A stretch of DNA of 64,000 nt from positions 1-64,000 of the forward strand of contig CADAZN010000004.1 of assembly GCA_902792435.1 (NCBI GenBank), in the 5' to 3' direction. The notes beneath the pieces were generated by a model. That model ran no database searches. It was not told the origin of the DNA and was given only the letters and a program-made list of their open reading frames with translations. The stretch's first letter is position 1. Each line of letters opens with the position of its first letter. The stretch is from an uncultured Bacteroidales bacterium (lineage in GTDB: Bacteria; Bacteroidota; Bacteroidia; Bacteroidales; Muribaculaceae). The position numbers and the translations under genes are program-made. Shown here piece by piece: positions 1-64,000 of the stretch.

Positions 1-291
1 TTGATCTGTGTCGCCATCCCCATTTTTAACTTCGCCTATCGAAACATTTTGGGAATATCTGCTACAATTATCACCAATGGCAATTTTTGCTCCTGACCAA
101 CAATAGCCTTTACCCTTTACGTTTAACACAATAGATGTGTCTTTTGCCCAAGTTTGAATACCGTTGTAGATGTTTTGCTCATAGTTTCCTACTTGCACAA
201 TGCCGAGTGAATCGACATACAATTGTGCGTTAGCTACAAAAGGCACAAATAATAAGAGTGCGATACTTAAAAAGAATTGTTTAGTTTTCAT
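1..291 (-). CDS. Secreted protein, N-terminal part only (cut by window start)
   Basis: The reading frame opens at an ATG at 291 on the minus strand and runs off the left edge, leaving 97 codons. It begins with a typical Sec signal peptide (Lys-rich start, hydrophobic Leu/Ile/Phe stretch, cleavage near VANAQ). The mature part is polar and includes CWSGAKIAIGD, reminiscent of the repeat stems found in Bacteroidota tail-fibre-like or endosialidase-chaperone surface proteins, but too little is present to assign a family. It lies 51 bp downstream of the DUF3244-like gene on the same strand and may be co-transcribed with it. The function is unknown. Confidence 0.6.
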   Translation of the reverse strand, partial: MKTKQFFLSIALLLFVPFVANAQLYVDSLGIVQVGNYEQNIYNGIQTWAKDTSIVLNVKGKGYCWSGAKIAIGDNCSRYSQNVSIGEVKNGDGDTDQ

Positions 292-342
292 TGTTTATAA
301 AGTTTTAGTTATTAATTATTTATGGACTTGTTGTCTGCGTCG

Positions 343-708
343 TTAGGAAACTGTAAAGTTCCCATAATAGGTGTATCCATACACGCTATGGATAGTAATC
401 GTAAAGTAACCCACAGGCAGGTTGGTGTAAGTGGCAGTGTATCCACCATAGTGGCTTTCACCATATATATAATAATATGGTGTGCCGATGCCGTCATCAC
501 ACTCCAAGTCGATTGAACCAGTAGAACCAAAATAGACATAGAGTTCATTCAGTTCTTCATCGTAAGTTACTTGGGGAGGATCAAGGTAGACTAGTTCAAA
601 GCCTTGATTGCTGCCACCATTATGAAGAACTACTTCATGCTCATTTCTACCATTAGCAAAAGTTGCCAATGCTAATAATGCAAGTGAAATTGTGATAATC
701 TTTCTCAT
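343..708 (-). CDS. Small secreted DUF3244-like protein
   Basis: A 121-residue protein with a signal peptide (first about 20 residues, ending near FANG). The mature part is a short beta-rich domain with many Tyr and Gly residues and a closing pattern of the type PVGYFTITIHS...YYGNFTV. This matches the general layout of the DUF3244 family, small Bacteroidota-specific secreted beta-sandwich proteins of unknown role; the assignment is from memory of the family and is moderate. A TAATTTTG -7 box lies 35 bp upstream of the start, so the ATG at 708 is well supported. Confidence 0.6.
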   Translation of the reverse strand: MRKIITISLALLALATFANGRNEHEVVLHNGGSNQGFELVYLDPPQVTYDEELNELYVYFGSTGSIDLECDDGIGTPYYYIYGESHYGGYTATYTNLPVGYFTITIHSVYGYTYYGNFTVS

Positions 709-742
709 AGTTTTATTATTTTTTGTTATTATAATTACATCG

Positions 743-773
743 CAAAATTACATCTGTAAAATGTATAAACCAA
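743..773 (-). promoter_or_regulatory. Bacteroidota-type promoter for the DUF3244-like gene
   Basis: On the minus strand, TTTG (774-771) and TAATTTTG (750-743) are separated by 20 bp, matching the Bacteroidota housekeeping consensus. The expected start of transcription is near 736, about 28 nt before the ATG at 708. Confidence 0.55.
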
Positions 774-967
774 AGATTCAGCCCGTGCCCTATTACCCAT
801 AACTAATTGATAATGAGAGTGCGCTTTAGGGCACAGCGTGCCCATCCCCATCTTGCATATTTATACCGCAAAATGAGAAGGTTTTGTCATATATTTCCTC
901 TCTTATACGAAAACAAATGAGCGGATGTCGATCAAGTTACTTGATAAGTATGTCTCAACTATATGAT

Positions 968-1006
968 ATAATAAAAACAATGCGCCTCAGCCTTAAAGCT
1001 AAAACG
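968..1006 (-). terminator. Rho-independent terminator after the TPR regulator gene
   Basis: Read on the minus strand, an 11-bp stem (1006-996 with 989-979, including three G-U pairs that form only on this strand) is followed by a T-rich run (977-966). It lies about 85 bp beyond the stop of the TPR/HTH gene and probably ends the glpAB-regulator transcript. The remaining sequence between 709 and 1090 holds the promoter at 743-773 and nothing else recognisable. Confidence 0.6.
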
Positions 1007-1090
1007 CACAATTTTCTTTTAAAATCTCCAAACAGAGACTTTTCGTACTTGCATTCTCATTCAACAAAGATTTCTTCTATTTTAACACAT

Positions 1091-2734
1091 TCAGGTAGCG
1101 TTGTGTTTCATCAATTCTTTCAGATAAATGTCTAATAAGCCATCTATTTTCATTTTATCTCGAATCTTTCTGCGCCGACTTCTTACAGAGTCTGTATTTC
1201 TATAACCTTTACATACTGCAATAGCTGTATCCGAGAAATCACAGCAAATCAATCCAATGAAATTTATGTCAGCATCTGTAAGGATTGGATAATCCTTTGA
1301 TATTTTATCTATTATTCCATCATAACGATGATTTAAATAACTTCTAAGTCCATTCCAGAACTCAACATTTGAATCATCAATGGCCTTAATCTTGTGTGTT
1401 ATTGTATTGTCAGAGTAAACCTTGTTTGGTTTATAACCATAAGACATTATTTCTTCGAAAACATTTAGTTGAGAACTCATTATATGACTGAAATCATCAT
1501 CATGTTTCTCTAAATCTTCTCTTAAAGAATTATAGTTAGAGATATGCTCTTTTCTTAATTCATCAATCAATCTATTTGAGTCTTTTTTCTTCTTCAAATA
1601 TAGCAATAAGAAAACAACCAAAATAAGCAGTAATAACCCTATAAGCAAAGAAATTATGTTCTTTTTCTTCCCTAAACTTATTGAAGCATCTGATTTAGTA
1701 CTCTTATCAAATGCCTGTTCAGAATCAAGCAGTTTATATCTTGTTTTATTGTATTCAAGAGAGTTAGAGATTTTATTGCACTGAGTGTTAAATATACGAT
1801 ATTGTGAAAGGTTGTTCTCGCACAATGCAACTTCCTTCATGGCTTTATACATCAGCAGGCTGTCGTAGGCAGTGTTTTGTGATTTATCAGGCAACGAGAT
1901 GAAATATTTAGCTGAATCAAGATTTTTCTGATTGGTATAAATAAGACTAAGCATATAATAATTGTAGTTCTCTTCAAAGCTATTATTCAATCGGAAAGCA
2001 TCCAAAATATATTTCTTTGCCTGCAAGTATAAAGAGTCTTCAATATACATCAATGCATAATTAATATTGATGTTATAAATATTTGATGTGTCCTTTAACT
2101 CTCTTGCCGTTGCCAAAGCCTTGTCATAGCATTTTCTTGCCTCAATAATATCTGTAATCCTTAGCACATTTCCACAATATTCTAAGGCTGTCATTGTCAT
2201 TTTTTTGTCTCTTAAAATCTCATAATAATGAACAGCCATTTTGAACTTATTTAGGTCTAGATTGTTGCTAGCATAGTTGTTATAGTACAACATACCCATT
2301 CGGAAGTTGATTTGCGCCAAATTTCGATAGTCCGTAGAATCGGCGTTGTCTTCGGCGTTCTTGTAACATTTTATTGCTTCGATGGGATTGTCGTGGACCT
2401 CATAAAATGACCCTTTATATAATAATGAGCGAGTGTAGAGCTCACGGTTATGGTTGTCGCTGTAATAGTCGAGTGCGATATTAATCAATGAATCACTAGT
2501 GCAATTACCATTGCACCGGAACTGCGCCTGCGTGATTAAGAGCGCATGGTAGGCGCGGTTTTCTTCTCCTTGAAGTGAATCGCGGTTGATTCTTTCAAGT
2601 ATGGCAAGCGAACTATCGGGATTGGTCCACATGAGAGTATCAGCTAGAACAAGGCGCTTGTCCACACTGTGGCTGCAGCTCATGAAACATACCATGAGCA
2701 TAAGAGCAAGCGATATGTAAAGCAATTTTCTCAT
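1091..2734 (-). CDS. Membrane-anchored TPR regulator with C-terminal HTH-like domain
   Basis: A 547-residue protein. It starts with a lipoprotein-like signal (hydrophobic stretch ending MVCFMSC, Cys about residue 20). Helical TPR-type repeats fill roughly residues 30-340 (for example EAIKCYKNAEDNA, EARKCYDKALATA). One strong membrane segment follows at about 363-385, then a coiled-coil linker and a C-terminal region with a LuxR-like helix-turn-helix character (LTDADINFIGLICCDFSDTAIAV...SVRSRRRKIRDKM). Bacteroidota have many such one-piece sensors, thought to be tethered transcription regulators; the signal is unknown. It starts 36 bp after the glpB stop with no promoter visible in the gap, so co-transcription with glpAB is likely. 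Confidence 0.75.
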   Translation of the reverse strand: MRKLLYISLALMLMVCFMSCSHSVDKRLVLADTLMWTNPDSSLAILERINRDSLQGEENRAYHALLITQAQFRCNGNCTSDSLINIALDYYSDNHNRELYTRSLLYKGSFYEVHDNPIEAIKCYKNAEDNADSTDYRNLAQINFRMGMLYYNNYASNNLDLNKFKMAVHYYEILRDKKMTMTALEYCGNVLRITDIIEARKCYDKALATARELKDTSNIYNININYALMYIEDSLYLQAKKYILDAFRLNNSFEENYNYYMLSLIYTNQKNLDSAKYFISLPDKSQNTAYDSLLMYKAMKEVALCENNLSQYRIFNTQCNKISNSLEYNKTRYKLLDSEQAFDKSTKSDASISLGKKKNIISLLIGLLLLILVVFLLLYLKKKKDSNRLIDELRKEHISNYNSLREDLEKHDDDFSHIMSSQLNVFEEIMSYGYKPNKVYSDNTITHKIKAIDDSNVEFWNGLRSYLNHRYDGIIDKISKDYPILTDADINFIGLICCDFSDTAIAVCKGYRNTDSVRSRRRKIRDKMKIDGLLDIYLKELMKHNAT

Positions 2735-2770
2735 TCATTAAAAAATCCTTATGAATAACGTGATCTTCAC

Positions 2771-4012
2771 CTATATTTGCCTTGCCACTTGTAGGGCGGT
2801 CATTACTGCCACGCCGGTGTCGTCGGCGAGCTTGAGACTGTTGTGCCCGCTCAGGATTGAACCTATGGCAAAAAGATTTTCGATGGGTCTGCCGTCTTTC
2901 AGAGCGTGGAACTCATTGTCGGTCTTTACGCCAAACTCCATGTAGGGCTGCGCGTCAAAGAGCGACTCGTTACTCCACTCCCCTATGTTGTCGGAATAAT
3001 CAACATCAAGTCCAAAAATAGGCTCCTTAATACCCGCAGAGCTAGAGCTCAAGCCACCACTCATGAACGAGCCTGTTGCCAGCACAAAGTGGTCGGCAAC
3101 GATGTCCTGATCGGGGAAGTTCTTAGCCTGAACGCTAAGCAAGCGGTCTCCTGCCATTTTTCCATTTTTCACCATACTTCCCAGCAAGAATGTGCCGCCG
3201 TTTTGCACAAATCGCTTGCGCAACTTCGACAGCAATCTCGACCCTGCAATACATGGTGGCAATGTCGACACAAAACGCACGGGAGTCTTTATTTGTTTAG
3301 TGATTTTCTGTATTGTATCATCGCCATCAAGCCCAAACACAGCAGGCAGCACCACCAGGTCGGCATCATCAACTTTTGACCTTATCTTGCGTGCAAAGTC
3401 ATTGAGAACGCCATCATTCTGCATAAGCTTAGCAACTGCTGTAGAGCGCATAACGGTGGGGTTGCTGGTAAGTTTGTCAACAGTGCCCAGCTTTATTTCG
3501 CACAACTCGGTTTGAGCGCCCAAGCTAGTGAATGACGAGGCCACAAAATCGGCAGGGAAATCAAGAAAACTGTGAATACTCACCACTGCCACCTTGTTCC
3601 ACGACAAGGCTTTGCGGCTATCGATAGCTACATAATCGTCGAGAGTGAGCCAGGAAGGTCGCAGCAAGCCCATTGGCGTCATGCGGTAATGATTCCTCTC
3701 GCTCGAACGGCCATAGAAGCTCAAACCGGCAGCTTCCAGAATCACTGGTGCCATAGCAGCATTGTGGACCACATTGGCAAGACCCATTTTTGAATAGGGA
3801 TGACTAGGACTCAACGTCTCGATGAAGTCAAGAGGATTCTCCACCTCATTGCCCTGCTCGTCATATCCCAACAGGTCGATTGAGCCCGAGTTGAAATTGA
3901 GCTTGCTCTGCCCCTTAACCATGAGAGCCACTCTCTTGCCATTGGTGGCAAGTGCAATTCCACACATGATGGCACTCAAGCCACCACCTATTACTATTAC
4001 ATCAAATTTCAT
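2771..4012 (-). CDS. glpB: Anaerobic glycerol-3-phosphate dehydrogenase subunit B
   Basis: A 413-residue flavoprotein with an N-terminal dinucleotide-binding motif (VIVIGGGLSAIMCGIALA) and family landmarks such as FNSGSIDLLG and a C-terminal ENLFAIGSILSGHN segment. GlpB partners GlpA in oxidising sn-glycerol-3-phosphate to dihydroxyacetone phosphate and passing electrons towards menaquinone. The length matches the family (about 410-420). It follows glpA by 12 bp. The usual third gene, glpC (iron-sulfur membrane anchor), does not follow; the next gene encodes a TPR regulator. Confidence 0.9.
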   Translation of the reverse strand: MKFDVIVIGGGLSAIMCGIALATNGKRVALMVKGQSKLNFNSGSIDLLGYDEQGNEVENPLDFIETLSPSHPYSKMGLANVVHNAAMAPVILEAAGLSFYGRSSERNHYRMTPMGLLRPSWLTLDDYVAIDSRKALSWNKVAVVSIHSFLDFPADFVASSFTSLGAQTELCEIKLGTVDKLTSNPTVMRSTAVAKLMQNDGVLNDFARKIRSKVDDADLVVLPAVFGLDGDDTIQKITKQIKTPVRFVSTLPPCIAGSRLLSKLRKRFVQNGGTFLLGSMVKNGKMAGDRLLSVQAKNFPDQDIVADHFVLATGSFMSGGLSSSSAGIKEPIFGLDVDYSDNIGEWSNESLFDAQPYMEFGVKTDNEFHALKDGRPIENLFAIGSILSGHNSLKLADDTGVAVMTALQVARQI

Positions 4013-4024
4013 AATCGATAGCAG

Positions 4025-5644
4025 TTATATCTTGTTTTTCAATGTAAGGCCGCACAAGCCTTCGTAAATTGTCGTAGTGAGTTGAGCCTCGCTCAGGGTT
4101 GAGCCCCAAGCCACAGGACGCATGCCCTTCCAGCGCTCATTCATGAACGATGCCAAGTCGTCGAGAGTGGCTTGAGCATCGCCTCCCGCCTTGCACAAGA
4201 GCAACGCTGCGCGGCATGCACACAGCTTACCCTGGCATGAGCCCATTCCCATGCGAGTGCGACGCCTGAGGTTTGTCAAGTTGTTGACATGGAGTTGCTC
4301 AATGGCATATTTCATCTCGGCCACGCTGGCATGCTCACACTCACACACCATGGCTTTATCCTCGGTGTTCTTCTCTTTAATCTCTTTGGTCATCGACCCA
4401 TGTCGCTCCTGCGCAGCCTTCATTGTCACAGCATGCTGGTTGCCCCTGCGCTTGGGAGTTTTCTCGTCGCTGCCAGGCAATGGCAAGATAGCGGTGGTGC
4501 AAGCTCCCACTTTATCAATCTTCTTGCACACAAGGTCGGTCGCCCTTTCGGCCATGAGCCTGTAGGTCATCAACTTGCCTCCAGTAATTGTGACAAAGCC
4601 GTCCATGCCATCACGTTCCTTGTGGTCGAGGCACACAATACCACGACTGATGCTGCGCCCCGAGGGATCATCGTCGCTCGCAACAAGTGGCCTCACGCCG
4701 GCATAGGCTCGCAGGATGCGCGTGCGCGCCAATGCTGGAACCAGATGCACGCCTTCTTTGAGCAGAATTTCCACCTCTTCGGGCGTCACACGCATATTAT
4801 CAATCTCGGTAATGGGCACACGGTCGCTGGTTGTACCCAGCATACTCACGATCTTGTCGGGAACAAGGATATCACCATTGGCAGGCTTGCGGCAGCGGTT
4901 AATCACCATATTGTTGACACGATGACCAAAGATGAGCAAGGAGCCCTTAGCGGGGAACATATTGATAATTACTCCAGCCTTCTTGGCAACTAAGGTGCCC
5001 CAAATTCCCGCAGCGTTGACAGTAACAGGAGCATAGGCCTCGCTTATCTCGCCCGTGAGATTGTTGCGTAGTCTCACACCTATCACACATGCATTCTCCA
5101 CAATAAGGTCGATAACTTCATGATAGGTAAGAGCCAATGCTCCATGTCGCCTAGCATCAATGAGATTGGCTGTGGTGAGAGTGAACGGGTCGATCGACGC
5201 GTCGGGCACTCGCACAGCACCAATAATTGTGGGATTTACCGACGGCTCAATAACTCGAGCCTCGGCTGGGTCTATTATCTCAGCATTGATTCCTGCCCTA
5301 AGGCAAGCGTCAACAAAGGTGGCTTGATAGTCGAGGTCGTCATCGGGCAGAGTGACAAAGAGGCCATCGGTCTCCTCGATGCAATGGCGCGCAATTTGGC
5401 GAAGTATCATGTTCTCGCCTATGCACTCGGTAGCGCTCTCCTGGTCGGTCACTGCATAGCGTGCTCCACTGTGCATGAGGCCATGATTGCGGCCTGTGGC
5501 GCCATGAGTGAAGTCGAAGCGCTCCACCAGCAGCACTTTCAGGCCACGCAACGCGCAATCGCGTGCCGTGCCAGCACCTGTGATGCCACCACCTATTATT
5601 ATGACATCATATTCTTGAGTAAAAGGATTGTTATTTTCTTGCAT
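4025..5644 (-). CDS. glpA: Anaerobic glycerol-3-phosphate dehydrogenase subunit A
   Basis: A 539-residue FAD-dependent catalytic subunit. The Rossmann motif VIIIGGGITGAGTARD lies at about residue 14, the DAO-type fold fills residues 10-370, and the C-terminal BFD-like [2Fe-2S] domain (about 430-490) keeps its cysteines in CECEH and CQGKLCACR. It oxidises glycerol-3-phosphate anaerobically. It heads the minus-strand operon glpA-glpB-TPR regulator; a TATCTTTG box at 5699-5692 is the likely promoter. A GDPD gene at 35951 could supply glycerol-3-phosphate from phospholipid headgroups. Confidence 0.93.
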   Translation of the reverse strand: MQENNNPFTQEYDVIIIGGGITGAGTARDCALRGLKVLLVERFDFTHGATGRNHGLMHSGARYAVTDQESATECIGENMILRQIARHCIEETDGLFVTLPDDDLDYQATFVDACLRAGINAEIIDPAEARVIEPSVNPTIIGAVRVPDASIDPFTLTTANLIDARRHGALALTYHEVIDLIVENACVIGVRLRNNLTGEISEAYAPVTVNAAGIWGTLVAKKAGVIINMFPAKGSLLIFGHRVNNMVINRCRKPANGDILVPDKIVSMLGTTSDRVPITEIDNMRVTPEEVEILLKEGVHLVPALARTRILRAYAGVRPLVASDDDPSGRSISRGIVCLDHKERDGMDGFVTITGGKLMTYRLMAERATDLVCKKIDKVGACTTAILPLPGSDEKTPKRRGNQHAVTMKAAQERHGSMTKEIKEKNTEDKAMVCECEHASVAEMKYAIEQLHVNNLTNLRRRTRMGMGSCQGKLCACRAALLLCKAGGDAQATLDDLASFMNERWKGMRPVAWGSTLSEAQLTTTIYEGLCGLTLKNKI

Positions 5645-5691
5645 TTCGAGAGAGTTGTTCGGTTAATTTTTAAAGGCTATAAACCAAATTA

Positions 5692-5699
5692 CAAAGATA
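5692..5699 (-). promoter_or_regulatory. -7 box of glpA promoter
   Basis: TATCTTTG on the minus strand matches TAnnTTTG and sits 48 bp before the glpA ATG. No clear -33 TTG is present, so this call is moderate. Confidence 0.4.
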
Positions 5700-5850
5700 C
5701 AAAAAAAATAATATTCTTACACGATTTTAACCCTTTTTATTAGCTCTTTTCAAATATATTCCATTTTATTTGTTCTTTTCATATAAAAAAGGTATTTTTG
5801 TATAAATTAGGCTGCGTTTCGAAAATAAAAATGAAAATCTTCTCTTTTCA

Positions 5851-5882
5851 TTTTGTATTTCTCTCAACTTGCACTAATTTTG
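5851..5882 (+). promoter_or_regulatory. Promoter of the UDP-glucose dehydrogenase homologue
   Basis: TTTTG (5851-5855) and TAATTTTG (5875-5882) are spaced by 19 bp, matching the Bacteroidota consensus. The predicted start of transcription is near 5889, giving a leader of about 22 nt. Confidence 0.6.
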
Positions 5883-5910
5883 TAACAAAATTCAACTAAA
5901 CATCTACATC

Positions 5911-7236
5911 ATGAATATTCTTATCGTTGGAACTGGATATGCTGGGCTTGTAACAGGAGCTTGCTTTGCCGACCTAGGCGTTAATGTGACTTGTGTGGAC
6001 TCCGATGCTCGAAAAATCAACCTACTTCTCTACGGAGGTCTTCCCATCTATGAGCAAGGCCTTGAAGCTATGGTAAAGCGCTCAGTAGCGGCACGAAGGC
6101 TCAACTTCACGAGTAATTTCGCCAACGTGTTTGACAATGTTGACTACGTGTTCTGCGCTGTCGACACCCCTCCAGCCGATAACGGCGGCACCGACCTCAC
6201 ACAGGTAATCGACACTGCCACCCGTTTTGCCAATAACATCAACAACTATGCAGTCTTCATCATCAAGTCGACTGTGCCACTGGGCACTTCCAAGAAAATC
6301 AAAGAGCTGATTAAAGGCATTCTCGACGAACGCAAGGTCGACTTTGAGTTTGATGTTGTATCCAATCCCGACTTCCTTACCGAGGGTAACGCCATCAAAA
6401 ATTTCATGAACCCCGACCGCATTATCCTGGGTGTTGACAACGAGCGCTCTCGCAAAGCGATGGACACCCTCTACCACCCTCTCAAATTCAAATATTTCCC
6501 TGTAATTTACACCGACTCGACTACTGCCGAGATGATAAAATATGCCGCTACGTCGATGCTTGCCACACGCGTGAGCTTCATGAATGAAATCGCTAACCTG
6601 TGCGAGATTGTGGGGGCCGACATTAACACCGTGCGCCATGGTGTGGGCACCGATAGCCGAATTGGTCCCAAATACATCTATCCTGGATGCGGTTATGGTG
6701 GCACTCTCTTTCCCAAGGACATCAATGACCTCATCGACATTGCCGAGAAGAATGGATACTCAATGGAGGTGCTCAAAGCTGTCGACAAGGTTAACGCCAA
6801 GCAAAAGCAACGTCTCTTTGAGAAGTTCCGCGATTATTATGGCGGCGACATCAAGGGTAAGACCGTGGCGTTGTGGGGCCTCTCGTTCAAGCCTAACACC
6901 GACGACATTCGTGAGTCGCCAGCAATCACAACCATCGACATGCTGTTGCAGGCAGGTTGCCATGTGCGCGTTTACGACCCAGTAGCCATGAATGCCATCA
7001 AGTTCCGTTGGAACGACATCTACTGTGCCCTCGACATCTATGATGCCGTCAACAAGGCCGATGCCGTGATGCTCGTTACTGAGTGGCGCCAGTTCCGCGT
7101 CCCATCGTGGGAGAAGGTGAAAGAGTCAATGAAAACACCACTCATTATTGACGGTCGCAACATCTATGACGCACAAGAGCTTGAAGATATGGGCTTCACC
7201 TATTACTGCATAGGTAAAGAGCCGTCGAAAGAGTAA
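5911..7236 (+). CDS. UDP-glucose/GDP-mannose dehydrogenase family protein with altered active site
   Basis: A 441-residue protein with the full three-domain architecture of the family: N-terminal NAD-binding Rossmann fold (GTGYAGLVTGACFADLG), central helical dimer domain, and C-terminal UDP-binding domain (ALWGLSFKPNTDDIRESP). Family members oxidise UDP-sugars twice to uronic acids for capsule or LPS. Here the catalytic Cys motif reads GYGGTLFPKD, with Leu266 where Cys is expected. The Asn four residues after the catalytic Lys (Lys210) is Thr214, and the Glu of the SNPEF motif is Asp154; Lys210 and Asp270 are kept. The reading frame is otherwise intact, so this is either a non-canonical enzyme or an inactive homologue. 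It is monocistronic, bounded by a promoter and a terminator. Confidence 0.85.
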   Translation: MNILIVGTGYAGLVTGACFADLGVNVTCVDSDARKINLLLYGGLPIYEQGLEAMVKRSVAARRLNFTSNFANVFDNVDYVFCAVDTPPADNGGTDLTQVIDTATRFANNINNYAVFIIKSTVPLGTSKKIKELIKGILDERKVDFEFDVVSNPDFLTEGNAIKNFMNPDRIILGVDNERSRKAMDTLYHPLKFKYFPVIYTDSTTAEMIKYAATSMLATRVSFMNEIANLCEIVGADINTVRHGVGTDSRIGPKYIYPGCGYGGTLFPKDINDLIDIAEKNGYSMEVLKAVDKVNAKQKQRLFEKFRDYYGGDIKGKTVALWGLSFKPNTDDIRESPAITTIDMLLQAGCHVRVYDPVAMNAIKFRWNDIYCALDIYDAVNKADAVMLVTEWRQFRVPSWEKVKESMKTPLIIDGRNIYDAQELEDMGFTYYCIGKEPSKE

Positions 7237-7266
7237 TCCTTGTAGATAATAAAGTTCTAAAAACAT

Positions 7267-7303
7267 AAAACTCGGGAGATAGCATTTTATCTCCCGAGTT
7301 TTT
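7267..7303. terminator. Bidirectional rho-independent terminator
   Basis: A perfect 13-bp stem (7269-7281 with 7288-7300) flanked by A-run and T-run lies between the convergent dehydrogenase homologue and the lipoprotein gene, and can serve both. Confidence 0.85.
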
Positions 7304-7325
7304 AATACATATGCACTACAGCTTC

Positions 7326-7892
7326 TTACTTCAGCGCTGTGGCATTGATGATGTCATTGAGGTTCTTCATCAGCACATCTTTAAGCTCGTCGCCCTTCAT
7401 GGGAGTGCCGCCAGGCATGATGCGGAATGTAACGAAACCTTCGCCCTTAGGAACAAATGCGTTAACTTCGGGACGGTCGCCTTCCTTAACATACACCTTA
7501 TAAGTCTTGTCGCCAACAGTGATATCATCGGCAGCTTTGCACTCGCGCTTGCCCAGATTCTCAATTACATCTGCCTCATTTTGCAGAGTGTAACCAAGGA
7601 CAGCAGTAGAGTGAGGATTCTCCTTCAGAGTGAGGTTGCAAGAAGAGCGCACCATTTTGCTCGAAGCTTTCCATCCTTCGGGAACAGTAACAGTGTAGTC
7701 ATCGCATGTGAGCTCCTTTTGATCCTCGATTTTCACTTCTTCGGCAGGTTGCTCGCCCTCAGCTGCCTGCTCAGTCGAAGCGGTTTCTGAACCACTGGCC
7801 TTAGCCGATGCATTATCAGCATTTCCATTACAAGAAAAAAGTGACATTGAAGCTACAGCTGCGGCAGCAATAAGATAGTTGATTTTTTTCAT
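7326..7892 (-). CDS. Lipoprotein of unknown function
   Basis: A 188-residue protein with a lipoprotein signal (MSLFSC, Cys about 21), a Ser/Ala/Glu-rich disordered linker to about residue 60, and one compact alpha/beta domain beginning CDDYTVTVPEGWKASSK. The start of that domain resembles PsbP/Mog1-like or DUF-type folds that open with TVPEGWKA, but the similarity is too weak for a name. It is probably anchored in the outer or inner membrane. A TAAATTTG box at 7979-7972 lies 80 bp upstream. Confidence 0.65.
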   Translation of the reverse strand: MKKINYLIAAAAVASMSLFSCNGNADNASAKASGSETASTEQAAEGEQPAEEVKIEDQKELTCDDYTVTVPEGWKASSKMVRSSCNLTLKENPHSTAVLGYTLQNEADVIENLGKRECKAADDITVGDKTYKVYVKEGDRPEVNAFVPKGEGFVTFRIMPGGTPMKGDELKDVLMKNLNDIINATALK

Positions 7893-7971
7893 TTTAAATA
7901 AATAAAAAGGTTATTAATTAGGTTAGCTGAAAAAACGAATATATAAAAGTTCTATTTCTCTTTACATTTTG

Positions 7972-7979
7972 CAAATTTA
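7972..7979 (-). promoter_or_regulatory. -7 box for the lipoprotein gene
   Basis: TAAATTTG on the minus strand matches TAnnTTTG. No good -33 element is visible at the right distance. Confidence 0.4.
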
Positions 7980-8009
7980 CAAAAAATTTTGGATAAATCT
8001 ATTATACAA

Positions 8010-8142
8010 CAAAAAAAGAAATCCTCGACATCACGTCGGGGATTGCCTAACTAATAACTTTCTAATACCATTAACATAAACCTTAAACAATGAAAAGATA
8101 TCGTCGTCACGACGCTTATGAAGTTTCATAATCTTATTCTGT
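8010..8142 (-). ncRNA. Candidate short transcript downstream of a sigma-54 promoter
   Basis: A sigma-54-type promoter at 8168-8153 predicts a minus-strand RNA starting near 8142. It would end about 130 nt later at a hairpin (8044-8035 with 8029-8020) followed by a T-rich run (8019-8010). The stem has one C-A mismatch on this strand but a G-T wobble on the other, so the hairpin slightly favours the plus strand; this weakens the call. The RNA contains an ORF of 32 codons (8129-8031, starting MKLHKRRDDD), whose stop falls inside the hairpin loop, so the product could be RNA, peptide or both. A second hairpin (CGTCG/CGACG) lies at 8101-8114. Confidence 0.3.
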
Positions 8143-8152
8143 AATAATAAAA

Positions 8153-8168
8153 TGCAAAATCCGTGCCA
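8153..8168 (-). promoter_or_regulatory. Sigma-54 (RpoN) type promoter
   Basis: The minus strand reads TGGCACG (8168-8162), four bases, then TTGCA (8157-8153), an exact match to the -24/-12 consensus. An 8-bp inverted repeat (8189-8196 with 8203-8210) lies about 20 bp upstream and could be an activator site, though closer than usual. Everything else between 8170 and 8313 is unassigned. Confidence 0.5.
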
Positions 8169-8313
8169 AAAATGACGCAGAACATCGATTTCACTTCCTA
8201 AAAAGTGAAACTTACAGGCAAATTTAATGATTTTTAATTACCGAGACAGCTATAGGTAACCAACCCGCAACATCAAGCTAGGGGCTGAGTATCTAAACGT
8301 GATAGTGCATTAA

Positions 8314-8619
8314 TTAAGAATTGCGCAGCATTGTGCTCACAATTTCAAGCATCTGGCAGTTGAGTTCGCGACTAGAGTCGACCACGTCCCATATTCCATC
8401 TTCGCTGAGCACTCCGCATTTTAGGTCTTTGGGCAACTTCCCAGCCTCACTGTCGTTGAAGTCCTTCTGCCACTCATCACTAACGAGATAGTCGTCGATT
8501 GTCTCTATCGATTCCATAGCCTCGGTGTAGAGGTCGAGGGCTTCGCTCAATGCTTTCACTGCCTGAGAAGCCTTGTCTAGGTGCTCCTCCATTGTCTTAA
8601 TTCTTTCTATCTGGTCCAT
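8314..8619 (-). CDS. DUF4298 family protein
   Basis: A 101-residue, soluble, mostly helical protein. The pattern RIKTMEEHLDKASQAVKALSEAL followed by YLVSDEWQKDFNDSEAGKLP and LKCGVLSEDGIWDV is that of the DUF4298 family, whose function is unknown. It is the last gene of a three-gene operon (transporter at 8972, unknown protein at 8639, this gene) with gaps of only 9 and 19 bp. Confidence 0.8.
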   Translation of the reverse strand: MDQIERIKTMEEHLDKASQAVKALSEALDLYTEAMESIETIDDYLVSDEWQKDFNDSEAGKLPKDLKCGVLSEDGIWDVVDSSRELNCQMLEIVSTMLRNS

Positions 8620-8638
8620 TAGCTTTCAATTAAGTGGA

Positions 8639-8962
8639 TTATAGCTGCTTTAATAGTTTTCGGTTAAAGTCAAGAGCTAGCATCATTGATTCATCACCAG
8701 TGCAAGGGCTCTTGATTCTACTTTGAGCAAGCATCGCCTTGAAATGCTCACGTGAAGTGGCTCCAAGAAAAACCTCATTGACATGGTCGAGAGTTTCTTT
8801 GGCTGCGACGCACAGTGGCATTGGCACATAAATGGTGTTACCCAGCTCACGGTCGAAAGGCAAGATTGAAATCAACTTCCCATCATCGCCCACAGTGGTG
8901 ATGTGGTTAATAAACTCCTCACCATTAGCTAGCAAAGTATAGTTTGAAATATAACGTCTCAT
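8639..8962 (-). CDS. Conserved hypothetical protein
   Basis: A 107-residue soluble protein without signal peptide or membrane segment. I do not recognise the family. It sits between the BASS transporter and the DUF4298 gene in a tight operon, which is the only hint of its role. Confidence 0.55.
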   Translation of the reverse strand: MRRYISNYTLLANGEEFINHITTVGDDGKLISILPFDRELGNTIYVPMPLCVAAKETLDHVNEVFLGATSREHFKAMLAQSRIKSPCTGDESMMLALDFNRKLLKQL

Positions 8963-8971
8963 GCTATTGTA

Positions 8972-9820
8972 TTAATCTCGGTTTTTCACTATTGCCACAT
9001 AGGCAATGAGGATGATATTCATCATCAAGGCATAGATAATTGCCGGTATTGCGATTGTGTCGTTGTTGAAAACCAATGGACTGCTGGCAATAGCAATGGC
9101 CTGAGCAGCATTTTGCATTCCTATCTCAATAACAATTGTGCGACGCTCACGGGTGTTGACACGCATAGCCCACGACAGCGCTACTCCACTCGCCATGGCG
9201 AGCAAAATAAGAATGGTGATTGAGAGGCCCAGCTGCCCAAACTTGTCGATTATCGCATCGCGATTCTGGATAAAGAACACTGTTGCCAGGAAGATAAGTG
9301 CGGGGAAGGCAATCTTCGACAGCACTTTGTGGATTTTATCGGCCACAAAAAAGGACCTTTTGCGCACTATAATGCCCACAATGATGGGTAGGAACATGAG
9401 CACAATGTTCTGCATCACGAGTTTGCCCACCGGCAGATGCACATTGACTGCCGAGCCTGCGCTCTCGGTCACCCACCCAAGGATGAGTGGAACGGTAAAG
9501 AGAGTGATTATGCTACTGCATGCAGTGAGCGACACCGACAACGCCACATCACCTTTAGCAATCATCGAAAACACATTTGATGAACTACCGCCTGGGCAGC
9601 AGGCTATCAGCACAAAGCCAATAAGGAAAATGGGCTCCAACTTGAGTGCCCACCCAATGAGCCACGCCAAAGCAGGCAAAACGATTATCTGGCCCACCAG
9701 ACCTGCAATCACTGGTTTGGGGCGATATTTAAAGAGTTTGAAATCCTCAAATTCCAAGTTCAAACCTAGCTCAAACATGAGCAGTGTCAAGATTGGCAAT
9801 ACTATCCAAATTGTGTTCAT
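8972..9820 (-). CDS. Bile acid:sodium symporter (BASS) family transporter
   Basis: A 282-residue integral membrane protein with about nine hydrophobic segments. The conserved ACCPGGSSSNVFS motif (about residue 75) and the later GMQNAAQAIAIA motif are hallmarks of the BASS/SBF family, which moves bile acids or other organic anions such as pantothenate or keto acids with sodium. The substrate cannot be told from sequence. It heads a three-gene minus-strand operon. Confidence 0.85.
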   Translation of the reverse strand: MNTIWIVLPILTLLMFELGLNLEFEDFKLFKYRPKPVIAGLVGQIIVLPALAWLIGWALKLEPIFLIGFVLIACCPGGSSSNVFSMIAKGDVALSVSLTACSSIITLFTVPLILGWVTESAGSAVNVHLPVGKLVMQNIVLMFLPIIVGIIVRKRSFFVADKIHKVLSKIAFPALIFLATVFFIQNRDAIIDKFGQLGLSITILILLAMASGVALSWAMRVNTRERRTIVIEIGMQNAAQAIAIASSPLVFNNDTIAIPAIIYALMMNIILIAYVAIVKNRD

Positions 9821-9882
9821 TGTTATTTATTATGAAGGAATTAAATTTCCACGTGTTTTATAAAATTTGAATTATGCATTAT

Positions 9883-11064
9883 TTAAAATGCTATCTGGAA
9901 TTGGGTGATCCAGGCCTTGGTGTCGGGACCGGTATTACGGTCGCTGAAGATGTATTGGGTGCTGATGCGGCAAGCCTTGTAAACCCAATACTGAAGACCC
10001 ACCATATAGTTATTGGTGCGTGTCCAAGCAGGGAAAGCGTCGCGAGCTTCCTTGCTCATCGATGTATTCTTATTAAGATAGTCGTAATCTAGCACAACAT
10101 CAAAATTGCGGAACACGCGGCACCACAACTCGGCATAAAAAGCGCGATTGTTGATGTCGCCATTGCGGCCCTGCATAAACTCAGTGCGGAGTTTCATGGG
10201 TTTATAGTTCACCTCGGCGCCCACACTCCAGCGGTTGCGAGTGTAATCGGTGCCCTCGGCTATAGTTCCAAACATATCGTTAGCTTGGGCGTTACCTTTG
10301 CCAATTATGAAGGAACCTGAGAGTGTTATATTCTTAGTGGGCAAGATGTTGATCATAGCGGCTACATCCTTGTGCTTGTTGTTGTCGCGCAGGTTCATGC
10401 CAGCACCATTAAACACGCCCAAACTGTAATTCAAATAGTAGTGACCATCGCGTGCCTTGATGGCGTCGCCAGTGACCATCGCTCCCAAATCGCGGCCCAC
10501 ATAGTTGCCATAAAGAGGGTCGCCCGCAATGCCTGCCATGTAACGAGTGCCTTCGTTAAGGTTCACCGTACCGAGTAAAGTTGGCGAGATTATGTTCTCA
10601 AGGGTGTAAGGAGTCTTGAACTGCCCCACCCTGACCTTGAACTCGGGCATAAAAGCATACTGCGCATAATACTCGTGCAAATGCTTTGAAGCCTGAGTGC
10701 TAGCAGCATCAATCATCAAGAAGAAACTAAGCTTTCGAGTGAGCTCGGCATTAGCCATCAAGATGACACGCATCATGGTGAACGAGTTCTTGGTCTCAGG
10801 ACCTGTCTTTGTCATATCAAACTGAGTTTGCGCATAGCCAAACAAAGTTAGTTTACTGGGTCCGATGTGAATATTAAGAGGCTTAACTGGCCTCTCACCA
10901 TCCTGCGGCTTTGTTGCCATAATAGCACTGTCGCTAGTATTTAGCGTTGAAACACTAACACTCAAACTCTTTTTCTCTACTTCTACTGGTGCTTCTGCAT
11001 CGGCAAAAACCATCACTGGCATCATGGCAAGCACCATCACTATTAGTTCTCTAACAATTCTCAT
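9883..11064 (-). CDS. Outer-membrane porin (OprP/OprO-like beta barrel)
   Basis: A 393-residue protein with a signal peptide ending near VFADA. A short linker precedes a long run of alternating amphipathic strands (LTLFGYAQTQFDM, FKVRVGQFKTPYTLENI, RTEFMQGRNGDI) and a final ITQFQIAF ending in Phe, the classic outer-membrane barrel end. The GQFKTPYTLE segment resembles phosphate-selective porins O and P. It probably mediates diffusion of small solutes; the substrate is unknown. A consensus promoter lies just upstream. Confidence 0.75.
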   Translation of the reverse strand: MRIVRELIVMVLAMMPVMVFADAEAPVEVEKKSLSVSVSTLNTSDSAIMATKPQDGERPVKPLNIHIGPSKLTLFGYAQTQFDMTKTGPETKNSFTMMRVILMANAELTRKLSFFLMIDAASTQASKHLHEYYAQYAFMPEFKVRVGQFKTPYTLENIISPTLLGTVNLNEGTRYMAGIAGDPLYGNYVGRDLGAMVTGDAIKARDGHYYLNYSLGVFNGAGMNLRDNNKHKDVAAMINILPTKNITLSGSFIIGKGNAQANDMFGTIAEGTDYTRNRWSVGAEVNYKPMKLRTEFMQGRNGDINNRAFYAELWCRVFRNFDVVLDYDYLNKNTSMSKEARDAFPAWTRTNNYMVGLQYWVYKACRISTQYIFSDRNTGPDTKAWITQFQIAF

Positions 11065-11089
11065 AGTCTATTTCTGGGTTTTACAACTG

Positions 11090-11120
11090 CAAAGGTAACA
11101 CTTTTTTTATAGTCAACAAA
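11090..11120 (-). promoter_or_regulatory. Porin promoter
   Basis: On the minus strand, TTTG (11120-11117) and TACCTTTG (11097-11090) are 19 bp apart, matching the Bacteroidota consensus; the start of transcription would be near 11083. Confidence 0.6.
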
Positions 11121-11192
11121 AAACAAGAGATAACTCCTCACGAGCTATCTCTTGAAAAGATTTATTAATCTCAAAAATTCATTATGAAAACG

Positions 11193-11266
11193 TGAATCGG
11201 CTGGGATTCGAACCCAGGACCCACAGCTTAGAAGGCTGTTGCTCTATCCAGCTGAGCTACCGATCC
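11193..11266 (-). tRNA. tRNA-Arg (anticodon TCT)
   Basis: A full cloverleaf is visible: acceptor GGATCGG/CCGATTC (one G-T pair), D arm GCTCAGCTGGATAGAGC, anticodon stem ACAGC/GCTGT with loop CTTCTAA (anticodon TCT), and T arm CTGGG-TTCGAAT-CCCAG. The 3' CCA is not encoded. Confidence 0.97.
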
Positions 11267-11353
11267 AGCTTTTTTTGAAACATCACTGCCTCAAAAAGCG
11301 GTGCAAAGGTAATACATTTTTCTTAAAAGGCAAAATTTGTGAAATAAATGTTG

Positions 11354-11361
11354 TAATTTTG
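11354..11361 (+). promoter_or_regulatory. -7 box of queA promoter
   Basis: TAATTTTG lies 19 bp before the ATG at 11381. A TTTG at 11336-11339 is closer than the usual -33 spacing. Confidence 0.45.
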
Positions 11362-11380
11362 CACCCAAAACACAGGGAAG

Positions 11381-12643
11381 ATGTCAGAAATGACTGACTA
11401 CAAAACTAAAAAACAAAAAATGACAAAACTTGAAAAAGTGCGCTCGCTGCGCATCGACGACTATAATTACCCGCTCCCCGACGAGCGCATCGCAAAGCAC
11501 CCTCTCGCACAACGCGAGCAGTGCAAAGTGCTTATGCACAAGGACAATATTATTGAGCAACACCTCTTTAGTGAAGTACCCTCTTTGCTGCCACAAGATG
11601 CTGTGCTCATCTACAATAACACGCGTGTAATCAACGCTCGTTTGAGATTCCAAAAGACAACAGGCAGTAAAATAGAGATTTTTTGTCTCGAACCAGTGGC
11701 ACCACATGACTACCAGCTCATTTTCCAAACCACAGCTCAATGCACTTGGTTGTGCCTGGTGGGCAACAGCAAGCGCTGGAAAAGCGGCGACCTTACACAT
11801 CACGTCACCGTTGATGGTGAGGAAATCACAGTTACTGCAACGCGTGGCGACAGGCGTGGCAATGCCTTTGAGATAACTTTCACGTGGGATGGCGGCGTGA
11901 CATTTGCCTCGGTACTCGAAGCAATTGGAGAAATTCCTATTCCGCCCTACCTCAACCGTGGTACCGAGCAAAGTGACCTCACCGATTACCAAACGGTTTA
12001 CAGCCACATCGACGGCAGCGTGGCAGCTCCCACTGCGGGGTTACATTTCACCGACGAGGTGCTGGCCGAGTGCGACCAGCGTGGCATCGCTCGCCGTGAA
12101 CTCACCCTCCATGTAGGGGCAGGAACTTTCCAGCCTGTTAAAAGCGAAAACATTGGCGACCACGACATGCACACCGAGTTCATTAGTGTTCCACGCGACT
12201 TGCTTGCCGAACTCGCTACTACAAGTCGGCCAGTAATTGCAGTGGGAACAACTAGCGTAAGAACTCTCGAGAGCTTGTATTATGTGGGCCAGATTCTTGA
12301 AACAAACCCTAATGCTAGTGAAGAAGAGCTGCGAGTGACACAATGGATGCCCTATACCACACCATGCGAAATTACTACTCAAAAAGCTTTGCAAAACATC
12401 GTTGACTACCTCGACCGCCATGGCGCAAGTGAATATTTGGGAAGCACTCAGCTGATGATAGCCCCCGGCTTCACCTATCGCATTGTAAAAGGCATGATAA
12501 CCAATTTTCACCAGCCACAGTCGACATTGCTATTGCTCGTAGCGGCATTTGTGGGCAATGATAACTGGCGCAACATCTATGACTACGCCTTAGCTCATGA
12601 TTTTAGATTCTTGAGCTATGGCGACGCATGTCTGTTCTTGTAA
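11381..12643 (+). CDS. queA: S-adenosylmethionine:tRNA ribosyltransferase-isomerase
   Basis: A 420-residue enzyme of queuosine biosynthesis; it adds the ribosyl part of SAM to preQ1 at tRNA wobble position 34. Family motifs are clear: DYNYPLPDERIAKHP, IYNNTRVINAR, PTAGLHFT, HVGAGTFQPV, VGTTSVRTLES and NFHQPQSTLLLLVAAF. Starts at 11381, or internally at 11420, are both possible; the promoter just upstream favours 11381. The protein is somewhat longer than proteobacterial QueA, as usual in Bacteroidota. Confidence 0.95.
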   Translation: MSEMTDYKTKKQKMTKLEKVRSLRIDDYNYPLPDERIAKHPLAQREQCKVLMHKDNIIEQHLFSEVPSLLPQDAVLIYNNTRVINARLRFQKTTGSKIEIFCLEPVAPHDYQLIFQTTAQCTWLCLVGNSKRWKSGDLTHHVTVDGEEITVTATRGDRRGNAFEITFTWDGGVTFASVLEAIGEIPIPPYLNRGTEQSDLTDYQTVYSHIDGSVAAPTAGLHFTDEVLAECDQRGIARRELTLHVGAGTFQPVKSENIGDHDMHTEFISVPRDLLAELATTSRPVIAVGTTSVRTLESLYYVGQILETNPNASEEELRVTQWMPYTTPCEITTQKALQNIVDYLDRHGASEYLGSTQLMIAPGFTYRIVKGMITNFHQPQSTLLLLVAAFVGNDNWRNIYDYALAHDFRFLSYGDACLFL

Positions 12644-12657
12644 AGTCTAATTGATTC

Positions 12658-13746
12658 TTATCGGGCCGAAGCCACAAAGTCTTCCCAACGGCGAATGAGA
12701 GATGCCATATCTTCAGGAAGTTCGCTGTCAAAATCCATTTGCTTGCCAGTAGTGGGATGCACGAAACCCAAAGTCTTGGCATGCAGTGCTTGACGTGGAC
12801 ACAACTTGAAGCAGTTGTTGATAAACTGAGCATAACTAGATGATGTGTTTCCTCGCAAGATTTTATCGCCACCATAGCGCTCGTCATTGAAAAGAGGATG
12901 CCCAATGTATCGCATGTGAACCCTGATTTGATGGGTTCGACCTGTCTCTAATTGACATTGGACAACAGCCACATGATTCAAGTTCTCAATCGTGTGGTAA
13001 TGAGTCACAGCATGCTTGCCTTGGTCACCTTCGGGGAAGACAGCCATTTGCAAGCGGTCTCTAAGGCTTCTGCCTATATTGCCCTCGATAGTGCCATCCA
13101 GCTGTTTCATCGCTCCCCACACAACAGCGATATATTGCCGCTTGGTGGTTTTATTGAAGAATTGCAATCCAAGCGAAGTTTTGGCATTAGGAGTCTTGGC
13201 AACAACAAGCAAGCCACTAGTGTCTTTGTCGATGCGGTGCACCAGTCCCATGCGAGGGTCGGTGACATCGTAATCAGGGTTATCCTTAAAATACCATGCC
13301 AAAGCGTTGACTAAAGTGCCATCGTAGTTGCCGTGACCAGGATGCACACACATTCCAGCGGGCTTATTCACAACTAGCACGTCAGCGTCCTCATAGACGA
13401 TGTTCAACGGAATTTCTTGAGCAATAATTTCGTTCTCGTAACGTGGACGGTCCATTACCACCGAGATTTCATCACCAGGATGCACACGGTAGTTGCTCTT
13501 CACTGCCCGACCGTTCACACGGATGCACTGTGCCTCGGCGGCATTTTGAATGCGATTGCGCGAGGTGCCCTTAATGCGCTCCACAAGGTACTTGTCGACA
13601 CGCAGCAACACATGGCCTGGCTCCACCACATAGTGGTAGTGCTCCCAGTAATCTCGGCCATTCTCGGTAAAGTCGGGATCACTGAAGTCGCTCTGTATAT
13701 CCAGTGGCGATTGGTCTAATAATTCGTTGTCGTCAAGAGTGGACAT
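12658..13746 (-). CDS. RluD-family pseudouridine synthase
   Basis: A 362-residue protein with an N-terminal acidic tail, an S4 RNA-binding domain (RVDKYLVERIKGTSRNRIQ...RVNGRAVKSNYRVHPGD, about residues 48-105) and a catalytic domain with the HRIDKDTSGLLV motif carrying the catalytic Asp. RluD-type enzymes modify helix 69 of 23S rRNA. The gene lies downstream of the PASTA gene on the same strand, the common Bacteroidota arrangement, and converges on queA. Confidence 0.92.
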   Translation of the reverse strand: MSTLDDNELLDQSPLDIQSDFSDPDFTENGRDYWEHYHYVVEPGHVLLRVDKYLVERIKGTSRNRIQNAAEAQCIRVNGRAVKSNYRVHPGDEISVVMDRPRYENEIIAQEIPLNIVYEDADVLVVNKPAGMCVHPGHGNYDGTLVNALAWYFKDNPDYDVTDPRMGLVHRIDKDTSGLLVVAKTPNAKTSLGLQFFNKTTKRQYIAVVWGAMKQLDGTIEGNIGRSLRDRLQMAVFPEGDQGKHAVTHYHTIENLNHVAVVQCQLETGRTHQIRVHMRYIGHPLFNDERYGGDKILRGNTSSSYAQFINNCFKLCPRQALHAKTLGFVHPTTGKQMDFDSELPEDMASLIRRWEDFVASAR

Positions 13747-13831
13747 GGTTATTTGTCAAAAAAGATGGGAGCCTTAAATATCTTTGCCCCCACCTATGTT
13801 GCTTTTATTTGATTCTCAAAAAACTGGACAA

Positions 13832-14485
13832 CTACTCATCATCATTCAAGTGATGCTTAGCCTCATAGGCTGCCTTGTCGCGCTGCATCAACTGAAGTGA
13901 GTCTTGAACATTGTCGGGAAGCACATCAAATGGCATTTCGGCCATTAATCCATCACCCACCTCAATGCTGATTTGGTCCTTAATCGACACCTTGCTGCCA
14001 GGTGTCACAGGGTGGCCATTCACTTTCACAGCAAGAACAAGGCCCTCATCGGCACTAGGCACAGTATCGACTTTCACATATTTGAATCCCATGGACGTTA
14101 ACCTATTGACGGCATCACGACACGATATCTCGCTAAGGATGGGAAGGTTCACCATCTTGGGGTTGAAAGCGTTGATAGTAAGGTAAATGACGCGAGTCTT
14201 CTTTGCCATAGCGTTAGCCTTGGGCTCCTGCTCAAGAACCATACCGGGCTTAATGGCCTCATTGAACAATGAGTCGCTAATTTCCCACTCAAAACCTGCA
14301 GCCTCGATTTTGCGAATTGCATTGTCGAGCGACATGTTGCGAACGCTGGGAACCTTAGCTTCCTGGCCATGCAAAGTGAATACATCAATCAAAAGGTACA
14401 ATGCATACCACACTGCAAAAAAGACTATAATAACTCCCAAAACATTAACGATAATGGGATGCTTCTCTCCGAAAGTTCCAAACAT
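13832..14485 (-). CDS. PASTA domain membrane protein
   Basis: A 217-residue protein with a short cytoplasmic start, one membrane segment (about 12-35) and periplasmic PASTA repeats (KVPSVRNMSLDNAIRKIEAAGF, VNLPILSEISCRDAVNRLTSMGFKYV and a third partial unit). There is no kinase domain. PASTA domains bind peptidoglycan or the transpeptidase region of PBPs, so a role in cell-wall synthesis is likely. It is upstream of the rluD-like gene in a probable two-gene operon with a consensus promoter. Confidence 0.85.
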   Translation of the reverse strand: MFGTFGEKHPIIVNVLGVIIVFFAVWYALYLLIDVFTLHGQEAKVPSVRNMSLDNAIRKIEAAGFEWEISDSLFNEAIKPGMVLEQEPKANAMAKKTRVIYLTINAFNPKMVNLPILSEISCRDAVNRLTSMGFKYVKVDTVPSADEGLVLAVKVNGHPVTPGSKVSIKDQISIEVGDGLMAEMPFDVLPDNVQDSLQLMQRDKAAYEAKHHLNDDE

Positions 14486-14525
14486 ATTTCGATACTATAA
14501 AATGTTAGTTTTCCAAATAAACGCA

Positions 14526-14556
14526 CAAAGATAGCAATTTGGACAGTAATGGGCAA
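14526..14556 (-). promoter_or_regulatory. Promoter of the PASTA-rluD operon
   Basis: On the minus strand, TTTG (14557-14554) and TATCTTTG (14533-14526) are 20 bp apart. The predicted start of transcription is near 14519, 34 nt before the ATG. Confidence 0.6.
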
Positions 14557-14559
14557 ATA

Positions 14560-14775
14560 AAACTCAGTTTTTTTAATTTTACAGTCTCTTCATGGTAACA
14601 GTAAAGTCACCTCAAGTAAGACCACAACTTTCTAACTGTCAACAGCATGACCAGCGACGCACTTACTACATCGCCCCATTGGTAGCTGTCTTAGATTTTA
14701 TGGACATCACTAACCCGCTGTTACCCCTTATAATATATTTTAAAACTAATTATTCTCAAAATAAACTATTTTGAT
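14560..14775. other. Intergenic stretch with no supported gene
   Basis: Between the divergent PASTA and HExxH genes I see only the two promoters. A 60-codon plus-strand frame at 14592 has no promoter and no recognisable character, so I do not call it. Confidence 0.5.
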
Positions 14776-14783
14776 TATATTTG
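14776..14783 (+). promoter_or_regulatory. -7 box for the HExxH protein gene
   Basis: TATATTTG matches TAnnTTTG. It places the start of transcription near 14790 and therefore rules out the longer reading frame that would begin at 14781, supporting the ATG at 14811. Confidence 0.5.
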
Positions 14784-14810
14784 CAGTTTGAAATTATTTT
14801 GAATGTAGAA

Positions 14811-15182
14811 ATGAAAATTGTTCGTAGCCGATACATGCCTCCCCTACGCCGACATGTTGCAATCAATTTCTTCGGGCTTCTTTTTGTGCACCCCGAAGTT
14901 GATATCAACAGGAGGCTAGTCAACCATGAGCGCATTCACACAGCGCAAATGCGTGAGCTACTCTACATTCCTTTCTACATCATCTACTTAATAGAATGGA
15001 CTATAAGACTTGCCATGAAAGACAATGCCTACAGGAGCATCAGTTTTGAGAGAGAAGCCTACCGACATGAGAGCGATTTTGACTACATTGATCAACGCAA
15101 GCACTTTGCCTGGGTGAAGTATCTCAGAATGAAGAATAAAAAGACTAGAAAGAAGAGAAGAAAGAAAAATATAAAAGATTGA
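14811..15182 (+). CDS. Conserved protein with HExxH motif
   Basis: A 123-residue protein. The motif HERIH (about residue 43) has the HExxH form of zinc metallopeptidases and is followed by a hydrophobic stretch (LLYIPFYIIYLIEW) and a second acidic cluster (FEREAYRHE). The C-terminus is very rich in Lys and Arg. This short family is common in Bacteroidota and often annotated only as hypothetical. Whether it is a peptidase is uncertain, as the protein is much shorter than known peptidases. It lies 6 bp before the HD-domain gene and is probably co-transcribed with it. Confidence 0.65.
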   Translation: MKIVRSRYMPPLRRHVAINFFGLLFVHPEVDINRRLVNHERIHTAQMRELLYIPFYIIYLIEWTIRLAMKDNAYRSISFEREAYRHESDFDYIDQRKHFAWVKYLRMKNKKTRKKRRKKNIKD

Positions 15183-15188
15183 CAACTT

Positions 15189-15818
15189 ATGGACAAATTG
15201 GAGATTGAAAGCTATAAAGCCGAGTTTATTAAACTTCTCAAAGACACTGGACGAGAGGGTGTTGACGAGCTAATTGAGATGCTCAACGACGGAAAGATGA
15301 GATTCTTCACTGCACCAGCAAGCGTCAACCACCACCTCAACACCGATGGAGGACTGCTGCGTCACTCACTTAACACATGCCACGCAGGACTGAAACTGCG
15401 AGAAATGGTAATTGCCATGAAACCCGAGCTGGAGGATGCGCTCAACAAGGACAGTGTTATAATCGCCACCTTACTACACGACATCTGTAAAGCCGACATA
15501 TATTACCCCACCATTAAAAAGCGCAAAGGAGAAGACGGAATTTGGCGTGAAGTCGAATCCTACGACATCAATTACCGTAATTTCCCTATGGGACACGGCG
15601 AGAAGTCGGCGATGCTTGCACTGATGAGCGGCTTGGAAATCTATGACGACGAGCTGCTCGCCATCAGGTGGCACATGGCGGCTTGGGACCTGCCCATGCA
15701 AAGCAGCGAGCTCAACCGTTGCATCAACGCAGCACGCGACGAGCATCCATTGTGCTCACTGGTAAATCTTGCCGACGGCATTGCCGCCAACCTGCTAGAA
15801 TGGGGAAAAGAGGAATAA
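15189..15818 (+). CDS. HD-domain hydrolase
   Basis: A 209-residue soluble protein with the HD-superfamily pattern: an early His in GGLLRHSLNT, the paired HD in TLLHDICKAD, then GHGEKS and a final WHM. These residues normally bind two metals for phosphohydrolysis. The layout resembles the HD domain of YhaM-type 3'-5' exoribonucleases but without the OB domain. The substrate is unknown. It sits between the HExxH gene and dacB, 40 bp from the latter, likely in one transcript. Confidence 0.75.
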   Translation: MDKLEIESYKAEFIKLLKDTGREGVDELIEMLNDGKMRFFTAPASVNHHLNTDGGLLRHSLNTCHAGLKLREMVIAMKPELEDALNKDSVIIATLLHDICKADIYYPTIKKRKGEDGIWREVESYDINYRNFPMGHGEKSAMLALMSGLEIYDDELLAIRWHMAAWDLPMQSSELNRCINAARDEHPLCSLVNLADGIAANLLEWGKEE

Positions 15819-15858
15819 AATCACTTACAAACACAATACAAAGAACTACTATAACAAC

Positions 15859-17289
15859 ATGAAACTAAAAGTAATAGCTCTTATCATGATGCTTGCGGCA
15901 ATGAGTTCAGCACTGCAAGCAAGAGACATAACTCCCCAACGCACCCAGAAAGCAATCGACCGATTTGTCGACGACTCCCTGATGCGCCACGGCTCGCTGG
16001 GAGTAATCGTGGTTGACGTGAATAACGGGAAAACGCTTGGTGTAAGAAACGAAAATATGGCTTGCATCACAGCTTCGACTATGAAAACTGTCACCTCGTC
16101 GGCCGCTCTCGAAATGCTTGGTGCCGAATTCACGTTCCAAACACCAGTTTACCTCGAAGGAGAGATTCAAGGCAACTGTCTCAATGGTGATATCGTGATT
16201 GAGGGTGTTGGCGATCCCACACTTGGCTCGGTATATTTTAAAGACAATCTCGACATCGTTAACGAGATAGTGGAATTCCTCAAGAAGCAAGGTATCAAGG
16301 AAATTTATGGCAAACTGCGAGTTGACCAGTCTCGATACTATTATCCTGCCTTCAATGGCGACTGGTGTGCCGACGACCTGGCGTGGGACTTTGGCATGGG
16401 AGTGCATGCACTCAACTACTGCGACAACCGCATGCGACTTGTCTTTGACGGCAATGGAGATGGAACTATTGACAACGCACACTTTGAGCCTAATGTGCCT
16501 GGCGTACAAATCATAAACCGCCTGCGTAACGAGAATAAAGACAATGTGGTGCCACTGCTTGAGTATGCCAATCCAGCGATTGTGCTCACTGGAACAGCAA
16601 GAGATACCACCTACTATTTTGATGTGGCCAACCCTACCCCCGATGCACTGCTTCTTGATAGCTTAGCACATTCTCTTGCACGAGAAAACATCAAAGTGGG
16701 CAATCACAACAAGATTAAAGGCAACCAGCGATGGCTGCTTTTCACCCACAAGTCGCCAGTGCTTACCGACATCATCACTTCGCTGCTTGAGCGCAGTGAC
16801 AACATGTTCACCGAAGCCCTTCTCCGTGCCATGGCTTTCAACAGCGGCCGTGAACCCATCGATAGTGAGGGCGTGGCAGTTATCGACAGTCTGTTCACCG
16901 CACGAGGGCTCGATGCCAGCGGCAAGTTCCAGTACGATGGCAGCGGTCTTGCCCGCAACAACAAAGCTTCAGTGCGATTCTTTGCCGACATGCTCACCTA
17001 CATGGCAACTCGTCGCTTTGGAGCAAAGCAACTGCGGCTTGTTGACCTCATGCCACGAGTGGGAGTCAATGCTCGCATTGGCACCATCATTCCTGAAACC
17101 GCAATCAGCACTCACATTGCAGTCAAGTCGGGCTCTATGCGCGATGTGCAATGCTACGTGGGCTACTACCCTGCCGACAACCCCCAATATGCCTGGGCAG
17201 TTCTGGTAAACAATTGGCACGGAAGCCGCCCCAACCTAAAGAACATGATTGACAGGCTTCTCATTGGCATCTTCGACCCTGAACATTAA
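15859..17289 (+). CDS. dacB: D-alanyl-D-alanine carboxypeptidase/endopeptidase (PBP4, S13 family)
   Basis: A 476-residue periplasmic protein with a signal peptide ending SALQA. The three active-site motifs are present: STMK (about 73, catalytic Ser), SDN (about 313) and KSG (about 423). The long insert between the first two motifs is typical of S13 enzymes. It trims or opens peptidoglycan cross-links. It follows the HD-domain gene by 40 bp. Confidence 0.93.
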   Translation: MKLKVIALIMMLAAMSSALQARDITPQRTQKAIDRFVDDSLMRHGSLGVIVVDVNNGKTLGVRNENMACITASTMKTVTSSAALEMLGAEFTFQTPVYLEGEIQGNCLNGDIVIEGVGDPTLGSVYFKDNLDIVNEIVEFLKKQGIKEIYGKLRVDQSRYYYPAFNGDWCADDLAWDFGMGVHALNYCDNRMRLVFDGNGDGTIDNAHFEPNVPGVQIINRLRNENKDNVVPLLEYANPAIVLTGTARDTTYYFDVANPTPDALLLDSLAHSLARENIKVGNHNKIKGNQRWLLFTHKSPVLTDIITSLLERSDNMFTEALLRAMAFNSGREPIDSEGVAVIDSLFTARGLDASGKFQYDGSGLARNNKASVRFFADMLTYMATRRFGAKQLRLVDLMPRVGVNARIGTIIPETAISTHIAVKSGSMRDVQCYVGYYPADNPQYAWAVLVNNWHGSRPNLKNMIDRLLIGIFDPEH

Positions 17290-17301
17290 CTTTTTTCATC
17301 C

Positions 17302-17337
17302 TTTTGAGGTTTTATTCATATATTTTTTATATGTTTG
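17302..17337 (+). promoter_or_regulatory. Promoter upstream of the 17370 gene
   Basis: TTTTG (17302-17306) and TATGTTTG (17330-17337) are 23 bp apart, slightly long but within the Bacteroidota range. Confidence 0.45.
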
Positions 17338-17369
17338 CAACCTCAAATTAAATGCTAAAACAATAGATT

Positions 17370-17939
17370 ATGGAAGGTCGCACAAACTTAATGCTTACTC
17401 AAATCTATGAGATAGAGGGATTATTACACGTGATGCATCGTCGCAGCGACGATGTGCCACAACAAGTGCTTGACTCTCTAAAAGCCAAGGTTGATGCCCT
17501 CAGGCATGAAATTACCGAAATTGAGAATGAGCGAGACAAAAAGCAGGAGTGCAGCCTTGCAACTGATAAAGAAGTCACAATCACTCCAGTTCACAACGAG
17601 GCAGTAGCACCTGAACCGCCTGTTGAGCCTCAAGCCGAGGAAGTGAGCGAGAGCAATGTTGAGACAACTTCAACAACAGCAGCTCCAATCACATCACAAG
17701 CAACACCTATTCAACCTAAGCGCAACATCCTCTCGGCATTCTCCATCAATGACCGATTCTATATCCAGCGTGAACTTTTTGACGGCAACAATAATCTATT
17801 TAACGATGCCATTGCTCGCATGCAGAGTTTGAGCGACATGGAACAAGTTACCCGTTTCTTGACACAGGATTTGAAATTTGACATTGATTCCGATGAAGTA
17901 AAGGAATTCATCAGATTAATAGGACTAAGTTTTAACTAA
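17370..17939 (+). CDS. Conserved Bacteroidales hypothetical protein
   Basis: A 189-residue soluble protein. The N-terminal third is helical and may form a coiled coil; the middle (about 70-120) is a low-complexity Pro/Glu/Thr linker; the C-terminal 65 residues are a conserved domain (FSINDRFYIQRELFDGNNNLFNDAI...LTQDLKFDIDSDEVKEFIRLI). Proteins with this C-terminal pattern are common in Bacteroidales, without known function. It is followed 11 bp later by rsmI. Confidence 0.7.
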   Translation: MEGRTNLMLTQIYEIEGLLHVMHRRSDDVPQQVLDSLKAKVDALRHEITEIENERDKKQECSLATDKEVTITPVHNEAVAPEPPVEPQAEEVSESNVETTSTTAAPITSQATPIQPKRNILSAFSINDRFYIQRELFDGNNNLFNDAIARMQSLSDMEQVTRFLTQDLKFDIDSDEVKEFIRLIGLSFN

Positions 17940-17950
17940 ATTATATTGTT

Positions 17951-18706
17951 ATGGCAGGAAAGCTTTACATGGTGCCCACTCCGGTGGGAAATCTTGAAGA
18001 CATGACTCAACGAGCCATCAAGGTCCTCAACCAAGTTGCGCTTATTCTTGCCGAAGACACACGCACGAGTGGAGTGCTGATGAAGCACTTTGGCATCACC
18101 ACTCCCATGCGCAGCTACCACAAATTCAATGAGCACGAAGCAACAGCGGCAATCATCTCAATGCTTGAAGCCGGAGAAGATTTGGCGCTGGTGACTGATG
18201 CTGGCACACCTGGAATAAGCGATCCTGGATTCCTGCTTTCAAGGGAATGCAGGCGACACAATATCCCAATCGAGACATTACCCGGAGCAACAGCTTTTGT
18301 TCCAGCATTAGTAAACTCAGGACTGCCTTGCGACAGGTTTGCTTTCGAAGGCTTCCTCCCAGCAAAAAAAGGACGTGCGTCACGACTCGCCGAGCTAGCC
18401 AATGAACCCAGGACGATGATTTTCTATGAGTCGCCACTGAGACTTGTCAAGACGCTGCAACAGTTTGTCGACACTTTCGGCGCCGACCGTGAGGCATCGG
18501 TGTGCCGTGAGATTTCCAAACTTCACGACACCACACATAATGGCACTCTAAAGGAATTAGTCGACTTTTTCACCAAGGAACCCCCGCGTGGCGAGATTGT
18601 GATTCTCGTTGCGGGAAAGACCTCGGAGCCAACAGTCAAGGTCGACAAGTATGCTAAATTCAAGAACAAGTTTAACCAAAACATGAACAACGATGAAACT
18701 GAATAA
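17951..18706 (+). CDS. rsmI: 16S rRNA (cytidine-1402-2'-O)-methyltransferase
   Basis: A 251-residue tetrapyrrole-methylase-fold enzyme. The start KLYMVPTPVGNLEDMTQRAIKVL, the ILAEDTRTS motif, ALVTDAGTPGISDPG and the PGATAFVPALVNSGLP loop are diagnostic of RsmI. It uses SAM to methylate the 2'-OH of C1402 in the ribosomal decoding centre. Its stop overlaps the next gene's start by 14 bp, implying translational coupling. Confidence 0.95.
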   Translation: MAGKLYMVPTPVGNLEDMTQRAIKVLNQVALILAEDTRTSGVLMKHFGITTPMRSYHKFNEHEATAAIISMLEAGEDLALVTDAGTPGISDPGFLLSRECRRHNIPIETLPGATAFVPALVNSGLPCDRFAFEGFLPAKKGRASRLAELANEPRTMIFYESPLRLVKTLQQFVDTFGADREASVCREISKLHDTTHNGTLKELVDFFTKEPPRGEIVILVAGKTSEPTVKVDKYAKFKNKFNQNMNNDETE

Positions 18707-19652
18707 AATTCATGTTATAGCCACATTAATCGTTGCAATAATGGCTTTGGAGGCCTGCCACACTAAGGACAAACCCCAAAGCGACAATTCGATATTAGTC
18801 GAAAGCGATTCCACTGCTTTTGGCGACGAAGACGGATTAATCGACTATAGCGATTCATCAAAGGTAATGAGAGATTACACCAATTCGCTCAGCACTCTCG
18901 TCAATGAAGTGAGCGACGGTCTCAACGACATTAAAAACCTTGAAAAGATTGTAACCAACGATGGATTGTCAAATGAGACTACCGAGCGCAAAGAGCAAGT
19001 AAGAAACGACATTCTGTTGATTAAGAGTTCGGTGCAAGACCGCATGAACCGACTCGCCGAGCTGGAAGATCAGCTAACTCGCAGCGAAGCCAAGGCAAAA
19101 TACAGCGAGGAAGAAAGACAAACCATGCTCAACACCATTACTGATTTAAGAAAACAACTCACCGATCAACAGCAACGAATAGACGCGCTGACAGCCCAAC
19201 TCGATGCTGCCAAGACAACCATCAACAACCTGAACCAAAAGGTTGACTCGCTAAAGACAGTAAACAACAACGTCACCAGCGAGAATATCAAGGCCAAAGA
19301 AGAAGCACAAAAAGCCCGTGAAGAGGCTCTTCAACTGAGCAACGAACTCAACGAGTGTTTCTATGCCATAGGTACGAATAAGGAACTTAAAGCTCACAAA
19401 ATCATTGAATCTGGATTTCTAAGGAAGACTAAAGTGATGCAGAGCAACAACATAATGCTGTCTTATTTCACTAAAGCCGACAAGCGTACGCTTAACGAAA
19501 TAAACCTGCATAGCAAAAAAGCGAAAGTACTTACCAATCACGATTCACAGTCCTATGGCATTGTCGATGTGGGCGGAATGAAAGTTCTGCGCATCTACAA
19601 CCACAACCTATTCTGGCAGTACACCAACTACCTGGTCATTCAAGTTGACTGA
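18693..19652 (+). CDS. Coiled-coil lipoprotein
   Basis: A 319-residue protein with a lipobox (ALEAC, Cys about 22), an acidic linker, a long coiled coil (about 60-215, heptads rich in Leu, Glu, Lys and Gln) and a C-terminal globular region of about 90 residues. It overlaps the end of rsmI. It probably sits on the periplasmic side of a membrane; the function is unknown. Confidence 0.7.
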   Translation: MKLNKIHVIATLIVAIMALEACHTKDKPQSDNSILVESDSTAFGDEDGLIDYSDSSKVMRDYTNSLSTLVNEVSDGLNDIKNLEKIVTNDGLSNETTERKEQVRNDILLIKSSVQDRMNRLAELEDQLTRSEAKAKYSEEERQTMLNTITDLRKQLTDQQQRIDALTAQLDAAKTTINNLNQKVDSLKTVNNNVTSENIKAKEEAQKAREEALQLSNELNECFYAIGTNKELKAHKIIESGFLRKTKVMQSNNIMLSYFTKADKRTLNEINLHSKKAKVLTNHDSQSYGIVDVGGMKVLRIYNHNLFWQYTNYLVIQVD

Positions 19653-19680
19653 CTTTGGCCCAGATAACGCCATCACAACA

Positions 19681-20814
19681 ATGAAAATTGTCATTGCCAT
19701 CGACAAGTTCAAGGGAAGCGCCTCATCAGTGCAACTGGCACAATGCATCAAGGACGCCATCTTGAGCTATAAAGCCGATGCCAAAATTGTTGTTGTCCCT
19801 ATAGCCGATGGAGGCGATGGAACCATGGTGGCATTGAAGCAACTCTTCCAGCACGATAATGTCACACCGCTTAGCGTCGATGTGCCAGGGCCTCTCAAGA
19901 ATCTGCCACAAGTCAAAGCCAATTATTTCATCCACCACCCCAGCTCAACGGCCTATATGGACCTTGCCACGGCAAGTGGTCTGGCGCTTGTGCCCAAGGA
20001 GCAGCGCGACGTGATGAAGACCTCGACGTTGGGCACAGGCAAGATGATAAGCGACGCCATTGCACACGGCGCCCGGCACATTGTTATGGGGCTGGGAGGA
20101 AGTGCCACCTGTGATGGCGCCATGGGAATCCTGGCAGCTCTGGGATGCCAGTTCTATGACAATTCTCAACACGTCCTCACTCCTTGTGGCGAGAACTTGC
20201 GACGCATTGCCAGCATCGACACTAGCGTCATGGCAAGCCTGGTGGCCGATGTAAGGTTTTCACTACTTGTCGATGTCGACAATCCTCTTTACGGTTCCCG
20301 AGGTGCTGCTGCAGTGTTTGCACCACAAAAAGGAGCCTCACCTCAACAAGTTGAAGTGCTCGACCAAGGATTGAAGAACTTCGCTCGTTTCATGCCACAA
20401 GGCATTGACTACATGCCCGGAGCGGGCGCGGCTGGTGGCGTAGCTGCAGGAATGGCGGCATTCCTTGGTGCTACGTTGCGTCAAGGCATAGACTTCATGC
20501 TCGAGGTGGCACATTTTGACGATGTTCTCGACAACGCGCAACTAGTCATCACCGGCGAGGGGCGAATCGACGAGCAAACTGCAATGGGCAAGGCTCCTAT
20601 GGGAGTGCTCAAAGCTGCAAGAAAACGCAACATCCCAGTTGTGGCTTTATGCGGCAGCATGGCACCCAATGTAACAGCCTCCCAATTAGGGTTTAATAAA
20701 GTGATTGCTGTGACTCCTCCCTCCATGCCTCTGCAGCAAGCCATGAAGCTTGATGTCACTCTCGAGAATGTGAGAACAGCCGTCCTGCAACTAATGGCAA
20801 ATGGTGATTATTAA
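19681..20814 (+). CDS. Glycerate kinase (GarK/GlxK family)
   Basis: A 377-residue enzyme phosphorylating D-glycerate. The start IAIDKFKGSASSVQLAQ, the IADGGDGTM motif, LGLGGSATCDGAMG and VITGEGRIDEQTAMGKAP are family signatures. I chose the ATG at 19681; the frame is open back to 19645 but those codons have no family similarity and overlap the previous gene. A hydroxypyruvate reductase at 49940 would make its substrate. Confidence 0.93.
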   Translation: MKIVIAIDKFKGSASSVQLAQCIKDAILSYKADAKIVVVPIADGGDGTMVALKQLFQHDNVTPLSVDVPGPLKNLPQVKANYFIHHPSSTAYMDLATASGLALVPKEQRDVMKTSTLGTGKMISDAIAHGARHIVMGLGGSATCDGAMGILAALGCQFYDNSQHVLTPCGENLRRIASIDTSVMASLVADVRFSLLVDVDNPLYGSRGAAAVFAPQKGASPQQVEVLDQGLKNFARFMPQGIDYMPGAGAAGGVAAGMAAFLGATLRQGIDFMLEVAHFDDVLDNAQLVITGEGRIDEQTAMGKAPMGVLKAARKRNIPVVALCGSMAPNVTASQLGFNKVIAVTPPSMPLQQAMKLDVTLENVRTAVLQLMANGDY

Positions 20815-20824
20815 TCTCAAAAAG

Positions 20825-20855
20825 TTGTGTTTTTGAGCCCTTTTTTGTAATTTTG
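20825..20855 (+). promoter_or_regulatory. thiL promoter
   Basis: TTG (20825-20827) and TAATTTTG (20848-20855) are 20 bp apart; the start of transcription would be near 20862, 18 nt before the ATG. Confidence 0.55.
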
Positions 20856-20879
20856 TAAACTGAACAAAAACGATATAAG

Positions 20880-21911
20880 ATGAGCGAAACTGAGATTTCC
20901 ACTTTGGGAGAATTTGGTCTGATTGACCAGTTAACACGTGATTTTAAGGTTAAGAACGCTTCCACGCTGCGTGGTGTGGGCGATGATTGTGCCGTAATTG
21001 ACTATGAGGGCAAAAAAACTTTGGTCACTACTGACTTGCTGCTCGAGGGCATTCACTTCGACCTCACCTACACGCCACTCAAGCACTTGGGCTACAAGGC
21101 TGTGGCAGTGAATCTGAGCGATGTGTACGCCATGAATGGCACTCCACGACAAATCACCGTGTCGCTCGGAATCTCAAAACGTTTCACCGTTGAGCACATC
21201 AACGAGCTCTACTCAGGAATCTATGCCGCTTGTGAGAAATATGGCGTGGACCTTGTGGGTGGCGACACCTCGGCATCGGTCACAGGACTGCTCATCAGCA
21301 TCACTTGCCTGGGCGAGGCCGGCGAGCAAGACATCGTTTATCGCAATGGAGCTCGCGACACCGACTTGGTTTGCGTGAGCGGTGACTTGGGAGCAGCCTA
21401 CATGGGACTGCAGCTGCTGGAGCGTGAGCGAGTGGCAAGTGCGGGCCAAAAGGACTTCCAGCCCGACTTCGCTGGCCGTGAGTATCTGCTCGAGCGTCAG
21501 CTCAAGCCAGAGCCTCGTGCCGACGTCATTGCCGAGCTGCACAAGCTGGGCATACACCCCACTGCGATGATGGACATCAGCGACGGCCTCTCAAGCGAGT
21601 TGCTGCACATCTGCAAAGACAGCAATGTGGGATGCCGTGTGTATGAGAGCCGCATTCCCATCGACTATCAAACAGCCGTGATGGCCGAGGAGTTGAACAT
21701 GAATCTAGTAACTGCTGCCATGAACGGCGGCGAGGATTATGAGTTGCTGTTCACTGTGCCTCTCACCGAGCACGAGAAGGTGGAGCAAATGAAGACCGCG
21801 CGCCTCATTGGCCGCATCACCAAGCCCGAGCTGGGAGCCTATCTAGTCACCCGCGACGATGCCGAAATGGAAATCCGCGCCCAAGGCTGGAACGCCTTTA
21901 ACAATGCATAA
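20880..21911 (+). CDS. thiL: Thiamine-monophosphate kinase
   Basis: A 343-residue enzyme that makes thiamine diphosphate from thiamine phosphate. Landmarks include the N-terminal GVGDDCAVIDYEGKKTLVTTDLL with metal-binding Asp residues, AVNLSDVYAMNG, VGGDTSAS and MMDISDGLSSEL. The length matches the family. It is apparently a single gene with its own promoter. Confidence 0.95.
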   Translation: MSETEISTLGEFGLIDQLTRDFKVKNASTLRGVGDDCAVIDYEGKKTLVTTDLLLEGIHFDLTYTPLKHLGYKAVAVNLSDVYAMNGTPRQITVSLGISKRFTVEHINELYSGIYAACEKYGVDLVGGDTSASVTGLLISITCLGEAGEQDIVYRNGARDTDLVCVSGDLGAAYMGLQLLERERVASAGQKDFQPDFAGREYLLERQLKPEPRADVIAELHKLGIHPTAMMDISDGLSSELLHICKDSNVGCRVYESRIPIDYQTAVMAEELNMNLVTAAMNGGEDYELLFTVPLTEHEKVEQMKTARLIGRITKPELGAYLVTRDDAEMEIRAQGWNAFNNA

Positions 21912-21931
21912 TGCATAATGCATAATTCACA
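21902..21931. repeat. Short tandem intergenic repeat (ATGCATA units)
   Basis: Three near-identical AATGCATA units overlap the thiL stop. Similar strings occur at 25119, 29485, 47206 and 54566, so this belongs to a dispersed intergenic repeat family. Confidence 0.6.
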
Positions 21932-21958
21932 GAAGGACTTGTCAATAATCCAAGGGGA

Positions 21959-22987
21959 TTAATGGTGGCGGTGGTGATGCTTGCGGCCACTATCGTTGGC
22001 CTTGTCCTCTAAGTCCTCCTTCTTATCGACAGCATCTTTGGATTTTTCTTTCAATTCCTTTTTCTCGAGCGCCTTGTCATCTTTCTCGGGCTCGACTTTT
22101 TGAGTCGTTGCCGCCTTTAGCTCAGCAGCGGCCTTCGCAGCTTTTTTCAGGCTCTGCTTGCTGTCGCTATTGATGCCATATTTCTCGGCAGGAGGAATGA
22201 CGACAGCCGACCCTTTAGGAATCTTGTGATAGTCAGGAAATTGCTGCTGATTCTCAAGAGCTATGTATACCCAAAACGCTTGGTCGCCATAATGGCGCTG
22301 CGCCATGTCAAACAAGCGGTTGTCATTGCGCAACGTGTCGGTAACGACAGGCGCTGCAGCTGGTTTAGGCGCAGCGATGCTATCGGCCTGAGCAACAGTC
22401 TCGTTAGAGCCATTTTTAATGTAATGAGTGGCAATTCCGGCAACTAGTGCTATTGCGGCGATACCAGCGGCGATGGCCAGCCATTTTCTCTTATTCGTCG
22501 TTTTGGGCACATCGACGGAAGCCTCCTCTTGTGGCTCAGTTGCTTCATCTTGCTGAGGCACTTCTACAATCTCAACAACCTCTTCTTCCTTTTCAACCTC
22601 CTGCTTGACATCCTGCACCGGCTCAACAGCCTCAACAGGCTCGGTTGCAGGTTCTGCCACTGGCTCAGGTTGCATCGCGGCGTCAATCTCGTCGAGCTGC
22701 TCCTGTGTCACCCCGTCGCACAGTTCCACTGCTTTGAACTGAGCAAACGGAGCGTTCACAGCCTCGGCCAGCGCATTGTCGGGGATGAAAATCACATTTT
22801 TGCCATCATCATCCTTTTCGGTTTTAAAGGTGCCCAATCCTTTGATTTTCACCGTCTCTCCCTTTCCCAGAGCTTGTGAAATGGTGGTGAACAGCTCTTG
22901 CAGGAAGAGTTCGCTCATGCGGCTTGTGGTACTCGCCTTCTCGGCCACCAGCTCAACCAGTTGCGGAAATGCTATCTTCTCTTTCAT
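21959..22987 (-). CDS. HU/IHF-like domain fused to membrane segment and LysM-like domain
   Basis: A 342-residue protein with four parts. Residues 1-90 form an HU-family DNA-binding fold (VKIKGLGTFKTEK). Residues 90-160 are an acidic Glu/Pro/Val-rich linker. A membrane segment lies at about 167-187. After it comes a LysM-like domain (RLFDMAQRHYGDQAFWVYIALENQ...IPKGSAVVIPP) and a Lys-rich tail ending in HHHRHH. The layout implies a protein that could bind DNA inside and the cell wall outside, tethering the nucleoid. It overlaps the upstream HU gene by 4 bp, so the two are translationally coupled. Confidence 0.8.
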   Translation of the reverse strand: MKEKIAFPQLVELVAEKASTTSRMSELFLQELFTTISQALGKGETVKIKGLGTFKTEKDDDGKNVIFIPDNALAEAVNAPFAQFKAVELCDGVTQEQLDEIDAAMQPEPVAEPATEPVEAVEPVQDVKQEVEKEEEVVEIVEVPQQDEATEPQEEASVDVPKTTNKRKWLAIAAGIAAIALVAGIATHYIKNGSNETVAQADSIAAPKPAAAPVVTDTLRNDNRLFDMAQRHYGDQAFWVYIALENQQQFPDYHKIPKGSAVVIPPAEKYGINSDSKQSLKKAAKAAAELKAATTQKVEPEKDDKALEKKELKEKSKDAVDKKEDLEDKANDSGRKHHHRHH

Positions 22988-23262
22988 GGCTGGTTGAGGC
23001 GTTTCTTAAAGACAGTACTAGTTGTAAATTCAACCTCCACGCGTGGCGGTAGCAGCATGCGTTTACCAGTCGACTCGTCCACTTCAACTGTCTCGTTGTG
23101 CTTAACAGCGTCGATTGTGCCGAAACGAGGCACACTAATGCTGTCAAGCTCCGAGCAACGTTCAATAACCACATTGCTCAGAGCCTCAACCAGTTTATTG
23201 ATATCACTCTTGCTACGGCCGAGTGATTTAGACAGTGTGTCGACTAATTCCTTGTGCTGCAT
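22984..23262 (-). CDS. HU-family DNA-binding protein
   Basis: A 92-residue protein of HU/IHF type: helical N-terminus (HKELVDTLSKSLGRSKSDINKLVEAL), then a beta arm region with SVPRFGTIDAVKH and a RMLLPPRVEVEF segment in the DNA-contacting arm. It likely forms a dimer, perhaps with the HU half of the next gene, which it overlaps by 4 bp (ATGA). glnS lies upstream on the same strand. Confidence 0.85.
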   Translation of the reverse strand: MQHKELVDTLSKSLGRSKSDINKLVEALSNVVIERCSELDSISVPRFGTIDAVKHNETVEVDESTGKRMLLPPRVEVEFTTSTVFKKRLNQP

Positions 23263-23265
23263 CGC

Positions 23266-23301
23266 TCTAGAGTTTCTAGAAGTTCTAGAATATCTAGAAT
23301 T
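23266..23301. repeat. Tandem TCTAGAA-type repeat
   Basis: Four TCTAGA hexamers, each in a slightly different flank, are packed in 36 bp between glnS and the HU gene. They can pair with each other as hairpins. The role is unknown. Confidence 0.5.
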
Positions 23302-23310
23302 TCTTATTAC

Positions 23311-25026
23311 TTACTTCTTCTGTGCCTTTGCCCAGCTGTCTTTCAGCGTGATGGTGCGATTGAAGATCAGATGGTCGGGAGTGCTGTCGAGGTCGACGCA
23401 GAAGTAACCTATGCGCTGGAACTGGAACTTGTCCTCGGGCTTAGCGATTTCGGCCAAGTAAGGCTCTATCTTAGCGTTAGTGAGCACCTTGAGAGAGTCG
23501 GGGTTGAGCAACTCGCGGAAGTCCTTCTCGCTCTCGGCCGATGGATTCTCAACGGCAAACAGGCGGTCATAGAGGCGCACCTCGGCTTCCTTGCAGTGAC
23601 GTGCCGAAACCCAGTGCAGAGTGCCTTTCACCTTGCGCATGCTACCTGGAGTGCCACTCAGCGTGTCGGGGTCGTAGGTGCAGTGAATCTCGATGATGTT
23701 ACCCTCATCGTCCTTAACCACATCGTTACACATTATAATATATCCACCCTTCAGGCGCACTTCCTTGCCAGGAGTCATGCGGAAGAATTTCTTGGGAGGA
23801 TTCTCCATGAAGTCGTCGCGCTCGATGTAAATCTCGCGGCAGAATGGCATCTCGTGAGTGCCGGCATTCTCCTGCTCGGGATTGTTGTCCATGGCGAGCA
23901 TCTCAACCTTATCCTCGGGATAGTTGGTGATAACCACCTTCACGGGATTGAGGACGGCGCACACGCGGTTGGCGTTCTTGTTCAGGTCCTCGCGGATGTT
24001 GTGCTCGAGCAAGTCGATGTCGTTGAGAGCCTCATATTTTGTGTAGCCAATATCGTCAAGGAAGTTCTTGATTGACTGTGGAGTGTAGCCGCGACGGCGC
24101 AAGCCGCAGATAGTAGGCATGCGTGGGTCGTCCCAACCAGCCACCAGGCCTTCCTTCACCAATTGCAGCAGTTTGCGCTTGCTCATCACGGTATAGGTGA
24201 GGTTCAAGCGGTTAAACTCAATCTGGCGGGGGCAGTACTGATCAACGGTGTCGCCAGCAAGAAGGTGAGCGAAATAGTCATAAAGAGGACGGTGAGGCAC
24301 GAACTCCAGCGTGCAAATCGAGTGAGTCACACCCTCGAAGTAGTCGCTCTGACCATGAGCGAAGTCATACATTGGATATACTTTCCACTTGGTGCCAGTG
24401 CGCCAGTGTGGAGTCTTGATGATGCGATACATGATTGGGTCGCGGAAGTGCATGTTGCTCGACGCCATGTCGATCTTGGCGCGAAGCACGCGAGCACCCT
24501 CGTCAAACTCGCCAGCGTTCATGCGCTCAAACAGGTCGAGGTTCTCCTCCACACTGCGGTTGCGGTAGGGGCTTTCGGTTCCTGCCTGGGTGGGAGTACC
24601 CTTTTGCTTAGCGATTTCCTCGCTAGTTTGGTCATCAACATAGGCAAGGCCTCGCTTGATGAGGTCGATGGCAAAGTTGTAGAGTTTCTCGAAATAGTCG
24701 CTGGCATAGTACAGACGGTCGCCCCAGTCATAGCCCAGCCAGTGGATGTCGCGCTTGATGGACTCTACGTACTCGGTGTCCTCCTTTTGGGGATTGGTGT
24801 CGTCGAAGCGCAGGTTGCAAGTGCCGCCAAACATCTCGGCAACTCCAAAGTCCATGCAAATGGCCTTGGCATGACCAATGTGCAAGTAGCCGTTAGGCTC
24901 GGGTGGAAAGCGGGTGTTAAGGCGTCCGCCGTTCTTACCTGCTGCCAAGTCATCGGCAACAATTTGCTGTACGAAGTTGAGGACTTTCTTCTCCTCTACG
25001 GGTTTTATTTCGTTATTCTCTGCCAT
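23311..25026 (-). CDS. glnS: Glutaminyl-tRNA synthetase
   Basis: A 571-residue class I synthetase. The HIGH motif is in [15 protein letters not shown] (about residue 45) and the KMSKS equivalent is VMSKRKLLQ (about 280). [11 protein letters not shown] and the two-barrel C-terminal anticodon domain are present. It charges tRNA-Gln directly. It is the first gene of a likely glnS-HU-HU/LysM transcript with a consensus promoter. Confidence 0.97.
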
Positions 25027-25101
25027 AATAGATATGAGATATAAAAATGTTATTCAATGATTTAGAATTTCTTCAGTCTCACAGGACTATTTTTCAAACT
25101 G

Positions 25102-25132
25102 CAAAGATACAAAAATAATTCATAATGCACAA
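25102..25132 (-). promoter_or_regulatory. glnS promoter
   Basis: On the minus strand, TTG (25132-25130) and TATCTTTG (25109-25102) are 20 bp apart; a dispersed repeat (AATTCATAATGCAC) lies within the spacer. Confidence 0.55.
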
Positions 25133-25328
25133 CGCTCAATCCATAATTCAAATGATAATGTCATGACATTAACGGCAATGTCAAGGTAATGCACGAGAGT
25201 GAGGCCATTGTTGTAATGGTCCACATATCTATGGTTTCGGTCCCATTGCGGAAAACAGGAAAGTCCCGTATGTTGCGTTGTCAACGCAACACCACACAGC
25301 GTCCGCCCACCTCCAAACTAGAGATTTC
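25133..25328. other. Intergenic region between glnS and the DUF262 nuclease, with palindromes
   Basis: It contains a perfect 14-bp palindrome AATGTCATGACATT (25157-25170) with an extra AATGTC half site at 25176-25181. A second palindrome with 9-bp arms and a 1-nt centre lies at 25272-25290 (GTTGCGTTG/CAACGCAAC), 40 bp beyond the nuclease stop. Neither has a T-run to make it an obvious terminator. This is also the left border of the accessory island. Confidence 0.5.
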
Positions 25329-26498
25329 TCACTTATTCCCCTTCGCCCTGTTATGCGTCTTGCACAGCATCTGGCAGTTCTTGATGGTGGTGTCACCACC
25401 TTTGCTCCATGCCGTAACATGGTCGGCATCCATCTCGTTGAGTTTCCATATTCGGTCACGGTTGTTGTCGTGACCAATAGCGCAGTAAGGGCAGTTCGAC
25501 AAGCCTTTCTTCTTCGCCTTAATGGTCTGTTGCTCATACACCTTGCGCATCGTAGACTTGTCAAACAATCGCACATTAAGCAGTTTATGGTCAACGCATC
25601 CTCCTAGCACATATTCAAATATGCCACGGTGGTTGGTCACAAAGTCATCGCTCATCAGCTCACGCACCTTTGCCGACAGTTTAGTGTGGTCAAAGGCCAT
25701 ATTGTGGAATCGCTCATATAGCTCGCCCCAATTCAAGCCGCACATCTCGGGATATACGTCATCAAATTTCGAGTCCACCCAGTCTATAACTGTGTTGAAA
25801 TAGGTCTTTATCTCGTTGATGTTAGTGTCACGGCGGTGCTGGCTCATGTAGCTGTCCACCTTGCCTTTGCTCACCCATTCTAGGGCTGTGGCAAGATAAT
25901 CCTGACGCTTGGCAACACCTTTGATATATGACTTCCATTTCTGGATATTGGCATTTTGCGAATTGCTGAATTCTGCCTTGCACAATGTCACAAAGGGCCC
26001 ACTATACACCGAGTTCAACTCCTCTTGCCTGTTAAGCGCAATGCCGGCTGTATTGATAATCTTGAACCACTCTTTCAACTCTTCCTCGGCATTGTCGCCT
26101 TCTCCTTCGCATATGTATACAAGCAGCTCGGTGTTCAGTATCTTCTCTTGCTTCTCTTTGTTTAATCCGTCAAAATTCTGCTCCAGGCCGTTAATCTTAA
26201 CAGCAAACTTATTCTTGACAAACCTGCCAAGCGACGTGATACGTTGCTGGCCATCAAGCACTTCTAGCTTGCCATCTTCCATCTTATTGAAATATATCAA
26301 CCCCAACGGATAACCCTTAAGCACCGACTCAATAACGGCGACATCACGTTTGCCGTCAGCATATATGTAGTTGCGCTGATACTCGGGCTGAATTGTCAAC
26401 TTACCAGCAAGACCATACAATCCTTTGCCCTCAAGTTCGTTATACTCAAATCCGTCACAAATCTCTTCTACGGTATATTTCTCTAATGTTGTCTTCAT
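25329..26498 (-). CDS. DUF262 and HNH endonuclease domain protein
   Basis: A 389-residue protein. The N-terminal DUF262 domain has IQPEYQRNYIY and the DGQQR motif (about residues 90-94), the nucleotide-binding/hydrolysing signature of GmrS-like and related nucleases. The C-terminal HNH domain has CPYCAIG, then MDADHVTAWSKGG and NCQMLCKTHN, i.e. the metal-binding and catalytic residues are intact. DUF262-HNH proteins act as restriction or anti-phage nucleases. It starts 4 bp after the methylase stop, so the two form one operon and probably one restriction-modification-like unit. Confidence 0.85.
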   Translation of the reverse strand: MKTTLEKYTVEEICDGFEYNELEGKGLYGLAGKLTIQPEYQRNYIYADGKRDVAVIESVLKGYPLGLIYFNKMEDGKLEVLDGQQRITSLGRFVKNKFAVKINGLEQNFDGLNKEKQEKILNTELLVYICEGEGDNAEEELKEWFKIINTAGIALNRQEELNSVYSGPFVTLCKAEFSNSQNANIQKWKSYIKGVAKRQDYLATALEWVSKGKVDSYMSQHRRDTNINEIKTYFNTVIDWVDSKFDDVYPEMCGLNWGELYERFHNMAFDHTKLSAKVRELMSDDFVTNHRGIFEYVLGGCVDHKLLNVRLFDKSTMRKVYEQQTIKAKKKGLSNCPYCAIGHDNNRDRIWKLNEMDADHVTAWSKGGDTTIKNCQMLCKTHNRAKGNK

Positions 26499-26502
26499 TT
26501 CT

Positions 26503-27579
26503 TCACTGCTTTTTGCGAATTAATATTCTTCTATAAGGTAATTTAGGCTTCCCTTCAATCAAATAATATAGATCTCCATCTCTAAGTCCTTTATTTTGAA
26601 CCTTTAGCTCACGAGGAAATGGTTTAAGGCCAAGTTCAATGCCATAGTCGCCATGAGGATGTCCTAGAATTTCAAATTGCTCGGGACAATACTTGTCTAA
26701 GAAAGAAATAGGGACACCCATTGCTCCGTAAAAATCTGATGGTATTGCATCAGTATAAGGCACTTCAATAGCATCAAAATTCTCATAATGAATATATTCT
26801 TGACCTCGTATCTCTTTATGTTTGCTATGCTTAATATTATCCGCCATTGTCATTAATTGTAATGGCTGATGACGTCGGCCATGGTCTAAATTAGTGTACC
26901 AACATGTATTTCCCATTTTCATGAAACCTCCTTCTGGTTTAATATATTCTTTAGAGCCACTAGTCACACCTAGCCATACAATATTATTTTTGATTAGTGG
27001 AAACACCTCTTTATATGAAATTGCATTCATATTCCCAATAATAATAAATTTCTTATCGGCTTCTACTAACCAACCAATAAACTCACGAAACAGCGAAAAT
27101 GGTGGATTTGTCACAATAATATCTGCCTCATCACGCAAGGCTTTTATCTCCTCACTACGAAAGTCTCCATCTCCCTCAAGGTACTGCCATTCAAGGTCAT
27201 CAATATTGATGCGATTATCACCAGTGATGTCACGCTCCAAGATAAAAATCTTACCATTAGTCTTTGATTTATCCGGGTTGTAATATGGCTGAACAGTCTC
27301 AAAAAGTGTGGGTTGATAGGGAATCTTGTACTTTTTGCTCTCGGGGGCATAACTAGTGGATATCAGCTTTTTCAAACCAAGCAATTCAAAATTCTGGGCA
27401 AAGAACTTGGTAAAGTTGCTCCACTCTGGGTCATCACATGGCAGCAGCACCGTCTTGCCACGAAACACATTTTTGTCGTAGTCAAGATAAGCGTTTATTT
27501 CCTTTTGGATGTCGGCATACTGCGTGTAGAACTCGTCATTCTTTGCAGTCTTGGCATTCGATAAATTCTGATTCGCCAT
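26503..27579 (-). CDS. EcoRI-type adenine-specific DNA methyltransferase
   Basis: A 358-residue protein beginning NQNLSNAKTAKNDEFYTQY. It has the amino-methylase catalytic motif NPPF (in DIIVTNPPFSLFREFI) and a fold like the M.EcoRI family. It would methylate N6 of adenine, protecting host DNA from the partner nuclease. The ATG at 27579 is preferred to an in-frame ATG 42 bp upstream because it begins the conserved region; the upstream part lies inside a hairpin. Its leader is long and highly structured. Confidence 0.85.
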   Translation of the reverse strand: MANQNLSNAKTAKNDEFYTQYADIQKEINAYLDYDKNVFRGKTVLLPCDDPEWSNFTKFFAQNFELLGLKKLISTSYAPESKKYKIPYQPTLFETVQPYYNPDKSKTNGKIFILERDITGDNRINIDDLEWQYLEGDGDFRSEEIKALRDEADIIVTNPPFSLFREFIGWLVEADKKFIIIGNMNAISYKEVFPLIKNNIVWLGVTSGSKEYIKPEGGFMKMGNTCWYTNLDHGRRHQPLQLMTMADNIKHSKHKEIRGQEYIHYENFDAIEVPYTDAIPSDFYGAMGVPISFLDKYCPEQFEILGHPHGDYGIELGLKPFPRELKVQNKGLRDGDLYYLIEGKPKLPYRRILIRKKQ

Positions 27580-27582
27580 AAT

Positions 27583-27620
27583 TGATTGATAGTTATGATA
27601 TCGCATCCAACTATCAATCA
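27583..27620 (-). promoter_or_regulatory. 12-bp inverted repeat abutting the methylase start codon
   Basis: TGATTGATAGTT (27583-27594) and its exact complement AACTATCAATCA (27609-27620) flank 14 nt. The hairpin ends only 3 nt before the ATG, so in mRNA it would cover the ribosome landing site. As DNA it could be an operator for autoregulation. Confidence 0.6.
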
Positions 27621-27653
27621 CGCCGAGACGGAAAAGGCGCGATACACCTTATC

Positions 27654-27824
27654 CGTTCAGCAAGAGGTAGCGTCGCATGGCACCTCTGTCCCGTAATAAG
27701 AATGCATCACGCCAAGCGTGAGCATTGCTATATTCACGAGACAGTAAGCCCTATACGAACTTACCGCACTATTATTATCGTGCTTGTTATGCCTTTAAAA
27801 GTTTGCGACGCTTTTGGCTGAACG
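27654..27824 (-). ncRNA. Candidate structured, pseudoknotted leader RNA
   Basis: Read on the minus strand, an 8-bp helix (27824-27817 with 27661-27654) closes the element. Inside it, an 8-bp helix (27812-27805 with 27676-27669) pairs into the loop of a 6-bp hairpin (27687-27682 with 27668-27663), forming a pseudoknot. Between them are three hairpins: 27783-27780/27769-27766, 27764-27760/27748-27744 and a long one with outer helix 27743-27736/27694-27687 and inner stem with CACGC/GCGTG. The outer helix of the last contains a G-U pair only on the minus strand, supporting this orientation. It lies between a promoter and the methylase gene. I do not recognise it as a known riboswitch, tmRNA or 6S RNA. 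Confidence 0.5.
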
Positions 27825-27905
27825 CGAAATAATAGCGAATGCTTATGTTTTTAATATGTCGATTGTGAGAAAAATGCCAACTCCTTGGCTCCCACAACTC
27901 AATCG

Positions 27906-27935
27906 CAAAATTAGTTAATTTATCTCACAAAACAA
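27906..27935 (-). promoter_or_regulatory. Promoter of the methylase-nuclease operon
   Basis: On the minus strand, TTG (27935-27933) and TAATTTTG (27913-27906) are 19 bp apart. Transcription would start near 27899, giving a leader of about 320 nt before the methylase ATG. A further imperfect hairpin (GATTG/CAATC, 27861-27904) spans the start point. Confidence 0.55.
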
Positions 27936-28002
27936 GCAAAAAATAGAAATTATATCAATTTCTTAAATATTTCATGTTAAAAATAGACAAGATTTGCAAG
28001 CC

Positions 28003-28202
28003 TGTTGTCAATGTATTGCGAGCCATTGGCTCGTACAAAAAAGAAAGAGGGTGTGCCAGAATTTTGAAACGCCCTCTCTCCGTCAAACCCACGTTCGGCG
28101 TTGTCCTGTATTGCAAGTTGCAACTTGCACCCATTTTACACCACTTCACGTTGCTATTTTCCAGCGTGGGTGTTGTTCATGTATTGCAAGGCAAGCGCCT
28201 TG
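28003..28202. repeat. Three repeats of a 20-bp sequence each followed by a different palindrome
   Basis: GTTGTcmATGTATTGCrAG occurs at 28004, 28100 and 28172. Each copy runs into a self-complementary segment whose bases differ but whose pairing is kept: CGAGCC/GGCTCG (28019-28033), CAAGTTG/CAACTTG (28114-28127) and CAAGGC/GCCTTG (28187-28202). An extra 8-bp hairpin lies at 28046-28077. The element is upstream of the ATPase gene. Confidence 0.65.
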
Positions 28203-28268
28203 TACTAAAAGAGGTAGATTCGCGGCAAGATTATGAACTGTGAACTCTTCCCTGTTATTTTAATATGG

Positions 28269-28297
28269 TTTTGAGATAAACAAAGCCTCTACCTTTG
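28269..28297 (+). promoter_or_regulatory. Promoter of the RecA-like ATPase gene
   Basis: TTTTG (28269-28273) and TACCTTTG (28290-28297), 16 bp apart. The -7 box overlaps an upstream in-frame start at 28295, so the ATG at 28328 must be used. Confidence 0.5.
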
Positions 28298-28327
28298 CCT
28301 CAAAAAAATAATTTAAACTTAAATACC

Positions 28328-29671
28328 ATGGAAACAACAACCATTACCGAAGAATTCATCAGTCGCATGGACGACGAACTGCGATATAACTCCAACCTCT
28401 ACCAAAAAGACGGCGAACCTTTTGGCTCCCAAGCACTTTCCTCTATGGCAGGAGGTTCCTTCCCTGCTGTAGACCTTTGGCACGGACTCTGGTACCAAGG
28501 TGAAATGGCGTGCCTTTTCGGCGAGCCCAACGTCGGCAAGACAATTCTCGCCATGCAAATTGCCAACGAACTAAACAAACGAGGTCTCAAGACACTCTAC
28601 TTCGACTTCGAGAACGCTGCCCATCAGTTCAAGTCAAGATACAAGACCGACAAGTTCAACTACAGCACTGGCGACGGAGAATTTATCGTCAAGCCACTAA
28701 ACCCCAACTATTCCACTGCACCGCTCGACAGCCGCAGCATCCTCGACTACATTAAGAAGGACTTCGTCACCGAACGCGCACCCGTCATCATCATCGACGA
28801 CATCACTCACCTCATCGGCTCGGGCGACCAGGCCGACGTGCGATATGTCCTCAACACTCTGCGGAGCTGGTCGCAGCACTTCCTTGTTTCCATCCTTGTT
28901 CTGGCACATTCCAAGCGACGCAAACCCACTTCGCTCACTACCATCGACTCGCTCGCAGGCTCCTTCGAGTATTCCTACGCCTTCGACTCCATCTTCTCAC
29001 TCACACGTGCCAATTACTACAACGCCAAGCAAAACAACATCACACATTATATTAAACACCACAAGAACCGCATGGGCCCCGTCACCTACCACGAGTTCAA
29101 CGTCATCACTGCACAGTTCGGACGCGACGAGAACAATGGCTTCCTGCAGTTCAACAACCTCTATACAGGTGGCAACGAGCGCCAACTACTACGAGATAAC
29201 GGCTATAACACTCCCGAACAAATCACTCAAGCCATCATCGAATACAAGAAACTCTTCTTAACAACTAGAGAAATCGCCAACCTCGTCGGCTGCTCACAAT
29301 CCCACGTCTCAAAAACCCTCACCAAGCACTACACCACCTCCCCCTCTAAGCAAAATGGAGCAGAAAGCAGCTCCCCCTCTTGTCTAGACGAGGCAAGTAG
29401 CAGCTCCCCCTCTAAAATAGAGGGGGTTGGGGGGAGTATGAAAAAGGAACCTCAAGGCAGTTCCCCCTCTAAGAGGAGTATGCCTAATTGTGCATTGAGC
29501 ATTATGCATTGTGCATTCCCCCAAAACCCTATGCCAAAAATAAAACTCGAACCCGACCTCACACCCATCTACGATGCCTCACGATACCTCATCGATCCCT
29601 ATGGGCGCAGGATAACCATCGAAGAATACAACGAGTATTACAGCGACGAATCTCAAGATGAAGCACCTTAG
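28328..29671 (+). CDS. RecA-like (AAA_25/RepA-type) ATPase with repeat-expanded C-terminus
   Basis: A 447-residue protein. Walker A is GEPNVGKT (about residue 62) and Walker B is VIIIDDITHL (about 155), in the hexameric RepA/DnaB-like ATPase family often found on mobile elements. After the ATPase core is an HTH-like segment (LTTREIANLVGCSQSHVSKTL). Residues about 340-400 are low complexity and derive from dispersed repeats: several TCCCCCTCT units, a long CCCCCTCT/AGAGGGGG palindrome at 29403-29436 and a TGCATTATGCATTGTGCATT segment at 29490-29517. The frame survives these insertions and a conserved end follows. Its role (replication, mobilisation or defence) is unknown. Confidence 0.75.
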   Translation: METTTITEEFISRMDDELRYNSNLYQKDGEPFGSQALSSMAGGSFPAVDLWHGLWYQGEMACLFGEPNVGKTILAMQIANELNKRGLKTLYFDFENAAHQFKSRYKTDKFNYSTGDGEFIVKPLNPNYSTAPLDSRSILDYIKKDFVTERAPVIIIDDITHLIGSGDQADVRYVLNTLRSWSQHFLVSILVLAHSKRRKPTSLTTIDSLAGSFEYSYAFDSIFSLTRANYYNAKQNNITHYIKHHKNRMGPVTYHEFNVITAQFGRDENNGFLQFNNLYTGGNERQLLRDNGYNTPEQITQAIIEYKKLFLTTREIANLVGCSQSHVSKTLTKHYTTSPSKQNGAESSSPSCLDEASSSSPSKIEGVGGSMKKEPQGSSPSKRSMPNCALSIMHCAFPQNPMPKIKLEPDLTPIYDASRYLIDPYGRRITIEEYNEYYSDESQDEAP

Positions 29672-29686
29672 CCTGAAAAAAGTTGA

Positions 29687-29731
29687 CTGATTCCACTGAT
29701 TCCACTGATTCCAGTGATTCCAGCGATTCCA
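29687..29731. repeat. Five tandem copies of a 9-bp unit
   Basis: CTGATTCCA is repeated five times with minor changes in the last two copies, just after the ATPase stop. It is a simple tandem repeat that may vary in copy number. Confidence 0.8.
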
Positions 29732-29760
29732 TTTCGCTACAAAGAAAAATGTGGATATAA

Positions 29761-29791
29761 TTGGAGATAAATAAAATAAAGTATATCTTTG
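29761..29791 (+). promoter_or_regulatory. Promoter of the M6 protease gene
   Basis: TTG (29761-29763) and TATCTTTG (29784-29791) are 20 bp apart. The leader of about 95 nt contains a small hairpin (AGTGG/CCACT, 29819-29836). Confidence 0.55.
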
Positions 29792-29892
29792 CGAGCTATT
29801 GTCAAATACATAATAATAATAGTGGTTTTGACACCACTACTGTTGTGATAGCAGAATATTAAACAATACACAATTATAAACAACTTAAACAC

Positions 29893-32124
29893 ATGAAAAA
29901 ATTCTTTACTGTGATTGCTAGTGCACTAGTGACGCTTGCAGCGCTTGCAGTGCCCGCAGTCCCCACCCCCATCCAGGTTACTCAACCCGATGGCACCCAA
30001 TTGATGATTAAAATCGTTGGCGACGAGTTCTTTAACTACCACACCACCGTTGATGGCTACACCATCGTTCGCGATGCTGCTGGCTATTTTGTTTATGCCC
30101 AGAGCCAGAACGACGACCTCGTTCCCAGCAAGGTGATTGCTCACAACGTGACAGAGCGCTCGGCAAGCGAGGCTCAGTTTGTAAGCACCCTTCAGAAAGG
30201 CATTTTCAGCCGTGTTGCCGCTCGTAACGGCAAGCAGAAACGAGCTCCAATTGATGCTGCTACTAAGGCTGCCGGAGCTAAGGCAGCCCAGTATGACTAC
30301 AACAACTTCCGTGGCATCATTATCCTGGTGGATTATAATGATTGCCAGTTCACCCGCAGCGATGCGCATGACTTCTACGACCGCATGGCCAACGAGGTGG
30401 GATACACTGGCTACACCAACGAGGACGGCTCCCCCAACTATTATGGCGCTTGCACCGGTAGTGTGCGCGACTACTACACCGACAACAGCCAGGGTCGTTT
30501 CAGCCCCACCTTCGACGTGTATGGTCCAGTTCACTTGACTAACTATTCGGTTGATGACCATAATAAGTGGGAAAACACTGGCGAGATTTGGAAGGCCGCA
30601 ATGCTACAAATTAACTCGCAAGTTGATTTCACCCAGTATGATGGTGACAACGACGGCAATATCGACATGATTTACTTCATTGGTGCCGGTAGCGGTTCAA
30701 ACAGCGATGGCTCGAGCACTCACTTGTGGCCTCACAAGAGCGACCTCTATTGGGAGGACATCGTTGTTGACGGCAAGCGCGCACGCACCTATGCCTGCTC
30801 GACCGAGTATCTGTATAACTCATACTATGGCCTTTTTGACGGCATTGGCACCATTTGCCACGAGTTCAGCCATGTGCTTGGCCTGCCCGACCTTTATGAC
30901 ACCGACTATGAAGATGGCGGTGGCCAGAGCCAGATTCCTGGCGACTGGGAGGTGATGTCGGGAGGTAGCTACAACAATTACTCTCGCACCCCAGTGGCCT
31001 ACAGCCTCTATGACCGCTACTCAATTGGCTTTGCCAATGCTCAGGTCATTAACGCTAAGGGAGAGTATTCACTCAACCAGATTGGCGCAACTGGCGAAGG
31101 CTACATTATCAATAGCCCCGAGAACCAGGTGAAGTTCTATCTTGAGAACCGCCAGAATACACGCTGGGATGCCTACGCTCCTGGCCATGGCATGCTAATT
31201 TGCCGCGTTGACTCTACCAACTCCTCGGTGTGGGACAGCAACGACGTGAACTGCAACCCTGCCCACAACTACTATGTGCTGCTGCGTGCCGGCAATGGCA
31301 CTGGCAACGAGCAGGCCGATGACGCATTCCCTGCAGGTGCTACATTTATCACCAACACCACTACTCCAAACCTCAAGACCTGGAGCGGCCTTGCCTGCCA
31401 GTATAACATCACCAACATACGCGAGGAGAATGGTGTGATTTACTTCACCATTGGCGATGACTCGTCGCTTCACAGCGTGGTTGAGGACTTTGAGGAGATG
31501 CCTGTTGTCACCACTCCACCAAGTGATGATGTGCAGGGTGTTTTATCGAAATGGAAATTTGTGAACTGCTATGTAACCAACCCCGCGAGCGACTATTGCA
31601 ACGGTGAGCACTCGGCAGTGTTCAAGAAACCAGCGTCGCTCACAATGACTCAGGACGTTCGTTACCAGAGCTACATGGTAACCTTTGATGCCTACAACTC
31701 ATCGACCACCGCAGCCAAATTCATCCTCTATTGCTCTACCGACCAAGGTGCCACTTGGAATGCTGTTGCCAACAGCGATGGCGAGACCACCTCGACAGTT
31801 ACTGCCAATGGCAGTGCAACGCTGCAATACACCTTCAACATGGACGTGCCAGCACGCTACCGCATCAGCATGAGCGCTGGCACCTCAAGCTATAAGACCT
31901 ATGTTGACGACTTCACTATCCATTATACCGAGATTATACCCGGTGGCGTTGTGGCTGGTGATGTTAACGGCGATGGCGAGGTGACATCGGTTGATATTAC
32001 AGCCCTTTACAACTACCTGCTCAACAATGACACTAGTGCCATTGTTAATGGTGACCAGGACGGTGATGGTGTAATCACATCAACTGATATTACTGTGGTA
32101 TACAATATCTTGCTTAGCAATTGA
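29893..32124 (+). CDS. Secreted M6-family metalloprotease with dockerin-like C-terminus
   Basis: A 743-residue protein with a signal peptide (about 1-20). A propeptide-like region is followed by the protease domain, whose zinc motif HEFSHVLGLPD (His about 323) matches the immune-inhibitor-A/M6 pattern HExxHxxGxxD. A jelly-roll-like domain (about 530-670) and a C-terminal dockerin-type pair of Ca-binding loops (GDVNGDGEVTSVDI and GDQDGDGVITSTDI) follow. It probably digests host or dietary protein outside the cell. It is a single gene bounded by promoter and terminator. Confidence 0.88.
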   Translation: MKKFFTVIASALVTLAALAVPAVPTPIQVTQPDGTQLMIKIVGDEFFNYHTTVDGYTIVRDAAGYFVYAQSQNDDLVPSKVIAHNVTERSASEAQFVSTLQKGIFSRVAARNGKQKRAPIDAATKAAGAKAAQYDYNNFRGIIILVDYNDCQFTRSDAHDFYDRMANEVGYTGYTNEDGSPNYYGACTGSVRDYYTDNSQGRFSPTFDVYGPVHLTNYSVDDHNKWENTGEIWKAAMLQINSQVDFTQYDGDNDGNIDMIYFIGAGSGSNSDGSSTHLWPHKSDLYWEDIVVDGKRARTYACSTEYLYNSYYGLFDGIGTICHEFSHVLGLPDLYDTDYEDGGGQSQIPGDWEVMSGGSYNNYSRTPVAYSLYDRYSIGFANAQVINAKGEYSLNQIGATGEGYIINSPENQVKFYLENRQNTRWDAYAPGHGMLICRVDSTNSSVWDSNDVNCNPAHNYYVLLRAGNGTGNEQADDAFPAGATFITNTTTPNLKTWSGLACQYNITNIREENGVIYFTIGDDSSLHSVVEDFEEMPVVTTPPSDDVQGVLSKWKFVNCYVTNPASDYCNGEHSAVFKKPASLTMTQDVRYQSYMVTFDAYNSSTTAAKFILYCSTDQGATWNAVANSDGETTSTVTANGSATLQYTFNMDVPARYRISMSAGTSSYKTYVDDFTIHYTEIIPGGVVAGDVNGDGEVTSVDITALYNYLLNNDTSAIVNGDQDGDGVITSTDITVVYNILLSN

Positions 32125-32139
32125 TAATTGCGAGAATAC

Positions 32140-32173
32140 AACAAGAGGGGTGGCTCGCGCCACCCCTCTTGTT
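32140..32173. terminator. Strong rho-independent terminator
   Basis: A perfect 14-bp stem (32140-32153 with 32160-32173, loop of six bases) with flanking A and T runs follows the M6 protease stop. Confidence 0.88.
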
Positions 32174-32262
32174 TATTAAAATATTGTGAAAAAATCAATT
32201 AGATACGTCCACGACCTTTGCGGAAGCCTTCGATTAATTAGCTAAATTCGCTCAACTCGCCG

Positions 32263-32883
32263 TCAGATGATTGGGAAGAGGCCGTAGAGGAGGCCGTCGA
32301 TGCGCTCGGTGACCTTGGCGAAGTCTTCGGGACGATCACCAAACTTGCAGTTGTCGCCATCGATGATGATGAGCTTGCCATCGTAGCCTTCAATCCATTT
32401 CTCGTAGAGACGCTCAAGACCTTGGAGATAGTCGAGGCGGATAGTCTGCTCATATTCACGGCCACGCTTCTGAATTTGTCCTACCAGTGTCGAGATGCTC
32501 GAGCGGATGTAAATCATCAAGTCGGGCTTGTTGACCAGCGACATCATGAGCTGGAAAAGGTCCTGATAGGTCTCGAAGTCACGGTCGCTCATCTTGCCCT
32601 GGTTGTGAAGGTTAGGAGCGAAGATGCACGCGTCCTCAAAGATTGTGCGGTCCTGGATTATGACCTGGTCGCTCTGGGAGATTTCCACCACATCCTTGAA
32701 ACGCTTGTTGAGGAAATAGATTTGAAGGTTAAACGACCAGCGCTCCATGTCGTCATAGAAGTCGGCAAGATAGGGATTGTTGGTCACTGATTCAAAACGT
32801 GGCTCCCATCCGTAGTGCTCGGCGAGCATACGTGTTAATGTGGTCTTGCCACAACCGATGTTTCCTGATATTGCTATATGCAT
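32263..32883 (-). CDS. Deoxynucleoside kinase (copy 1)
   Basis: A 206-residue P-loop kinase of the dNK family: Walker A GNIGCGKTT, the DRT motif in IIQDRTIFEDA, and the lid-region arginines in QKRGREYE. It phosphorylates deoxynucleosides (dA/dG/dC) in salvage. It is closely similar to the adjacent copy at 32925, indicating tandem duplication; in related bacteria such pairs form the two subunits of deoxyadenosine/deoxyguanosine kinase. Confidence 0.9.
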   Translation of the reverse strand: MHIAISGNIGCGKTTLTRMLAEHYGWEPRFESVTNNPYLADFYDDMERWSFNLQIYFLNKRFKDVVEISQSDQVIIQDRTIFEDACIFAPNLHNQGKMSDRDFETYQDLFQLMMSLVNKPDLMIYIRSSISTLVGQIQKRGREYEQTIRLDYLQGLERLYEKWIEGYDGKLIIIDGDNCKFGDRPEDFAKVTERIDGLLYGLFPII

Positions 32884-32924
32884 GTTTTTAAGAATTTAGT
32901 TTTCAGTATTCAGTTCTCAGTCTC

Positions 32925-33569
32925 TTAAATCTCTAATCCCTCATCTTTTTTCATTGGGAAGAGACCATAGAGTAGACTGTCGATGCGGTTGGTGATGCCG
33001 ATGAAGTCCTCACGTCGGTTCTCGAAGTCGAGATTGTCCTTGTCGACAATCATCACGCGTCCCTTGTAATGGTTGGTGATGAAGTCCTCATAACGGCGGT
33101 TGAGATTGTCGAGATACTCGATTTGCATGGTCTGCTCATAGTCACGGCCACGCTTTTGGATGTTAGCCACCAGATGCTCTACCGACGAGCGCAGGTAAAT
33201 CATCAGGTCGGGCAGCTTGACAATCGAGAGCATGTGCTCAAAGAGCTCCATGTAGGTCTCGAAGTCTCGTTCAGAGATGTTGCCCATCGCGCGGTTGTTG
33301 GCCACAAAGACATAGACCCCCTCAAAAATTGAGCGGTCTTGCAAAACAACATCCTTGGCTTGAGATATGGCAAGCAGGTCGCGGAATCGCTCCTTGAGAA
33401 AATAGACCTCAAGGTTGAACGACCATCGCTGAATGTCGTGATAATAATCTTCGAGATAGGGGTTGTTGGTTACTGACTCATATCGCGGAGTCCACCCGTA
33501 ATGCTGCGCCAACAGCTTGGTGAGCGTTGATTTTCCTGAGCCAATATTTCCGGCGATGACGATGTGCAT
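32925..33569 (-). CDS. Deoxynucleoside kinase (copy 2)
   Basis: A 214-residue dNK-family protein with Walker A GNIGSGKST, the VLQDRSIFEGV motif and QKRGRDYEQT. Its first 75 residues are nearly collinear with copy 1 (for example HYGWTPRYESVTNNPYL). It is upstream of copy 1 by 41 bp and both are likely transcribed together; a TAACTTTG box at 33602-33595 may be the promoter. Confidence 0.9.
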   Translation of the reverse strand: MHIVIAGNIGSGKSTLTKLLAQHYGWTPRYESVTNNPYLEDYYHDIQRWSFNLEVYFLKERFRDLLAISQAKDVVLQDRSIFEGVYVFVANNRAMGNISERDFETYMELFEHMLSIVKLPDLMIYLRSSVEHLVANIQKRGRDYEQTMQIEYLDNLNRRYEDFITNHYKGRVMIVDKDNLDFENRREDFIGITNRIDSLLYGLFPMKKDEGLEI

Positions 33570-33594
33570 AAGGACTTGGAGTTTTCTTGGTTTG

Positions 33595-33602
33595 CAAAGT
33601 TA
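33595..33602 (-). promoter_or_regulatory. -7 box for the deoxynucleoside kinase pair
   Basis: TAACTTTG on the minus strand matches TAnnTTTG, 26 bp before the ATG. The -33 element is not clear. Confidence 0.4.
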
Positions 33603-33670
33603 AGAAATTCCGTCAAACTTTCCTAACGAAAAGACGATTTTTCTAAGAATATTTGTTAGGGCATTGGTTA

Positions 33671-33710
33671 TCAAAAAACAAGAGTGCGAGACTAAGTAGC
33701 CTCGCACTCT
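33671..33710 (-). terminator. Rho-independent terminator
   Basis: A 10-bp stem (33681-33690 with 33701-33710) followed on the minus strand by a run of six Ts ends the gene at 33738. Confidence 0.85.
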
Positions 33711-33737
33711 GAATATTCTAAATAAGAGCGATTAATC

Positions 33738-34250
33738 TTATTTTGCATAGAATGTCATCTCGGCACCAGTGCTATCGGCAAGAACGAGACGGTGGCTGTC
33801 GAGAGAAACAACCTTCATGTTGCCCATGTCAGGAAGCACCTTAAACATTTCTTTCTTAGCCTCGGCTTTACCTTTCTCAAGCTCTGGTTTAATCATTTGC
33901 ATCATCATAGCCTTGGTTTGAGCGTCCACGCCTTCAAAATCGATGTCGAAATCAATTTTGGCTTTTCCCTTATCAAGATTAATTTTAAGGTCCTTAGCAT
34001 CGAGCTTGTAGGTGCCAGGAACTTCAAGTTCAATTCCGATAGACATCTTCATGCCGCCTTCTTTCATATCTTGGATAGCAGCAAGTTCGATTTCACAAGT
34101 ACCATTGTTCTCAAATTTCATTTCAACTGCAATCTGTTGTCCATCTTCATCAGGTACCATGGTGCACCACTCTTTGCCAGTGAGGCTCTGGGCATTAACG
34201 GTTACGATCGATGCAATAATCAATAATAATGTAAATAATGTTTTCTTCAT
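33738..34250 (-). CDS. Small secreted protein, lipocalin-like
   Basis: A 170-residue protein with a signal peptide (cleavage near VNAQS). The mature region opens LTGKEWCTMVPDEDGQQIAVEMKFENNGTCEI, a pattern seen in Bacteroidota lipocalin-like or calycin-like small exported proteins. No catalytic motif is seen. It lies 45 bp after mlaF and may be read from the same transcript, but a role with it is not shown. Confidence 0.6.
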   Translation of the reverse strand: MKKTLFTLLLIIASIVTVNAQSLTGKEWCTMVPDEDGQQIAVEMKFENNGTCEIELAAIQDMKEGGMKMSIGIELEVPGTYKLDAKDLKINLDKGKAKIDFDIDFEGVDAQTKAMMMQMIKPELEKGKAEAKKEMFKVLPDMGNMKVVSLDSHRLVLADSTGAEMTFYAK

Positions 34251-34294
34251 AGTTGTAAAGAATAAAAAATGTGATATCTGGGGTTATTTAATAG

Positions 34295-35098
34295 TTACTC
34301 TTGAGTGATGCGAGTGCGATTGTAGCCGTGCTTGAGTCGGTATTTGCGCACGTCGGCAAAGAGATCGGTTGCGTAAACGAAGTTGTTGAGATTATCGTTG
34401 TCGACATTGTAAATCTCGTCTTTGTTGCCAACCCATCCCACGTGGCCCTTGTAGATGAAGACGATGTTCTCGCCAATTCCCATCACCGAGTTCATGTCGT
34501 GGGTGTTGATGATGGTGGTGATGCCAAACTCGTGGGTGATGTCGTAGAGCAACTCATCAATCACAATTGACGTCTTGGGGTCGAGGCCCGAGTTGGGCTC
34601 ATCGCAGAAGAGGTATTTGGGATTCAACGCGATGGCGCGTGCAATGGCGGCGCGCTTCTGCATACCACCACTGAGCTCGCTGGGATACTTGTTCTCGCTA
34701 CCGGTGAGATTCACACGGTCAATGCAGAATTGAGCGCGCTCCACTTGCTCGGCATGACTCATCTTGGAGAACATCTTCAATGGGAAAATGACGTTGCCCA
34801 TCACAGTCTCGCTGTCGAAAAGTGCCGAACCCTGGAACAGCATACCAATCTCCTTGCGAAGTTCCTTCATCTGCTTGTCTTCAAGCTTGGTGATGTCGCG
34901 GCCATCGTAGAGTATCTCGCCACTATCGGGCTTGAAAAGGCCCACCAGGTTCTTGACCAGCACAGTCTTACCCGAGCCGCTCTGGCCAATTATCAGGTTG
35001 ACCTTGCCGTCATAGAACTTGGCATTGATTCCAAAGAGAATCTGCCGGCGCTCATCACCATCCATGAACGATTTCTCAACATTCTTTACTTCAATCAT
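34295..35098 (-). CDS. mlaF: Phospholipid/MCE-type ABC transporter ATPase
   Basis: A 267-residue ABC ATPase: Walker A GQSGSGKT, Q-loop FQGSALFDSETV, signature LSGGMQKRAAIARAIA, Walker B LFCDEPNSGLD and switch His in INTHD. The SALFDSETV segment is typical of MlaF-type ATPases that drive lipid movement between the membranes. It follows mlaE by 12 bp. Confidence 0.88.
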   Translation of the reverse strand: MIEVKNVEKSFMDGDERRQILFGINAKFYDGKVNLIIGQSGSGKTVLVKNLVGLFKPDSGEILYDGRDITKLEDKQMKELRKEIGMLFQGSALFDSETVMGNVIFPLKMFSKMSHAEQVERAQFCIDRVNLTGSENKYPSELSGGMQKRAAIARAIALNPKYLFCDEPNSGLDPKTSIVIDELLYDITHEFGITTIINTHDMNSVMGIGENIVFIYKGHVGWVGNKDEIYNVDNDNLNNFVYATDLFADVRKYRLKHGYNRTRITQE

Positions 35099-35110
35099 AG
35101 TCGTGTTGCT

Positions 35111-35860
35111 TTACATCATTAATAACTTGGTCAGGAGCACGTCGGTGAGCAGAATCATGATGTTGCTCATCACCACGGCATCGGTACTGGCCTTGCCCAC
35201 CTCGATTGAGCCGCCCTTGACGGTGTAGCCGTAGAACGCCGAGATGCTCGAGATGATGAAGGCGAAGAACAGCGACTTGATGAGCGCAAACCACACATAC
35301 CACTCAATGAAGAGCGTCTGTATGCCATAGACATAGGTATCGGTATCGATGATTCCCGTTATCACGCAAATCATATAACCTCCAAAGAGGCTCGTTGCCA
35401 TACAAATAATCACCAAGAAAGGCATAATGGTGACCAAACCTGCAATTTTGGGCATTATGAGGTAGTTGGCACTATTGATGCCCATGATGTCGAGCGCATC
35501 AATTTGCTCGGTAACTCGCATTGTGCCTATCTCGCTGGCGATGTTACTGCCAATCTTTCCCGAGAGGATAAGACACAGGATTGACGACGAGAACTCGAGC
35601 AGGATAATCTCGCGCGTGGTCAAGCCCACGGTGTAACGCGGCAACAACGGGTTGCTGATGTTGAGCTTGATGAGCAGCGTGCACAACGCACCAATGAACA
35701 GCGACACAATCAAGATCAAAGGAACGGAGTCGATGCCCAGTTTATATATCTCACCCATGTATCGCTTGAAGAATTCACGCCACTTGTCGGGAATTCCAAT
35801 GCTGCGCCACATGAGCATGCAGTAAGAGCCTAATTTATCTAAAGAGCTAGTCAATGCCAT
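35111..35860 (-). CDS. mlaE: Phospholipid/MCE-type ABC transporter permease
   Basis: A 249-residue integral membrane protein of the MlaE family with five or so membrane segments and landmarks GLTTREIILLEFSSSILCLILSGKIGSNIASEIGTMRVTEQIDAL (positions about 85-130). The frame is open to 35899, but a TAAATTTG promoter box at 35904-35897 puts the start of transcription near 35890, so the ATG at 35860 is the right start. With MlaF it moves phospholipids. No MCE-domain (MlaD) gene is in the window. Confidence 0.88.
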   Translation of the reverse strand: MALTSSLDKLGSYCMLMWRSIGIPDKWREFFKRYMGEIYKLGIDSVPLILIVSLFIGALCTLLIKLNISNPLLPRYTVGLTTREIILLEFSSSILCLILSGKIGSNIASEIGTMRVTEQIDALDIMGINSANYLIMPKIAGLVTIMPFLVIICMATSLFGGYMICVITGIIDTDTYVYGIQTLFIEWYVWFALIKSLFFAFIISSISAFYGYTVKGGSIEVGKASTDAVVMSNIMILLTDVLLTKLLMM

Positions 35861-35896
35861 ATTTGTCGTTTTTATTCCATTTTTAGAAATAACTTG

Positions 35897-35904
35897 CAAA
35901 TTTA
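35897..35904 (-). promoter_or_regulatory. -7 box of mlaE-mlaF promoter
   Basis: TAAATTTG on the minus strand; the -33 element is weak. It decides the mlaE start codon. Confidence 0.45.
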
Positions 35905-35950
35905 GAAAAAACTTTTCATTAAAACACCCAATCAGTGAGTTTTTCGTGAT

Positions 35951-36700
35951 TTAAGGGGCGAGTTTCTGTTGCAGGCGCTCGGGGGCGTTGGTGGTGATAA
36001 AGTCGACGCCGTAGTTGATGCACCACTCCATGTCGCGGTCGCTATTGACGGTCCACACATTCACCTTCATGCCAAGCGAGTGCGCCTCGTCAATCCACTG
36101 CGGATGCTCACGCATCACCTTGATGCTGTAGTCGATACCTGCCATGTCAATCTCGGCAAGTTGCGCTGGTGAGAGTTCACCGTTAAGATAATAGACAGGA
36201 GTTCCGAGGGGCGCCATTTCTTTTAGATTTTTCATTCCGGCATAGGAGAAAGTGATGTACTCTACCCTATCCTCCAAGCCTTTGTCCTTAACCATCTTCA
36301 CGATTCTGCGAGCAGCTTCTTTCTCTTGCTCCTTGTTTTTGTGAGGTTTCATCTCGACGATGAGACGAGTGGTGAGGCGCTTTCCGCATTCCAACATCTG
36401 GTCGAGCGTGGGCAGCGGCTCGCCGTTCTTGAGGCGCATGTCCTTGAGTTGCTTCCACTTAGCAGTCTCGATGGTAACTCCTTGATAGGAAGCATCGTGG
36501 TTGACCACCAGCACACCATCGGCCGTCATCCACACGTCAAATTCCGAGCCCCACGCCCCTATCGAGTCGGCCTTAACCAGTGAACGAATCGAATTCTGCG
36601 CTGAGCCCTCGGTGTCCCAATATCCACGGTGGCAAATCACTTCCTGCGCCCCCACCGTGAGTGCCATGACTGCCATGGCCATTAACCAGAACTTTCTCAT
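35951..36700 (-). CDS. Glycerophosphodiester phosphodiesterase family protein
   Basis: A 249-residue exported enzyme (signal peptide ending VGAQE). GDPD motifs are present: CHRGYWDTEGSAQNS (HRG), GSEFDVWMTADGVLVVNHD, IVEMKPHK, and the C-terminal VNVWTVNSDRDM. It would hydrolyse glycerophosphodiesters to glycerol-3-phosphate and an alcohol in the periplasm. The start overlaps the end of the CPBP gene by 4 bp, so the two are coupled. Confidence 0.88.
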   Translation of the reverse strand: MRKFWLMAMAVMALTVGAQEVICHRGYWDTEGSAQNSIRSLVKADSIGAWGSEFDVWMTADGVLVVNHDASYQGVTIETAKWKQLKDMRLKNGEPLPTLDQMLECGKRLTTRLIVEMKPHKNKEQEKEAARRIVKMVKDKGLEDRVEYITFSYAGMKNLKEMAPLGTPVYYLNGELSPAQLAEIDMAGIDYSIKVMREHPQWIDEAHSLGMKVNVWTVNSDRDMEWCINYGVDFITTNAPERLQQKLAP

Positions 36701-37584
36701 ACTTCTTGATTATTCTTTTTTCTCATAAATAGCCAAATAACAACCATAGTTGCAAGCGCACTACCTACCGCGAGCAATGGCTGTTGACCTTTCTCGGGGA
36801 CGCCCAAAGTTTCAATTAGATTGTCTTCGATATAGTGGTTGTTGGCAAGGAATGTGAATACCACGACGAGGCCATTGTTCAAAGAATGGGCTATAATGGG
36901 AGTCCACACCTCACCGCTCCAAAGCATCACATAGCCAAACCAAGCACCAAGTAGCAGTCGGGGCACAAAACCAAAGAACTGCAAGTGAATGCCACTGAAT
37001 ATCAATGCCACAACCCACACAGCAACATGGCGTTGCACCTTGCTAAAGTGCATCGAGCCAAGCATCCCAGCGCGGAAGAAAAGTTCCTCGCCCATGCCAG
37101 TGAGAATGCCAATCAGCAGGAACCTCAGCAACATGCCGCCCCAAGTCTTGGTTGTGAGTAGGTCGCTAGTAACTCCTTGTGCCGAATCTTCCATCTCACG
37201 CAACATGTCCTCAAGACCACGCAACTCATGAGGTAGATGTAATCCCTGGTTCCACTCCACAATGTAATTCATAGCAGGCAATGCCACAATGTAGACGAGC
37301 ACAATGAGTGCAATCGACTTGAATGTGGGGGCCTTATTCATCCACAACGTCTGCACCACTGGTCTTTTCTCGGTATAGCGACATATCAAAGCAAGTATTA
37401 CCACTGGAGCCATGAAAATAAGCAAATTCTGCAATGCGATCATGGTCAACTGCGCATTCATACTTGTATAACGGCCACCAAAAGCCACCAATGTAACAAG
37501 TGCCACTACAATGAGCATCATCATCGCGAAGGCCGCAAGCAGTAAAAACTTGACAAACCAAGACATCTGTTTCACGTTTTCCAT
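36697..37584 (-). CDS. CPBP-family intramembrane glutamic protease
   Basis: A 295-residue polytopic membrane protein with about eight hydrophobic segments. The CPBP/Abi motifs are clear: GEELFFRAG (EExxxR), and later SGIHLQFFGFVPRLLLGAWFG and PIIAHSLNN. The frame extends upstream to 37710, but the TATTTTTG box at 37613-37606 shows that the ATG at 37584 is the start. The family includes prenyl-protein processing enzymes and bacteriocin self-immunity proteins; the substrate is unknown. Confidence 0.85.
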   Translation of the reverse strand: MENVKQMSWFVKFLLLAAFAMMMLIVVALVTLVAFGGRYTSMNAQLTMIALQNLLIFMAPVVILALICRYTEKRPVVQTLWMNKAPTFKSIALIVLVYIVALPAMNYIVEWNQGLHLPHELRGLEDMLREMEDSAQGVTSDLLTTKTWGGMLLRFLLIGILTGMGEELFFRAGMLGSMHFSKVQRHVAVWVVALIFSGIHLQFFGFVPRLLLGAWFGYVMLWSGEVWTPIIAHSLNNGLVVVFTFLANNHYIEDNLIETLGVPEKGQQPLLAVGSALATMVVIWLFMRKKNNQEV

Positions 37585-37605
37585 AATAAAAATATTAATT
37601 GCTTG

Positions 37606-37613
37606 CAAAAATA
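37606..37613 (-). promoter_or_regulatory. -7 box for the CPBP-GDPD operon
   Basis: TATTTTTG on the minus strand, 22 bp before the ATG at 37584. Confidence 0.45.
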
Positions 37614-37654
37614 ACATTTTCTTGAAAAAAAATTGGAAAAAACATGCAGTAAAA

Positions 37655-37687
37655 TTGTGACCACTGCGTTTATAATATGTAATTTTG
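37655..37687 (+). promoter_or_regulatory. Promoter of the DUF4251 gene
   Basis: TTG (37655-37657) and TAATTTTG (37680-37687) are 22 bp apart. It is divergent from the CPBP promoter and moves the start codon to 37718. Confidence 0.5.
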
Positions 37688-37717
37688 CAACAAATCATCC
37701 CAAAAACCATTTTTGTT

Positions 37718-38329
37718 ATGAAGAACTATAATTTCATATTACCACTGCTTTTAGCGGTATTGCTTGGAGTGCCATCGGTGGGAATGGCACAAGACTATGA
37801 CGACATTTATGTGATAGAGAAAAATACACCCATCCCTGCCAACGAGACAAAGAAAGAGCGCAAAGAGCGCATCAACAAGGATCATGAGATTGTGGATTCC
37901 ATTTTCCACCTCAAGGCCATTGACGCCATCGAGGATGGATACTTTGTGCTGCAGGCAACTCAAGTGAGGAACAGCTACGGCAGCTATGCTATGGGCCTCA
38001 ACGACAACTCCAACTTCCTGCTCATGCAGGGCGACAAGGGCATTTTCCAGGTTGCTTATAACGTCATCAGCGCAGGAGCTAACGGGCTGGGAGGCGTCAC
38101 GCTGCACGGCCGCATCAGCAACATGAAAGCCAAGCAGGACAAGAAAGGCAACATGATTGTCACCTTCAACATGATAGGTCGATCAATGAACGCCTACGTC
38201 ACCCTCACCCTCTTCAAGGGAAGCGACCAAGCCATGGCAATGATTGACCCGACACTAGGAAGAGGACAAATCACGTTGCGCGGGCGACTCGTCCCCTACC
38301 GCAACGACGACATCGCCATTGATCCTTAA
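37718..38329 (+). CDS. DUF4251 family exported protein
   Basis: A 203-residue protein with a signal peptide (cleavage near GMAQD). The mature domain has the DUF4251 pattern: an early acidic region, FVLQATQVRNSYG, SNFLLMQGDKGIFQVA, GANGLGGVTLHGRISNMKAKQDKKGN and ITLRGRLVPY. The family is Bacteroidota-specific, with a beta-rich fold and unknown function. A terminator follows. Confidence 0.8.
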   Translation: MKNYNFILPLLLAVLLGVPSVGMAQDYDDIYVIEKNTPIPANETKKERKERINKDHEIVDSIFHLKAIDAIEDGYFVLQATQVRNSYGSYAMGLNDNSNFLLMQGDKGIFQVAYNVISAGANGLGGVTLHGRISNMKAKQDKKGNMIVTFNMIGRSMNAYVTLTLFKGSDQAMAMIDPTLGRGQITLRGRLVPYRNDDIAIDP

Positions 38330-38358
38330 ACAGCAAGACACACATTTCCACTATATTT

Positions 38359-38393
38359 CACGCCTAAAGCCAAGCGCTGTGGGCGTGTTTTTT
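38359..38393 (+). terminator. Rho-independent terminator
   Basis: CACGCC (38359-38364) pairs with GGCGTG (38382-38387), followed by a run of six Ts. Confidence 0.65.
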
Positions 38394-38457
38394 ATGTATT
38401 TAAACATAAAAGCGCAAATTTGGCTCCCGTTATTCTAGAAATTGGCAAAAATATAAT

Positions 38458-38465
38458 TAACTTTG
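38458..38465 (+). promoter_or_regulatory. -7 box of rlmN promoter
   Basis: TAACTTTG, 39 bp before the ATG at 38505. No well-spaced -33 is present. Confidence 0.4.
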
Positions 38466-38504
38466 CACGTTCTTATTTAAAAATGACCAAAATAGCTAGA
38501 AGTG

Positions 38505-39587
38505 ATGGAAACCAAGAGCAAGAAACTCAAACCGCTAGCAGGAATGAACCTGCAGGAACTGCGTGAAGTGACAGCCGGGCTGGGAATGCCAAAGTTTGTG
38601 GCAACGCAACTCGCCGAGTGGATATATGGCAAGCGAGTTCACTCGCTGGAGGAGATGCGCAACATTTCCCGAGCTAATCAGGAGCTGCTCTCGCAGCAGT
38701 ACTGCGTTGGGCTCTATGCGCCACAAAGCGCGCAGACGAGCGAGGACGGCACAGTCAAATACCTCTTTGACGCTGGCGGCGACAAAGCCGTTGAGAGCGT
38801 CTTTATTCCCGAGGACGACCGCGCCACTCTGTGCATCTCGTCGCAGAAAGGCTGCCGCATGAATTGCTACTTCTGCATGACGGGCCGCCAAGGTTTCCAC
38901 GGCAACCTCACCGCCAACCAAATCATCAACCAAGTGCTCAGCGTTCCACAGAGCCAGGAATTGACCAACGTGGTGTTCATGGGAATGGGTGAGCCACTCG
39001 ACAACCTCGACAACGTGCTCAAAGTAATCGAGATACTCACAGCTCCCTGGGGCCTCGCTTGGAGCCCCAAGCGCATCACTGTGTCGACCGTGGGCGTGAA
39101 AAACGCCCTCAAGGTGCTGTGCGAGACAACTAACGTGCACATCGCCGTGAGCGTTCACAACGCGATTGAGGATGAGCGCAGCCAGCTGATGCCCATCGAG
39201 AACGCATACCACATCAAGGAAGTGATGGAGCTGCTTGGTAAGTATGACTTCGCTCACCAGCGCCGCCTATCGGTGGAATATATCATGTGGCAATGGTTCA
39301 ACGACGACATCAAGCACGCCGAGGCGCTGCGCGAAATCCTGCCCAATGAGCACGTGCGCGTCAACCTGATTCGCTATCACATGATACCCGGTGCCGCCAA
39401 GCTCCGCACCTCGAGCGACGAGCGTATGGCCTACTTCCGCGACTACCTTAACAGCAAGGGTATCACCTGCACCATCAGGCGCAGCCGTGGCGAGGACATA
39501 GCCGCCGCCTGCGGCATGCTAGCCGGCAAAGTTAAAGAAGCCGAGAAAGACGACGACAAGAAAACTAAAAAGAAATCACAACAATAA
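38505..39587 (+). CDS. rlmN: Dual-specificity 23S rRNA/tRNA adenine-C2 methyltransferase
   Basis: A 360-residue radical SAM enzyme. The cluster motif is CRMNCYFC, the GMGEPLDNLDNV loop binds SAM, and the C-terminal methyl-carrying Cys is in AAACGML. It methylates A2503 of 23S rRNA and A37 of some tRNAs. A GTG just before the ATG is in frame, but the ATG is preferred. The C-terminus ends in a Lys-rich tail. The propeller gene follows 16 bp later. Confidence 0.95.
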   Translation: METKSKKLKPLAGMNLQELREVTAGLGMPKFVATQLAEWIYGKRVHSLEEMRNISRANQELLSQQYCVGLYAPQSAQTSEDGTVKYLFDAGGDKAVESVFIPEDDRATLCISSQKGCRMNCYFCMTGRQGFHGNLTANQIINQVLSVPQSQELTNVVFMGMGEPLDNLDNVLKVIEILTAPWGLAWSPKRITVSTVGVKNALKVLCETTNVHIAVSVHNAIEDERSQLMPIENAYHIKEVMELLGKYDFAHQRRLSVEYIMWQWFNDDIKHAEALREILPNEHVRVNLIRYHMIPGAAKLRTSSDERMAYFRDYLNSKGITCTIRRSRGEDIAAACGMLAGKVKEAEKDDDKKTKKKSQQ

Positions 39588-39603
39588 AAACTATAACACT
39601 ACA

Positions 39604-41100
39604 ATGAAACTGCGCAAAATCATTCTCGCCGCTGCTGCTATCATAGCAAGCAACGTTCTCGCCCAGAGTATAGTGCACCCCAAGGTGGGAGAAACAGCGA
39701 AATCGGACGATGGTAAACTCACTCTCACTCTAGTTGCCAAGAAGCAAAACTACAGTGTTGCCATGAAGGACAGCCACGACCCAGACATCAACTCACCCAA
39801 GTCGGTGAACGTGTCGCCCGATGGCAAGAAATTCTATGTCAACTCCCTTGAGGGAGGAAAGACTGTGGTGTATGAAATGGGAAGCAACAAAAAGCTCAAA
39901 ACCATAAGCCACAACTTCACCGATGAAGGTTCCAAACACCTGTGGGCTCCATCGAGCGGCCTCTTCAAGTGGCATAAACAGTGGACCAAGCCTAACACCT
40001 TCATGGGCAAGCCCGTTGAGGCCACTTTCTCGCATGGTGGCCGCTACCTGTGGGTGCCTTATTACCGACGCACCTACGACTACAATGCCGTGGAGCCATC
40101 GGCAATGGCAATTATCGACACCAAAAAAGACGAGATTGTCAAACTCATGGAAACTGGTCCGCTGCCCAAAATGGTTAAGACCTCGCATGACGGAAAAACG
40201 CTTGCCGTTACCCATTGGGGAAACAACACCGTGGGACTGATTGACATAAGCAGCACCAATCCCAACGATTGGCATTACACCAAAATTCTGGTAGTTGACT
40301 ATGAGCTACCTCTAAACTTTGGGAACCGCCACGTAGACCGTGACTCCGAGAGCGGATATTGCCTGCGTGGAACAGTGTTCACCCCCGATGACCAATACCT
40401 CATCATTTGCTGCATGGGAGGAGCTGGTGGCCTTGCTGTTATCGACGTCAAGAACCAAGAGTACTTGGGACGTATGCAGGGCATGATGCACAACGTGCGC
40501 CACATCCTGCTCAACGACGGCTATATCTACCTGAGCATCAACAGCGCTGGTGTGGTTCAACGCATCAAGCTCGACACCTTTATGGAAGCCGCCAAGCAAA
40601 TGACCAACAAGAAAGGCAGCATCAGCGGATGGGAGAACTGCAAGGTGGGAATTGGCGCTCGCACTATCGAGATTTCGCCAAGCGGAAAATATATCTTCGC
40701 TGCTTGCAACAATGCCAGCCGCCTGTGTGTGGTTGACACCCGCACCATGAAGATGATAGCCCAAATTCCTGTTGACTCCTACCCTGTGGGACTTGACATA
40801 AGCAATGACGGCCAATATGTGCTCGTCACATCACAAGGCCGAAAAGGTGGTGGCGGTAACGCTGTCAACATCTACAAGGTTGACTATCCAGAGCCCGAGC
40901 CCGTAATCAAAGAGCCTCAACCCGAGGAGCCCGACAGCACTAAAGCTGCAGCTGCCCAAGAGAAAGGCGGCACCAACTCAACCAACCAAATCATGAATTG
41001 GCTGGGCACCACTACAGGCAAGGTCACAGCAGGTGCCCTCGCCGCTGTGCTCATCGCTGCCATTGCAGTGCCCGTTTCGATGAAGAGAAAGAAAAAATAA
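39604..41100 (+). CDS. Exported YncE-like beta-propeller with C-terminal membrane anchor (copy 1)
   Basis: A 498-residue protein with a signal peptide (NVLAQS). Seven-bladed propeller repeats follow (SPKSVNVSPDGKKFYVNSLEG, KTSHDGKTLAVTHWGNNTVGLIDI, ISPSGKYIFAACNNASRLCVVDT, DISNDGQYVLVTSQG), then a Pro/Glu-rich linker and a final membrane segment with a Lys/Arg end (VTAGALAAVLIAAIAVPVSM-KRKKK). It is anchored in the inner membrane with the propeller in the periplasm. YncE-type propellers bind partners or nucleic acid; no function is known here. The next gene is a paralogue. Confidence 0.8.
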   Translation: MKLRKIILAAAAIIASNVLAQSIVHPKVGETAKSDDGKLTLTLVAKKQNYSVAMKDSHDPDINSPKSVNVSPDGKKFYVNSLEGGKTVVYEMGSNKKLKTISHNFTDEGSKHLWAPSSGLFKWHKQWTKPNTFMGKPVEATFSHGGRYLWVPYYRRTYDYNAVEPSAMAIIDTKKDEIVKLMETGPLPKMVKTSHDGKTLAVTHWGNNTVGLIDISSTNPNDWHYTKILVVDYELPLNFGNRHVDRDSESGYCLRGTVFTPDDQYLIICCMGGAGGLAVIDVKNQEYLGRMQGMMHNVRHILLNDGYIYLSINSAGVVQRIKLDTFMEAAKQMTNKKGSISGWENCKVGIGARTIEISPSGKYIFAACNNASRLCVVDTRTMKMIAQIPVDSYPVGLDISNDGQYVLVTSQGRKGGGGNAVNIYKVDYPEPEPVIKEPQPEEPDSTKAAAAQEKGGTNSTNQIMNWLGTTTGKVTAGALAAVLIAAIAVPVSMKRKKK

Positions 41101-41113
41101 AACCCATTCTAAC

Positions 41114-42631
41114 ATGAGGACTAAATCATTAATAGCCCTTGTTGCGGCAATATTGGCCACAAGCCTCACTTGCAACGCAGTAGTGCACCCCAACATAGGT
41201 GATGTGACAACATCGACCGACGGGAAGCTCAAAATAACATTCGCCGGCAGGATACAGAATTTCAGCCCATCAATGACCGAGAGTTATGACACCGACATCA
41301 ACTCTCCCAAGTCGGCCAACATCACTCCCGATGGAAAGAAATACTATATCAACTCGCTGGAAGGCCGAGTTACCATTGCCTATGACATGGCAACCAACAA
41401 GAAACTCAAAACCATCCATCACGACTTCACCGACGAGAACTCCAAGCACCTGTGGGCTCCATCGAGCGGCCTCTTCAAGTGGCACAAGCAATGGGAGAAG
41501 CCTAACACCTTCATGGGAAAGCCCGTTGAGGGCGCTTTCTCGCATGGTGGACGCTACTTGTGGGTGCCCTACTTTCGCCGCACCTTCGACCTCAACGCCA
41601 TTGAGCCATCGGCAATGGCGGTGATTGACACACGCTGTGACTCAATCATTCGCCTTTTTGAAACAGGTCCATTGCCAAAGATGCTCGCCACCTCACACGA
41701 CAGCAAGACGCTGGCTGTAACCCACTGGGGCGACAACACCATTGGATTAATCGATATCTCAAGCAACAATCCCAAAGACTGGCATTACACCAAGATGCTC
41801 GTTGTGGACTATATCCTGCCACTGAACTTTGGCACCAGCAAGAAAATCAACCGCAACAACCACAGCGGCTATTGCCTGCGAGGCACAGCATTCACGCCCG
41901 ATGACAAGTATATCATTGTGTGCTGCATGGGTGGTAGCGGTGGACTGGCTGTTATCGATGCACAAAAACAGGAATATTTGGGACGCATCACGGGCATGAT
42001 GTCAAATGTGCGACACATTCTCATTAGAGACGGATACATCTATTTGAGCGTGAATGCTGCAGGATATGTGCAACGCATCAAGTTTGATGAATTCATGAAT
42101 GTGGCAAAAAATATGACCAACCAAAAAGGCAGCATCAGCGGATGGGAGAACTGCAAAGTGGGTGCAGGCGCTCGTACCATCGAGTTCTCGCCAAGCGGAA
42201 AATATATCTTTGCCGCATGCAATGACGCCAGTTGCGTGAGCGTGATTGACACTCGCACCATGAAGAAAATTGCTGACGTACCTGCCGACTCCTATCCTGT
42301 GGGACTTGATGTGAGCAACGATGGTAAGACAGTGATTATCACATCACAAGAACACACCACTAACGGACATGACTACGGAGGCCAGGCAGTCGACATCTTC
42401 CACATTGAATATGCTGAGCCCGAGCCAGTAATTCCTGCCCCCAAGACGGCAGACAGCGACAGCGCGACTGTTGCAGCCAAAGAGAATGGAAACGGGAATG
42501 CCTCATCGAGCAACGCCATCATGAATTGGCTTAGTACGACAACAGGCAAAGTCACAGCAGGAGCCCTCGCCGCAGTGCTCATCGCCGCCATTGCAGTTCC
42601 TGTTTCGATGAGAAGAAAGAATAAGAAATAA
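41114..42631 (+). CDS. Exported YncE-like beta-propeller with C-terminal membrane anchor (copy 2)
   Basis: A 505-residue paralogue of the preceding gene, starting 14 bp after it. The same order is seen: signal peptide (LTCNAVV), propeller with near-identical blades (SSGLFKWHKQW, NTFMGKPVEGAFSHGGRYLWVPYFRR, QKGSISGWENCKVGAGARTIEFSPSGKYIFAAC), linker and final membrane segment with RRKNKK. By eye well over half the residues are identical to copy 1, so this is a tandem duplication retained as two full-length genes. Confidence 0.8.
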   Translation: MRTKSLIALVAAILATSLTCNAVVHPNIGDVTTSTDGKLKITFAGRIQNFSPSMTESYDTDINSPKSANITPDGKKYYINSLEGRVTIAYDMATNKKLKTIHHDFTDENSKHLWAPSSGLFKWHKQWEKPNTFMGKPVEGAFSHGGRYLWVPYFRRTFDLNAIEPSAMAVIDTRCDSIIRLFETGPLPKMLATSHDSKTLAVTHWGDNTIGLIDISSNNPKDWHYTKMLVVDYILPLNFGTSKKINRNNHSGYCLRGTAFTPDDKYIIVCCMGGSGGLAVIDAQKQEYLGRITGMMSNVRHILIRDGYIYLSVNAAGYVQRIKFDEFMNVAKNMTNQKGSISGWENCKVGAGARTIEFSPSGKYIFAACNDASCVSVIDTRTMKKIADVPADSYPVGLDVSNDGKTVIITSQEHTTNGHDYGGQAVDIFHIEYAEPEPVIPAPKTADSDSATVAAKENGNGNASSSNAIMNWLSTTTGKVTAGALAAVLIAAIAVPVSMRRKNKK

Positions 42632-42720
42632 TTCCTTTTCCAATAATTTAATATCTGCCCCATGATTATTGCCCTTTAAAGCCTTACTCCTTTAGAGGGG
42701 GGAGCTGACAAGACTTTAAC

Positions 42721-42904
42721 ATAAAGAGGGTGTGTCAAAATAGAGGAGTCACGCTACGCGTGAGAAATCATTCAAATTGTTCCAAATCTAACAAATAATT
42801 AATTTTCTTGAAACCAATAAATTAAATAATGTTTGATTTGTGATGATTTGTTAGATTTCTGCGCGAAGCGCACTAAACCAGAATTTTGACACACCTCCTT
42901 TTAT
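42721..42904. mobile_element. MITE-like non-coding inverted-repeat element
   Basis: The ends are near-perfect inverted repeats: GAGGGTGTGTCAAAAT (42726-42741) against ATTTTGACACACCTCC (42883-42898), extending outwards through ATAAA/TTTTAT. Inside is a 13-bp perfect inverted repeat AAATCTAACAAAT/ATTTGTTAGATTT and GC-rich short palindromes. There is no ORF. It occupies the gap between the propeller gene and the PglF-like gene. A related GAGGGTGTG end is seen at 28047. Confidence 0.55.
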
Positions 42905-42961
42905 CTTGTTAATCAAGAACTTTTTCAAACAAATAATCGACCGTGTCGACAAAATCTAAAA

Positions 42962-44965
42962 CTATTTTCCTACCGGTGCTGTGGGATTGAAATAATAGTT
43001 GTCGGTCTTGTTGCCCTCTTCGAGCTCGTGATCGATGTTCTCATACTCGCTGTGCATGCTCTTATACTCAGGCACAAATTGCTTCATGCCCTTCACCATG
43101 TCGTGAATGCTTCCGCTTTGAGCTAGCTCGATGATATTATCGATGTTGTTGCACACGTCAAGGTAGTCATACTTGCGCACTTGCGCAATCATGATTTTCT
43201 CGTTGTCGGTCTTGACGGTGTTCTCCTTGTCGTTGAGAAGCTCCTCATAGAGTTTCTCGCCTGGACGCAGACCAATCTCCTCAATCTTTATGTCGATGTT
43301 GGGTCGCAGACCTGCAAGCGAAATCATGCGGGTTGCGAGGTCGTAGATGCGTACAGGTTGGCCCATATCAAAGATGTAAATCTCTCCACCGTGCCCCATG
43401 CATCCTGCCTCAAGCACCAATGAGCAAGCCTCGGGAATTGTCATAAAGTAACGGATGATGTCGCGATGAGTGACAGTCACTGGCCCACCACTCTCAATTT
43501 GCTTGCGGAACAATGGAATTACCGAGCCATTGCTACCCAACACGTTACCAAATCGAGTGGTGATGAACTGAGTTTTCTTGCCCATCTTTTGAGCGTCGAA
43601 GAACAGCGACTGGCAATAAATCTCGGCAAGACGCTTGGTGCAACCCATGATGTTACTAGGATTGACAGCCTTGTCGGTAGACACCATCACAAACTTATAA
43701 ACGCCATATTTCAGAGCCAAATCGGCAACATTCTTAGTTCCTTCAACATTGGTGAGCACTGCCTCGGTGGGGTTCAGCTCCATCATGGGCACGTGCTTGT
43801 AGGCAGCAGCGTGGAACACATATTTGGGCTGATATTTCTTGAAAGCCTCCTCCATGCGCGCATGGTTGTGGACGTCGCCCATATATAGCACCACATCACT
43901 ATTAGGGAAGTCTTTTTTCAGCTCGAGGCTCAGGTCGTGCATAGGAGTTTCGGCCTGGTCAACAAGCACGATGAGTTTAGCCTTGTAGCTAGCTACCTGT
44001 CTCACAATCTCGCTACCTATTGAACCACAGGCACCAGTGATGAGCACCACCGAATTCTTGACGTGTGAACGTACAAGTGTGTTGTTCAACACAATGGGAT
44101 CACGGCCAAGAAGGTCCTCAATCTGCACTTCCTTGATATAGGTTGAAATGTTGGAGCCTTCACGCTCATCATCGAGCTCAAACTCCTCAACCTTGTTAAT
44201 AGCCAACAGCGAGACATTATTCTCGATAAAAGCATCGGCAAAACCATTACGCATCAGCTTAATATTTGACGAGTCAAAAATGAGCGCATGAATGCCACCT
44301 CCGACAAAGATTTTCACCACATCCTCAGGGCGATATTTATAAACCTTGAAGCCGTTGATTTCGTCCTTGTCCTTGCCACTCTTGATACTCAAAAGACCTA
44401 CTGGCTCATACTTGCCTCCAATCTCGTTTTTAAGAGCGTTAGCAAGAATCAACGAGTCGAGCGAAGTGCCAAGCACAAGAACCTTGCGTCGGTTGCTCTC
44501 AGTTGCTGTGATGCGAGCGTATATATACTTGATTACCAGCCTCTCGATAGTAAGCATGGCAAATGACAACACTCCCACATAAATCACTCCCCAATAGCTG
44601 AATAGCACGTCCTGAGTCACTGCCGAATAAACAAGATTTATTCCAATGAGAATAAGAGTGGAGACAAACACCACAATAAACTCACGATATAAATCCTCGA
44701 TTACCGACAGACGAATGACACAAGTGTAACTCTTAGTAAGATAGGTAACTAACCCATAGACCGCAACAATAATAACCAAGTTGCGAATGAGCACAAAGGC
44801 GCTATCACTTAATTGTGGGTTTAGGCTTGAAATGACAAACACACCGTAGCTACAAGCTACAAGCAGCATGTCGATAAGCAATATCATCCATCGTGGAACT
44901 GTATTGGTTTTCAGTTTCTTAAACCATTTCAGTTCAAATAACTGTCGTATTAATTTATCTATCAT
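42962..44965 (-). CDS. Membrane-bound NDP-sugar epimerase/4,6-dehydratase (PglF/WbpM/CapD type)
   Basis: A 667-residue protein with four or five membrane segments in residues 20-160, a CoA-binding-like Rossmann region, and a C-terminal SDR domain. The SDR domain has VLITGACGSIGSEIV (NAD motif), MGDVHNHARM, HAAAYKHVPMMELNP and the active-site stretch STDKAVNPSNIMGCTKRLAE. Such enzymes make UDP-4-keto-6-deoxy sugars for capsule, LPS or glycoprotein. A consensus promoter lies upstream. It may share a surface-glycan role with the sugar-dehydrogenase homologue at 5911. Confidence 0.9.
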   Translation of the reverse strand: MIDKLIRQLFELKWFKKLKTNTVPRWMILLIDMLLVACSYGVFVISSLNPQLSDSAFVLIRNLVIIVAVYGLVTYLTKSYTCVIRLSVIEDLYREFIVVFVSTLILIGINLVYSAVTQDVLFSYWGVIYVGVLSFAMLTIERLVIKYIYARITATESNRRKVLVLGTSLDSLILANALKNEIGGKYEPVGLLSIKSGKDKDEINGFKVYKYRPEDVVKIFVGGGIHALIFDSSNIKLMRNGFADAFIENNVSLLAINKVEEFELDDEREGSNISTYIKEVQIEDLLGRDPIVLNNTLVRSHVKNSVVLITGACGSIGSEIVRQVASYKAKLIVLVDQAETPMHDLSLELKKDFPNSDVVLYMGDVHNHARMEEAFKKYQPKYVFHAAAYKHVPMMELNPTEAVLTNVEGTKNVADLALKYGVYKFVMVSTDKAVNPSNIMGCTKRLAEIYCQSLFFDAQKMGKKTQFITTRFGNVLGSNGSVIPLFRKQIESGGPVTVTHRDIIRYFMTIPEACSLVLEAGCMGHGGEIYIFDMGQPVRIYDLATRMISLAGLRPNIDIKIEEIGLRPGEKLYEELLNDKENTVKTDNEKIMIAQVRKYDYLDVCNNIDNIIELAQSGSIHDMVKGMKQFVPEYKSMHSEYENIDHELEEGNKTDNYYFNPTAPVGK

Positions 44966-45049
44966 TCAGAAATAATCTACAAAGTAAATAAGTTTAGACG
45001 CTTGCTCTAATTTATCATAAGAAACTCCAAGTTCTTAACTTTTGCGGCG

Positions 45050-45077
45050 CAAATATAGTAATTTTATTTAAAAACAA
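45050..45077 (-). promoter_or_regulatory. Promoter of the PglF-like gene
   Basis: On the minus strand, TTTG (45078-45075) and TATATTTG (45057-45050) are about 17 bp apart, giving a leader of about 78 nt. Confidence 0.45.
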
Positions 45078-45161
45078 AAAAATAAAAATAGCATTAAATA
45101 TTATTTATTGTTTTGTAGTTTATTTTCTGTTATTTATATAATATAATTTAAAAAAAATTAC

Positions 45162-45169
45162 TACCTTTG
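45162..45169 (+). promoter_or_regulatory. -7 box for the PCMD gene
   Basis: TACCTTTG, 40 bp before the ATG at 45210, in a very AT-rich region; no -33 TTG at the right distance. Confidence 0.45.
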
Positions 45170-45209
45170 CAGCTTGAATTGACTTTTATTAAAAAACGAT
45201 ATAATTGAA

Positions 45210-46382
45210 ATGAGATTTTTCAATCACAAAACATTTATTGCTGTGGCAGTTATAGCACTTGCAGTTATCTCTACTTCGTGCTTTAAGGAAGAGCCACTCA
45301 ACGCCGAGTGCGACATCGAGATGGCATGGGTGCATGTGGACGACCTTGAAGCCAGCTTCTATAATGCCAACGACACACTCATCAACGTTATCAGCAATGA
45401 GGACAAAATTGTGTTCTCGATGCGTGATGATGCCGATGTAACAGCCTTTGCACCACAGTTTAAAATAACACCTGGAGCCACAATCACTCCTGCCAGTGGA
45501 ACGGCGCACGACTTCAGCGATGGCCCCGTGACCTACACTGTCACCAGCGAGGATGGCAAGTGGAGCCGCAAGTACCAAGTATCGTGCAACCGCATGGCGC
45601 GTTACACCACATCTGAAATCGATTTTGATTTCGAGCATTTCGAGCTCGATCCACTATATCACCAGTTTTACGTATGGCATAACTCTCTCGCCGACGGTTC
45701 GCTTGGCGACGACTGGGCTACAGGAAACTTGGGCTTCAGACTCTCAATGAGTCAAGCCAAAGCCGACGAATTCCCCACTTCAGTTCTTGAAAACGGCTAT
45801 GATGGGCATGGCGTGTTGCTCATCACCCGCGACACAGGTCCTTTAGGCCACATGGGAAGCAACCCCAAGCCCATCGCTGCCGGAAATATGTTCTTAGGGA
45901 AATTTAATGTGGCTAAAGCATTATTCAATCCCATGCTAGCCACTGAGTTTGGTATTCCATTTATCCAAAAGCCCGTGCGTCTCTCTGGTTACTACCAATA
46001 CAGCCCCAGCGCACCATTCACCGACAAGCAATTCATTGAGCACCCCGACCGCATCGATGCTGGCGACATCTATTCTGTACTCTATATCAACCACGACCGC
46101 AATGGCAATCCTCTAGTGCTCTATGGCGACAACGTGCTCTCAAGCGACAACATTGTGGCTGTGGCACGCGTGAAGAACGTGAATGAGACTAACGGAGAAT
46201 GGGTGAAATTTGACATTGAGTATGAGTACAAGAAAGAGATTAACCCCGACATGCTAGCCAACCGAGGCTATAACCTCACTATTGTGTTCTCGTCGAGCAT
46301 TGATGGTGCAACATTTGAAGGCGCGATAGGCAGCACTTTGAAAGTTGACTGCGTTAAACTCACCTGCGAAGAGAAAGAGTGA
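45210..46382 (+). CDS. PCMD-domain lipoprotein
   Basis: A 390-residue protein with a lipoprotein signal (VISTSC, Cys about 24). An N-terminal Ig-like domain (about 30-130, ending TYTVTSEDGKWSRKYQVSC) is followed by the PCMD (putative carbohydrate metabolism) jelly-roll domain (about 140-385), closing with the typical SSIDGATFEGAIGSTLKVDCVKL. Such proteins sit on the surface near polysaccharide-use systems and may bind glycans. The outer-membrane barrel gene follows 40 bp later. Confidence 0.82.
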   Translation: MRFFNHKTFIAVAVIALAVISTSCFKEEPLNAECDIEMAWVHVDDLEASFYNANDTLINVISNEDKIVFSMRDDADVTAFAPQFKITPGATITPASGTAHDFSDGPVTYTVTSEDGKWSRKYQVSCNRMARYTTSEIDFDFEHFELDPLYHQFYVWHNSLADGSLGDDWATGNLGFRLSMSQAKADEFPTSVLENGYDGHGVLLITRDTGPLGHMGSNPKPIAAGNMFLGKFNVAKALFNPMLATEFGIPFIQKPVRLSGYYQYSPSAPFTDKQFIEHPDRIDAGDIYSVLYINHDRNGNPLVLYGDNVLSSDNIVAVARVKNVNETNGEWVKFDIEYEYKKEINPDMLANRGYNLTIVFSSSIDGATFEGAIGSTLKVDCVKLTCEEKE

Positions 46383-46422
46383 TCAGTTGTCAGTTATCAG
46401 TAATCAGTAATCAGATTTTGAG

Positions 46423-47208
46423 ATGAAACGATATATAGCAACAGTATTAATCAGTGTCCTAGCTTCAATGAGTGCTTGGGCCATCATGGAAAATGACGGC
46501 GGATGCCAAAACTTGCAGAATTTTTTCCGCAAAGTGGAAGGCTATGGAAGATTGGGTTATTCCATTGGTGGCACAGCTCCAATGGGCATGCCAGCCGAAA
46601 TAAGGAAACTCAACAAGTTTATCCTGCAACCCAATGTTTCGTTTGGCGCCGACCTAATCAAGCCCGCCAGTGAGCGCTGGGGCATTCTAGCCGGAATTCA
46701 CTTTGAAAACAAGGCTATGCACATCGATGCCACGGTAAAGAACTATCACATGGAGATCACCAAGGACGGCCAGTCGCTGGAAGGCGTGTTCACCGGCAAG
46801 AACGACAGTCATGCCGTGCAGTGGACATTTACCATTCCCATTCAAGCGGTTTATAAGTTCAACGACAAGTGGAAACTCAAGTTCGGCCCGTATTTCTCCT
46901 ATGTAACCAGCTGTGGCTTCGAAGGCTTTGCCTATGACGGCTACCTGCGTGTGGATGACCCCACTGGGCCAAAAATTCTGCTGGGCACCACTAAAGATGA
47001 CCGCGGAGACTACGACTTCAAAGAAGACGTGCGCAAAGTGCAGTGGGGCATGGGACTAGGCGTTGACTACTTCTTCACACGCAAGTTTGGAGTCTACGCC
47101 GACCTGAATTGGGGTCTGAGTGGATTCTTCAAGAGCAGCTTCAAGACTCTTGACCAAACGCTCTACCCTATCTATGGAACCATAGGAATTGCCTACAGGT
47201 TTAAATAA
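46423..47208 (+). CDS. Outer-membrane beta-barrel protein
   Basis: A 261-residue protein with a signal peptide (SMSAWA). Alternating amphipathic strands (FILQPNVSFGADL, WGILAGIHFENKAM, WKLKFGPYFSYVT, GLGVDYFFTRKFGVYADLNWGLSG) and a final IGIAYRFK indicate a PorT-like eight- to ten-strand barrel. It is probably co-transcribed with the PCMD lipoprotein. Simple CAGT/TCAG repeats fill the gap between them (46383-46415). Confidence 0.75.
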   Translation: MKRYIATVLISVLASMSAWAIMENDGGCQNLQNFFRKVEGYGRLGYSIGGTAPMGMPAEIRKLNKFILQPNVSFGADLIKPASERWGILAGIHFENKAMHIDATVKNYHMEITKDGQSLEGVFTGKNDSHAVQWTFTIPIQAVYKFNDKWKLKFGPYFSYVTSCGFEGFAYDGYLRVDDPTGPKILLGTTKDDRGDYDFKEDVRKVQWGMGLGVDYFFTRKFGVYADLNWGLSGFFKSSFKTLDQTLYPIYGTIGIAYRFK

Positions 47209-47235
47209 TGCATAATGCATAATTCATAATGCACA
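47206..47235. repeat. Copy of the dispersed AATGCATAAT/AATTCATAATGCAC repeat
   Basis: The gap after the OMP gene carries AATGCATAATGCATAATTCATAATGCACAAT-like units split over 30 bp, as at 21902 and 54566. Confidence 0.6.
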
Positions 47236-47285
47236 ATAATATTGAAACAAAAAATTTAGGAAACAATAATTTAAACGTTTAAATC

Positions 47286-47831
47286 ATGAAGAAAATTTTC
47301 ACTTTTTTTGCTGCGGCAGCTCTTGCAATGAGCGCTTTTGCTACCGACTATACCGGTAAAATCACTGTGACAATCAACAACGAGCCAACCACTCAAGATG
47401 CCACCATTACAATTAACCAAAACGAGGATGGCACCTATGTGCTAAACATCAAGAACTTCCGCCTTACCACCGATGGAACCACCATGGATGTTGGCAATAT
47501 TGTGCTTGACAACATGAAAGGTTACACCATCAATGGCACTACTACTGTAGTTGCCGACCAAATTATCAATATTCAAGACGGCGATGACCCAAATGTACCA
47601 ATGTGGTATGGCCCATTGCTGGGTAATGTACCTATCGTTCTGGCAGCGCAGTTCGACGGCACCAAGGCCAAAGCCGACATTGACATTGACATGAGGAGTG
47701 TTATGGATCAGTTCATCTACGTTAAGTTTGAGACTCCCGACTTCAACGGCAAATATGGTGACGTAAACGGTGACGGTGAAGTTACCGCAGGTGACATTAC
47801 TGCAATCTACAACATCCTTTTAAACAACTAA
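47286..47831 (+). CDS. Secreted calycin-like protein with dockerin-like end
   Basis: A 181-residue protein with a signal peptide (MSAFATD). A beta-barrel calycin-like domain (about 20-155) is followed by a single Ca-binding dockerin half (GDVNGDGEVTAGDITAIYNILL) at the very C-terminus. It resembles a shorter version of the next gene. A dockerin half alone is only one EF-like loop. The function is unknown. Confidence 0.75.
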   Translation: MKKIFTFFAAAALAMSAFATDYTGKITVTINNEPTTQDATITINQNEDGTYVLNIKNFRLTTDGTTMDVGNIVLDNMKGYTINGTTTVVADQIINIQDGDDPNVPMWYGPLLGNVPIVLAAQFDGTKAKADIDIDMRSVMDQFIYVKFETPDFNGKYGDVNGDGEVTAGDITAIYNILLNN

Positions 47832-47850
47832 GATAATTCTTTATATTCTA

Positions 47851-47890
47851 ATGTTAAGTGTCAAGTGCACTTTGGCACTTAACATCTTTA
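47851..47890 (+). terminator. Terminator-like hairpin
   Basis: A 10-bp perfect stem (ATGTTAAGTG 47851-47860 with CACTTAACAT 47876-47885) enclosing a smaller palindrome, followed by CTTTATTT. Confidence 0.65.
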
Positions 47891-47920
47891 TTTAATAGGT
47901 AATAATATTACACAATTAAC

Positions 47921-49813
47921 ATGAAAAAACTATTCACTACAATGCTCGCTGCAGTGACTGCACTGGCAGCATTGGCAACCGATTACAACGGCACACTAAC
48001 TGTTAATGGCACATCGTCGCAAGCCACAGTGACAGTCAACAATAACGGAAACGACTACACTGTTGCAATAAACAATGTGAGCGGCATTGGTAACATTGAG
48101 ATTACCGCCCCTGGCACTACAAGCAATGGACTCACATCGGTTGTAACCAACCAAGACATCGAAGCTGGAAATGCCAACCTGGTGCTGGCCTTCAACCAAT
48201 ATGCCATGACACTCAACCTCGACATCAATAACGGAGGGACTATAACTAACGTAAAATTCGCTCAAGACGGCGAGCTCACTGGCTATCAAATCAAGAACAG
48301 CGGCTTTGAGAATTTCAAGGGCAATGGCGAGCCTCTTGCTTGGCATGGTTTCAAGAGCGCTACCGGCACATGGGCTACCATGGCTCCTGGCTCGTTAACA
48401 TCGAGCGACGACTGCCACGGCGGCAGCAAGAGCGCAGTAATGACTTCGGGAAGTCTTTTTGGAGTGGTTGGAAATGGCACCATGACTACTGGCCGTCTGA
48501 ATGCAGGTAGCACCACTGCCAACGACCCTGCTAACTGCAGCAGAATGGACATCAGCGACACCAATACAGATGCCAACGATGACCCCTACTACACTGTGAT
48601 GCATGGTCGCCCCGACGGCATCACTTTCTGGGCGAAATTTGTGCCAAAAAGCACTTCCTATCGAGCATCGATGAGTGCAATAATCACCGACGGCACCTAC
48701 TATCAAGACCCTGAGAACACTACTTACACAAACAAGCTTGCTACAGCCAAGGATATCAGCAATATCGCCTCTTGTGATTGGACTGAATTCTCGGTACCTT
48801 TTAATTACATAGATAATAACATCACAGGTCAAGCGCTGCTTGTTACTTTCTCGACCAACTCCACACCTGGCGGTGGCGCTAAAGGAGACGTACTCTACAT
48901 CGACGACGTCGCCCTGGTTTATAACGCCGCTATTACTGGCATCACCGTTAAGGGCACTGCCCTTGAGGGCTTCGCACAAGATGTGTATGAGTACAACTTC
49001 GAGCTTGCTAACGGCGAGACTATCACCGACAGCGACATTGATGCCACTTTCATCAGCGAGCATGCTTACCTTGTAAAGAAAGTTATTGAGACCAGCGATT
49101 GCTACAAAGTAATTGTTGCCGTTATCAGCAATGACCTCAACACTGTGAAGACCTACACTATCAACTACACCAAGGCTATCAGCTACACAATCACCGTGGC
49201 CGAGACCCAGAATGGTACCGTTGAGGCACCTGCTACAGCACAATATGGTCAAGAGGTAACCGTAACCGTTAATCCCGCAACTGGCTATGAGGTCGAGACC
49301 TTGACCTACACTGTTGAGGGCAGTGAGCCTGTTACTATTGAGAATAACATGTTCTTGATGCCAGCCGCCAATGTCACAATCAATGCTACCTTCAAGGCAA
49401 TCGACTACACAATCACCGTGGCCGAGACCCAGAATGGTACCGTTGAGGCACCTGCTACAGCACAATATGGTCAAGAGGTAACCGTTACCGTTAATCCTGC
49501 AACTGGCTATGAGATCGAGACCTTGACCTACACTGTTGAGGGCAGTGAGCCTGTTACTATTGAGAATAACACGTTCTTGATGCCAGCCGCCAATGTCACA
49601 ATCAATGCTACGTTCAAGGCCAACACTAACACGCTTGGCGACGTGAATGGCGACGGTGAGGTTAACACTGTTGATATCACAATTCTATATAACTACATCC
49701 TCAATGGCAACACCGAGGGAATGGCCTACGGCGACCAAGATGGCGACGGTTCTATAACAGCAGTTGACATCACAGTAGTTTATAATGTATTGCTTGGTGT
49801 TAATGCCAAATAA
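47921..49813 (+). CDS. Secreted multidomain protein: calycin-like, jelly-roll, two InlB-B-like repeats, dockerin
   Basis: A 630-residue protein. A signal peptide (1-20) is followed by a calycin-like barrel (about 20-120), a jelly-roll/PCMD-like region (about 125-340: NSGFENF, PDGITFWAKF, DVLYIDDVALVY), a Cadherin-like or Ig-like segment, and two 74-residue tandem repeats of the divergent InlB B type (YTITVAETQNGTVEAPA...). A full dockerin with two Ca loops (GDVNGDGEVNTVDI, GDQDGDGSITAVDI) ends the protein. It is likely a surface or secreted adhesin or glycan-binding protein. Confidence 0.8.
   Translation: MKKLFTTMLAAVTALAALATDYNGTLTVNGTSSQATVTVNNNGNDYTVAINNVSGIGNIEITAPGTTSNGLTSVVTNQDIEAGNANLVLAFNQYAMTLNLDINNGGTITNVKFAQDGELTGYQIKNSGFENFKGNGEPLAWHGFKSATGTWATMAPGSLTSSDDCHGGSKSAVMTSGSLFGVVGNGTMTTGRLNAGSTTANDPANCSRMDISDTNTDANDDPYYTVMHGRPDGITFWAKFVPKSTSYRASMSAIITDGTYYQDPENTTYTNKLATAKDISNIASCDWTEFSVPFNYIDNNITGQALLVTFSTNSTPGGGAKGDVLYIDDVALVYNAAITGITVKGTALEGFAQDVYEYNFELANGETITDSDIDATFISEHAYLVKKVIETSDCYKVIVAVISNDLNTVKTYTINYTKAISYTITVAETQNGTVEAPATAQYGQEVTVTVNPATGYEVETLTYTVEGSEPVTIENNMFLMPAANVTINATFKAIDYTITVAETQNGTVEAPATAQYGQEVTVTVNPATGYEIETLTYTVEGSEPVTIENNTFLMPAANVTINATFKANTNTLGDVNGDGEVNTVDITILYNYILNGNTEGMAYGDQDGDGSITAVDITVVYNVLLGVNAK
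49184..49624 (+). repeat. Two tandem 222-bp coding repeats
   Basis: Copies begin at 49184 and 49406 and are almost identical at DNA level, differing at a few bases (for example GTC/ATC and ATG/ACG codons). The unit is 74 codons, so gain or loss keeps frame. Confidence 0.9.
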
Positions 49814-49842
49814 TTAATGACATTAATCCTATTTGGAATTCA

Positions 49843-49880
49843 GCCATCCCGAGTTTTTCACTTGGGATGGTTGTTTTTTA
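49843..49880 (+). terminator. Rho-independent terminator
   Basis: CCATCCC (49844-49850) pairs with GGGATGG (49864-49870) followed by TTGTTTTTT. Its T-run overlaps the -33 element of the next promoter. Confidence 0.75.
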
Positions 49881-49901
49881 AATGAAAAACTACTACTTTT
49901 G
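49871..49901 (+). promoter_or_regulatory. Promoter of the hydroxyacid dehydrogenase gene
   Basis: TTG (49871-49873) and TACTTTTG (49894-49901) are 20 bp apart. Confidence 0.55.
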
Positions 49902-49939
49902 CGCTAGAAAAATTTTAACCATTAAACAAAACTTGAATC

Positions 49940-50911
49940 ATGAAAATTGTAGTTCTTGACGGTTATGTTGGCAATCCTGGCGATTTGTCGTGGGAGCCAC
50001 TGGAGAGACTGGGTGATGTGATTGTTTATCCGCGCAGCAAGCCCGAGGAGATTATTGAGCGTGCGTTACCTGCCGATGTGTTGTTAACTAACAAAGTGGT
50101 CTTCGACCGCAAACTTATTGAGGCACTACCCAACCTCAAATGCATAGGCGTTATTGCCACAGGCTTTAACATTGTTGACATTGAAGCTGCCAACGAGCGT
50201 GGCATCGTTGTGACCAATGTGCCTGCCTATAGCACCGCCTCGGTGGCACAAGTGGCTATAGCTCACCTGCTCAACATGACAACTCATGCCGAGCACTACA
50301 CCCGCGAGGCACGGGCCGGCGTGTGGAGCCAAAGCATCGACTACACCTATTGCAGCGCGCCATTTATCGAACTTGACGGTAAGACTATGGGAATTGTGGG
50401 CCTTGGAAACATTGGCGGTACTGTAGCACGCATCACTGCGGCTATGGGCATGAAGGTGCTCGCTTTTACAAGCAAACCACAAGAGGCTTTGCCACCTTAT
50501 GTCACTCGCGTTGAAACTCTTGACGATTTGTTCCGTCAATGCGATGTGATTAGCCTGCACTGCCCGTTGACTGCCGACACTCGTGGCATCGTCAACGCAC
50601 ATCGATTAGCCTTGATGAAGCCCACTAGCATGATAATCAACACCAGCCGTGGACCACTCATCGTGGAAGAAGACCTAGCCGAGGCACTGAAGAACGGCGT
50701 GATAGCAGCCGCAGCCGTTGATGTGCTATGCCAGGAACCTCCTGCTGCCGACAATCCCTTGCTCGCTCTTGACAACTGCTACTTCACACCTCACATTGGC
50801 TGGACAAGTGCCGAAGCGCGTCAGCGCCTGATGGACGTGGTGGTCAACAACGTGCGCACCTTCATGGAAGGAAACCCAACTAACGTGGTGAACAATCCTG
50901 TCAGGAAATAA
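49940..50911 (+). CDS. D-2-hydroxyacid dehydrogenase (hydroxypyruvate/glycerate dehydrogenase type)
   Basis: A 323-residue NAD-dependent enzyme. The Rossmann motif is GIVGLGNIGGTVA; the catalytic Arg is in INTSRGPLI, the Glu in CQEPP and the His in FTPHIGWTS. The N-terminal sequence and the TGFNIVDIEAANERGI segment fit glycerate dehydrogenases, which interconvert hydroxypyruvate and D-glycerate, the substrate of the glycerate kinase at 19681. Confidence 0.88.
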   Translation: MKIVVLDGYVGNPGDLSWEPLERLGDVIVYPRSKPEEIIERALPADVLLTNKVVFDRKLIEALPNLKCIGVIATGFNIVDIEAANERGIVVTNVPAYSTASVAQVAIAHLLNMTTHAEHYTREARAGVWSQSIDYTYCSAPFIELDGKTMGIVGLGNIGGTVARITAAMGMKVLAFTSKPQEALPPYVTRVETLDDLFRQCDVISLHCPLTADTRGIVNAHRLALMKPTSMIINTSRGPLIVEEDLAEALKNGVIAAAAVDVLCQEPPAADNPLLALDNCYFTPHIGWTSAEARQRLMDVVVNNVRTFMEGNPTNVVNNPVRK

Positions 50912-50928
50912 TATACTAGAATAAATGC

Positions 50929-50962
50929 AAAAAGAGCCACTCAATAATGTGTGGCTCTTTTT
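50929..50962. terminator. Bidirectional rho-independent terminator
   Basis: A perfect 12-bp stem AAAAAGAGCCAC (50929-50940) with GTGGCTCTTTTT (50951-50962) separates the convergent dehydrogenase and glycosyltransferase genes. Confidence 0.88.
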
Positions 50963-50985
50963 GTATTTAGTTGTAACTAGTGCGG

Positions 50986-51735
50986 TTAGTTGCGGCGAGT
51001 GAAGCGTGCTCGGTTGAAGATGCTGTCCCAACGCAGCTTGATAACGCCGAAGAGCGCCTCGCTGAAAATGCCGCCGCTCATCTTGCTTGTGCCAAGCACA
51101 CGGTTGATGAACACGATGGGCACTTCCTTGATGCGGAACCCCATTTGATAAGCAGTGAACTTCATCTCAATTTGGAAAGCATAGCCCTTAAACTCGATGG
51201 CGTCGAGGTTGATGGCTTCGAGCACCTCGCGCTTGTAGCACACAAAACCAGCAGTGGTGTCGCGCACATTCATGCCTGTAACGATGCGCACATAAGCCGA
51301 AGCATAATAGCTCATCAGCACGCGCCCCATGGGCCAGTTCACCACGTTTACACCACTGATATATCGAGAGCCCACGCTCACATCGGCGCCTTCATCGGCA
51401 CATGCCCTGTGCAATGGTATCAAATCTTCGGGACGATGCGAGAAGTCGGCATCCATCTCAATCATGTAGCTATACCCCTTCTCTAGCGCCCACTTGAATC
51501 CTGCAATATAGGCCGTTCCCAAACCCAGCTTCCCGCTGCGCTTCACAATGTTGATGCGGTCAGGAATTTCCTCCATCAAGCGTTCCACTATTGCCGCTGT
51601 GCCGTCGGGGCTGTTGTCGTCGATAACCAGCACATCAAACTTGTGCTGCTCTTCAAGCCCCAGCACCGCTTTGATAATCGCCTCTATATTCTCTTTCTCG
51701 TTGTAGGTGGGAATAATAACTACGCTGTCGCTCAT
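50986..51735 (-). CDS. Polyprenol-phosphate mannosyltransferase-type GT2 glycosyltransferase
   Basis: A 249-residue soluble glycosyltransferase family 2 protein. VIIPTYNEKENI, VIDDNSPDGT, GLGTAYIAGFKWAL and the metal-binding EMDADFSHRPEDL are those of dolichol-phosphate mannose synthases (Dpm1 type without membrane tail). It would load a lipid carrier with a sugar, probably mannose, for protein or lipid glycosylation. A consensus promoter is present at 51834-51806. Confidence 0.9.
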   Translation of the reverse strand: MSDSVVIIPTYNEKENIEAIIKAVLGLEEQHKFDVLVIDDNSPDGTAAIVERLMEEIPDRINIVKRSGKLGLGTAYIAGFKWALEKGYSYMIEMDADFSHRPEDLIPLHRACADEGADVSVGSRYISGVNVVNWPMGRVLMSYYASAYVRIVTGMNVRDTTAGFVCYKREVLEAINLDAIEFKGYAFQIEMKFTAYQMGFRIKEVPIVFINRVLGTSKMSGGIFSEALFGVIKLRWDSIFNRARFTRRN

Positions 51736-51805
51736 TGTCGATGAAGTTTGTTGATAATAATTCTGTTATAACAATCAAAACTGAAAGGATTGTTCATTTA
51801 TTGCA

Positions 51806-51834
51806 CAAAATTAGTAATAAATTCACTAATCCAA
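51806..51834 (-). promoter_or_regulatory. Promoter of the GT2 gene
   Basis: On the minus strand, TTG (51834-51832) and TAATTTTG (51813-51806) are 18 bp apart. Confidence 0.5.
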
Positions 51835-51839
51835 TGTTT

Positions 51840-52035
51840 TCATGCGCTTTTTTTATTTTAAAAATAATTAATCTGGCAATTGGTATGTTTCTACTATTAA
51901 TTTAAAGATAATTAATTTAAATATTTTGAGTTGTTGCGTGATATGGTTGCAACAAGCATCCCATTCATTTTTATAAATCATAAAAAATAAATTTAATTTT
52001 TTAATCGTTTTATATTCTATAAAAGATAAAATTGT
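51840..52035. other. Very AT-rich intergenic stretch
   Basis: No gene, repeat or stable hairpin is evident. The strong A+T bias continues into the next gene and contrasts with the surrounding housekeeping genes. Confidence 0.5.
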
Positions 52036-52043
52036 TATATTTG
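52036..52043 (+). promoter_or_regulatory. -7 box for the AAA_14 gene
   Basis: TATATTTG, 24 bp before the ATG at 52067; no -33 TTG. Confidence 0.45.
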
Positions 52044-52066
52044 CAGAAATTTCAATTATAAAAGAT

Positions 52067-53272
52067 ATGGATGCAATTATTAGACAAAGTTATCTTGATA
52101 AGATAGAGAAGTTTCTTGGTAAGGACTTTATTATTATCTTGACTGGTCAGCGACGTGTAGGGAAAAGCTATATTCTTCGCATGTTTAAAGATAAAGTCCA
52201 AACTGATGAGCAAACCAACATAATCTTTATTGACAAAGAGAAGAATGATTATGACAATATAAAGACCTATCAAGACCTTAATGCGCACATCGACGAGCGA
52301 TACAAAGAAAATAAGATCAATTATATTCTTATCGATGAGGTTCAAGACATTAAAGATTTTGAGAAATCGTTAAGGAGTTACTATGAAATTCCTAATATAG
52401 AAATAATTATTACTGGTTCAAACTCAATGATGCTCAGTAGCGACCTGAGTAACAGAATAGGCGGACGCTACAAGGAAATATATGTTCAGGCTTTGAGCTA
52501 TGAGGAGTTTATGCTATTCCATCAGTTGCCCGACTCCGACGACACTTTGGCATTATACATCCAGTTTGGTGGACTTCCTGGCTTGTTAAAAATTGGGCTT
52601 GATGAACAAGATGCAAGAGAATACCAAAAAGATGTATACAACACAGTATTATTGAAAGATGTGATAATGCGCAACTCTATTCGCAATGTTCCTTTTCTTG
52701 AAAATCTGGTGCGTTTCCTTTCCGATAATACAGGAAAAATATTCTCGGCAAACAGCATTTCAAAGTATATGGTATCACAAGGGCAAAGTATCACATCGTC
52801 GGCAATCATCAACTATATCAAAATTCTGTGTGATTCCTACATTATCCACAAGGTAAACCGGTATGACATTCATGGCAAAAAGCTATTTGAGAGCAACGAT
52901 AAGTATTATTTTGAGGATAATGGAATACGCAATGCCATAGTTGGAGGAACACGTGAAGGAGACATTGAGAAAGTCATTGAGAACATAGTTTATAATCATC
53001 TCATCCGTTTAGGATATGAAGTGAATGTTGGCAAATTGCGCGACCGAGAGATTGATTTTATTGCCCAAAAACCACAAGGGCATAAGGTGTATGTTCAAGT
53101 CTCATATATCATTGCCGACGAAGCAACTCGTAAGCGTGAATTCGGCAACCTTCGAGACATTAAAGATAATTATCCGAAATATGTCATCTCAACGACACCT
53201 TTACTCACCCAAAACGACGAGAACGGCATCACGCACCTACACCTAAGGAAATTCCTCACACAAGGACTATGA
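52067..53272 (+). CDS. AAA_14/DUF4143 family ATPase
   Basis: A 401-residue protein. The N-terminal AAA_14 ATPase has Walker A LTGQRRVGKSY (about residue 26) and Walker B YILIDEVQDI (about 87), plus the sensor-like ITGSNS. The C-terminal DUF4143 domain (about 195-380) contains YFEDNGIRNAIVGG and a restriction-endonuclease-like core (GYEVNVGKLRDREIDFIAQ with a D-x-D-type core and KVYVQVSY). Such proteins are numerous in Bacteroidota; the role is unknown and may be defence or toxin-like. Lower GC than neighbours suggests recent gain. Confidence 0.82.
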   Translation: MDAIIRQSYLDKIEKFLGKDFIIILTGQRRVGKSYILRMFKDKVQTDEQTNIIFIDKEKNDYDNIKTYQDLNAHIDERYKENKINYILIDEVQDIKDFEKSLRSYYEIPNIEIIITGSNSMMLSSDLSNRIGGRYKEIYVQALSYEEFMLFHQLPDSDDTLALYIQFGGLPGLLKIGLDEQDAREYQKDVYNTVLLKDVIMRNSIRNVPFLENLVRFLSDNTGKIFSANSISKYMVSQGQSITSSAIINYIKILCDSYIIHKVNRYDIHGKKLFESNDKYYFEDNGIRNAIVGGTREGDIEKVIENIVYNHLIRLGYEVNVGKLRDREIDFIAQKPQGHKVYVQVSYIIADEATRKREFGNLRDIKDNYPKYVISTTPLLTQNDENGITHLHLRKFLTQGL

Positions 53273-53453
53273 TTTCCCATTCTTTGTACACATTTTGCTA
53301 GACTGCTATTAATAGCCAAAATGCTAAAAACACAGCCTTTATGTTGGCAGTTTCGCAAAAAAGCAGTAATTTTACCGACTTATTTAAAATGCAGTGCTGG
53401 GCCTTATTGTAAACCTCGGCACCCAACAACATAGTTAATTTATTTATACACAA

Positions 53454-54566
53454 ATGAGTAACGACCGAAAAATACGTATAGGAATCACCCATGGCGACAC
53501 TAACGGAGTGGGCTATGAGGTTATTATGAAATGCTTTGCAAGCAACGACTTTTTGGAACTGTGCACGCCCATCATCTATGGGTCGAGCAAGATTATGAAC
53601 TACCACCGCAAGGCGCTTGGTATTCAGACCATCCAGCTTAACATCACACGCAATGCTGGATATGTAAAAGAGAACAGTGTCAACCTTGTAGACGTCATCA
53701 ACGAGGATGTGAAAATAGACCTTGGACAAGCTGGGAAACAAGCTGGAAAGGTTGCCTTCATGGCCCTCGAAGCTGCAGTGAGCGATCTCAAGAAGGGTGT
53801 TATCGACGTTCTAGTCACCGCGCCTATCAACAAGGAGAACATTCACAGCGAGGAGTTCTCGTTCCCTGGACACACCGAATATCTCGAAGCAAGCTTGGGC
53901 GAAGGAGAAAAAGCGCTGATGATATTGTGCAGCGACAAACTCAGAGTGGCTCTCGTGACAACTCACTTGCCAATTGCCCAAGTGGCAAGCGCTATCAACA
54001 AGAACCTTATTGTTGAAAAACTCAAGGCCTTTGACGCCTCGCTTCAACAAGACTTCAATATCCAAAAACCACGCATCGCTGTTCTGGGCCTCAACCCCCA
54101 CTGTGGCGACAACGGCGTGATAGGCAACGAAGAGAAAGAAATCATTGGACCTGCAATACAGGAAGCCAATGAAAACAACGTCCTTTGCTTTGGTCCCTAT
54201 GCTGCCGATGGATTCTTTGGCAACGGTCAGTATCGCCGATTTGACGGTGTGCTAGCCATGTATCACGACCAAGGACTCGCACCATTTAAAGTCATATCGA
54301 TGGACGACGGAGTTAACGTCACTGCAGGGCTGCCCTATGTGCGCACTAGCCCTGACCACGGAACAGGCTATGACATCGCAGGTCAAGGAATTGCCAACGA
54401 GCAATCGATGCGCCAGGCAATCTACACCGCCATCGACATCTTCCGCAACCGCAAGAACTGGGACGAGATGCACAAAAACCCTCTCAAGAAGCAATACTTT
54501 GACAAAGGTAAAGATAACGTGGTTCTTGATCTCACCAAAATAGAAGACGAGGAACCGTTAGGATAA
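53454..54566 (+). CDS. pdxA: 4-hydroxythreonine-4-phosphate dehydrogenase
   Basis: A 370-residue enzyme of pyridoxal-phosphate synthesis. GITHGDTNGVGYEV, VTAPINKENIHSEEFSFPGHTEYL, the metal-binding His in MYHDQGLAPFK, and TSPDHGTGYDIAGQG are the family signatures. It oxidises 4-phosphohydroxy-L-threonine. It stands 90 bp upstream of the inositol-lipid-like genes, separated by a repeat. Confidence 0.95.
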   Translation: MSNDRKIRIGITHGDTNGVGYEVIMKCFASNDFLELCTPIIYGSSKIMNYHRKALGIQTIQLNITRNAGYVKENSVNLVDVINEDVKIDLGQAGKQAGKVAFMALEAAVSDLKKGVIDVLVTAPINKENIHSEEFSFPGHTEYLEASLGEGEKALMILCSDKLRVALVTTHLPIAQVASAINKNLIVEKLKAFDASLQQDFNIQKPRIAVLGLNPHCGDNGVIGNEEKEIIGPAIQEANENNVLCFGPYAADGFFGNGQYRRFDGVLAMYHDQGLAPFKVISMDDGVNVTAGLPYVRTSPDHGTGYDIAGQGIANEQSMRQAIYTAIDIFRNRKNWDEMHKNPLKKQYFDKGKDNVVLDLTKIEDEEPLG

Positions 54567-54612
54567 TGCATAATGCACAATTCATAATGCACAATTCATA
54601 ATTGATAATGCA
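54566..54612. repeat. Tandem AATGCACAATTCAT repeats
   Basis: About three copies of a CATAATGCACAATT unit follow the pdxA stop. The unit recurs in the window at 21902, 25119, 29490 and 47206. Confidence 0.7.
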
Positions 54613-54656
54613 GGATGAGTATCATCTTCAATAAACGATAAACGAATAACGAAACA

Positions 54657-55370
54657 ATGCACTACGCGATAATAGCAGCCGGCGAGGGTTCAAGACTCGC
54701 ACAAGAAGGCGTTGAAAAGCCAAAACCACTCGTTGAACTAAATGGCGAGCCAATGGTGATGCGACTGATGAATATTTTCAGGCGTTGCAATGCCGAGAGC
54801 ATATCAATCATTATCAACGACTTCATGCCCGAGGTAAGGCAATTCCTCGACAACATTGAGATTGACATTCCTCTAAACGTTGTTGTTAAGTCTACCCCAA
54901 GTTCCATGCACAGTTTTTGGGAGCTCAGCAAGGTGATGAAACCTGGAAAATTCTGCCTCACAACAGTCGACACCATTTTCCGTGAAGACGATTTCGCACG
55001 CTACATCGCAGCTTTTGAAGCCGATGACAAACACGATGGGATGTGGGCTGTGACACCATTCATTGAGGATGAAAAGCCTTTATATGTTGACGTGGACCGC
55101 CGCATGAACATCAAGGCGTTTTGCGACAAGCCTTTTGACGGCGCTAAATATGTGTCGGGAGGCGTCTACGCCATGAGCGACAAAGCGTTCCCCATACTTG
55201 ACCAATGTATCGAGAAGGGCATATCCAGGATGCGCAATTTCCAACGGGCCCTCATCGAAAATGGAATGAAACTCAAAGCTTATAGCATAGACAAAATTAT
55301 TGACGTGGACCACGCCAGCGACATTGCCGTGGCTCAAGAATTCATAAAATCAGGAGAAACTGAAATCTAA
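54657..55370 (+). CDS. Sugar/inositol-phosphate nucleotidyltransferase-like protein
   Basis: A 237-residue NTP-transferase fold. IIAAGEGSRLAQEGVEKPKPLVELNG is the nucleotide-binding start, TTVDTIF the metal site, and FCDKPFDGAKYVSGGVYAM and VDHASDIAVA later landmarks. In hyperthermophiles an enzyme of this type makes CDP-inositol from inositol-1-phosphate. Here it is first in a run with ATP-grasp, CDP-alcohol transferase and HAD genes, and an inositol-phosphate synthase is nearby, so a CTP:inositol-phosphate cytidylyltransferase role is a reasonable inference, not proven. Confidence 0.8.
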   Translation: MHYAIIAAGEGSRLAQEGVEKPKPLVELNGEPMVMRLMNIFRRCNAESISIIINDFMPEVRQFLDNIEIDIPLNVVVKSTPSSMHSFWELSKVMKPGKFCLTTVDTIFREDDFARYIAAFEADDKHDGMWAVTPFIEDEKPLYVDVDRRMNIKAFCDKPFDGAKYVSGGVYAMSDKAFPILDQCIEKGISRMRNFQRALIENGMKLKAYSIDKIIDVDHASDIAVAQEFIKSGETEI

Positions 55371-55403
55371 TCTCTGAAATCTGATAACTAACATCTATAT
55401 AAT

Positions 55404-56264
55404 ATGGCCGATATTAACATTGCGGGGGTGATGAGGGCAGGCGCCTATTCACCCAATCACATAGGAAACGACACAGCAATCTTCAACGCGGTTGCCGAAC
55501 AACTGCGCAAGCGAGGATGCATTGTAAACACCTATAGCGAGGAGCAGTTCAACAACAACGAAATCAAGGAGGATATCATAATGAACATGTGCCGTGAGCA
55601 CAGTTCCATTCTCAAACTGCAACGTCTCGAGAACGAAGGCAAGCTTGTCATCAACTCGGGATTTGGCATCGAGAACTGCACGCGCGAGCGCATGACACGC
55701 ATTCTGCTTGGCAACGATATCCCCTACCCCGACAGCATTATCGTCAATACCGACGAGGTGGTTAAAGACCGACTCGAGAGAAGTGGATTCCAAAGCTGCT
55801 GGATTAAGCGAGGCGACTTCCATGCCATGCACAAGGAGGACGTAAGCTACGTGCGACACAGCGAGGAAGCACAAGAGGTGCTGCAAGAGTACTTCCTGCG
55901 CGGCATCAAGCGCGCCGTTATCAACGTTCATCTTGTGGGAGACCTCATCAAGTTCTACGGTGTGAGAGGCACCAACTACTTCTTCTGGTTCTATCCCTTT
56001 GATGAAGGACACAGCAAGTATGGCCATGAGGTAATCAACGGCAAGTCACAGGGGCTTAAGTTTGACCTCAAGCACCTGAAGCACATATGCAACCGCGCCG
56101 CCGACGAGCTCAACATCGAGATATATGGTGGCGACTGCATCGTAGGTCCCGAGGGTGATGTAAAAATCATCGACTTCAATGACTGGCCAAGCTTTGCGCC
56201 CTGCCGCAATGAAGCCGCGCCTCACATTGCCAAGCGCATCATCAACATCATCAAGAGCCGCTGA
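55404..56264 (+). CDS. ATP-grasp family enzyme in inositol-lipid-like cluster
   Basis: A 286-residue soluble protein. The central and C-terminal parts look like an ATP-grasp fold (about 100-280): SCWIKRGDFHAMHKEDV as the ATP-binding lysine region, RAVINVHLVGDLIKFYGV, and the metal-binding end IYGGDCIVGPEGDVKIIDFNDWPSF. ATP-grasp enzymes ligate carboxylates to amines or thiols, but the fold also covers eukaryotic inositol 1,3,4-trisphosphate 5/6-kinase, so an inositol-phosphate kinase is one possibility. It sits 33 bp after the nucleotidyltransferase gene and 79 bp before the CDP-alcohol transferase gene. Confidence 0.72.
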   Translation: MADINIAGVMRAGAYSPNHIGNDTAIFNAVAEQLRKRGCIVNTYSEEQFNNNEIKEDIIMNMCREHSSILKLQRLENEGKLVINSGFGIENCTRERMTRILLGNDIPYPDSIIVNTDEVVKDRLERSGFQSCWIKRGDFHAMHKEDVSYVRHSEEAQEVLQEYFLRGIKRAVINVHLVGDLIKFYGVRGTNYFFWFYPFDEGHSKYGHEVINGKSQGLKFDLKHLKHICNRAADELNIEIYGGDCIVGPEGDVKIIDFNDWPSFAPCRNEAAPHIAKRIINIIKSR

Positions 56265-56343
56265 TTCACAATTCAGCAACCCACAAATATAGATCCAGAA
56301 ATACTAGAAAAAACGAAACAACAACAAACGAACAACGATAATA

Positions 56344-57312
56344 ATGAATTTCAAGGAATTAAAAGAACAATATAATCAATCGCTCAAATCGATGGACACC
56401 GAGGAGCACATTGACCTGTGGTTCTATAGGCCACTAGGCTTTGCATGGGCTACCCTTTTCGCCAAACTTGGAATCTCACCAAACATAGTGACAATAGCAT
56501 CCATCTTTTTAGGTGTGGGAGGTGGCATTCTGCTCTACTTCGGAGCACAACCTTACATTTGGCTCAACTATGTGGGAATTTTCCTCATCATCTGGGCTAA
56601 CACCTATGACAGCGCCGATGGACAGCTGGCACGACTCACCAAGCAGTACTCGCAGATTGGACGCATCCTAGACGGAGTGAGCGGAGACCTGTGGTTCTTT
56701 GCCATCTACTTCGCGCTCGTCTTCCGCGAGTTACACTTTGGCGACGCTTGGTTGGGCGATTTCTTCATGCAGTCGCAGAACCACTGGATTATATGGACAA
56801 TAGCTATCGCAGCTGGTGTGAGCCATGCGCTGCAGTGCGCCATGGCCGACTACTACCGCCAGTTCCATCTCTACTTCCTCAAGGGCGAGAGTGGCAGCGA
56901 ACTTGAGAGCACCGAGAAGCTCGATGAGCAAATCAAGCAGTCATCGGGTTTCAAGCGATTGACAATGTTCTTCTACCGCAACTACACCGCTAACCAAGAG
57001 CGCCTGACACCTGCCATGCAGCGCCTGCGCCGCGAGCTCAAGAAGCAGTTTGGTGATCAAATGGCACCACAGCAGTTCCGCGACGACTTCCGCAAACTGA
57101 GCTTGCCACTGATGAAGTATACCAACATGCTCACCTTCAACACCCGCACCATTGCGATGTTCATCTCGGTGATTGTACGCATCCCTTGGCTATACTTCGC
57201 CTTTGAGCTCATCGTGCTCAACACCATGCTTATCTACATGATTTGCCGTCACGAGCGCCTTTGCAAGAAACTCACCGCCGACCTCCAAGCTGGCAAATAC
57301 AGTGATAAGTAA
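56344..57312 (+). CDS. CDP-alcohol phosphatidyltransferase family protein
   Basis: A 322-residue membrane protein with about six membrane segments. The family motif is DSADGQLARLTKQYSQIGRI followed by LDGVSGD. The first three Asp residues (89, 92, 110) fit, but position 114 is Gly and the Asp is at 115, one residue later than in the standard signature. A soluble helical insert (about 190-250) separates the last membrane segments. The family transfers phosphoalcohol groups to lipid or inositol acceptors; with the neighbouring genes, phosphatidylinositol-type headgroup synthesis is likely. Confidence 0.82.
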   Translation: MNFKELKEQYNQSLKSMDTEEHIDLWFYRPLGFAWATLFAKLGISPNIVTIASIFLGVGGGILLYFGAQPYIWLNYVGIFLIIWANTYDSADGQLARLTKQYSQIGRILDGVSGDLWFFAIYFALVFRELHFGDAWLGDFFMQSQNHWIIWTIAIAAGVSHALQCAMADYYRQFHLYFLKGESGSELESTEKLDEQIKQSSGFKRLTMFFYRNYTANQERLTPAMQRLRRELKKQFGDQMAPQQFRDDFRKLSLPLMKYTNMLTFNTRTIAMFISVIVRIPWLYFAFELIVLNTMLIYMICRHERLCKKLTADLQAGKYSDK

Positions 57313-57348
57313 AAAGTGTTAAGCAACAAGAACTGTGAACTCTCAACT

Positions 57349-58065
57349 ATGAACTCTGAACTAATCAAGGGCATAATCTTCGACTATGGCGGCACAATTG
57401 ACAGCCGCGGCATTCACTGGAGCGAAGTTATTTGGGACGGATACTGCGACGCCGGCATACCCGTTACCAAGGAGCAGTTCCGCGACAGCTACGTAATGGC
57501 CGAGCGTGAACTCGCGCGAGTGCGCCACATACTCCCCAATGACAACTTCCATGATCTGCTACTCAAGAAGATGCGCATCGAGCTGCAAGATATTGTTGAC
57601 AAGGGGCATTTGCAATGCGATGACATCGAGCCCTTGGCACAGCAAGTAGCACAATATTGCTACGATGCCGCACGTTCCAGCATTGAGGAGGCGCGCCCAA
57701 CGCTTGAGCTCCTGAGCCAACACTATCCAATGATGCTTGTGAGCAACTTCTACGGCAACGTCGACAGCGTGCTGCGCGACTTCGACCTGCGCAAATATTT
57801 CAAAGGTGTGATAGAGAGCGCTGTGGTGGGAGTGCGCAAACCCAACCCCGTGATTTTCAAATTAGGAGTTGACGTCCTTGAGATGGAGCCCAGCGAGGTT
57901 CTCGTTGTGGGTGACAGCCTAAAGAAGGACATCCTCCCCGCCGAGTCCTTAGGATGCCAAGTTCTATGGCTCAAAGGCAAAGGGTGGACCGCCGATGAAG
58001 ATGCACAGACCCATCCCAACACAATCAAGACACTCTCGGAAGTGCTTCAAGCATTTAACCTGTAA
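57349..58065 (+). CDS. HAD-superfamily hydrolase
   Basis: A 238-residue protein with HAD motif I FDYGGTIDSRG, motif II LVSNFYG, motif III Lys in VVGVRKPNP and motif IV VVGDSLKKDI. The residue two after the nucleophile is Gly instead of the usual Asp, as in some HAD subfamilies. I start it at ATG 57349; a GTG 33 bp upstream is in frame but lies in a simple GAACTCT repeat. In this cluster it could be the phosphatase that removes a phosphate from an inositol-phosphate lipid. Confidence 0.78.
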   Translation: MNSELIKGIIFDYGGTIDSRGIHWSEVIWDGYCDAGIPVTKEQFRDSYVMAERELARVRHILPNDNFHDLLLKKMRIELQDIVDKGHLQCDDIEPLAQQVAQYCYDAARSSIEEARPTLELLSQHYPMMLVSNFYGNVDSVLRDFDLRKYFKGVIESAVVGVRKPNPVIFKLGVDVLEMEPSEVLVVGDSLKKDILPAESLGCQVLWLKGKGWTADEDAQTHPNTIKTLSEVLQAFNL

Positions 58066-58077
58066 ACTCTAAAACTC

Positions 58078-58845
58078 ATGAATATCAAACTCCACACTCC
58101 TAAGAGCCTGCAAACTGGTAGCGGCATGACTTCAATTAAACAATTTTTGCTTGCACTTCTTGCCACGACCATTTCGATTGTACTCACTTTTGGTACTGCT
58201 GCCATCATCGAGAACCACAAGAAAAAAACAGCCAAGAAAGAAATGGTGATGATGGTCTTAAACGACTTTGACAAGACAATAGAGGTTGTAGAGAACATAG
58301 ACTCCGGACTGTGCGAATGTAGACGTTTGCAGCGGGAAATTGCGATTCATCCCGAGCAGTATGATAGCCTGAGCAAATATCTTATTCAAGAGATGAAAGA
58401 TTGGAATATTGTGGAATTTATTGAGACTACCGAAAGAATCTTCTCTACCAGCATTGAGACATTCAATACGATTGGCGATGTCAACTTTGTCAATGAAGTC
58501 TCCGATTTCTATTTATGTCGACGTAAATATAAAGAAGAGATGATAGACCATCTCAAAGAGAATGTGACTTATAAGGATATTAGCTCATCATTAAAGTCAC
58601 TCATGAGCATCGAATTCCCAGAATATGCTTTAATGAATAGCACTTTCTTGTCGGACATGAAGGCATACCGTGACAGGTGTATGCAAATGATGAACATTAG
58701 CCAAGAAGACTTGGCTAAATTCAGCGAGCAACATACGAGCAAAAAAGCCGACGCCGACCGAGCTGCAATTAAAGAAAAGTTGATGAAAGAATATTTTGAA
58801 CATCAAGAGGCACTTGAACAAGCAAGGGAAAAGCTTAACGACTGA
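58078..58845 (+). CDS. Membrane-anchored protein of unknown function
   Basis: A 255-residue protein with one N-terminal membrane segment (about 22-45) followed by a helical, charged domain. The NHKKK stretch after the membrane segment and the general layout resemble Bacteroidota DUF6090-like proteins, but I cannot assign it. It follows the HAD gene by 12 bp and precedes a terminator, so it is the last gene of the run. Confidence 0.6.
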   Translation: MNIKLHTPKSLQTGSGMTSIKQFLLALLATTISIVLTFGTAAIIENHKKKTAKKEMVMMVLNDFDKTIEVVENIDSGLCECRRLQREIAIHPEQYDSLSKYLIQEMKDWNIVEFIETTERIFSTSIETFNTIGDVNFVNEVSDFYLCRRKYKEEMIDHLKENVTYKDISSSLKSLMSIEFPEYALMNSTFLSDMKAYRDRCMQMMNISQEDLAKFSEQHTSKKADADRAAIKEKLMKEYFEHQEALEQAREKLND

Positions 58846-58894
58846 GGACATATCCCCTCAAAAGGAGGACATTTAGGAACTAACTTAATCAAAC

Positions 58895-58934
58895 AAAAAA
58901 AGCAAAGACATAATTGTTGTCTTTGCTTTTTTTG
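58895..58934. terminator. Rho-independent terminator
   Basis: A 14-15 bp perfect stem (58896-58910 with 58918-58932) with A-run and T-run ends the gene run and separates it from the inositol-phosphate synthase gene. Confidence 0.88.
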
Positions 58935-59220
58935 TTATGGACAATTACTATGAATTGCGCATAGCTTTAAACCTTCTAAGTTGTCTCACGTCTAAAAGGT
59001 ATTGCAATAAAGAAGAAAAAAAGAGTAAGACATTTCAATCGATTGACCAGACACTAACCCCAAAAAGGGTACAAAAAAAACGGCTTTTGACCGCAAAAAC
59101 TGCGAGGTAGCATTTTAGTTTATTAACTATAAAACACTATTTATATGTGAAAATTAGGTTAAATTCACCAAAACACAGCATCGTTGTGTATATTTAACTA
59201 TTAAAGTTCATTAAATCCTT
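58935..59220. other. Intergenic stretch upstream of the inositol-phosphate synthase gene
   Basis: AT-rich, no ORF or stable structure recognised. It is unusually long for this genome region and could hold regulatory sites. Confidence 0.4.
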
Positions 59221-59249
59221 TTGTGGTTTAGAAAAAGGTAGTACTTTTA
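59221..59249 (+). promoter_or_regulatory. Possible promoter of the inositol-phosphate synthase gene
   Basis: TTG (59221-59223) and TACTTTTA (59242-59249), 18 bp apart; the -7 box differs from consensus at the last base. Confidence 0.35.
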
Positions 59250-59321
59250 CACGCTTTTTTCGTTGAAAAATGCAAAAACGAGACTAATAACTAACAGAAA
59301 TATAACATTAATTAATTTACT

Positions 59322-60629
59322 ATGAGTAATCCAAATGTAAAACCTGCTACCGGCAAATTAGGTATCATGGTAGTTGGTCTGGGTGCAGTGAGCACCACAT
59401 TCATGACTGGTGTCATGATGGCACGCAAGGGTCTGGCAAAGCCTGTTGGCTCAATGACTCAGTACGACAAAATCCGCGTTGGTCGCGGCGAGAACAAGAA
59501 ATATCTACATTACAAAGACATCGTTCCCCTGGCAAAGCTTGACGACATCGTATTTGCTGCTTGGGACGTATATCCCGCTAATGCCTATGAGAGTGCCATC
59601 AACGCTGAGGTGCTCAAAGAGAAAGACATCGAGCCCGTAAAGGACGAATTGCTCAAGATTAAGCCCCTCAAGGCAGCTTTTGACAAGAACTATGCAAAGC
59701 GCCTCGATGGCGATAACGTAAAGCAATGCAAGGACCGTTGGGACATGATGGAGCAAGTGCGTGAGGACATCCGCAACTTCAAGAAAGAGACTGGCGTTGA
59801 CCGCGTTGTAGTACTCTGGGCTGCATCAACCGAGATTTACGTAGCTCCCGACAAGAACGTACATTATAAACTTGACCAGCTCGAGGCTGCCATGAAGGCT
59901 AACGATGTTGACCACATCTCGCCATCTATGTGCTATGCCTATGCAGCACTCAAGGAGGGCTGCCCATTCATCATGGGTGCTCCTAACACCACCGTTGACA
60001 TCCCCGCTATGTGGCAACTGAGCGACGAGACCAAGGTGCCCATCGCAGGTAAGGACTTCAAGACTGGCCAAACTCTCGTTAAGAGTGGTTTCGCTCCTAT
60101 CATCGGCGCCCGCATGCTCGGCATGAGCGGTTGGTTCTCAACCAACATCCTGGGTAACCGTGACGGACTCGTACTTGACGAGCCAGCAAACTTCCGTACT
60201 AAAGAGGTGAGCAAGCTCTCTACTCTCGAGTCAATCCTCGTAGCCGAGGATCAGCCCGATCTTTACAGCGACATCTTCCACAAAGTGCGCATCAACTACT
60301 ACCCACCTCGCAACGACAACAAAGAGGGCTGGGACAACATCGACATCTTTGGTTGGATGGGCTATCCAATGCAGATCAAGATCAACTTCCTGTGCCGCGA
60401 CTCTATCTTGGCAGCTCCCCTCTGCCTCGACCTGTGCTTGCTCATGGACCTTGCTCACCGCGCCGGCCGCTATGGCACTCAGCGCTTCCTGAGCTTCTTC
60501 CTCAAGAGCCCACAGCACGACTACACAGTTGACGAGGTTCCCGTTAACCACCTGTTCCAGCAGCACACAATGCTGAAGAACGCCATCCGCGAGATGGGCG
60601 GTTACGAGGCCGACGAGGAAATCGATTAA
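59322..60629 (+). CDS. ino1: myo-Inositol-1(3)-phosphate synthase
   Basis: A 435-residue NAD-dependent enzyme converting glucose-6-phosphate to inositol phosphate. The Rossmann motif is VVGLGAVSTTFMTGV; GKDFKTGQTLVKSGFAP, LGMSGWFSTNILGNRDG and DSILAAPLCLDLCLLMDLA are family landmarks including the catalytic Lys residues. It supplies inositol phosphate for the lipid-type genes at 54657-58065, although it has its own transcript behind a terminator. Confidence 0.95.
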   Translation: MSNPNVKPATGKLGIMVVGLGAVSTTFMTGVMMARKGLAKPVGSMTQYDKIRVGRGENKKYLHYKDIVPLAKLDDIVFAAWDVYPANAYESAINAEVLKEKDIEPVKDELLKIKPLKAAFDKNYAKRLDGDNVKQCKDRWDMMEQVREDIRNFKKETGVDRVVVLWAASTEIYVAPDKNVHYKLDQLEAAMKANDVDHISPSMCYAYAALKEGCPFIMGAPNTTVDIPAMWQLSDETKVPIAGKDFKTGQTLVKSGFAPIIGARMLGMSGWFSTNILGNRDGLVLDEPANFRTKEVSKLSTLESILVAEDQPDLYSDIFHKVRINYYPPRNDNKEGWDNIDIFGWMGYPMQIKINFLCRDSILAAPLCLDLCLLMDLAHRAGRYGTQRFLSFFLKSPQHDYTVDEVPVNHLFQQHTMLKNAIREMGGYEADEEID

Positions 60630-60756
60630 TCACCGAAGCAACACTAACTTCCTAAATATTTGGGTGAGCCTCCCACTCCACAGTGCGAGGCTCACTTTTT
60701 CAAAAAATAAGACCAATTGGTTACGAATCCATCGCAACCATCAACCGACTACTAAA

Positions 60757-61092
60757 ATGTCTTTTACCGATCAAGAAAAAATCGCTATTGTCAGCCTGCT
60801 TATCGAAATGGCAAATGCCGACAACATCATAGCCTATGAGGAGATGATAACCATCAACCTCATTTGTCGCAGGCTCGAGATTGACCACAACTCATTTGTT
60901 GTGGGCCACGGACTAAAGTGCGAGCATGCCATCGAGGTTCTCAAATCCATGAACGATGACAAGAAGCTCCAGCTAGCCAACATGATGGTTGAAATCATCG
61001 ACAGCGACAACCAAGTTGATGACAACGAGATTGCGCTGCTCAACCACGCCTGCAAGAGAATAGGGATCGAAGATTTGCTACAACAATCTTAA
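60757..61092 (+). CDS. TerB-like protein
   Basis: A 111-residue soluble helical protein of the TerB/DjlA-N type: LIEMANADNIIAYEEMITINLI and MVEIIDSDNQVDDNEIALLNHAC are the paired acidic helical units. TerB domains are linked to membrane stress and metal responses. The frame is open from 60664 but the family region begins at the ATG at 60757. Confidence 0.8.
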   Translation: MSFTDQEKIAIVSLLIEMANADNIIAYEEMITINLICRRLEIDHNSFVVGHGLKCEHAIEVLKSMNDDKKLQLANMMVEIIDSDNQVDDNEIALLNHACKRIGIEDLLQQS

Positions 61093-61135
61093 CAGCGAGA
61101 CATTACTTTTTTTAATAAAATTATGTGCTCTTTTT

Positions 61136-61167
61136 TTTGAATTTCTCAACTAAAACACATAATTTTG
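61136..61167 (+). promoter_or_regulatory. Promoter of the 61197 lipoprotein gene
   Basis: TTTG (61136-61139) and TAATTTTG (61160-61167) are 20 bp apart; this excludes the upstream in-frame start at 61125. Confidence 0.55.
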
Positions 61168-61196
61168 CACTCTGTTCACTGACAAGACACCACAGA

Positions 61197-61613
61197 ATGA
61201 GGAAAATAATACTGCCAATAATTGCACTTGTAATTGTCTCGGTTGCAACAACCACAACATTCACCAGTTGCAAAAACGAGACAAAGCACACCGACACCCT
61301 GCTCGACACTGCGGTAATCGCACCAAAACCCGTTGAGATGACTGCCGACAGCGACAGCGCAAACGTTGAAAACGGTAAAGCTTTGATAACCAAAAGTGTT
61401 ACAGGAAAAGTCACCGATGGAGCTATGAACAGCGTTTTCATTGAAGTAGCTCCCGACAGCACAGTAGAATTCTCCTATCCTGAGCTCAACCGAAATGACA
61501 ACAAGGTGTTCTATAATTGGCAAATTGACGACATGATTACAGTCACCTATGTTGAGACCACACGCAACGGAGAGCCCCTTGACAGTGTAGTGAGCATTCA
61601 GAAGGCACAATAA
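61197..61613 (+). CDS. Small lipoprotein
   Basis: A 138-residue protein with a lipobox (TTFTSC, Cys about 24). After a Thr/Asp-rich linker a compact domain (about 60-138) has GKVTDGAMNSVFIEVAPDSTVEFSYPEL and YNWQIDDMITVTYVE, an OB- or SH3-like beta pattern. The family is not recognised. The neighbouring small gene at 61870 has a closely similar signal region. Confidence 0.7.
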   Translation: MRKIILPIIALVIVSVATTTTFTSCKNETKHTDTLLDTAVIAPKPVEMTADSDSANVENGKALITKSVTGKVTDGAMNSVFIEVAPDSTVEFSYPELNRNDNKVFYNWQIDDMITVTYVETTRNGEPLDSVVSIQKAQ

Positions 61614-61660
61614 ACGGCCTGAAACGCAACAACATAAGAAAGTACCAACACACTTTGACT

Positions 61661-61736
61661 GCGGTAGTAGCTCAGTTGGTAGAGCATCAGCTTCCCAAGC
61701 TGAGGGTCGCGGGTTCGAGTCCCGTCTACCGCTCCA
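61661..61736 (+). tRNA. tRNA-Gly (anticodon CCC)
   Basis: Acceptor GCGGTAG/CTACCGC, D arm GCTCAGTTGGTAGAGC, anticodon stem TCAGC/GCTGA with loop TTCCCAA (anticodon CCC), T arm GCGGG-TTCGAGT-CCCGT. The 3' CCA is encoded, unlike in the tRNA-Arg. Confidence 0.97.
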
Positions 61737-61869
61737 TTAATAAGGAAGTGCATGCTATCACACATATCAAATAAGGCTTCCTTATCCACAATATTACAAC
61801 AATTAAAGACTTAGCCAGTGCATTAAACAGCATATACCATGTAAGGCACAACAAAAATGAAATATACTT

Positions 61870-62076
61870 ATGAAATCTACTAAGAAAACATTACTCATTG
61901 GATTGCTGACCATTGTCATTGCCTGTGGCGTTACGCCTATATTCACTAGCTGTAATCGCGCCATGACCTTCGAGGACGGCATGTTTGACTATGACGACAT
62001 CTATAACGATGATGCTACAAACGACACATTCCAAATTAATAGCGAGGTTGACAACGACGACCAAGAAAGATACTAA
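61870..62076 (+). CDS. Very small acidic lipoprotein
   Basis: A 68-residue protein with a lipobox (IFTSC, Cys about 28) and a mature part of only about 40 residues rich in Asp, Asn and Tyr. A terminator follows. Function unknown. Confidence 0.55.
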   Translation: MKSTKKTLLIGLLTIVIACGVTPIFTSCNRAMTFEDGMFDYDDIYNDDATNDTFQINSEVDNDDQERY

Positions 62077-62113
62077 CGTAACTGGTTCACACATCTCAAC
62101 CAGTTAACTCAAC

Positions 62114-62146
62114 GAAAAAAAGATGCCCATTGCAAGGCATCTTTTT
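62114..62146. terminator. Bidirectional rho-independent terminator
   Basis: An 11-bp stem AAAAAGATGCC (62116-62126) with GGCATCTTTTT (62135-62145) lies between convergent genes. Confidence 0.85.
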
Positions 62147-62175
62147 ATGTTTTATTGGTGCATGCACCAAGACTA

Positions 62176-63237
62176 TCACCTAGATTTGCAGATGGTGAGA
62201 TAGTTGCAGTGCAGCATCTCGCCCTCGTCGCCACGCAGGTGGAAAGGTCCGCCGGCACACCAATCCCAAGCTTTGCAGCGAGCACACTCGTCGCGCTTGA
62301 GCCATCGCCGGTTGCGCATCTGCTCGAATCGGTTGTTCCACACGTCACTGAAACTGTCACGATAAATATTGCCCTGCGCATAGTGTGAACGAATGCTCAT
62401 GCATCCACTTATATCTCCATTGGCAAGCACCGAAGCTGTCATGGTGCCAGCGTCGCAGCGATAGATGTGGCTTCTCACTTCACCCTCATAGTCGCCCAAA
62501 AAGCCCTCGCAGCTGTAGGACAAGTCAATATCGCCCTGCTTGCGAGTCTCAACGATAAAGTCCATGAGCTCAACATATTGCTCTGGACTGAGAAAGAGCT
62601 CGGAATTAAGTTTTGCCCTCCCCTGAGGGAAGATTGTAAAGATTCGCCATTTTTTCACACCAATATCTATAAGATACTGCTTGAGTTGTGGCAAAGTGGA
62701 AAAATTGCGCTGGCTCACACAAGTGATAATATCCCATAGCAAACCTTTGGTCCTAACCAAAAGCTTCACAGAGCTGATGGTAGCGTCAAACGAGTTGCCA
62801 CGCAGCCAGTTGTGTTCTGCCTCAAGTCCATCGAGGCTCACAGCTATTGTGCGCAGCCCGGCATCGAGAAGCTTGCTGAGCATATCCTCGGTTAGCAACA
62901 CGCCATTTGTCACAGTACCCCAAGAGAAGCCACGGTCGGTAATCGCTTTGCCACACTCCACGATGTCGGGACGAACGAGCGGCTCACCACCCACTGTGTT
63001 GACAAGCACACGATTAGGAGCAGTCATCGTTGCCACATCGTCAAGCACTTTCAAGAAATGGTCTAAGGGCATATCGGGAGTCGCTGAAATCTTGCGGCAG
63101 TCACTACCACAATGGCGGCACGAGAGGTTGCAACGCAGTGTGCACTCCCAGAACAGCTGCCGCAGCGGATGGTTTTTCTCAAGCCAACGACGCTCACGGC
63201 GCGTGTTCTCCAGGTCGATGAGCTGTCGTGTTCTCAT
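62176..63237 (-). CDS. Radical SAM/SPASM enzyme of the rSAM/lipoprotein system
   Basis: A 353-residue protein. The radical SAM cluster motif is CTLRCNLSCRHC (Cys 36, 40, 43), with SLDGLEAEHNWLRG as a SAM-binding loop. The C-terminal SPASM cysteines are in CDAGTMTASVLANGDISGC and CARCKAWDWC...LHC. The start RRWLEKNHPLRQLFWECTLRC is that of the Bacteroidota family named rSAM/lipoprotein system (TIGR04133, from memory). It is translationally coupled (4-bp overlap) to the lipoprotein upstream, its presumed substrate. Confidence 0.88.
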   Translation of the reverse strand: MRTRQLIDLENTRRERRWLEKNHPLRQLFWECTLRCNLSCRHCGSDCRKISATPDMPLDHFLKVLDDVATMTAPNRVLVNTVGGEPLVRPDIVECGKAITDRGFSWGTVTNGVLLTEDMLSKLLDAGLRTIAVSLDGLEAEHNWLRGNSFDATISSVKLLVRTKGLLWDIITCVSQRNFSTLPQLKQYLIDIGVKKWRIFTIFPQGRAKLNSELFLSPEQYVELMDFIVETRKQGDIDLSYSCEGFLGDYEGEVRSHIYRCDAGTMTASVLANGDISGCMSIRSHYAQGNIYRDSFSDVWNNRFEQMRNRRWLKRDECARCKAWDWCAGGPFHLRGDEGEMLHCNYLTICKSR

Positions 63238-63479
63238 AGGACGCTATCAGTTTTATGTTTCTTTTCCACTTCGACATTGTTGACGGCCGAGTCGATGCCG
63301 TTAACTGGTGGACCATATACATCTTCCACCACTTCGGGTGTGTCGGGCGAAACGGGAGGAGGTCCATAAACTTTGGGAGAATTGAAGACTCCACCACATG
63401 ACGACAATCCCAGCATGGCACCTATTGCCACCAAGGCTCTAACACTCCACTTCTTTATTACAAATACCGATTTATTCAT
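63234..63479 (-). CDS. YGPP-motif lipoprotein, presumed radical SAM substrate
   Basis: An 81-residue lipoprotein (lipobox GLSSC, Cys about 28). The mature part has CGG after the lipidated Cys and two VYGPP motifs (KVYGPPPV and DVYGPPVN), as in the partner lipoproteins of this system (TIGR04134, from memory). Modification of residues near these motifs by the adjacent enzyme is an inference. A consensus promoter precedes it. Confidence 0.78.
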   Translation of the reverse strand: MNKSVFVIKKWSVRALVAIGAMLGLSSCGGVFNSPKVYGPPPVSPDTPEVVEDVYGPPVNGIDSAVNNVEVEKKHKTDSVL

Positions 63480-63502
63480 TGCCCTATAGTTTAGTTACAG
63501 CG

Positions 63503-63534
63503 CAAATATACAACATTTGCAACACACTTGCAAA
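63503..63534 (-). promoter_or_regulatory. Promoter of the lipoprotein-rSAM operon
   Basis: On the minus strand, TTTG (63534-63531) and TATATTTG (63510-63503) are 20 bp apart. Confidence 0.55.
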
Positions 63535-63598
63535 TGTCAAGAAACTAAAGGTTTACCAAAATCAACGAAAAAACTAATGCCAGTAGAGAAATTATCAC

Positions 63599-63606
63599 TA
63601 CCTTTG
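63599..63606 (+). promoter_or_regulatory. -7 box for the small membrane protein gene
   Basis: TACCTTTG; excludes the upstream in-frame start at 63517 and supports the ATG at 63628. Confidence 0.45.
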
Positions 63607-63627
63607 CACACCAATAATCACATAATT

Positions 63628-63786
63628 ATGGACACACTCACATCTTTTGCCAAAGAGAACTTTCAGCTGATAACCCTATTTGTTGGCCTACTTGGTGTGC
63701 TTATAGGCATTTGGACCGTCTATTATGAGGTAAAGAAAAAACGCAAGCCGAAAGACAAGCAAAAGAAAGAGCAAAGCAACGACTAA
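63628..63786 (+). CDS. Small single-pass membrane protein
   Basis: A 52-residue protein with one membrane segment (about 12-31, LITLFVGLLGVLIGIWTVYY) and a strongly basic Lys-rich cytoplasmic tail. The TfoX-like gene begins 19 bp after it and may be co-transcribed. Function unknown. Confidence 0.5.
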   Translation: MDTLTSFAKENFQLITLFVGLLGVLIGIWTVYYEVKKKRKPKDKQKKEQSND

Positions 63787-63805
63787 GTTCAAAATCGACT
63801 TCAAC

Positions 63806-64000
63806 ATGGCAAGCAATCCAAGTTTCGCTCAGTATATTGCCGACCAATGCGCTGGAGCTGGAGAAATTATCACCAAGAAGATGTTTGGAGAATATGGAAT
63901 CTACTGCGATGGCAAGATTTTCGGCCTCATATGCGATGATTGTTTCTACCTGAAACCCACCGACACTGTGAAACCATTGCTGCGCAATGTTGAGCTGCGA
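63806..64000 (+). CDS. TfoX N-terminal domain protein (cut by window end)
   Basis: The first 65 codons of a TfoX_N domain: ITKKMFGEYGIYCDGKIFGLI and FYLKPTD are the family landmarks. TfoX_N proteins are small and widespread; in some bacteria they are linked to competence, but in Bacteroidota their role is unclear. The gene continues beyond the window. Confidence 0.75.
   Translation, partial: MASNPSFAQYIADQCAGAGEIITKKMFGEYGIYCDGKIFGLICDDCFYLKPTDTVKPLLRNVELR

Follow-up and report, generated by a model that had tools for sequence, protein, structure and literature searches.

What keeps restriction and other defence genes silent or poised, or switches them on, has long been asked, and the control described so far is exerted mostly by proteins and antisense RNA. 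A kissing core, exclusive pairings (2:3 versus 1:2 plus 3:4) and a start-codon hairpin are features known from kissing-loop riboswitches and strand-exchange attenuators. In plasmid copy-control RNAs with incompatibility loops, a fast-changing, self-complementary recognition segment sits within a constant fold. Control of the restriction systems EcoRI and Eco29kI by antisense RNA is reported in PMC3874152. PMC12373285 describes the 5′ UTR of abiD1 as controlling expression of a defence gene, with a phage protein activating translation there.

The window, meaning the whole 64-kb stretch of DNA analysed here, contains a minus-strand leader of ~320 nt that is flanked by a divergent ATPase gene on one side and an EcoRI-type methylase gene on the other. 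There is almost no doubt that this leader represents a real, large and apparently undescribed family of structured RNAs, in which types A and B are distinguished below. A preliminary description had known of no named RNA class with this arrangement. A covariance-model search of Rfam 15 (4227 models) at the gathering score bore this out: neither the leader nor ten related loci with type-B and divergent leaders gave a match, the whole window gave two tRNAs only, and at E up to 10 the leader gave only two chance-level lncRNA rows. No such leader was found in searches of open-licence papers or in PMC8040213, PMC2864571, PMC12373285 and PMC3874152.

Locus and predicted fold of the leader

The first gene behind the leader encodes an EcoRI-type adenine methyltransferase (26503–27579, minus strand; PF13651, E 7e-118), and the second a GmrSD_N plus HNH restriction endonuclease (25329–26498, minus strand; PF03235, PF01844; PADLOC REase_II). 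The methylase frame was called mechanically from a GTG at 27621, at the edge of the start hairpin; the relatives and the start hairpin indicate the ATG at 27579 as the start.

The consensus promoter proposed earlier just upstream of the leader did not hold up, as sigma-70-like sites occurred in the region at chance level (2 found, 1.3 expected), and a sigma-70 promoter was dropped. The likelier promoter is the -7 box TAATTTTG at 27906–27913 (minus strand), an instance of TAnnTTTG, which we take to be the Bacteroidetes-type promoter motif. Of the 141 leaders whose upstream sequence is long enough, 100 have such a box within 130 nt upstream, at a median of 71 nt before the RNA; mononucleotide shuffles gave 8.9. 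The leader transcript would probably start a few nucleotides downstream of 27913–27906. A terminator-like hairpin at 27889–27876 (GCCAAGGAGTTGGC then ATTTTTCTCA; scan: 1 found, 0.3 expected), located before the conserved RNA, falls just after this presumed transcription start. Between the leader promoter and the divergent ATPase gene, positions 28003–28193 contain TGTATTGCAAG/TGTATTGCGAG in short direct repeats resembling palindromic units. Stretches of the CCCCCTCT type were also seen by eye to be repeated at 29330–29470 within the C-terminal part of the ATPase frame, where the repeat seems embedded in the coding region.

The region 27850–27570 had a minimum free energy of -111.9 kcal/mol, compared with -73 ± 5.0 kcal/mol for 200 dinucleotide shuffles (z -7.7), none of which was as good. 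The helices of the preliminary description were all recovered on the minus strand. An outer helix, Pc, joins 27817–27824 (5′ strand) to 27654–27661 (3′ strand). An inner kissing or pseudoknot helix, Kd, joins 27805–27812 (5′ strand) to 27669–27676 (3′ strand), the latter being presented in the loop of hairpin Pf (AGAGGU/ACCUCU, 27663–27687; arms 27687–27682/27668–27663). The three local hairpins, 27783–27780/27769–27766, 27764–27757/27751–27744 and 27726–27716/27712–27701, were present as well, together with the 12-bp hairpin at the start codon. This start hairpin, Ps (27583–27620; arms 27620–27609/27594–27583), coincides with inverted repeat I1, ends 3 nt before the ATG at 27579 and has counterparts among the hairpins of relatives.

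Four further strands on the same minus strand are referred to by number. Strand 1 (AGCAUUCGCUAUUAUUUCG, 27825–27843) is the conserved 5′ strand, largely invariant in 42 leaders; its partners are the 5′ arm of hairpin P3 (pairing Pa) and the P2 loop in type A (pairing Pb). Strand 2, or X, is the P3 5′ arm (27716–27726), and strand 3, or X′, is the P3 3′ arm (27701–27713), which pairs with X or with X2. Strand 4, X2 (GUAUCGCGCC, 27636–27645), is complementary to X′ and lies within hairpin P4 (27631–27653), which is followed or overlapped by a U-rich tract. Comparison of the leaders additionally defined helix Pe, which, like the X′-X2 pairing, is absent from the preliminary description, with its 5′ arm CUGUCUCGU at 27736–27744 and its 3′ arm ACGGGACAG at 27686–27694; Pe encloses P3 and is about 8–12 bp long. 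The RNA module comprises ~225 nt, or about 270 nt including the start hairpin.

Comparative evidence for the fold

Covarying base pairs were found in the homologous leaders. In a model-fitted alignment covering 56 type-A and type-B leaders (10 of 66, divergent or with inserts, were left out to fit a column limit), 88.3% of cells were paired and 38 of 39 pairs had changes on both sides, which none of 500 shuffles reached. When one strand was slid by 1–3 columns, only 33–49% of cells remained paired. Pairing amounted to 97.9% of cells for Pc, 98.0% for Kd, 90.9% for P3, 73.1% for P4 and, in two parts each, 77.5% and 75.0% for Pe and 90.5% and 81.9% for Pf. Homologues that break the long-range helices without compensation were looked for; instead, both-side changes occurred at 8 of 8 pairs in Pc and 8 of 8 in Kd. 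Among 33 distinct type-B leaders, 35 of 47 pairs had both-side changes (0 of 500 shuffles as high), and the count of pair types was less clear (18 of 500 as high). Paired cells in this set reached 98.1% for Pc, 99.2% for Kd, 94.2% for Pe, 95.2% for P3, 93.1% for P4 and 90.2% for Pf; model-fitted alignments favour the helices built into their model, namely Pc, Kd, Pe, P3 and P4, and the counts for X′-X2, Pa (88.9% in the same rows) and Pf are not built in, because these pairings are absent from the alignment-making models.

A partner-swap test compared the duplex energy of the true partner with those of partners exchanged among leaders, excluding from the type-B set L159–L161 (individual leaders carry L numbers) and, for the type-B start hairpin, also L124, L130, L133 and L135. 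No permutation out of 2000 was as good for Pc, Kd, Pe, P3, X′-X2, Pa or P4, in type A as in type B. Six of seven unrelated-strand controls were not significant, and the remaining one, pairing the 5′ end with the start-hairpin 3′ arm in type B, was marginal (75/2000). The z values are upper bounds because swapping ignores relatedness; they were -3.5 (B) and -4.4 (A) for Pa, -5.4 for Pb (A), -6.1 for Pf (A) and -8.6 for P3 (A). A further hairpin, Ph, was supported in type B (z -6.8) and marginal in type A (64/2000); the Kd 5′ strand lies within its loop in type B, so Kd would there be a kissing helix. A tree-based covariation test on a rough first alignment was weak, with the best pair, 27805–27676, at E 0.05, the second at 0.5, and this one pair only below E 0.1. 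A chance fold or plain DNA palindromes were ruled out by the shuffle z of -7.7, the covariation and the swap tests.

Distribution of the leader family

BLAST with the leader found matches in 12 of 393 Bacteroidales genomes including its own, the other 11 matching the 5′ part only. Covariance models reached further: R1, built from 20 leaders, matched 27 of the 393 genomes at E 0.001, own included, five of them with short, weak rows only. Among the loci of the best 80 relatives of the methylase, R1 matched 42 at E ≤0.001, and three more between 0.001 and 0.02. The enzyme does not need the leader, since 38 of these 80 best loci were without an R1 match at E ≤0.001, two of their contigs beginning inside the gene. 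The type-B model, R2, matched 6 of 14, 8 of 71 and 15 of 18 genomes in three families, and R1 matched 35 of 149 in a fourth, all four families having been chosen for having hits. In 345 genomes spread across the phylum, matches were confined to the own genome and a single weak row. The phage, plasmid and viral collections gave no match with the queries tried.

In total, 144 leaders were collected from 73 genomes with one to six copies each, 40 genomes having two to six; this set omits the five weak R1 rows of the 393-genome search and the weak rows of G399 and G672, and keeps weak rows (E up to 3e-8) of the 149-genome R1 search. The contig of L090, labelled Verrucomicrobia, showed the same arrangement by eye, and no model matched it. 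The contig of L031 carries a second full leader (L031:7383-7624), 3.5 kb downstream of the first; no frame of at least 60 aa was seen to begin shortly after it, and it is possibly the remnant of a leader that lost its gene.

Genes behind the leader

A frame of at least 45 aa on the leader strand, the only strand considered, begins within 160 nt behind 140 of the 144 leaders. First genes were sorted by sequence prefix, with one or two representatives of most groups scanned. EcoRI-type methylases, recognized by sequence motif, directly follow 69 leaders, the distance from the RNA end to the ATG of the longest frame ranging from -1 to 46 nt (median 31). Type III Mod-like methylases follow 6 leaders, MmeI-type IIG enzymes 4, and other restriction or PADLOC-type proteins 12. 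The last group includes a Tsp45I-type nuclease, at whose locus the restriction gene comes first, D12, Eco57I-type and N6_Mtase/Methylase_S enzymes, a helicase-HNH protein, DrmD of DISARM, PLD-Snf2 and FRG/PDC-S15. Surface-related enzymes follow 20 leaders (5 acyltransferase 3, 4 glycosyltransferase 2, 4 GDSL lipase, 3 sulfatase, 2 GtrA and 2 DUF2334). The other first genes encode 11 small HTH-like proteins (a call by eye; two scanned without a Pfam match), 9 small ATPases, 3 an unnamed protein, 1 SPFH and 5 others, and 4 leaders had no frame or met a contig end.

The leader had been proposed to time methylase expression. The structured RNA with its start-codon hairpin stands; a special link to methylase timing is not supported. 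Methylase timing is too narrow a description because the leader also precedes other restriction, defence-like and cell-surface genes.

Two groups of downstream proteins were observed in passing. The proteins behind L168, L191 and L198 start with M(L/I)YENIREESLKLKVAADWF; that of L198, the one scanned, matched nothing in Pfam at E 0.001 or in PADLOC at E 1e-10, and they possibly represent an undescribed restriction or defence protein. Small P-loop proteins with LIVLYGPENSGKTTTLK or similar motifs stand behind divergent leaders of one family (L233, L226, L227, L232, L267, L268, L270, L271 and L221), and the one scanned, from L233, gave only a sub-threshold ATPase_2 match.

Exclusive pairings, U-tract and start hairpin

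Within the 33 type-B leaders, X′ pairs either with its own P3 5′ arm (95.2% of cells) or with X2 in P4 (100% over two pairs and 98.7% over seven), and six of these nine X′-X2 pairs have double changes. The X′-X2 swap gave z -6.4 (B) and -7.3 (A), and the mean cognate duplex was -17.6 kcal/mol, versus -14.5 kcal/mol for P3. In type B, a mid strand also competes for the Pc 3′ strand (Pi, 89.5% paired). A U-tract (six or more T within 8 nt, close to the RNA 3′ end) was present in 137 of the 144 leaders versus 15.7% in shuffles. A strong hairpin within the 60 nt before the ATG was found in 115 of 140 leaders, versus 22 with one shuffle each, and ended a median of 2 nt ahead of the ATG; this count was relied on instead of the start-hairpin swap test (z -13.7, -10.0, -9.0), which is biased because the arms were chosen as the best hairpin of each sequence. 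Taken together, the exclusive pairings, the U-tract and the start hairpin appear to form the anatomy of an attenuator or riboswitch-like leader.

Several other pairings were considered. Pj, in which sequence 3′ of the U-tract folds back onto the core and which therefore needs read-through, had a swap z of -4.5 in type B and was weak in type A (24/2000); placed on alignment columns, it was paired in only 30% of cells. Three candidates were rejected: Pq (the 5′ strand with a start-hairpin arm) is conserved without cognate preference (type B, 1121/2000 as good); Pk (the 5′ end with the start-hairpin loop) was weak in type A (9/2000) and absent in type B (478/2000); and X2 with a third X′-like copy before the start hairpin pairs well in the window, with no cognate preference (A 2070/5000, B 4731/5000).

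The U-tract also bears on an alternative in which most transcripts terminate at P4 and are released as a trans-acting RNA of ~250–300 nt, like type III toxin–antitoxin (TA) and AbiF antitoxins, read-through making the protein. The order of promoter, structured RNA, hairpin with U-tract and toxic gene does resemble AbiF/RCd22 and type III TA as described in PMC12373285. The window leader, though, has no tandem repeats, and no Abi_2 or ToxN match was found in a Pfam scan of 30 first-gene proteins. The proteins behind the leaders (methylases, restriction enzymes, glycosyltransferases, acyltransferases, sulfatases) are unrelated, and it is therefore unlikely that one RNA fold serves all of them as a protein-specific antitoxin. 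A released antitoxin is improbable, if less so than the other alternatives.

A metabolite riboswitch, for instance for SAM, which the methylases consume, would account for the compact pseudoknotted core, the kissing helix and a 3′ part like an expression platform. It is nevertheless quite unlikely, given that no Rfam riboswitch matched, SAM-family covariance models included, and that no metabolite is obviously common to surface enzymes, helicases and methylases. No ligand suggests itself.

Exchange between leaders and genes

In two species of one genus, a locus lies beside the same gene, carboxylesterase-like by eye, a position that in one of the species is pieced together from two contig ends. 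The promoter region was identical at 119 of 119 aligned bases, and the RNA at 95 of 96 positions in its 5′ part, 29 of 35 inside Pe and 61 of 66 in its 3′ part. One species has a sulfatase behind the leader and the other an EcoRI-type operon, which is what a cis module would predict. Conversely, methylases that are 94–96% identical (window/L014, L050/L052) have leaders only 66–76% identical. Leader and gene thus appear to be exchangeable.

Both observations would also be explained by a DNA-level element, a site of recombination or cassette exchange with hairpins that function as DNA, which would account for the shuffling and for the changes in Pe; many contigs of methylase relatives, moreover, end close to the RNA by eye. 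Against this, G-U pairs are frequent in P3, X′-X2 and Pf of type-B leaders and favour RNA on this strand; the pseudoknots and the upstream promoter box also speak against it. No recombinase was detected among the 30 first-gene proteins scanned with Pfam, and the absence of matches in the phage, plasmid and viral collections for the queries tried also counts against it. We regard such a DNA element as having little chance of being correct. Most probably the leader acts in cis, gating defence and surface operons.

A hypervariable helix within the constant fold

Automatic picking, in which some picks were wrong, gave 101 distinct Pe core 8-mers among 115 RNAs of the genome search. Pe arms exchanged among leaders paired about as well as unrelated strands (-4.1 kcal/mol in type B and -5.6 in type A), versus -13.3 and -14.3 kcal/mol for the true partners. 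Pe was then compared by gapped alignment, in which unrelated arms are still expected to agree at about half, and with picks that were partly wrong or in different registers (e.g. L028/L078, L244/L246, L220/L265). Over 26 leader pairs with at least 95% identity outside Pe, mean identity fell from 0.97 outside to 0.88 between the arms and 0.81 within Pe itself; at least 80% of Pe is shared in 15 of the 26 pairs, with four RNAs mis-picked. A stricter pick was used for 13 pairs whose genes are at least 93% identical (one more had no Pe pick, and three match a sequence with its own duplicate). These gave 0.98 for the genes and 0.86 for the upstream DNA, and pooled values of 0.94 outside, 0.91 between the arms and 0.74 in Pe, which differs in 7 and is the same in 6.

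Single pairs illustrate the change. L132 and L136 agree at 0.968 in the gene and 112/121 upstream positions, and at 10/22 in Pe; L205 and L133 at 0.981, 115/120 and 10/23, respectively. L015 and L019 agree at 181/184 positions outside and 42/42 between the arms, and at 15/22 in Pe, where both arms changed together. L028 and L078 have nearly identical RNA and agree at 146/150 upstream positions, with a different Pe. Pe is thus the fastest-changing part of the RNA, also where the genes behind two leaders are nearly identical, and its two strands change together. The cause could be selection for difference, or segments imported from other leaders. A match of Pe to the downstream methylase was ruled out, since methylases 94–96% identical carry different Pe. 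Copying from nearby DNA was likewise rejected, as no consistent site was found (25 overlapping hits against an expectation of 14).

The guide RNA of an RNA-guided enzyme, with Pe as its guide, would likewise show a single variable segment amid more constant sequence. We consider this reading hardly credible, given that the two Pe strands are equally variable and pair with each other, that Pe has no consistent nearby match, that the Pfam scan of 30 first-gene proteins contained no TnpB, IscB or reverse transcriptase, and that PADLOC gave only weak Cas3 rows, to one helicase behind a leader.

Non-cognate Pe duplexes of -7 kcal/mol or lower were rarer within genomes (6 of 156) than between them (7.8% of 3949; one-sided Fisher p 0.039 with non-independent rows), which hints weakly at insulation. 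The Pe 5′ arms are G-poor (12%). In one genome, L155 and L156 have different backbones and, by eye, nearly the same Pe; both precede the same EcoRI-type methylase start, and each contig stops some 160 bp after the RNA. Pe might be a private self-recognition helix of each leader copy that insulates similar leaders from each other or escapes phage RNAs invading Pe, a speculative reading to which we give a minor chance. If it were true, most defence or surface operons would have their own RNA key, and Pe would be a hypervariable identity tag within a regulatory RNA; in the insulation form, a released leader would possibly act in trans only on its own kind, like plasmid incompatibility RNAs. We know of no precedent for a hypervariable yet self-complementary helix in a regulatory leader.

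Discussion

The reading that we moderately favour is that these large pseudoknotted leaders form a new RNA family that would gate in cis the operon behind each of them. Transcription would begin from the TAnnTTTG promoter ~65 nt upstream of the RNA, which would fold into a core of outer helix Pc, kissing helix Kd and helix Pe around hairpin P3. A gate formed by the four-strand switch is plausible, with the balance somewhat against it. In the OFF state, strand 2 would pair with strand 3 as P3, leaving P4 and the U-tract free and terminator-like; in the ON state, strand 1 would pair with strand 2 and X′ with X2, so that P4 is invaded and read-through follows. Termination at P4 is doubtful, because P4 is GC-poor, its U-run in the window is short (UUUU) and it was not called by a terminator scan; Pj, moreover, would need read-through. 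From the sequences, we infer that the pairings interchange, which of the states is ON, and that termination or initiation is controlled. As a second gate, the start hairpin may cover the landing site of the ribosome; its effect is a guess because Bacteroidetes, to our knowledge, do not rely on Shine-Dalgarno pairing. The signal, we guess, might be phage infection or stress, acting via a host or phage factor.

If this model of gating in cis is right, a common RNA layer would lie over phage defence in Bacteroidales, major gut bacteria, spanning restriction, type III, DISARM-like and surface-modification genes. Pe makes RNA self-recognition, or an arms race at the RNA level, testable.

The arrangement shares with the AbiF RNA motif/RCd22 and type III TA RNAs, as PMC12373285 describes them, a structured RNA and terminator between a promoter and a phage-defence gene, co-transcribed with it. 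It differs from them in lacking tandem repeats, in its length of ~225 nt, in its kissing or pseudoknot core, in the unrelated downstream proteins and in the phylum. The 5′ UTR of the Lactococcus gene abiD1 is likewise the leader of a defence gene; it has an activating phage protein, whereas no such factor is known for the present leader, and the two are likened by description and not by homology. EcoRI and Eco29kI also represent control of type II restriction–modification at the RNA level, but by antisense transcripts, in contrast to the sense-strand structured leader found here. With kissing-loop riboswitches and strand-exchange attenuators, the leader shares the kissing core, the exclusive pairings and the start hairpin, and it departs from them in its hypervariable helix and in having neither an Rfam match nor an evident common target metabolite. 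The hypervariable helix resembles the recognition segment of plasmid copy-control RNAs, here placed in chromosomal leaders of defence genes and with a putative action in trans.
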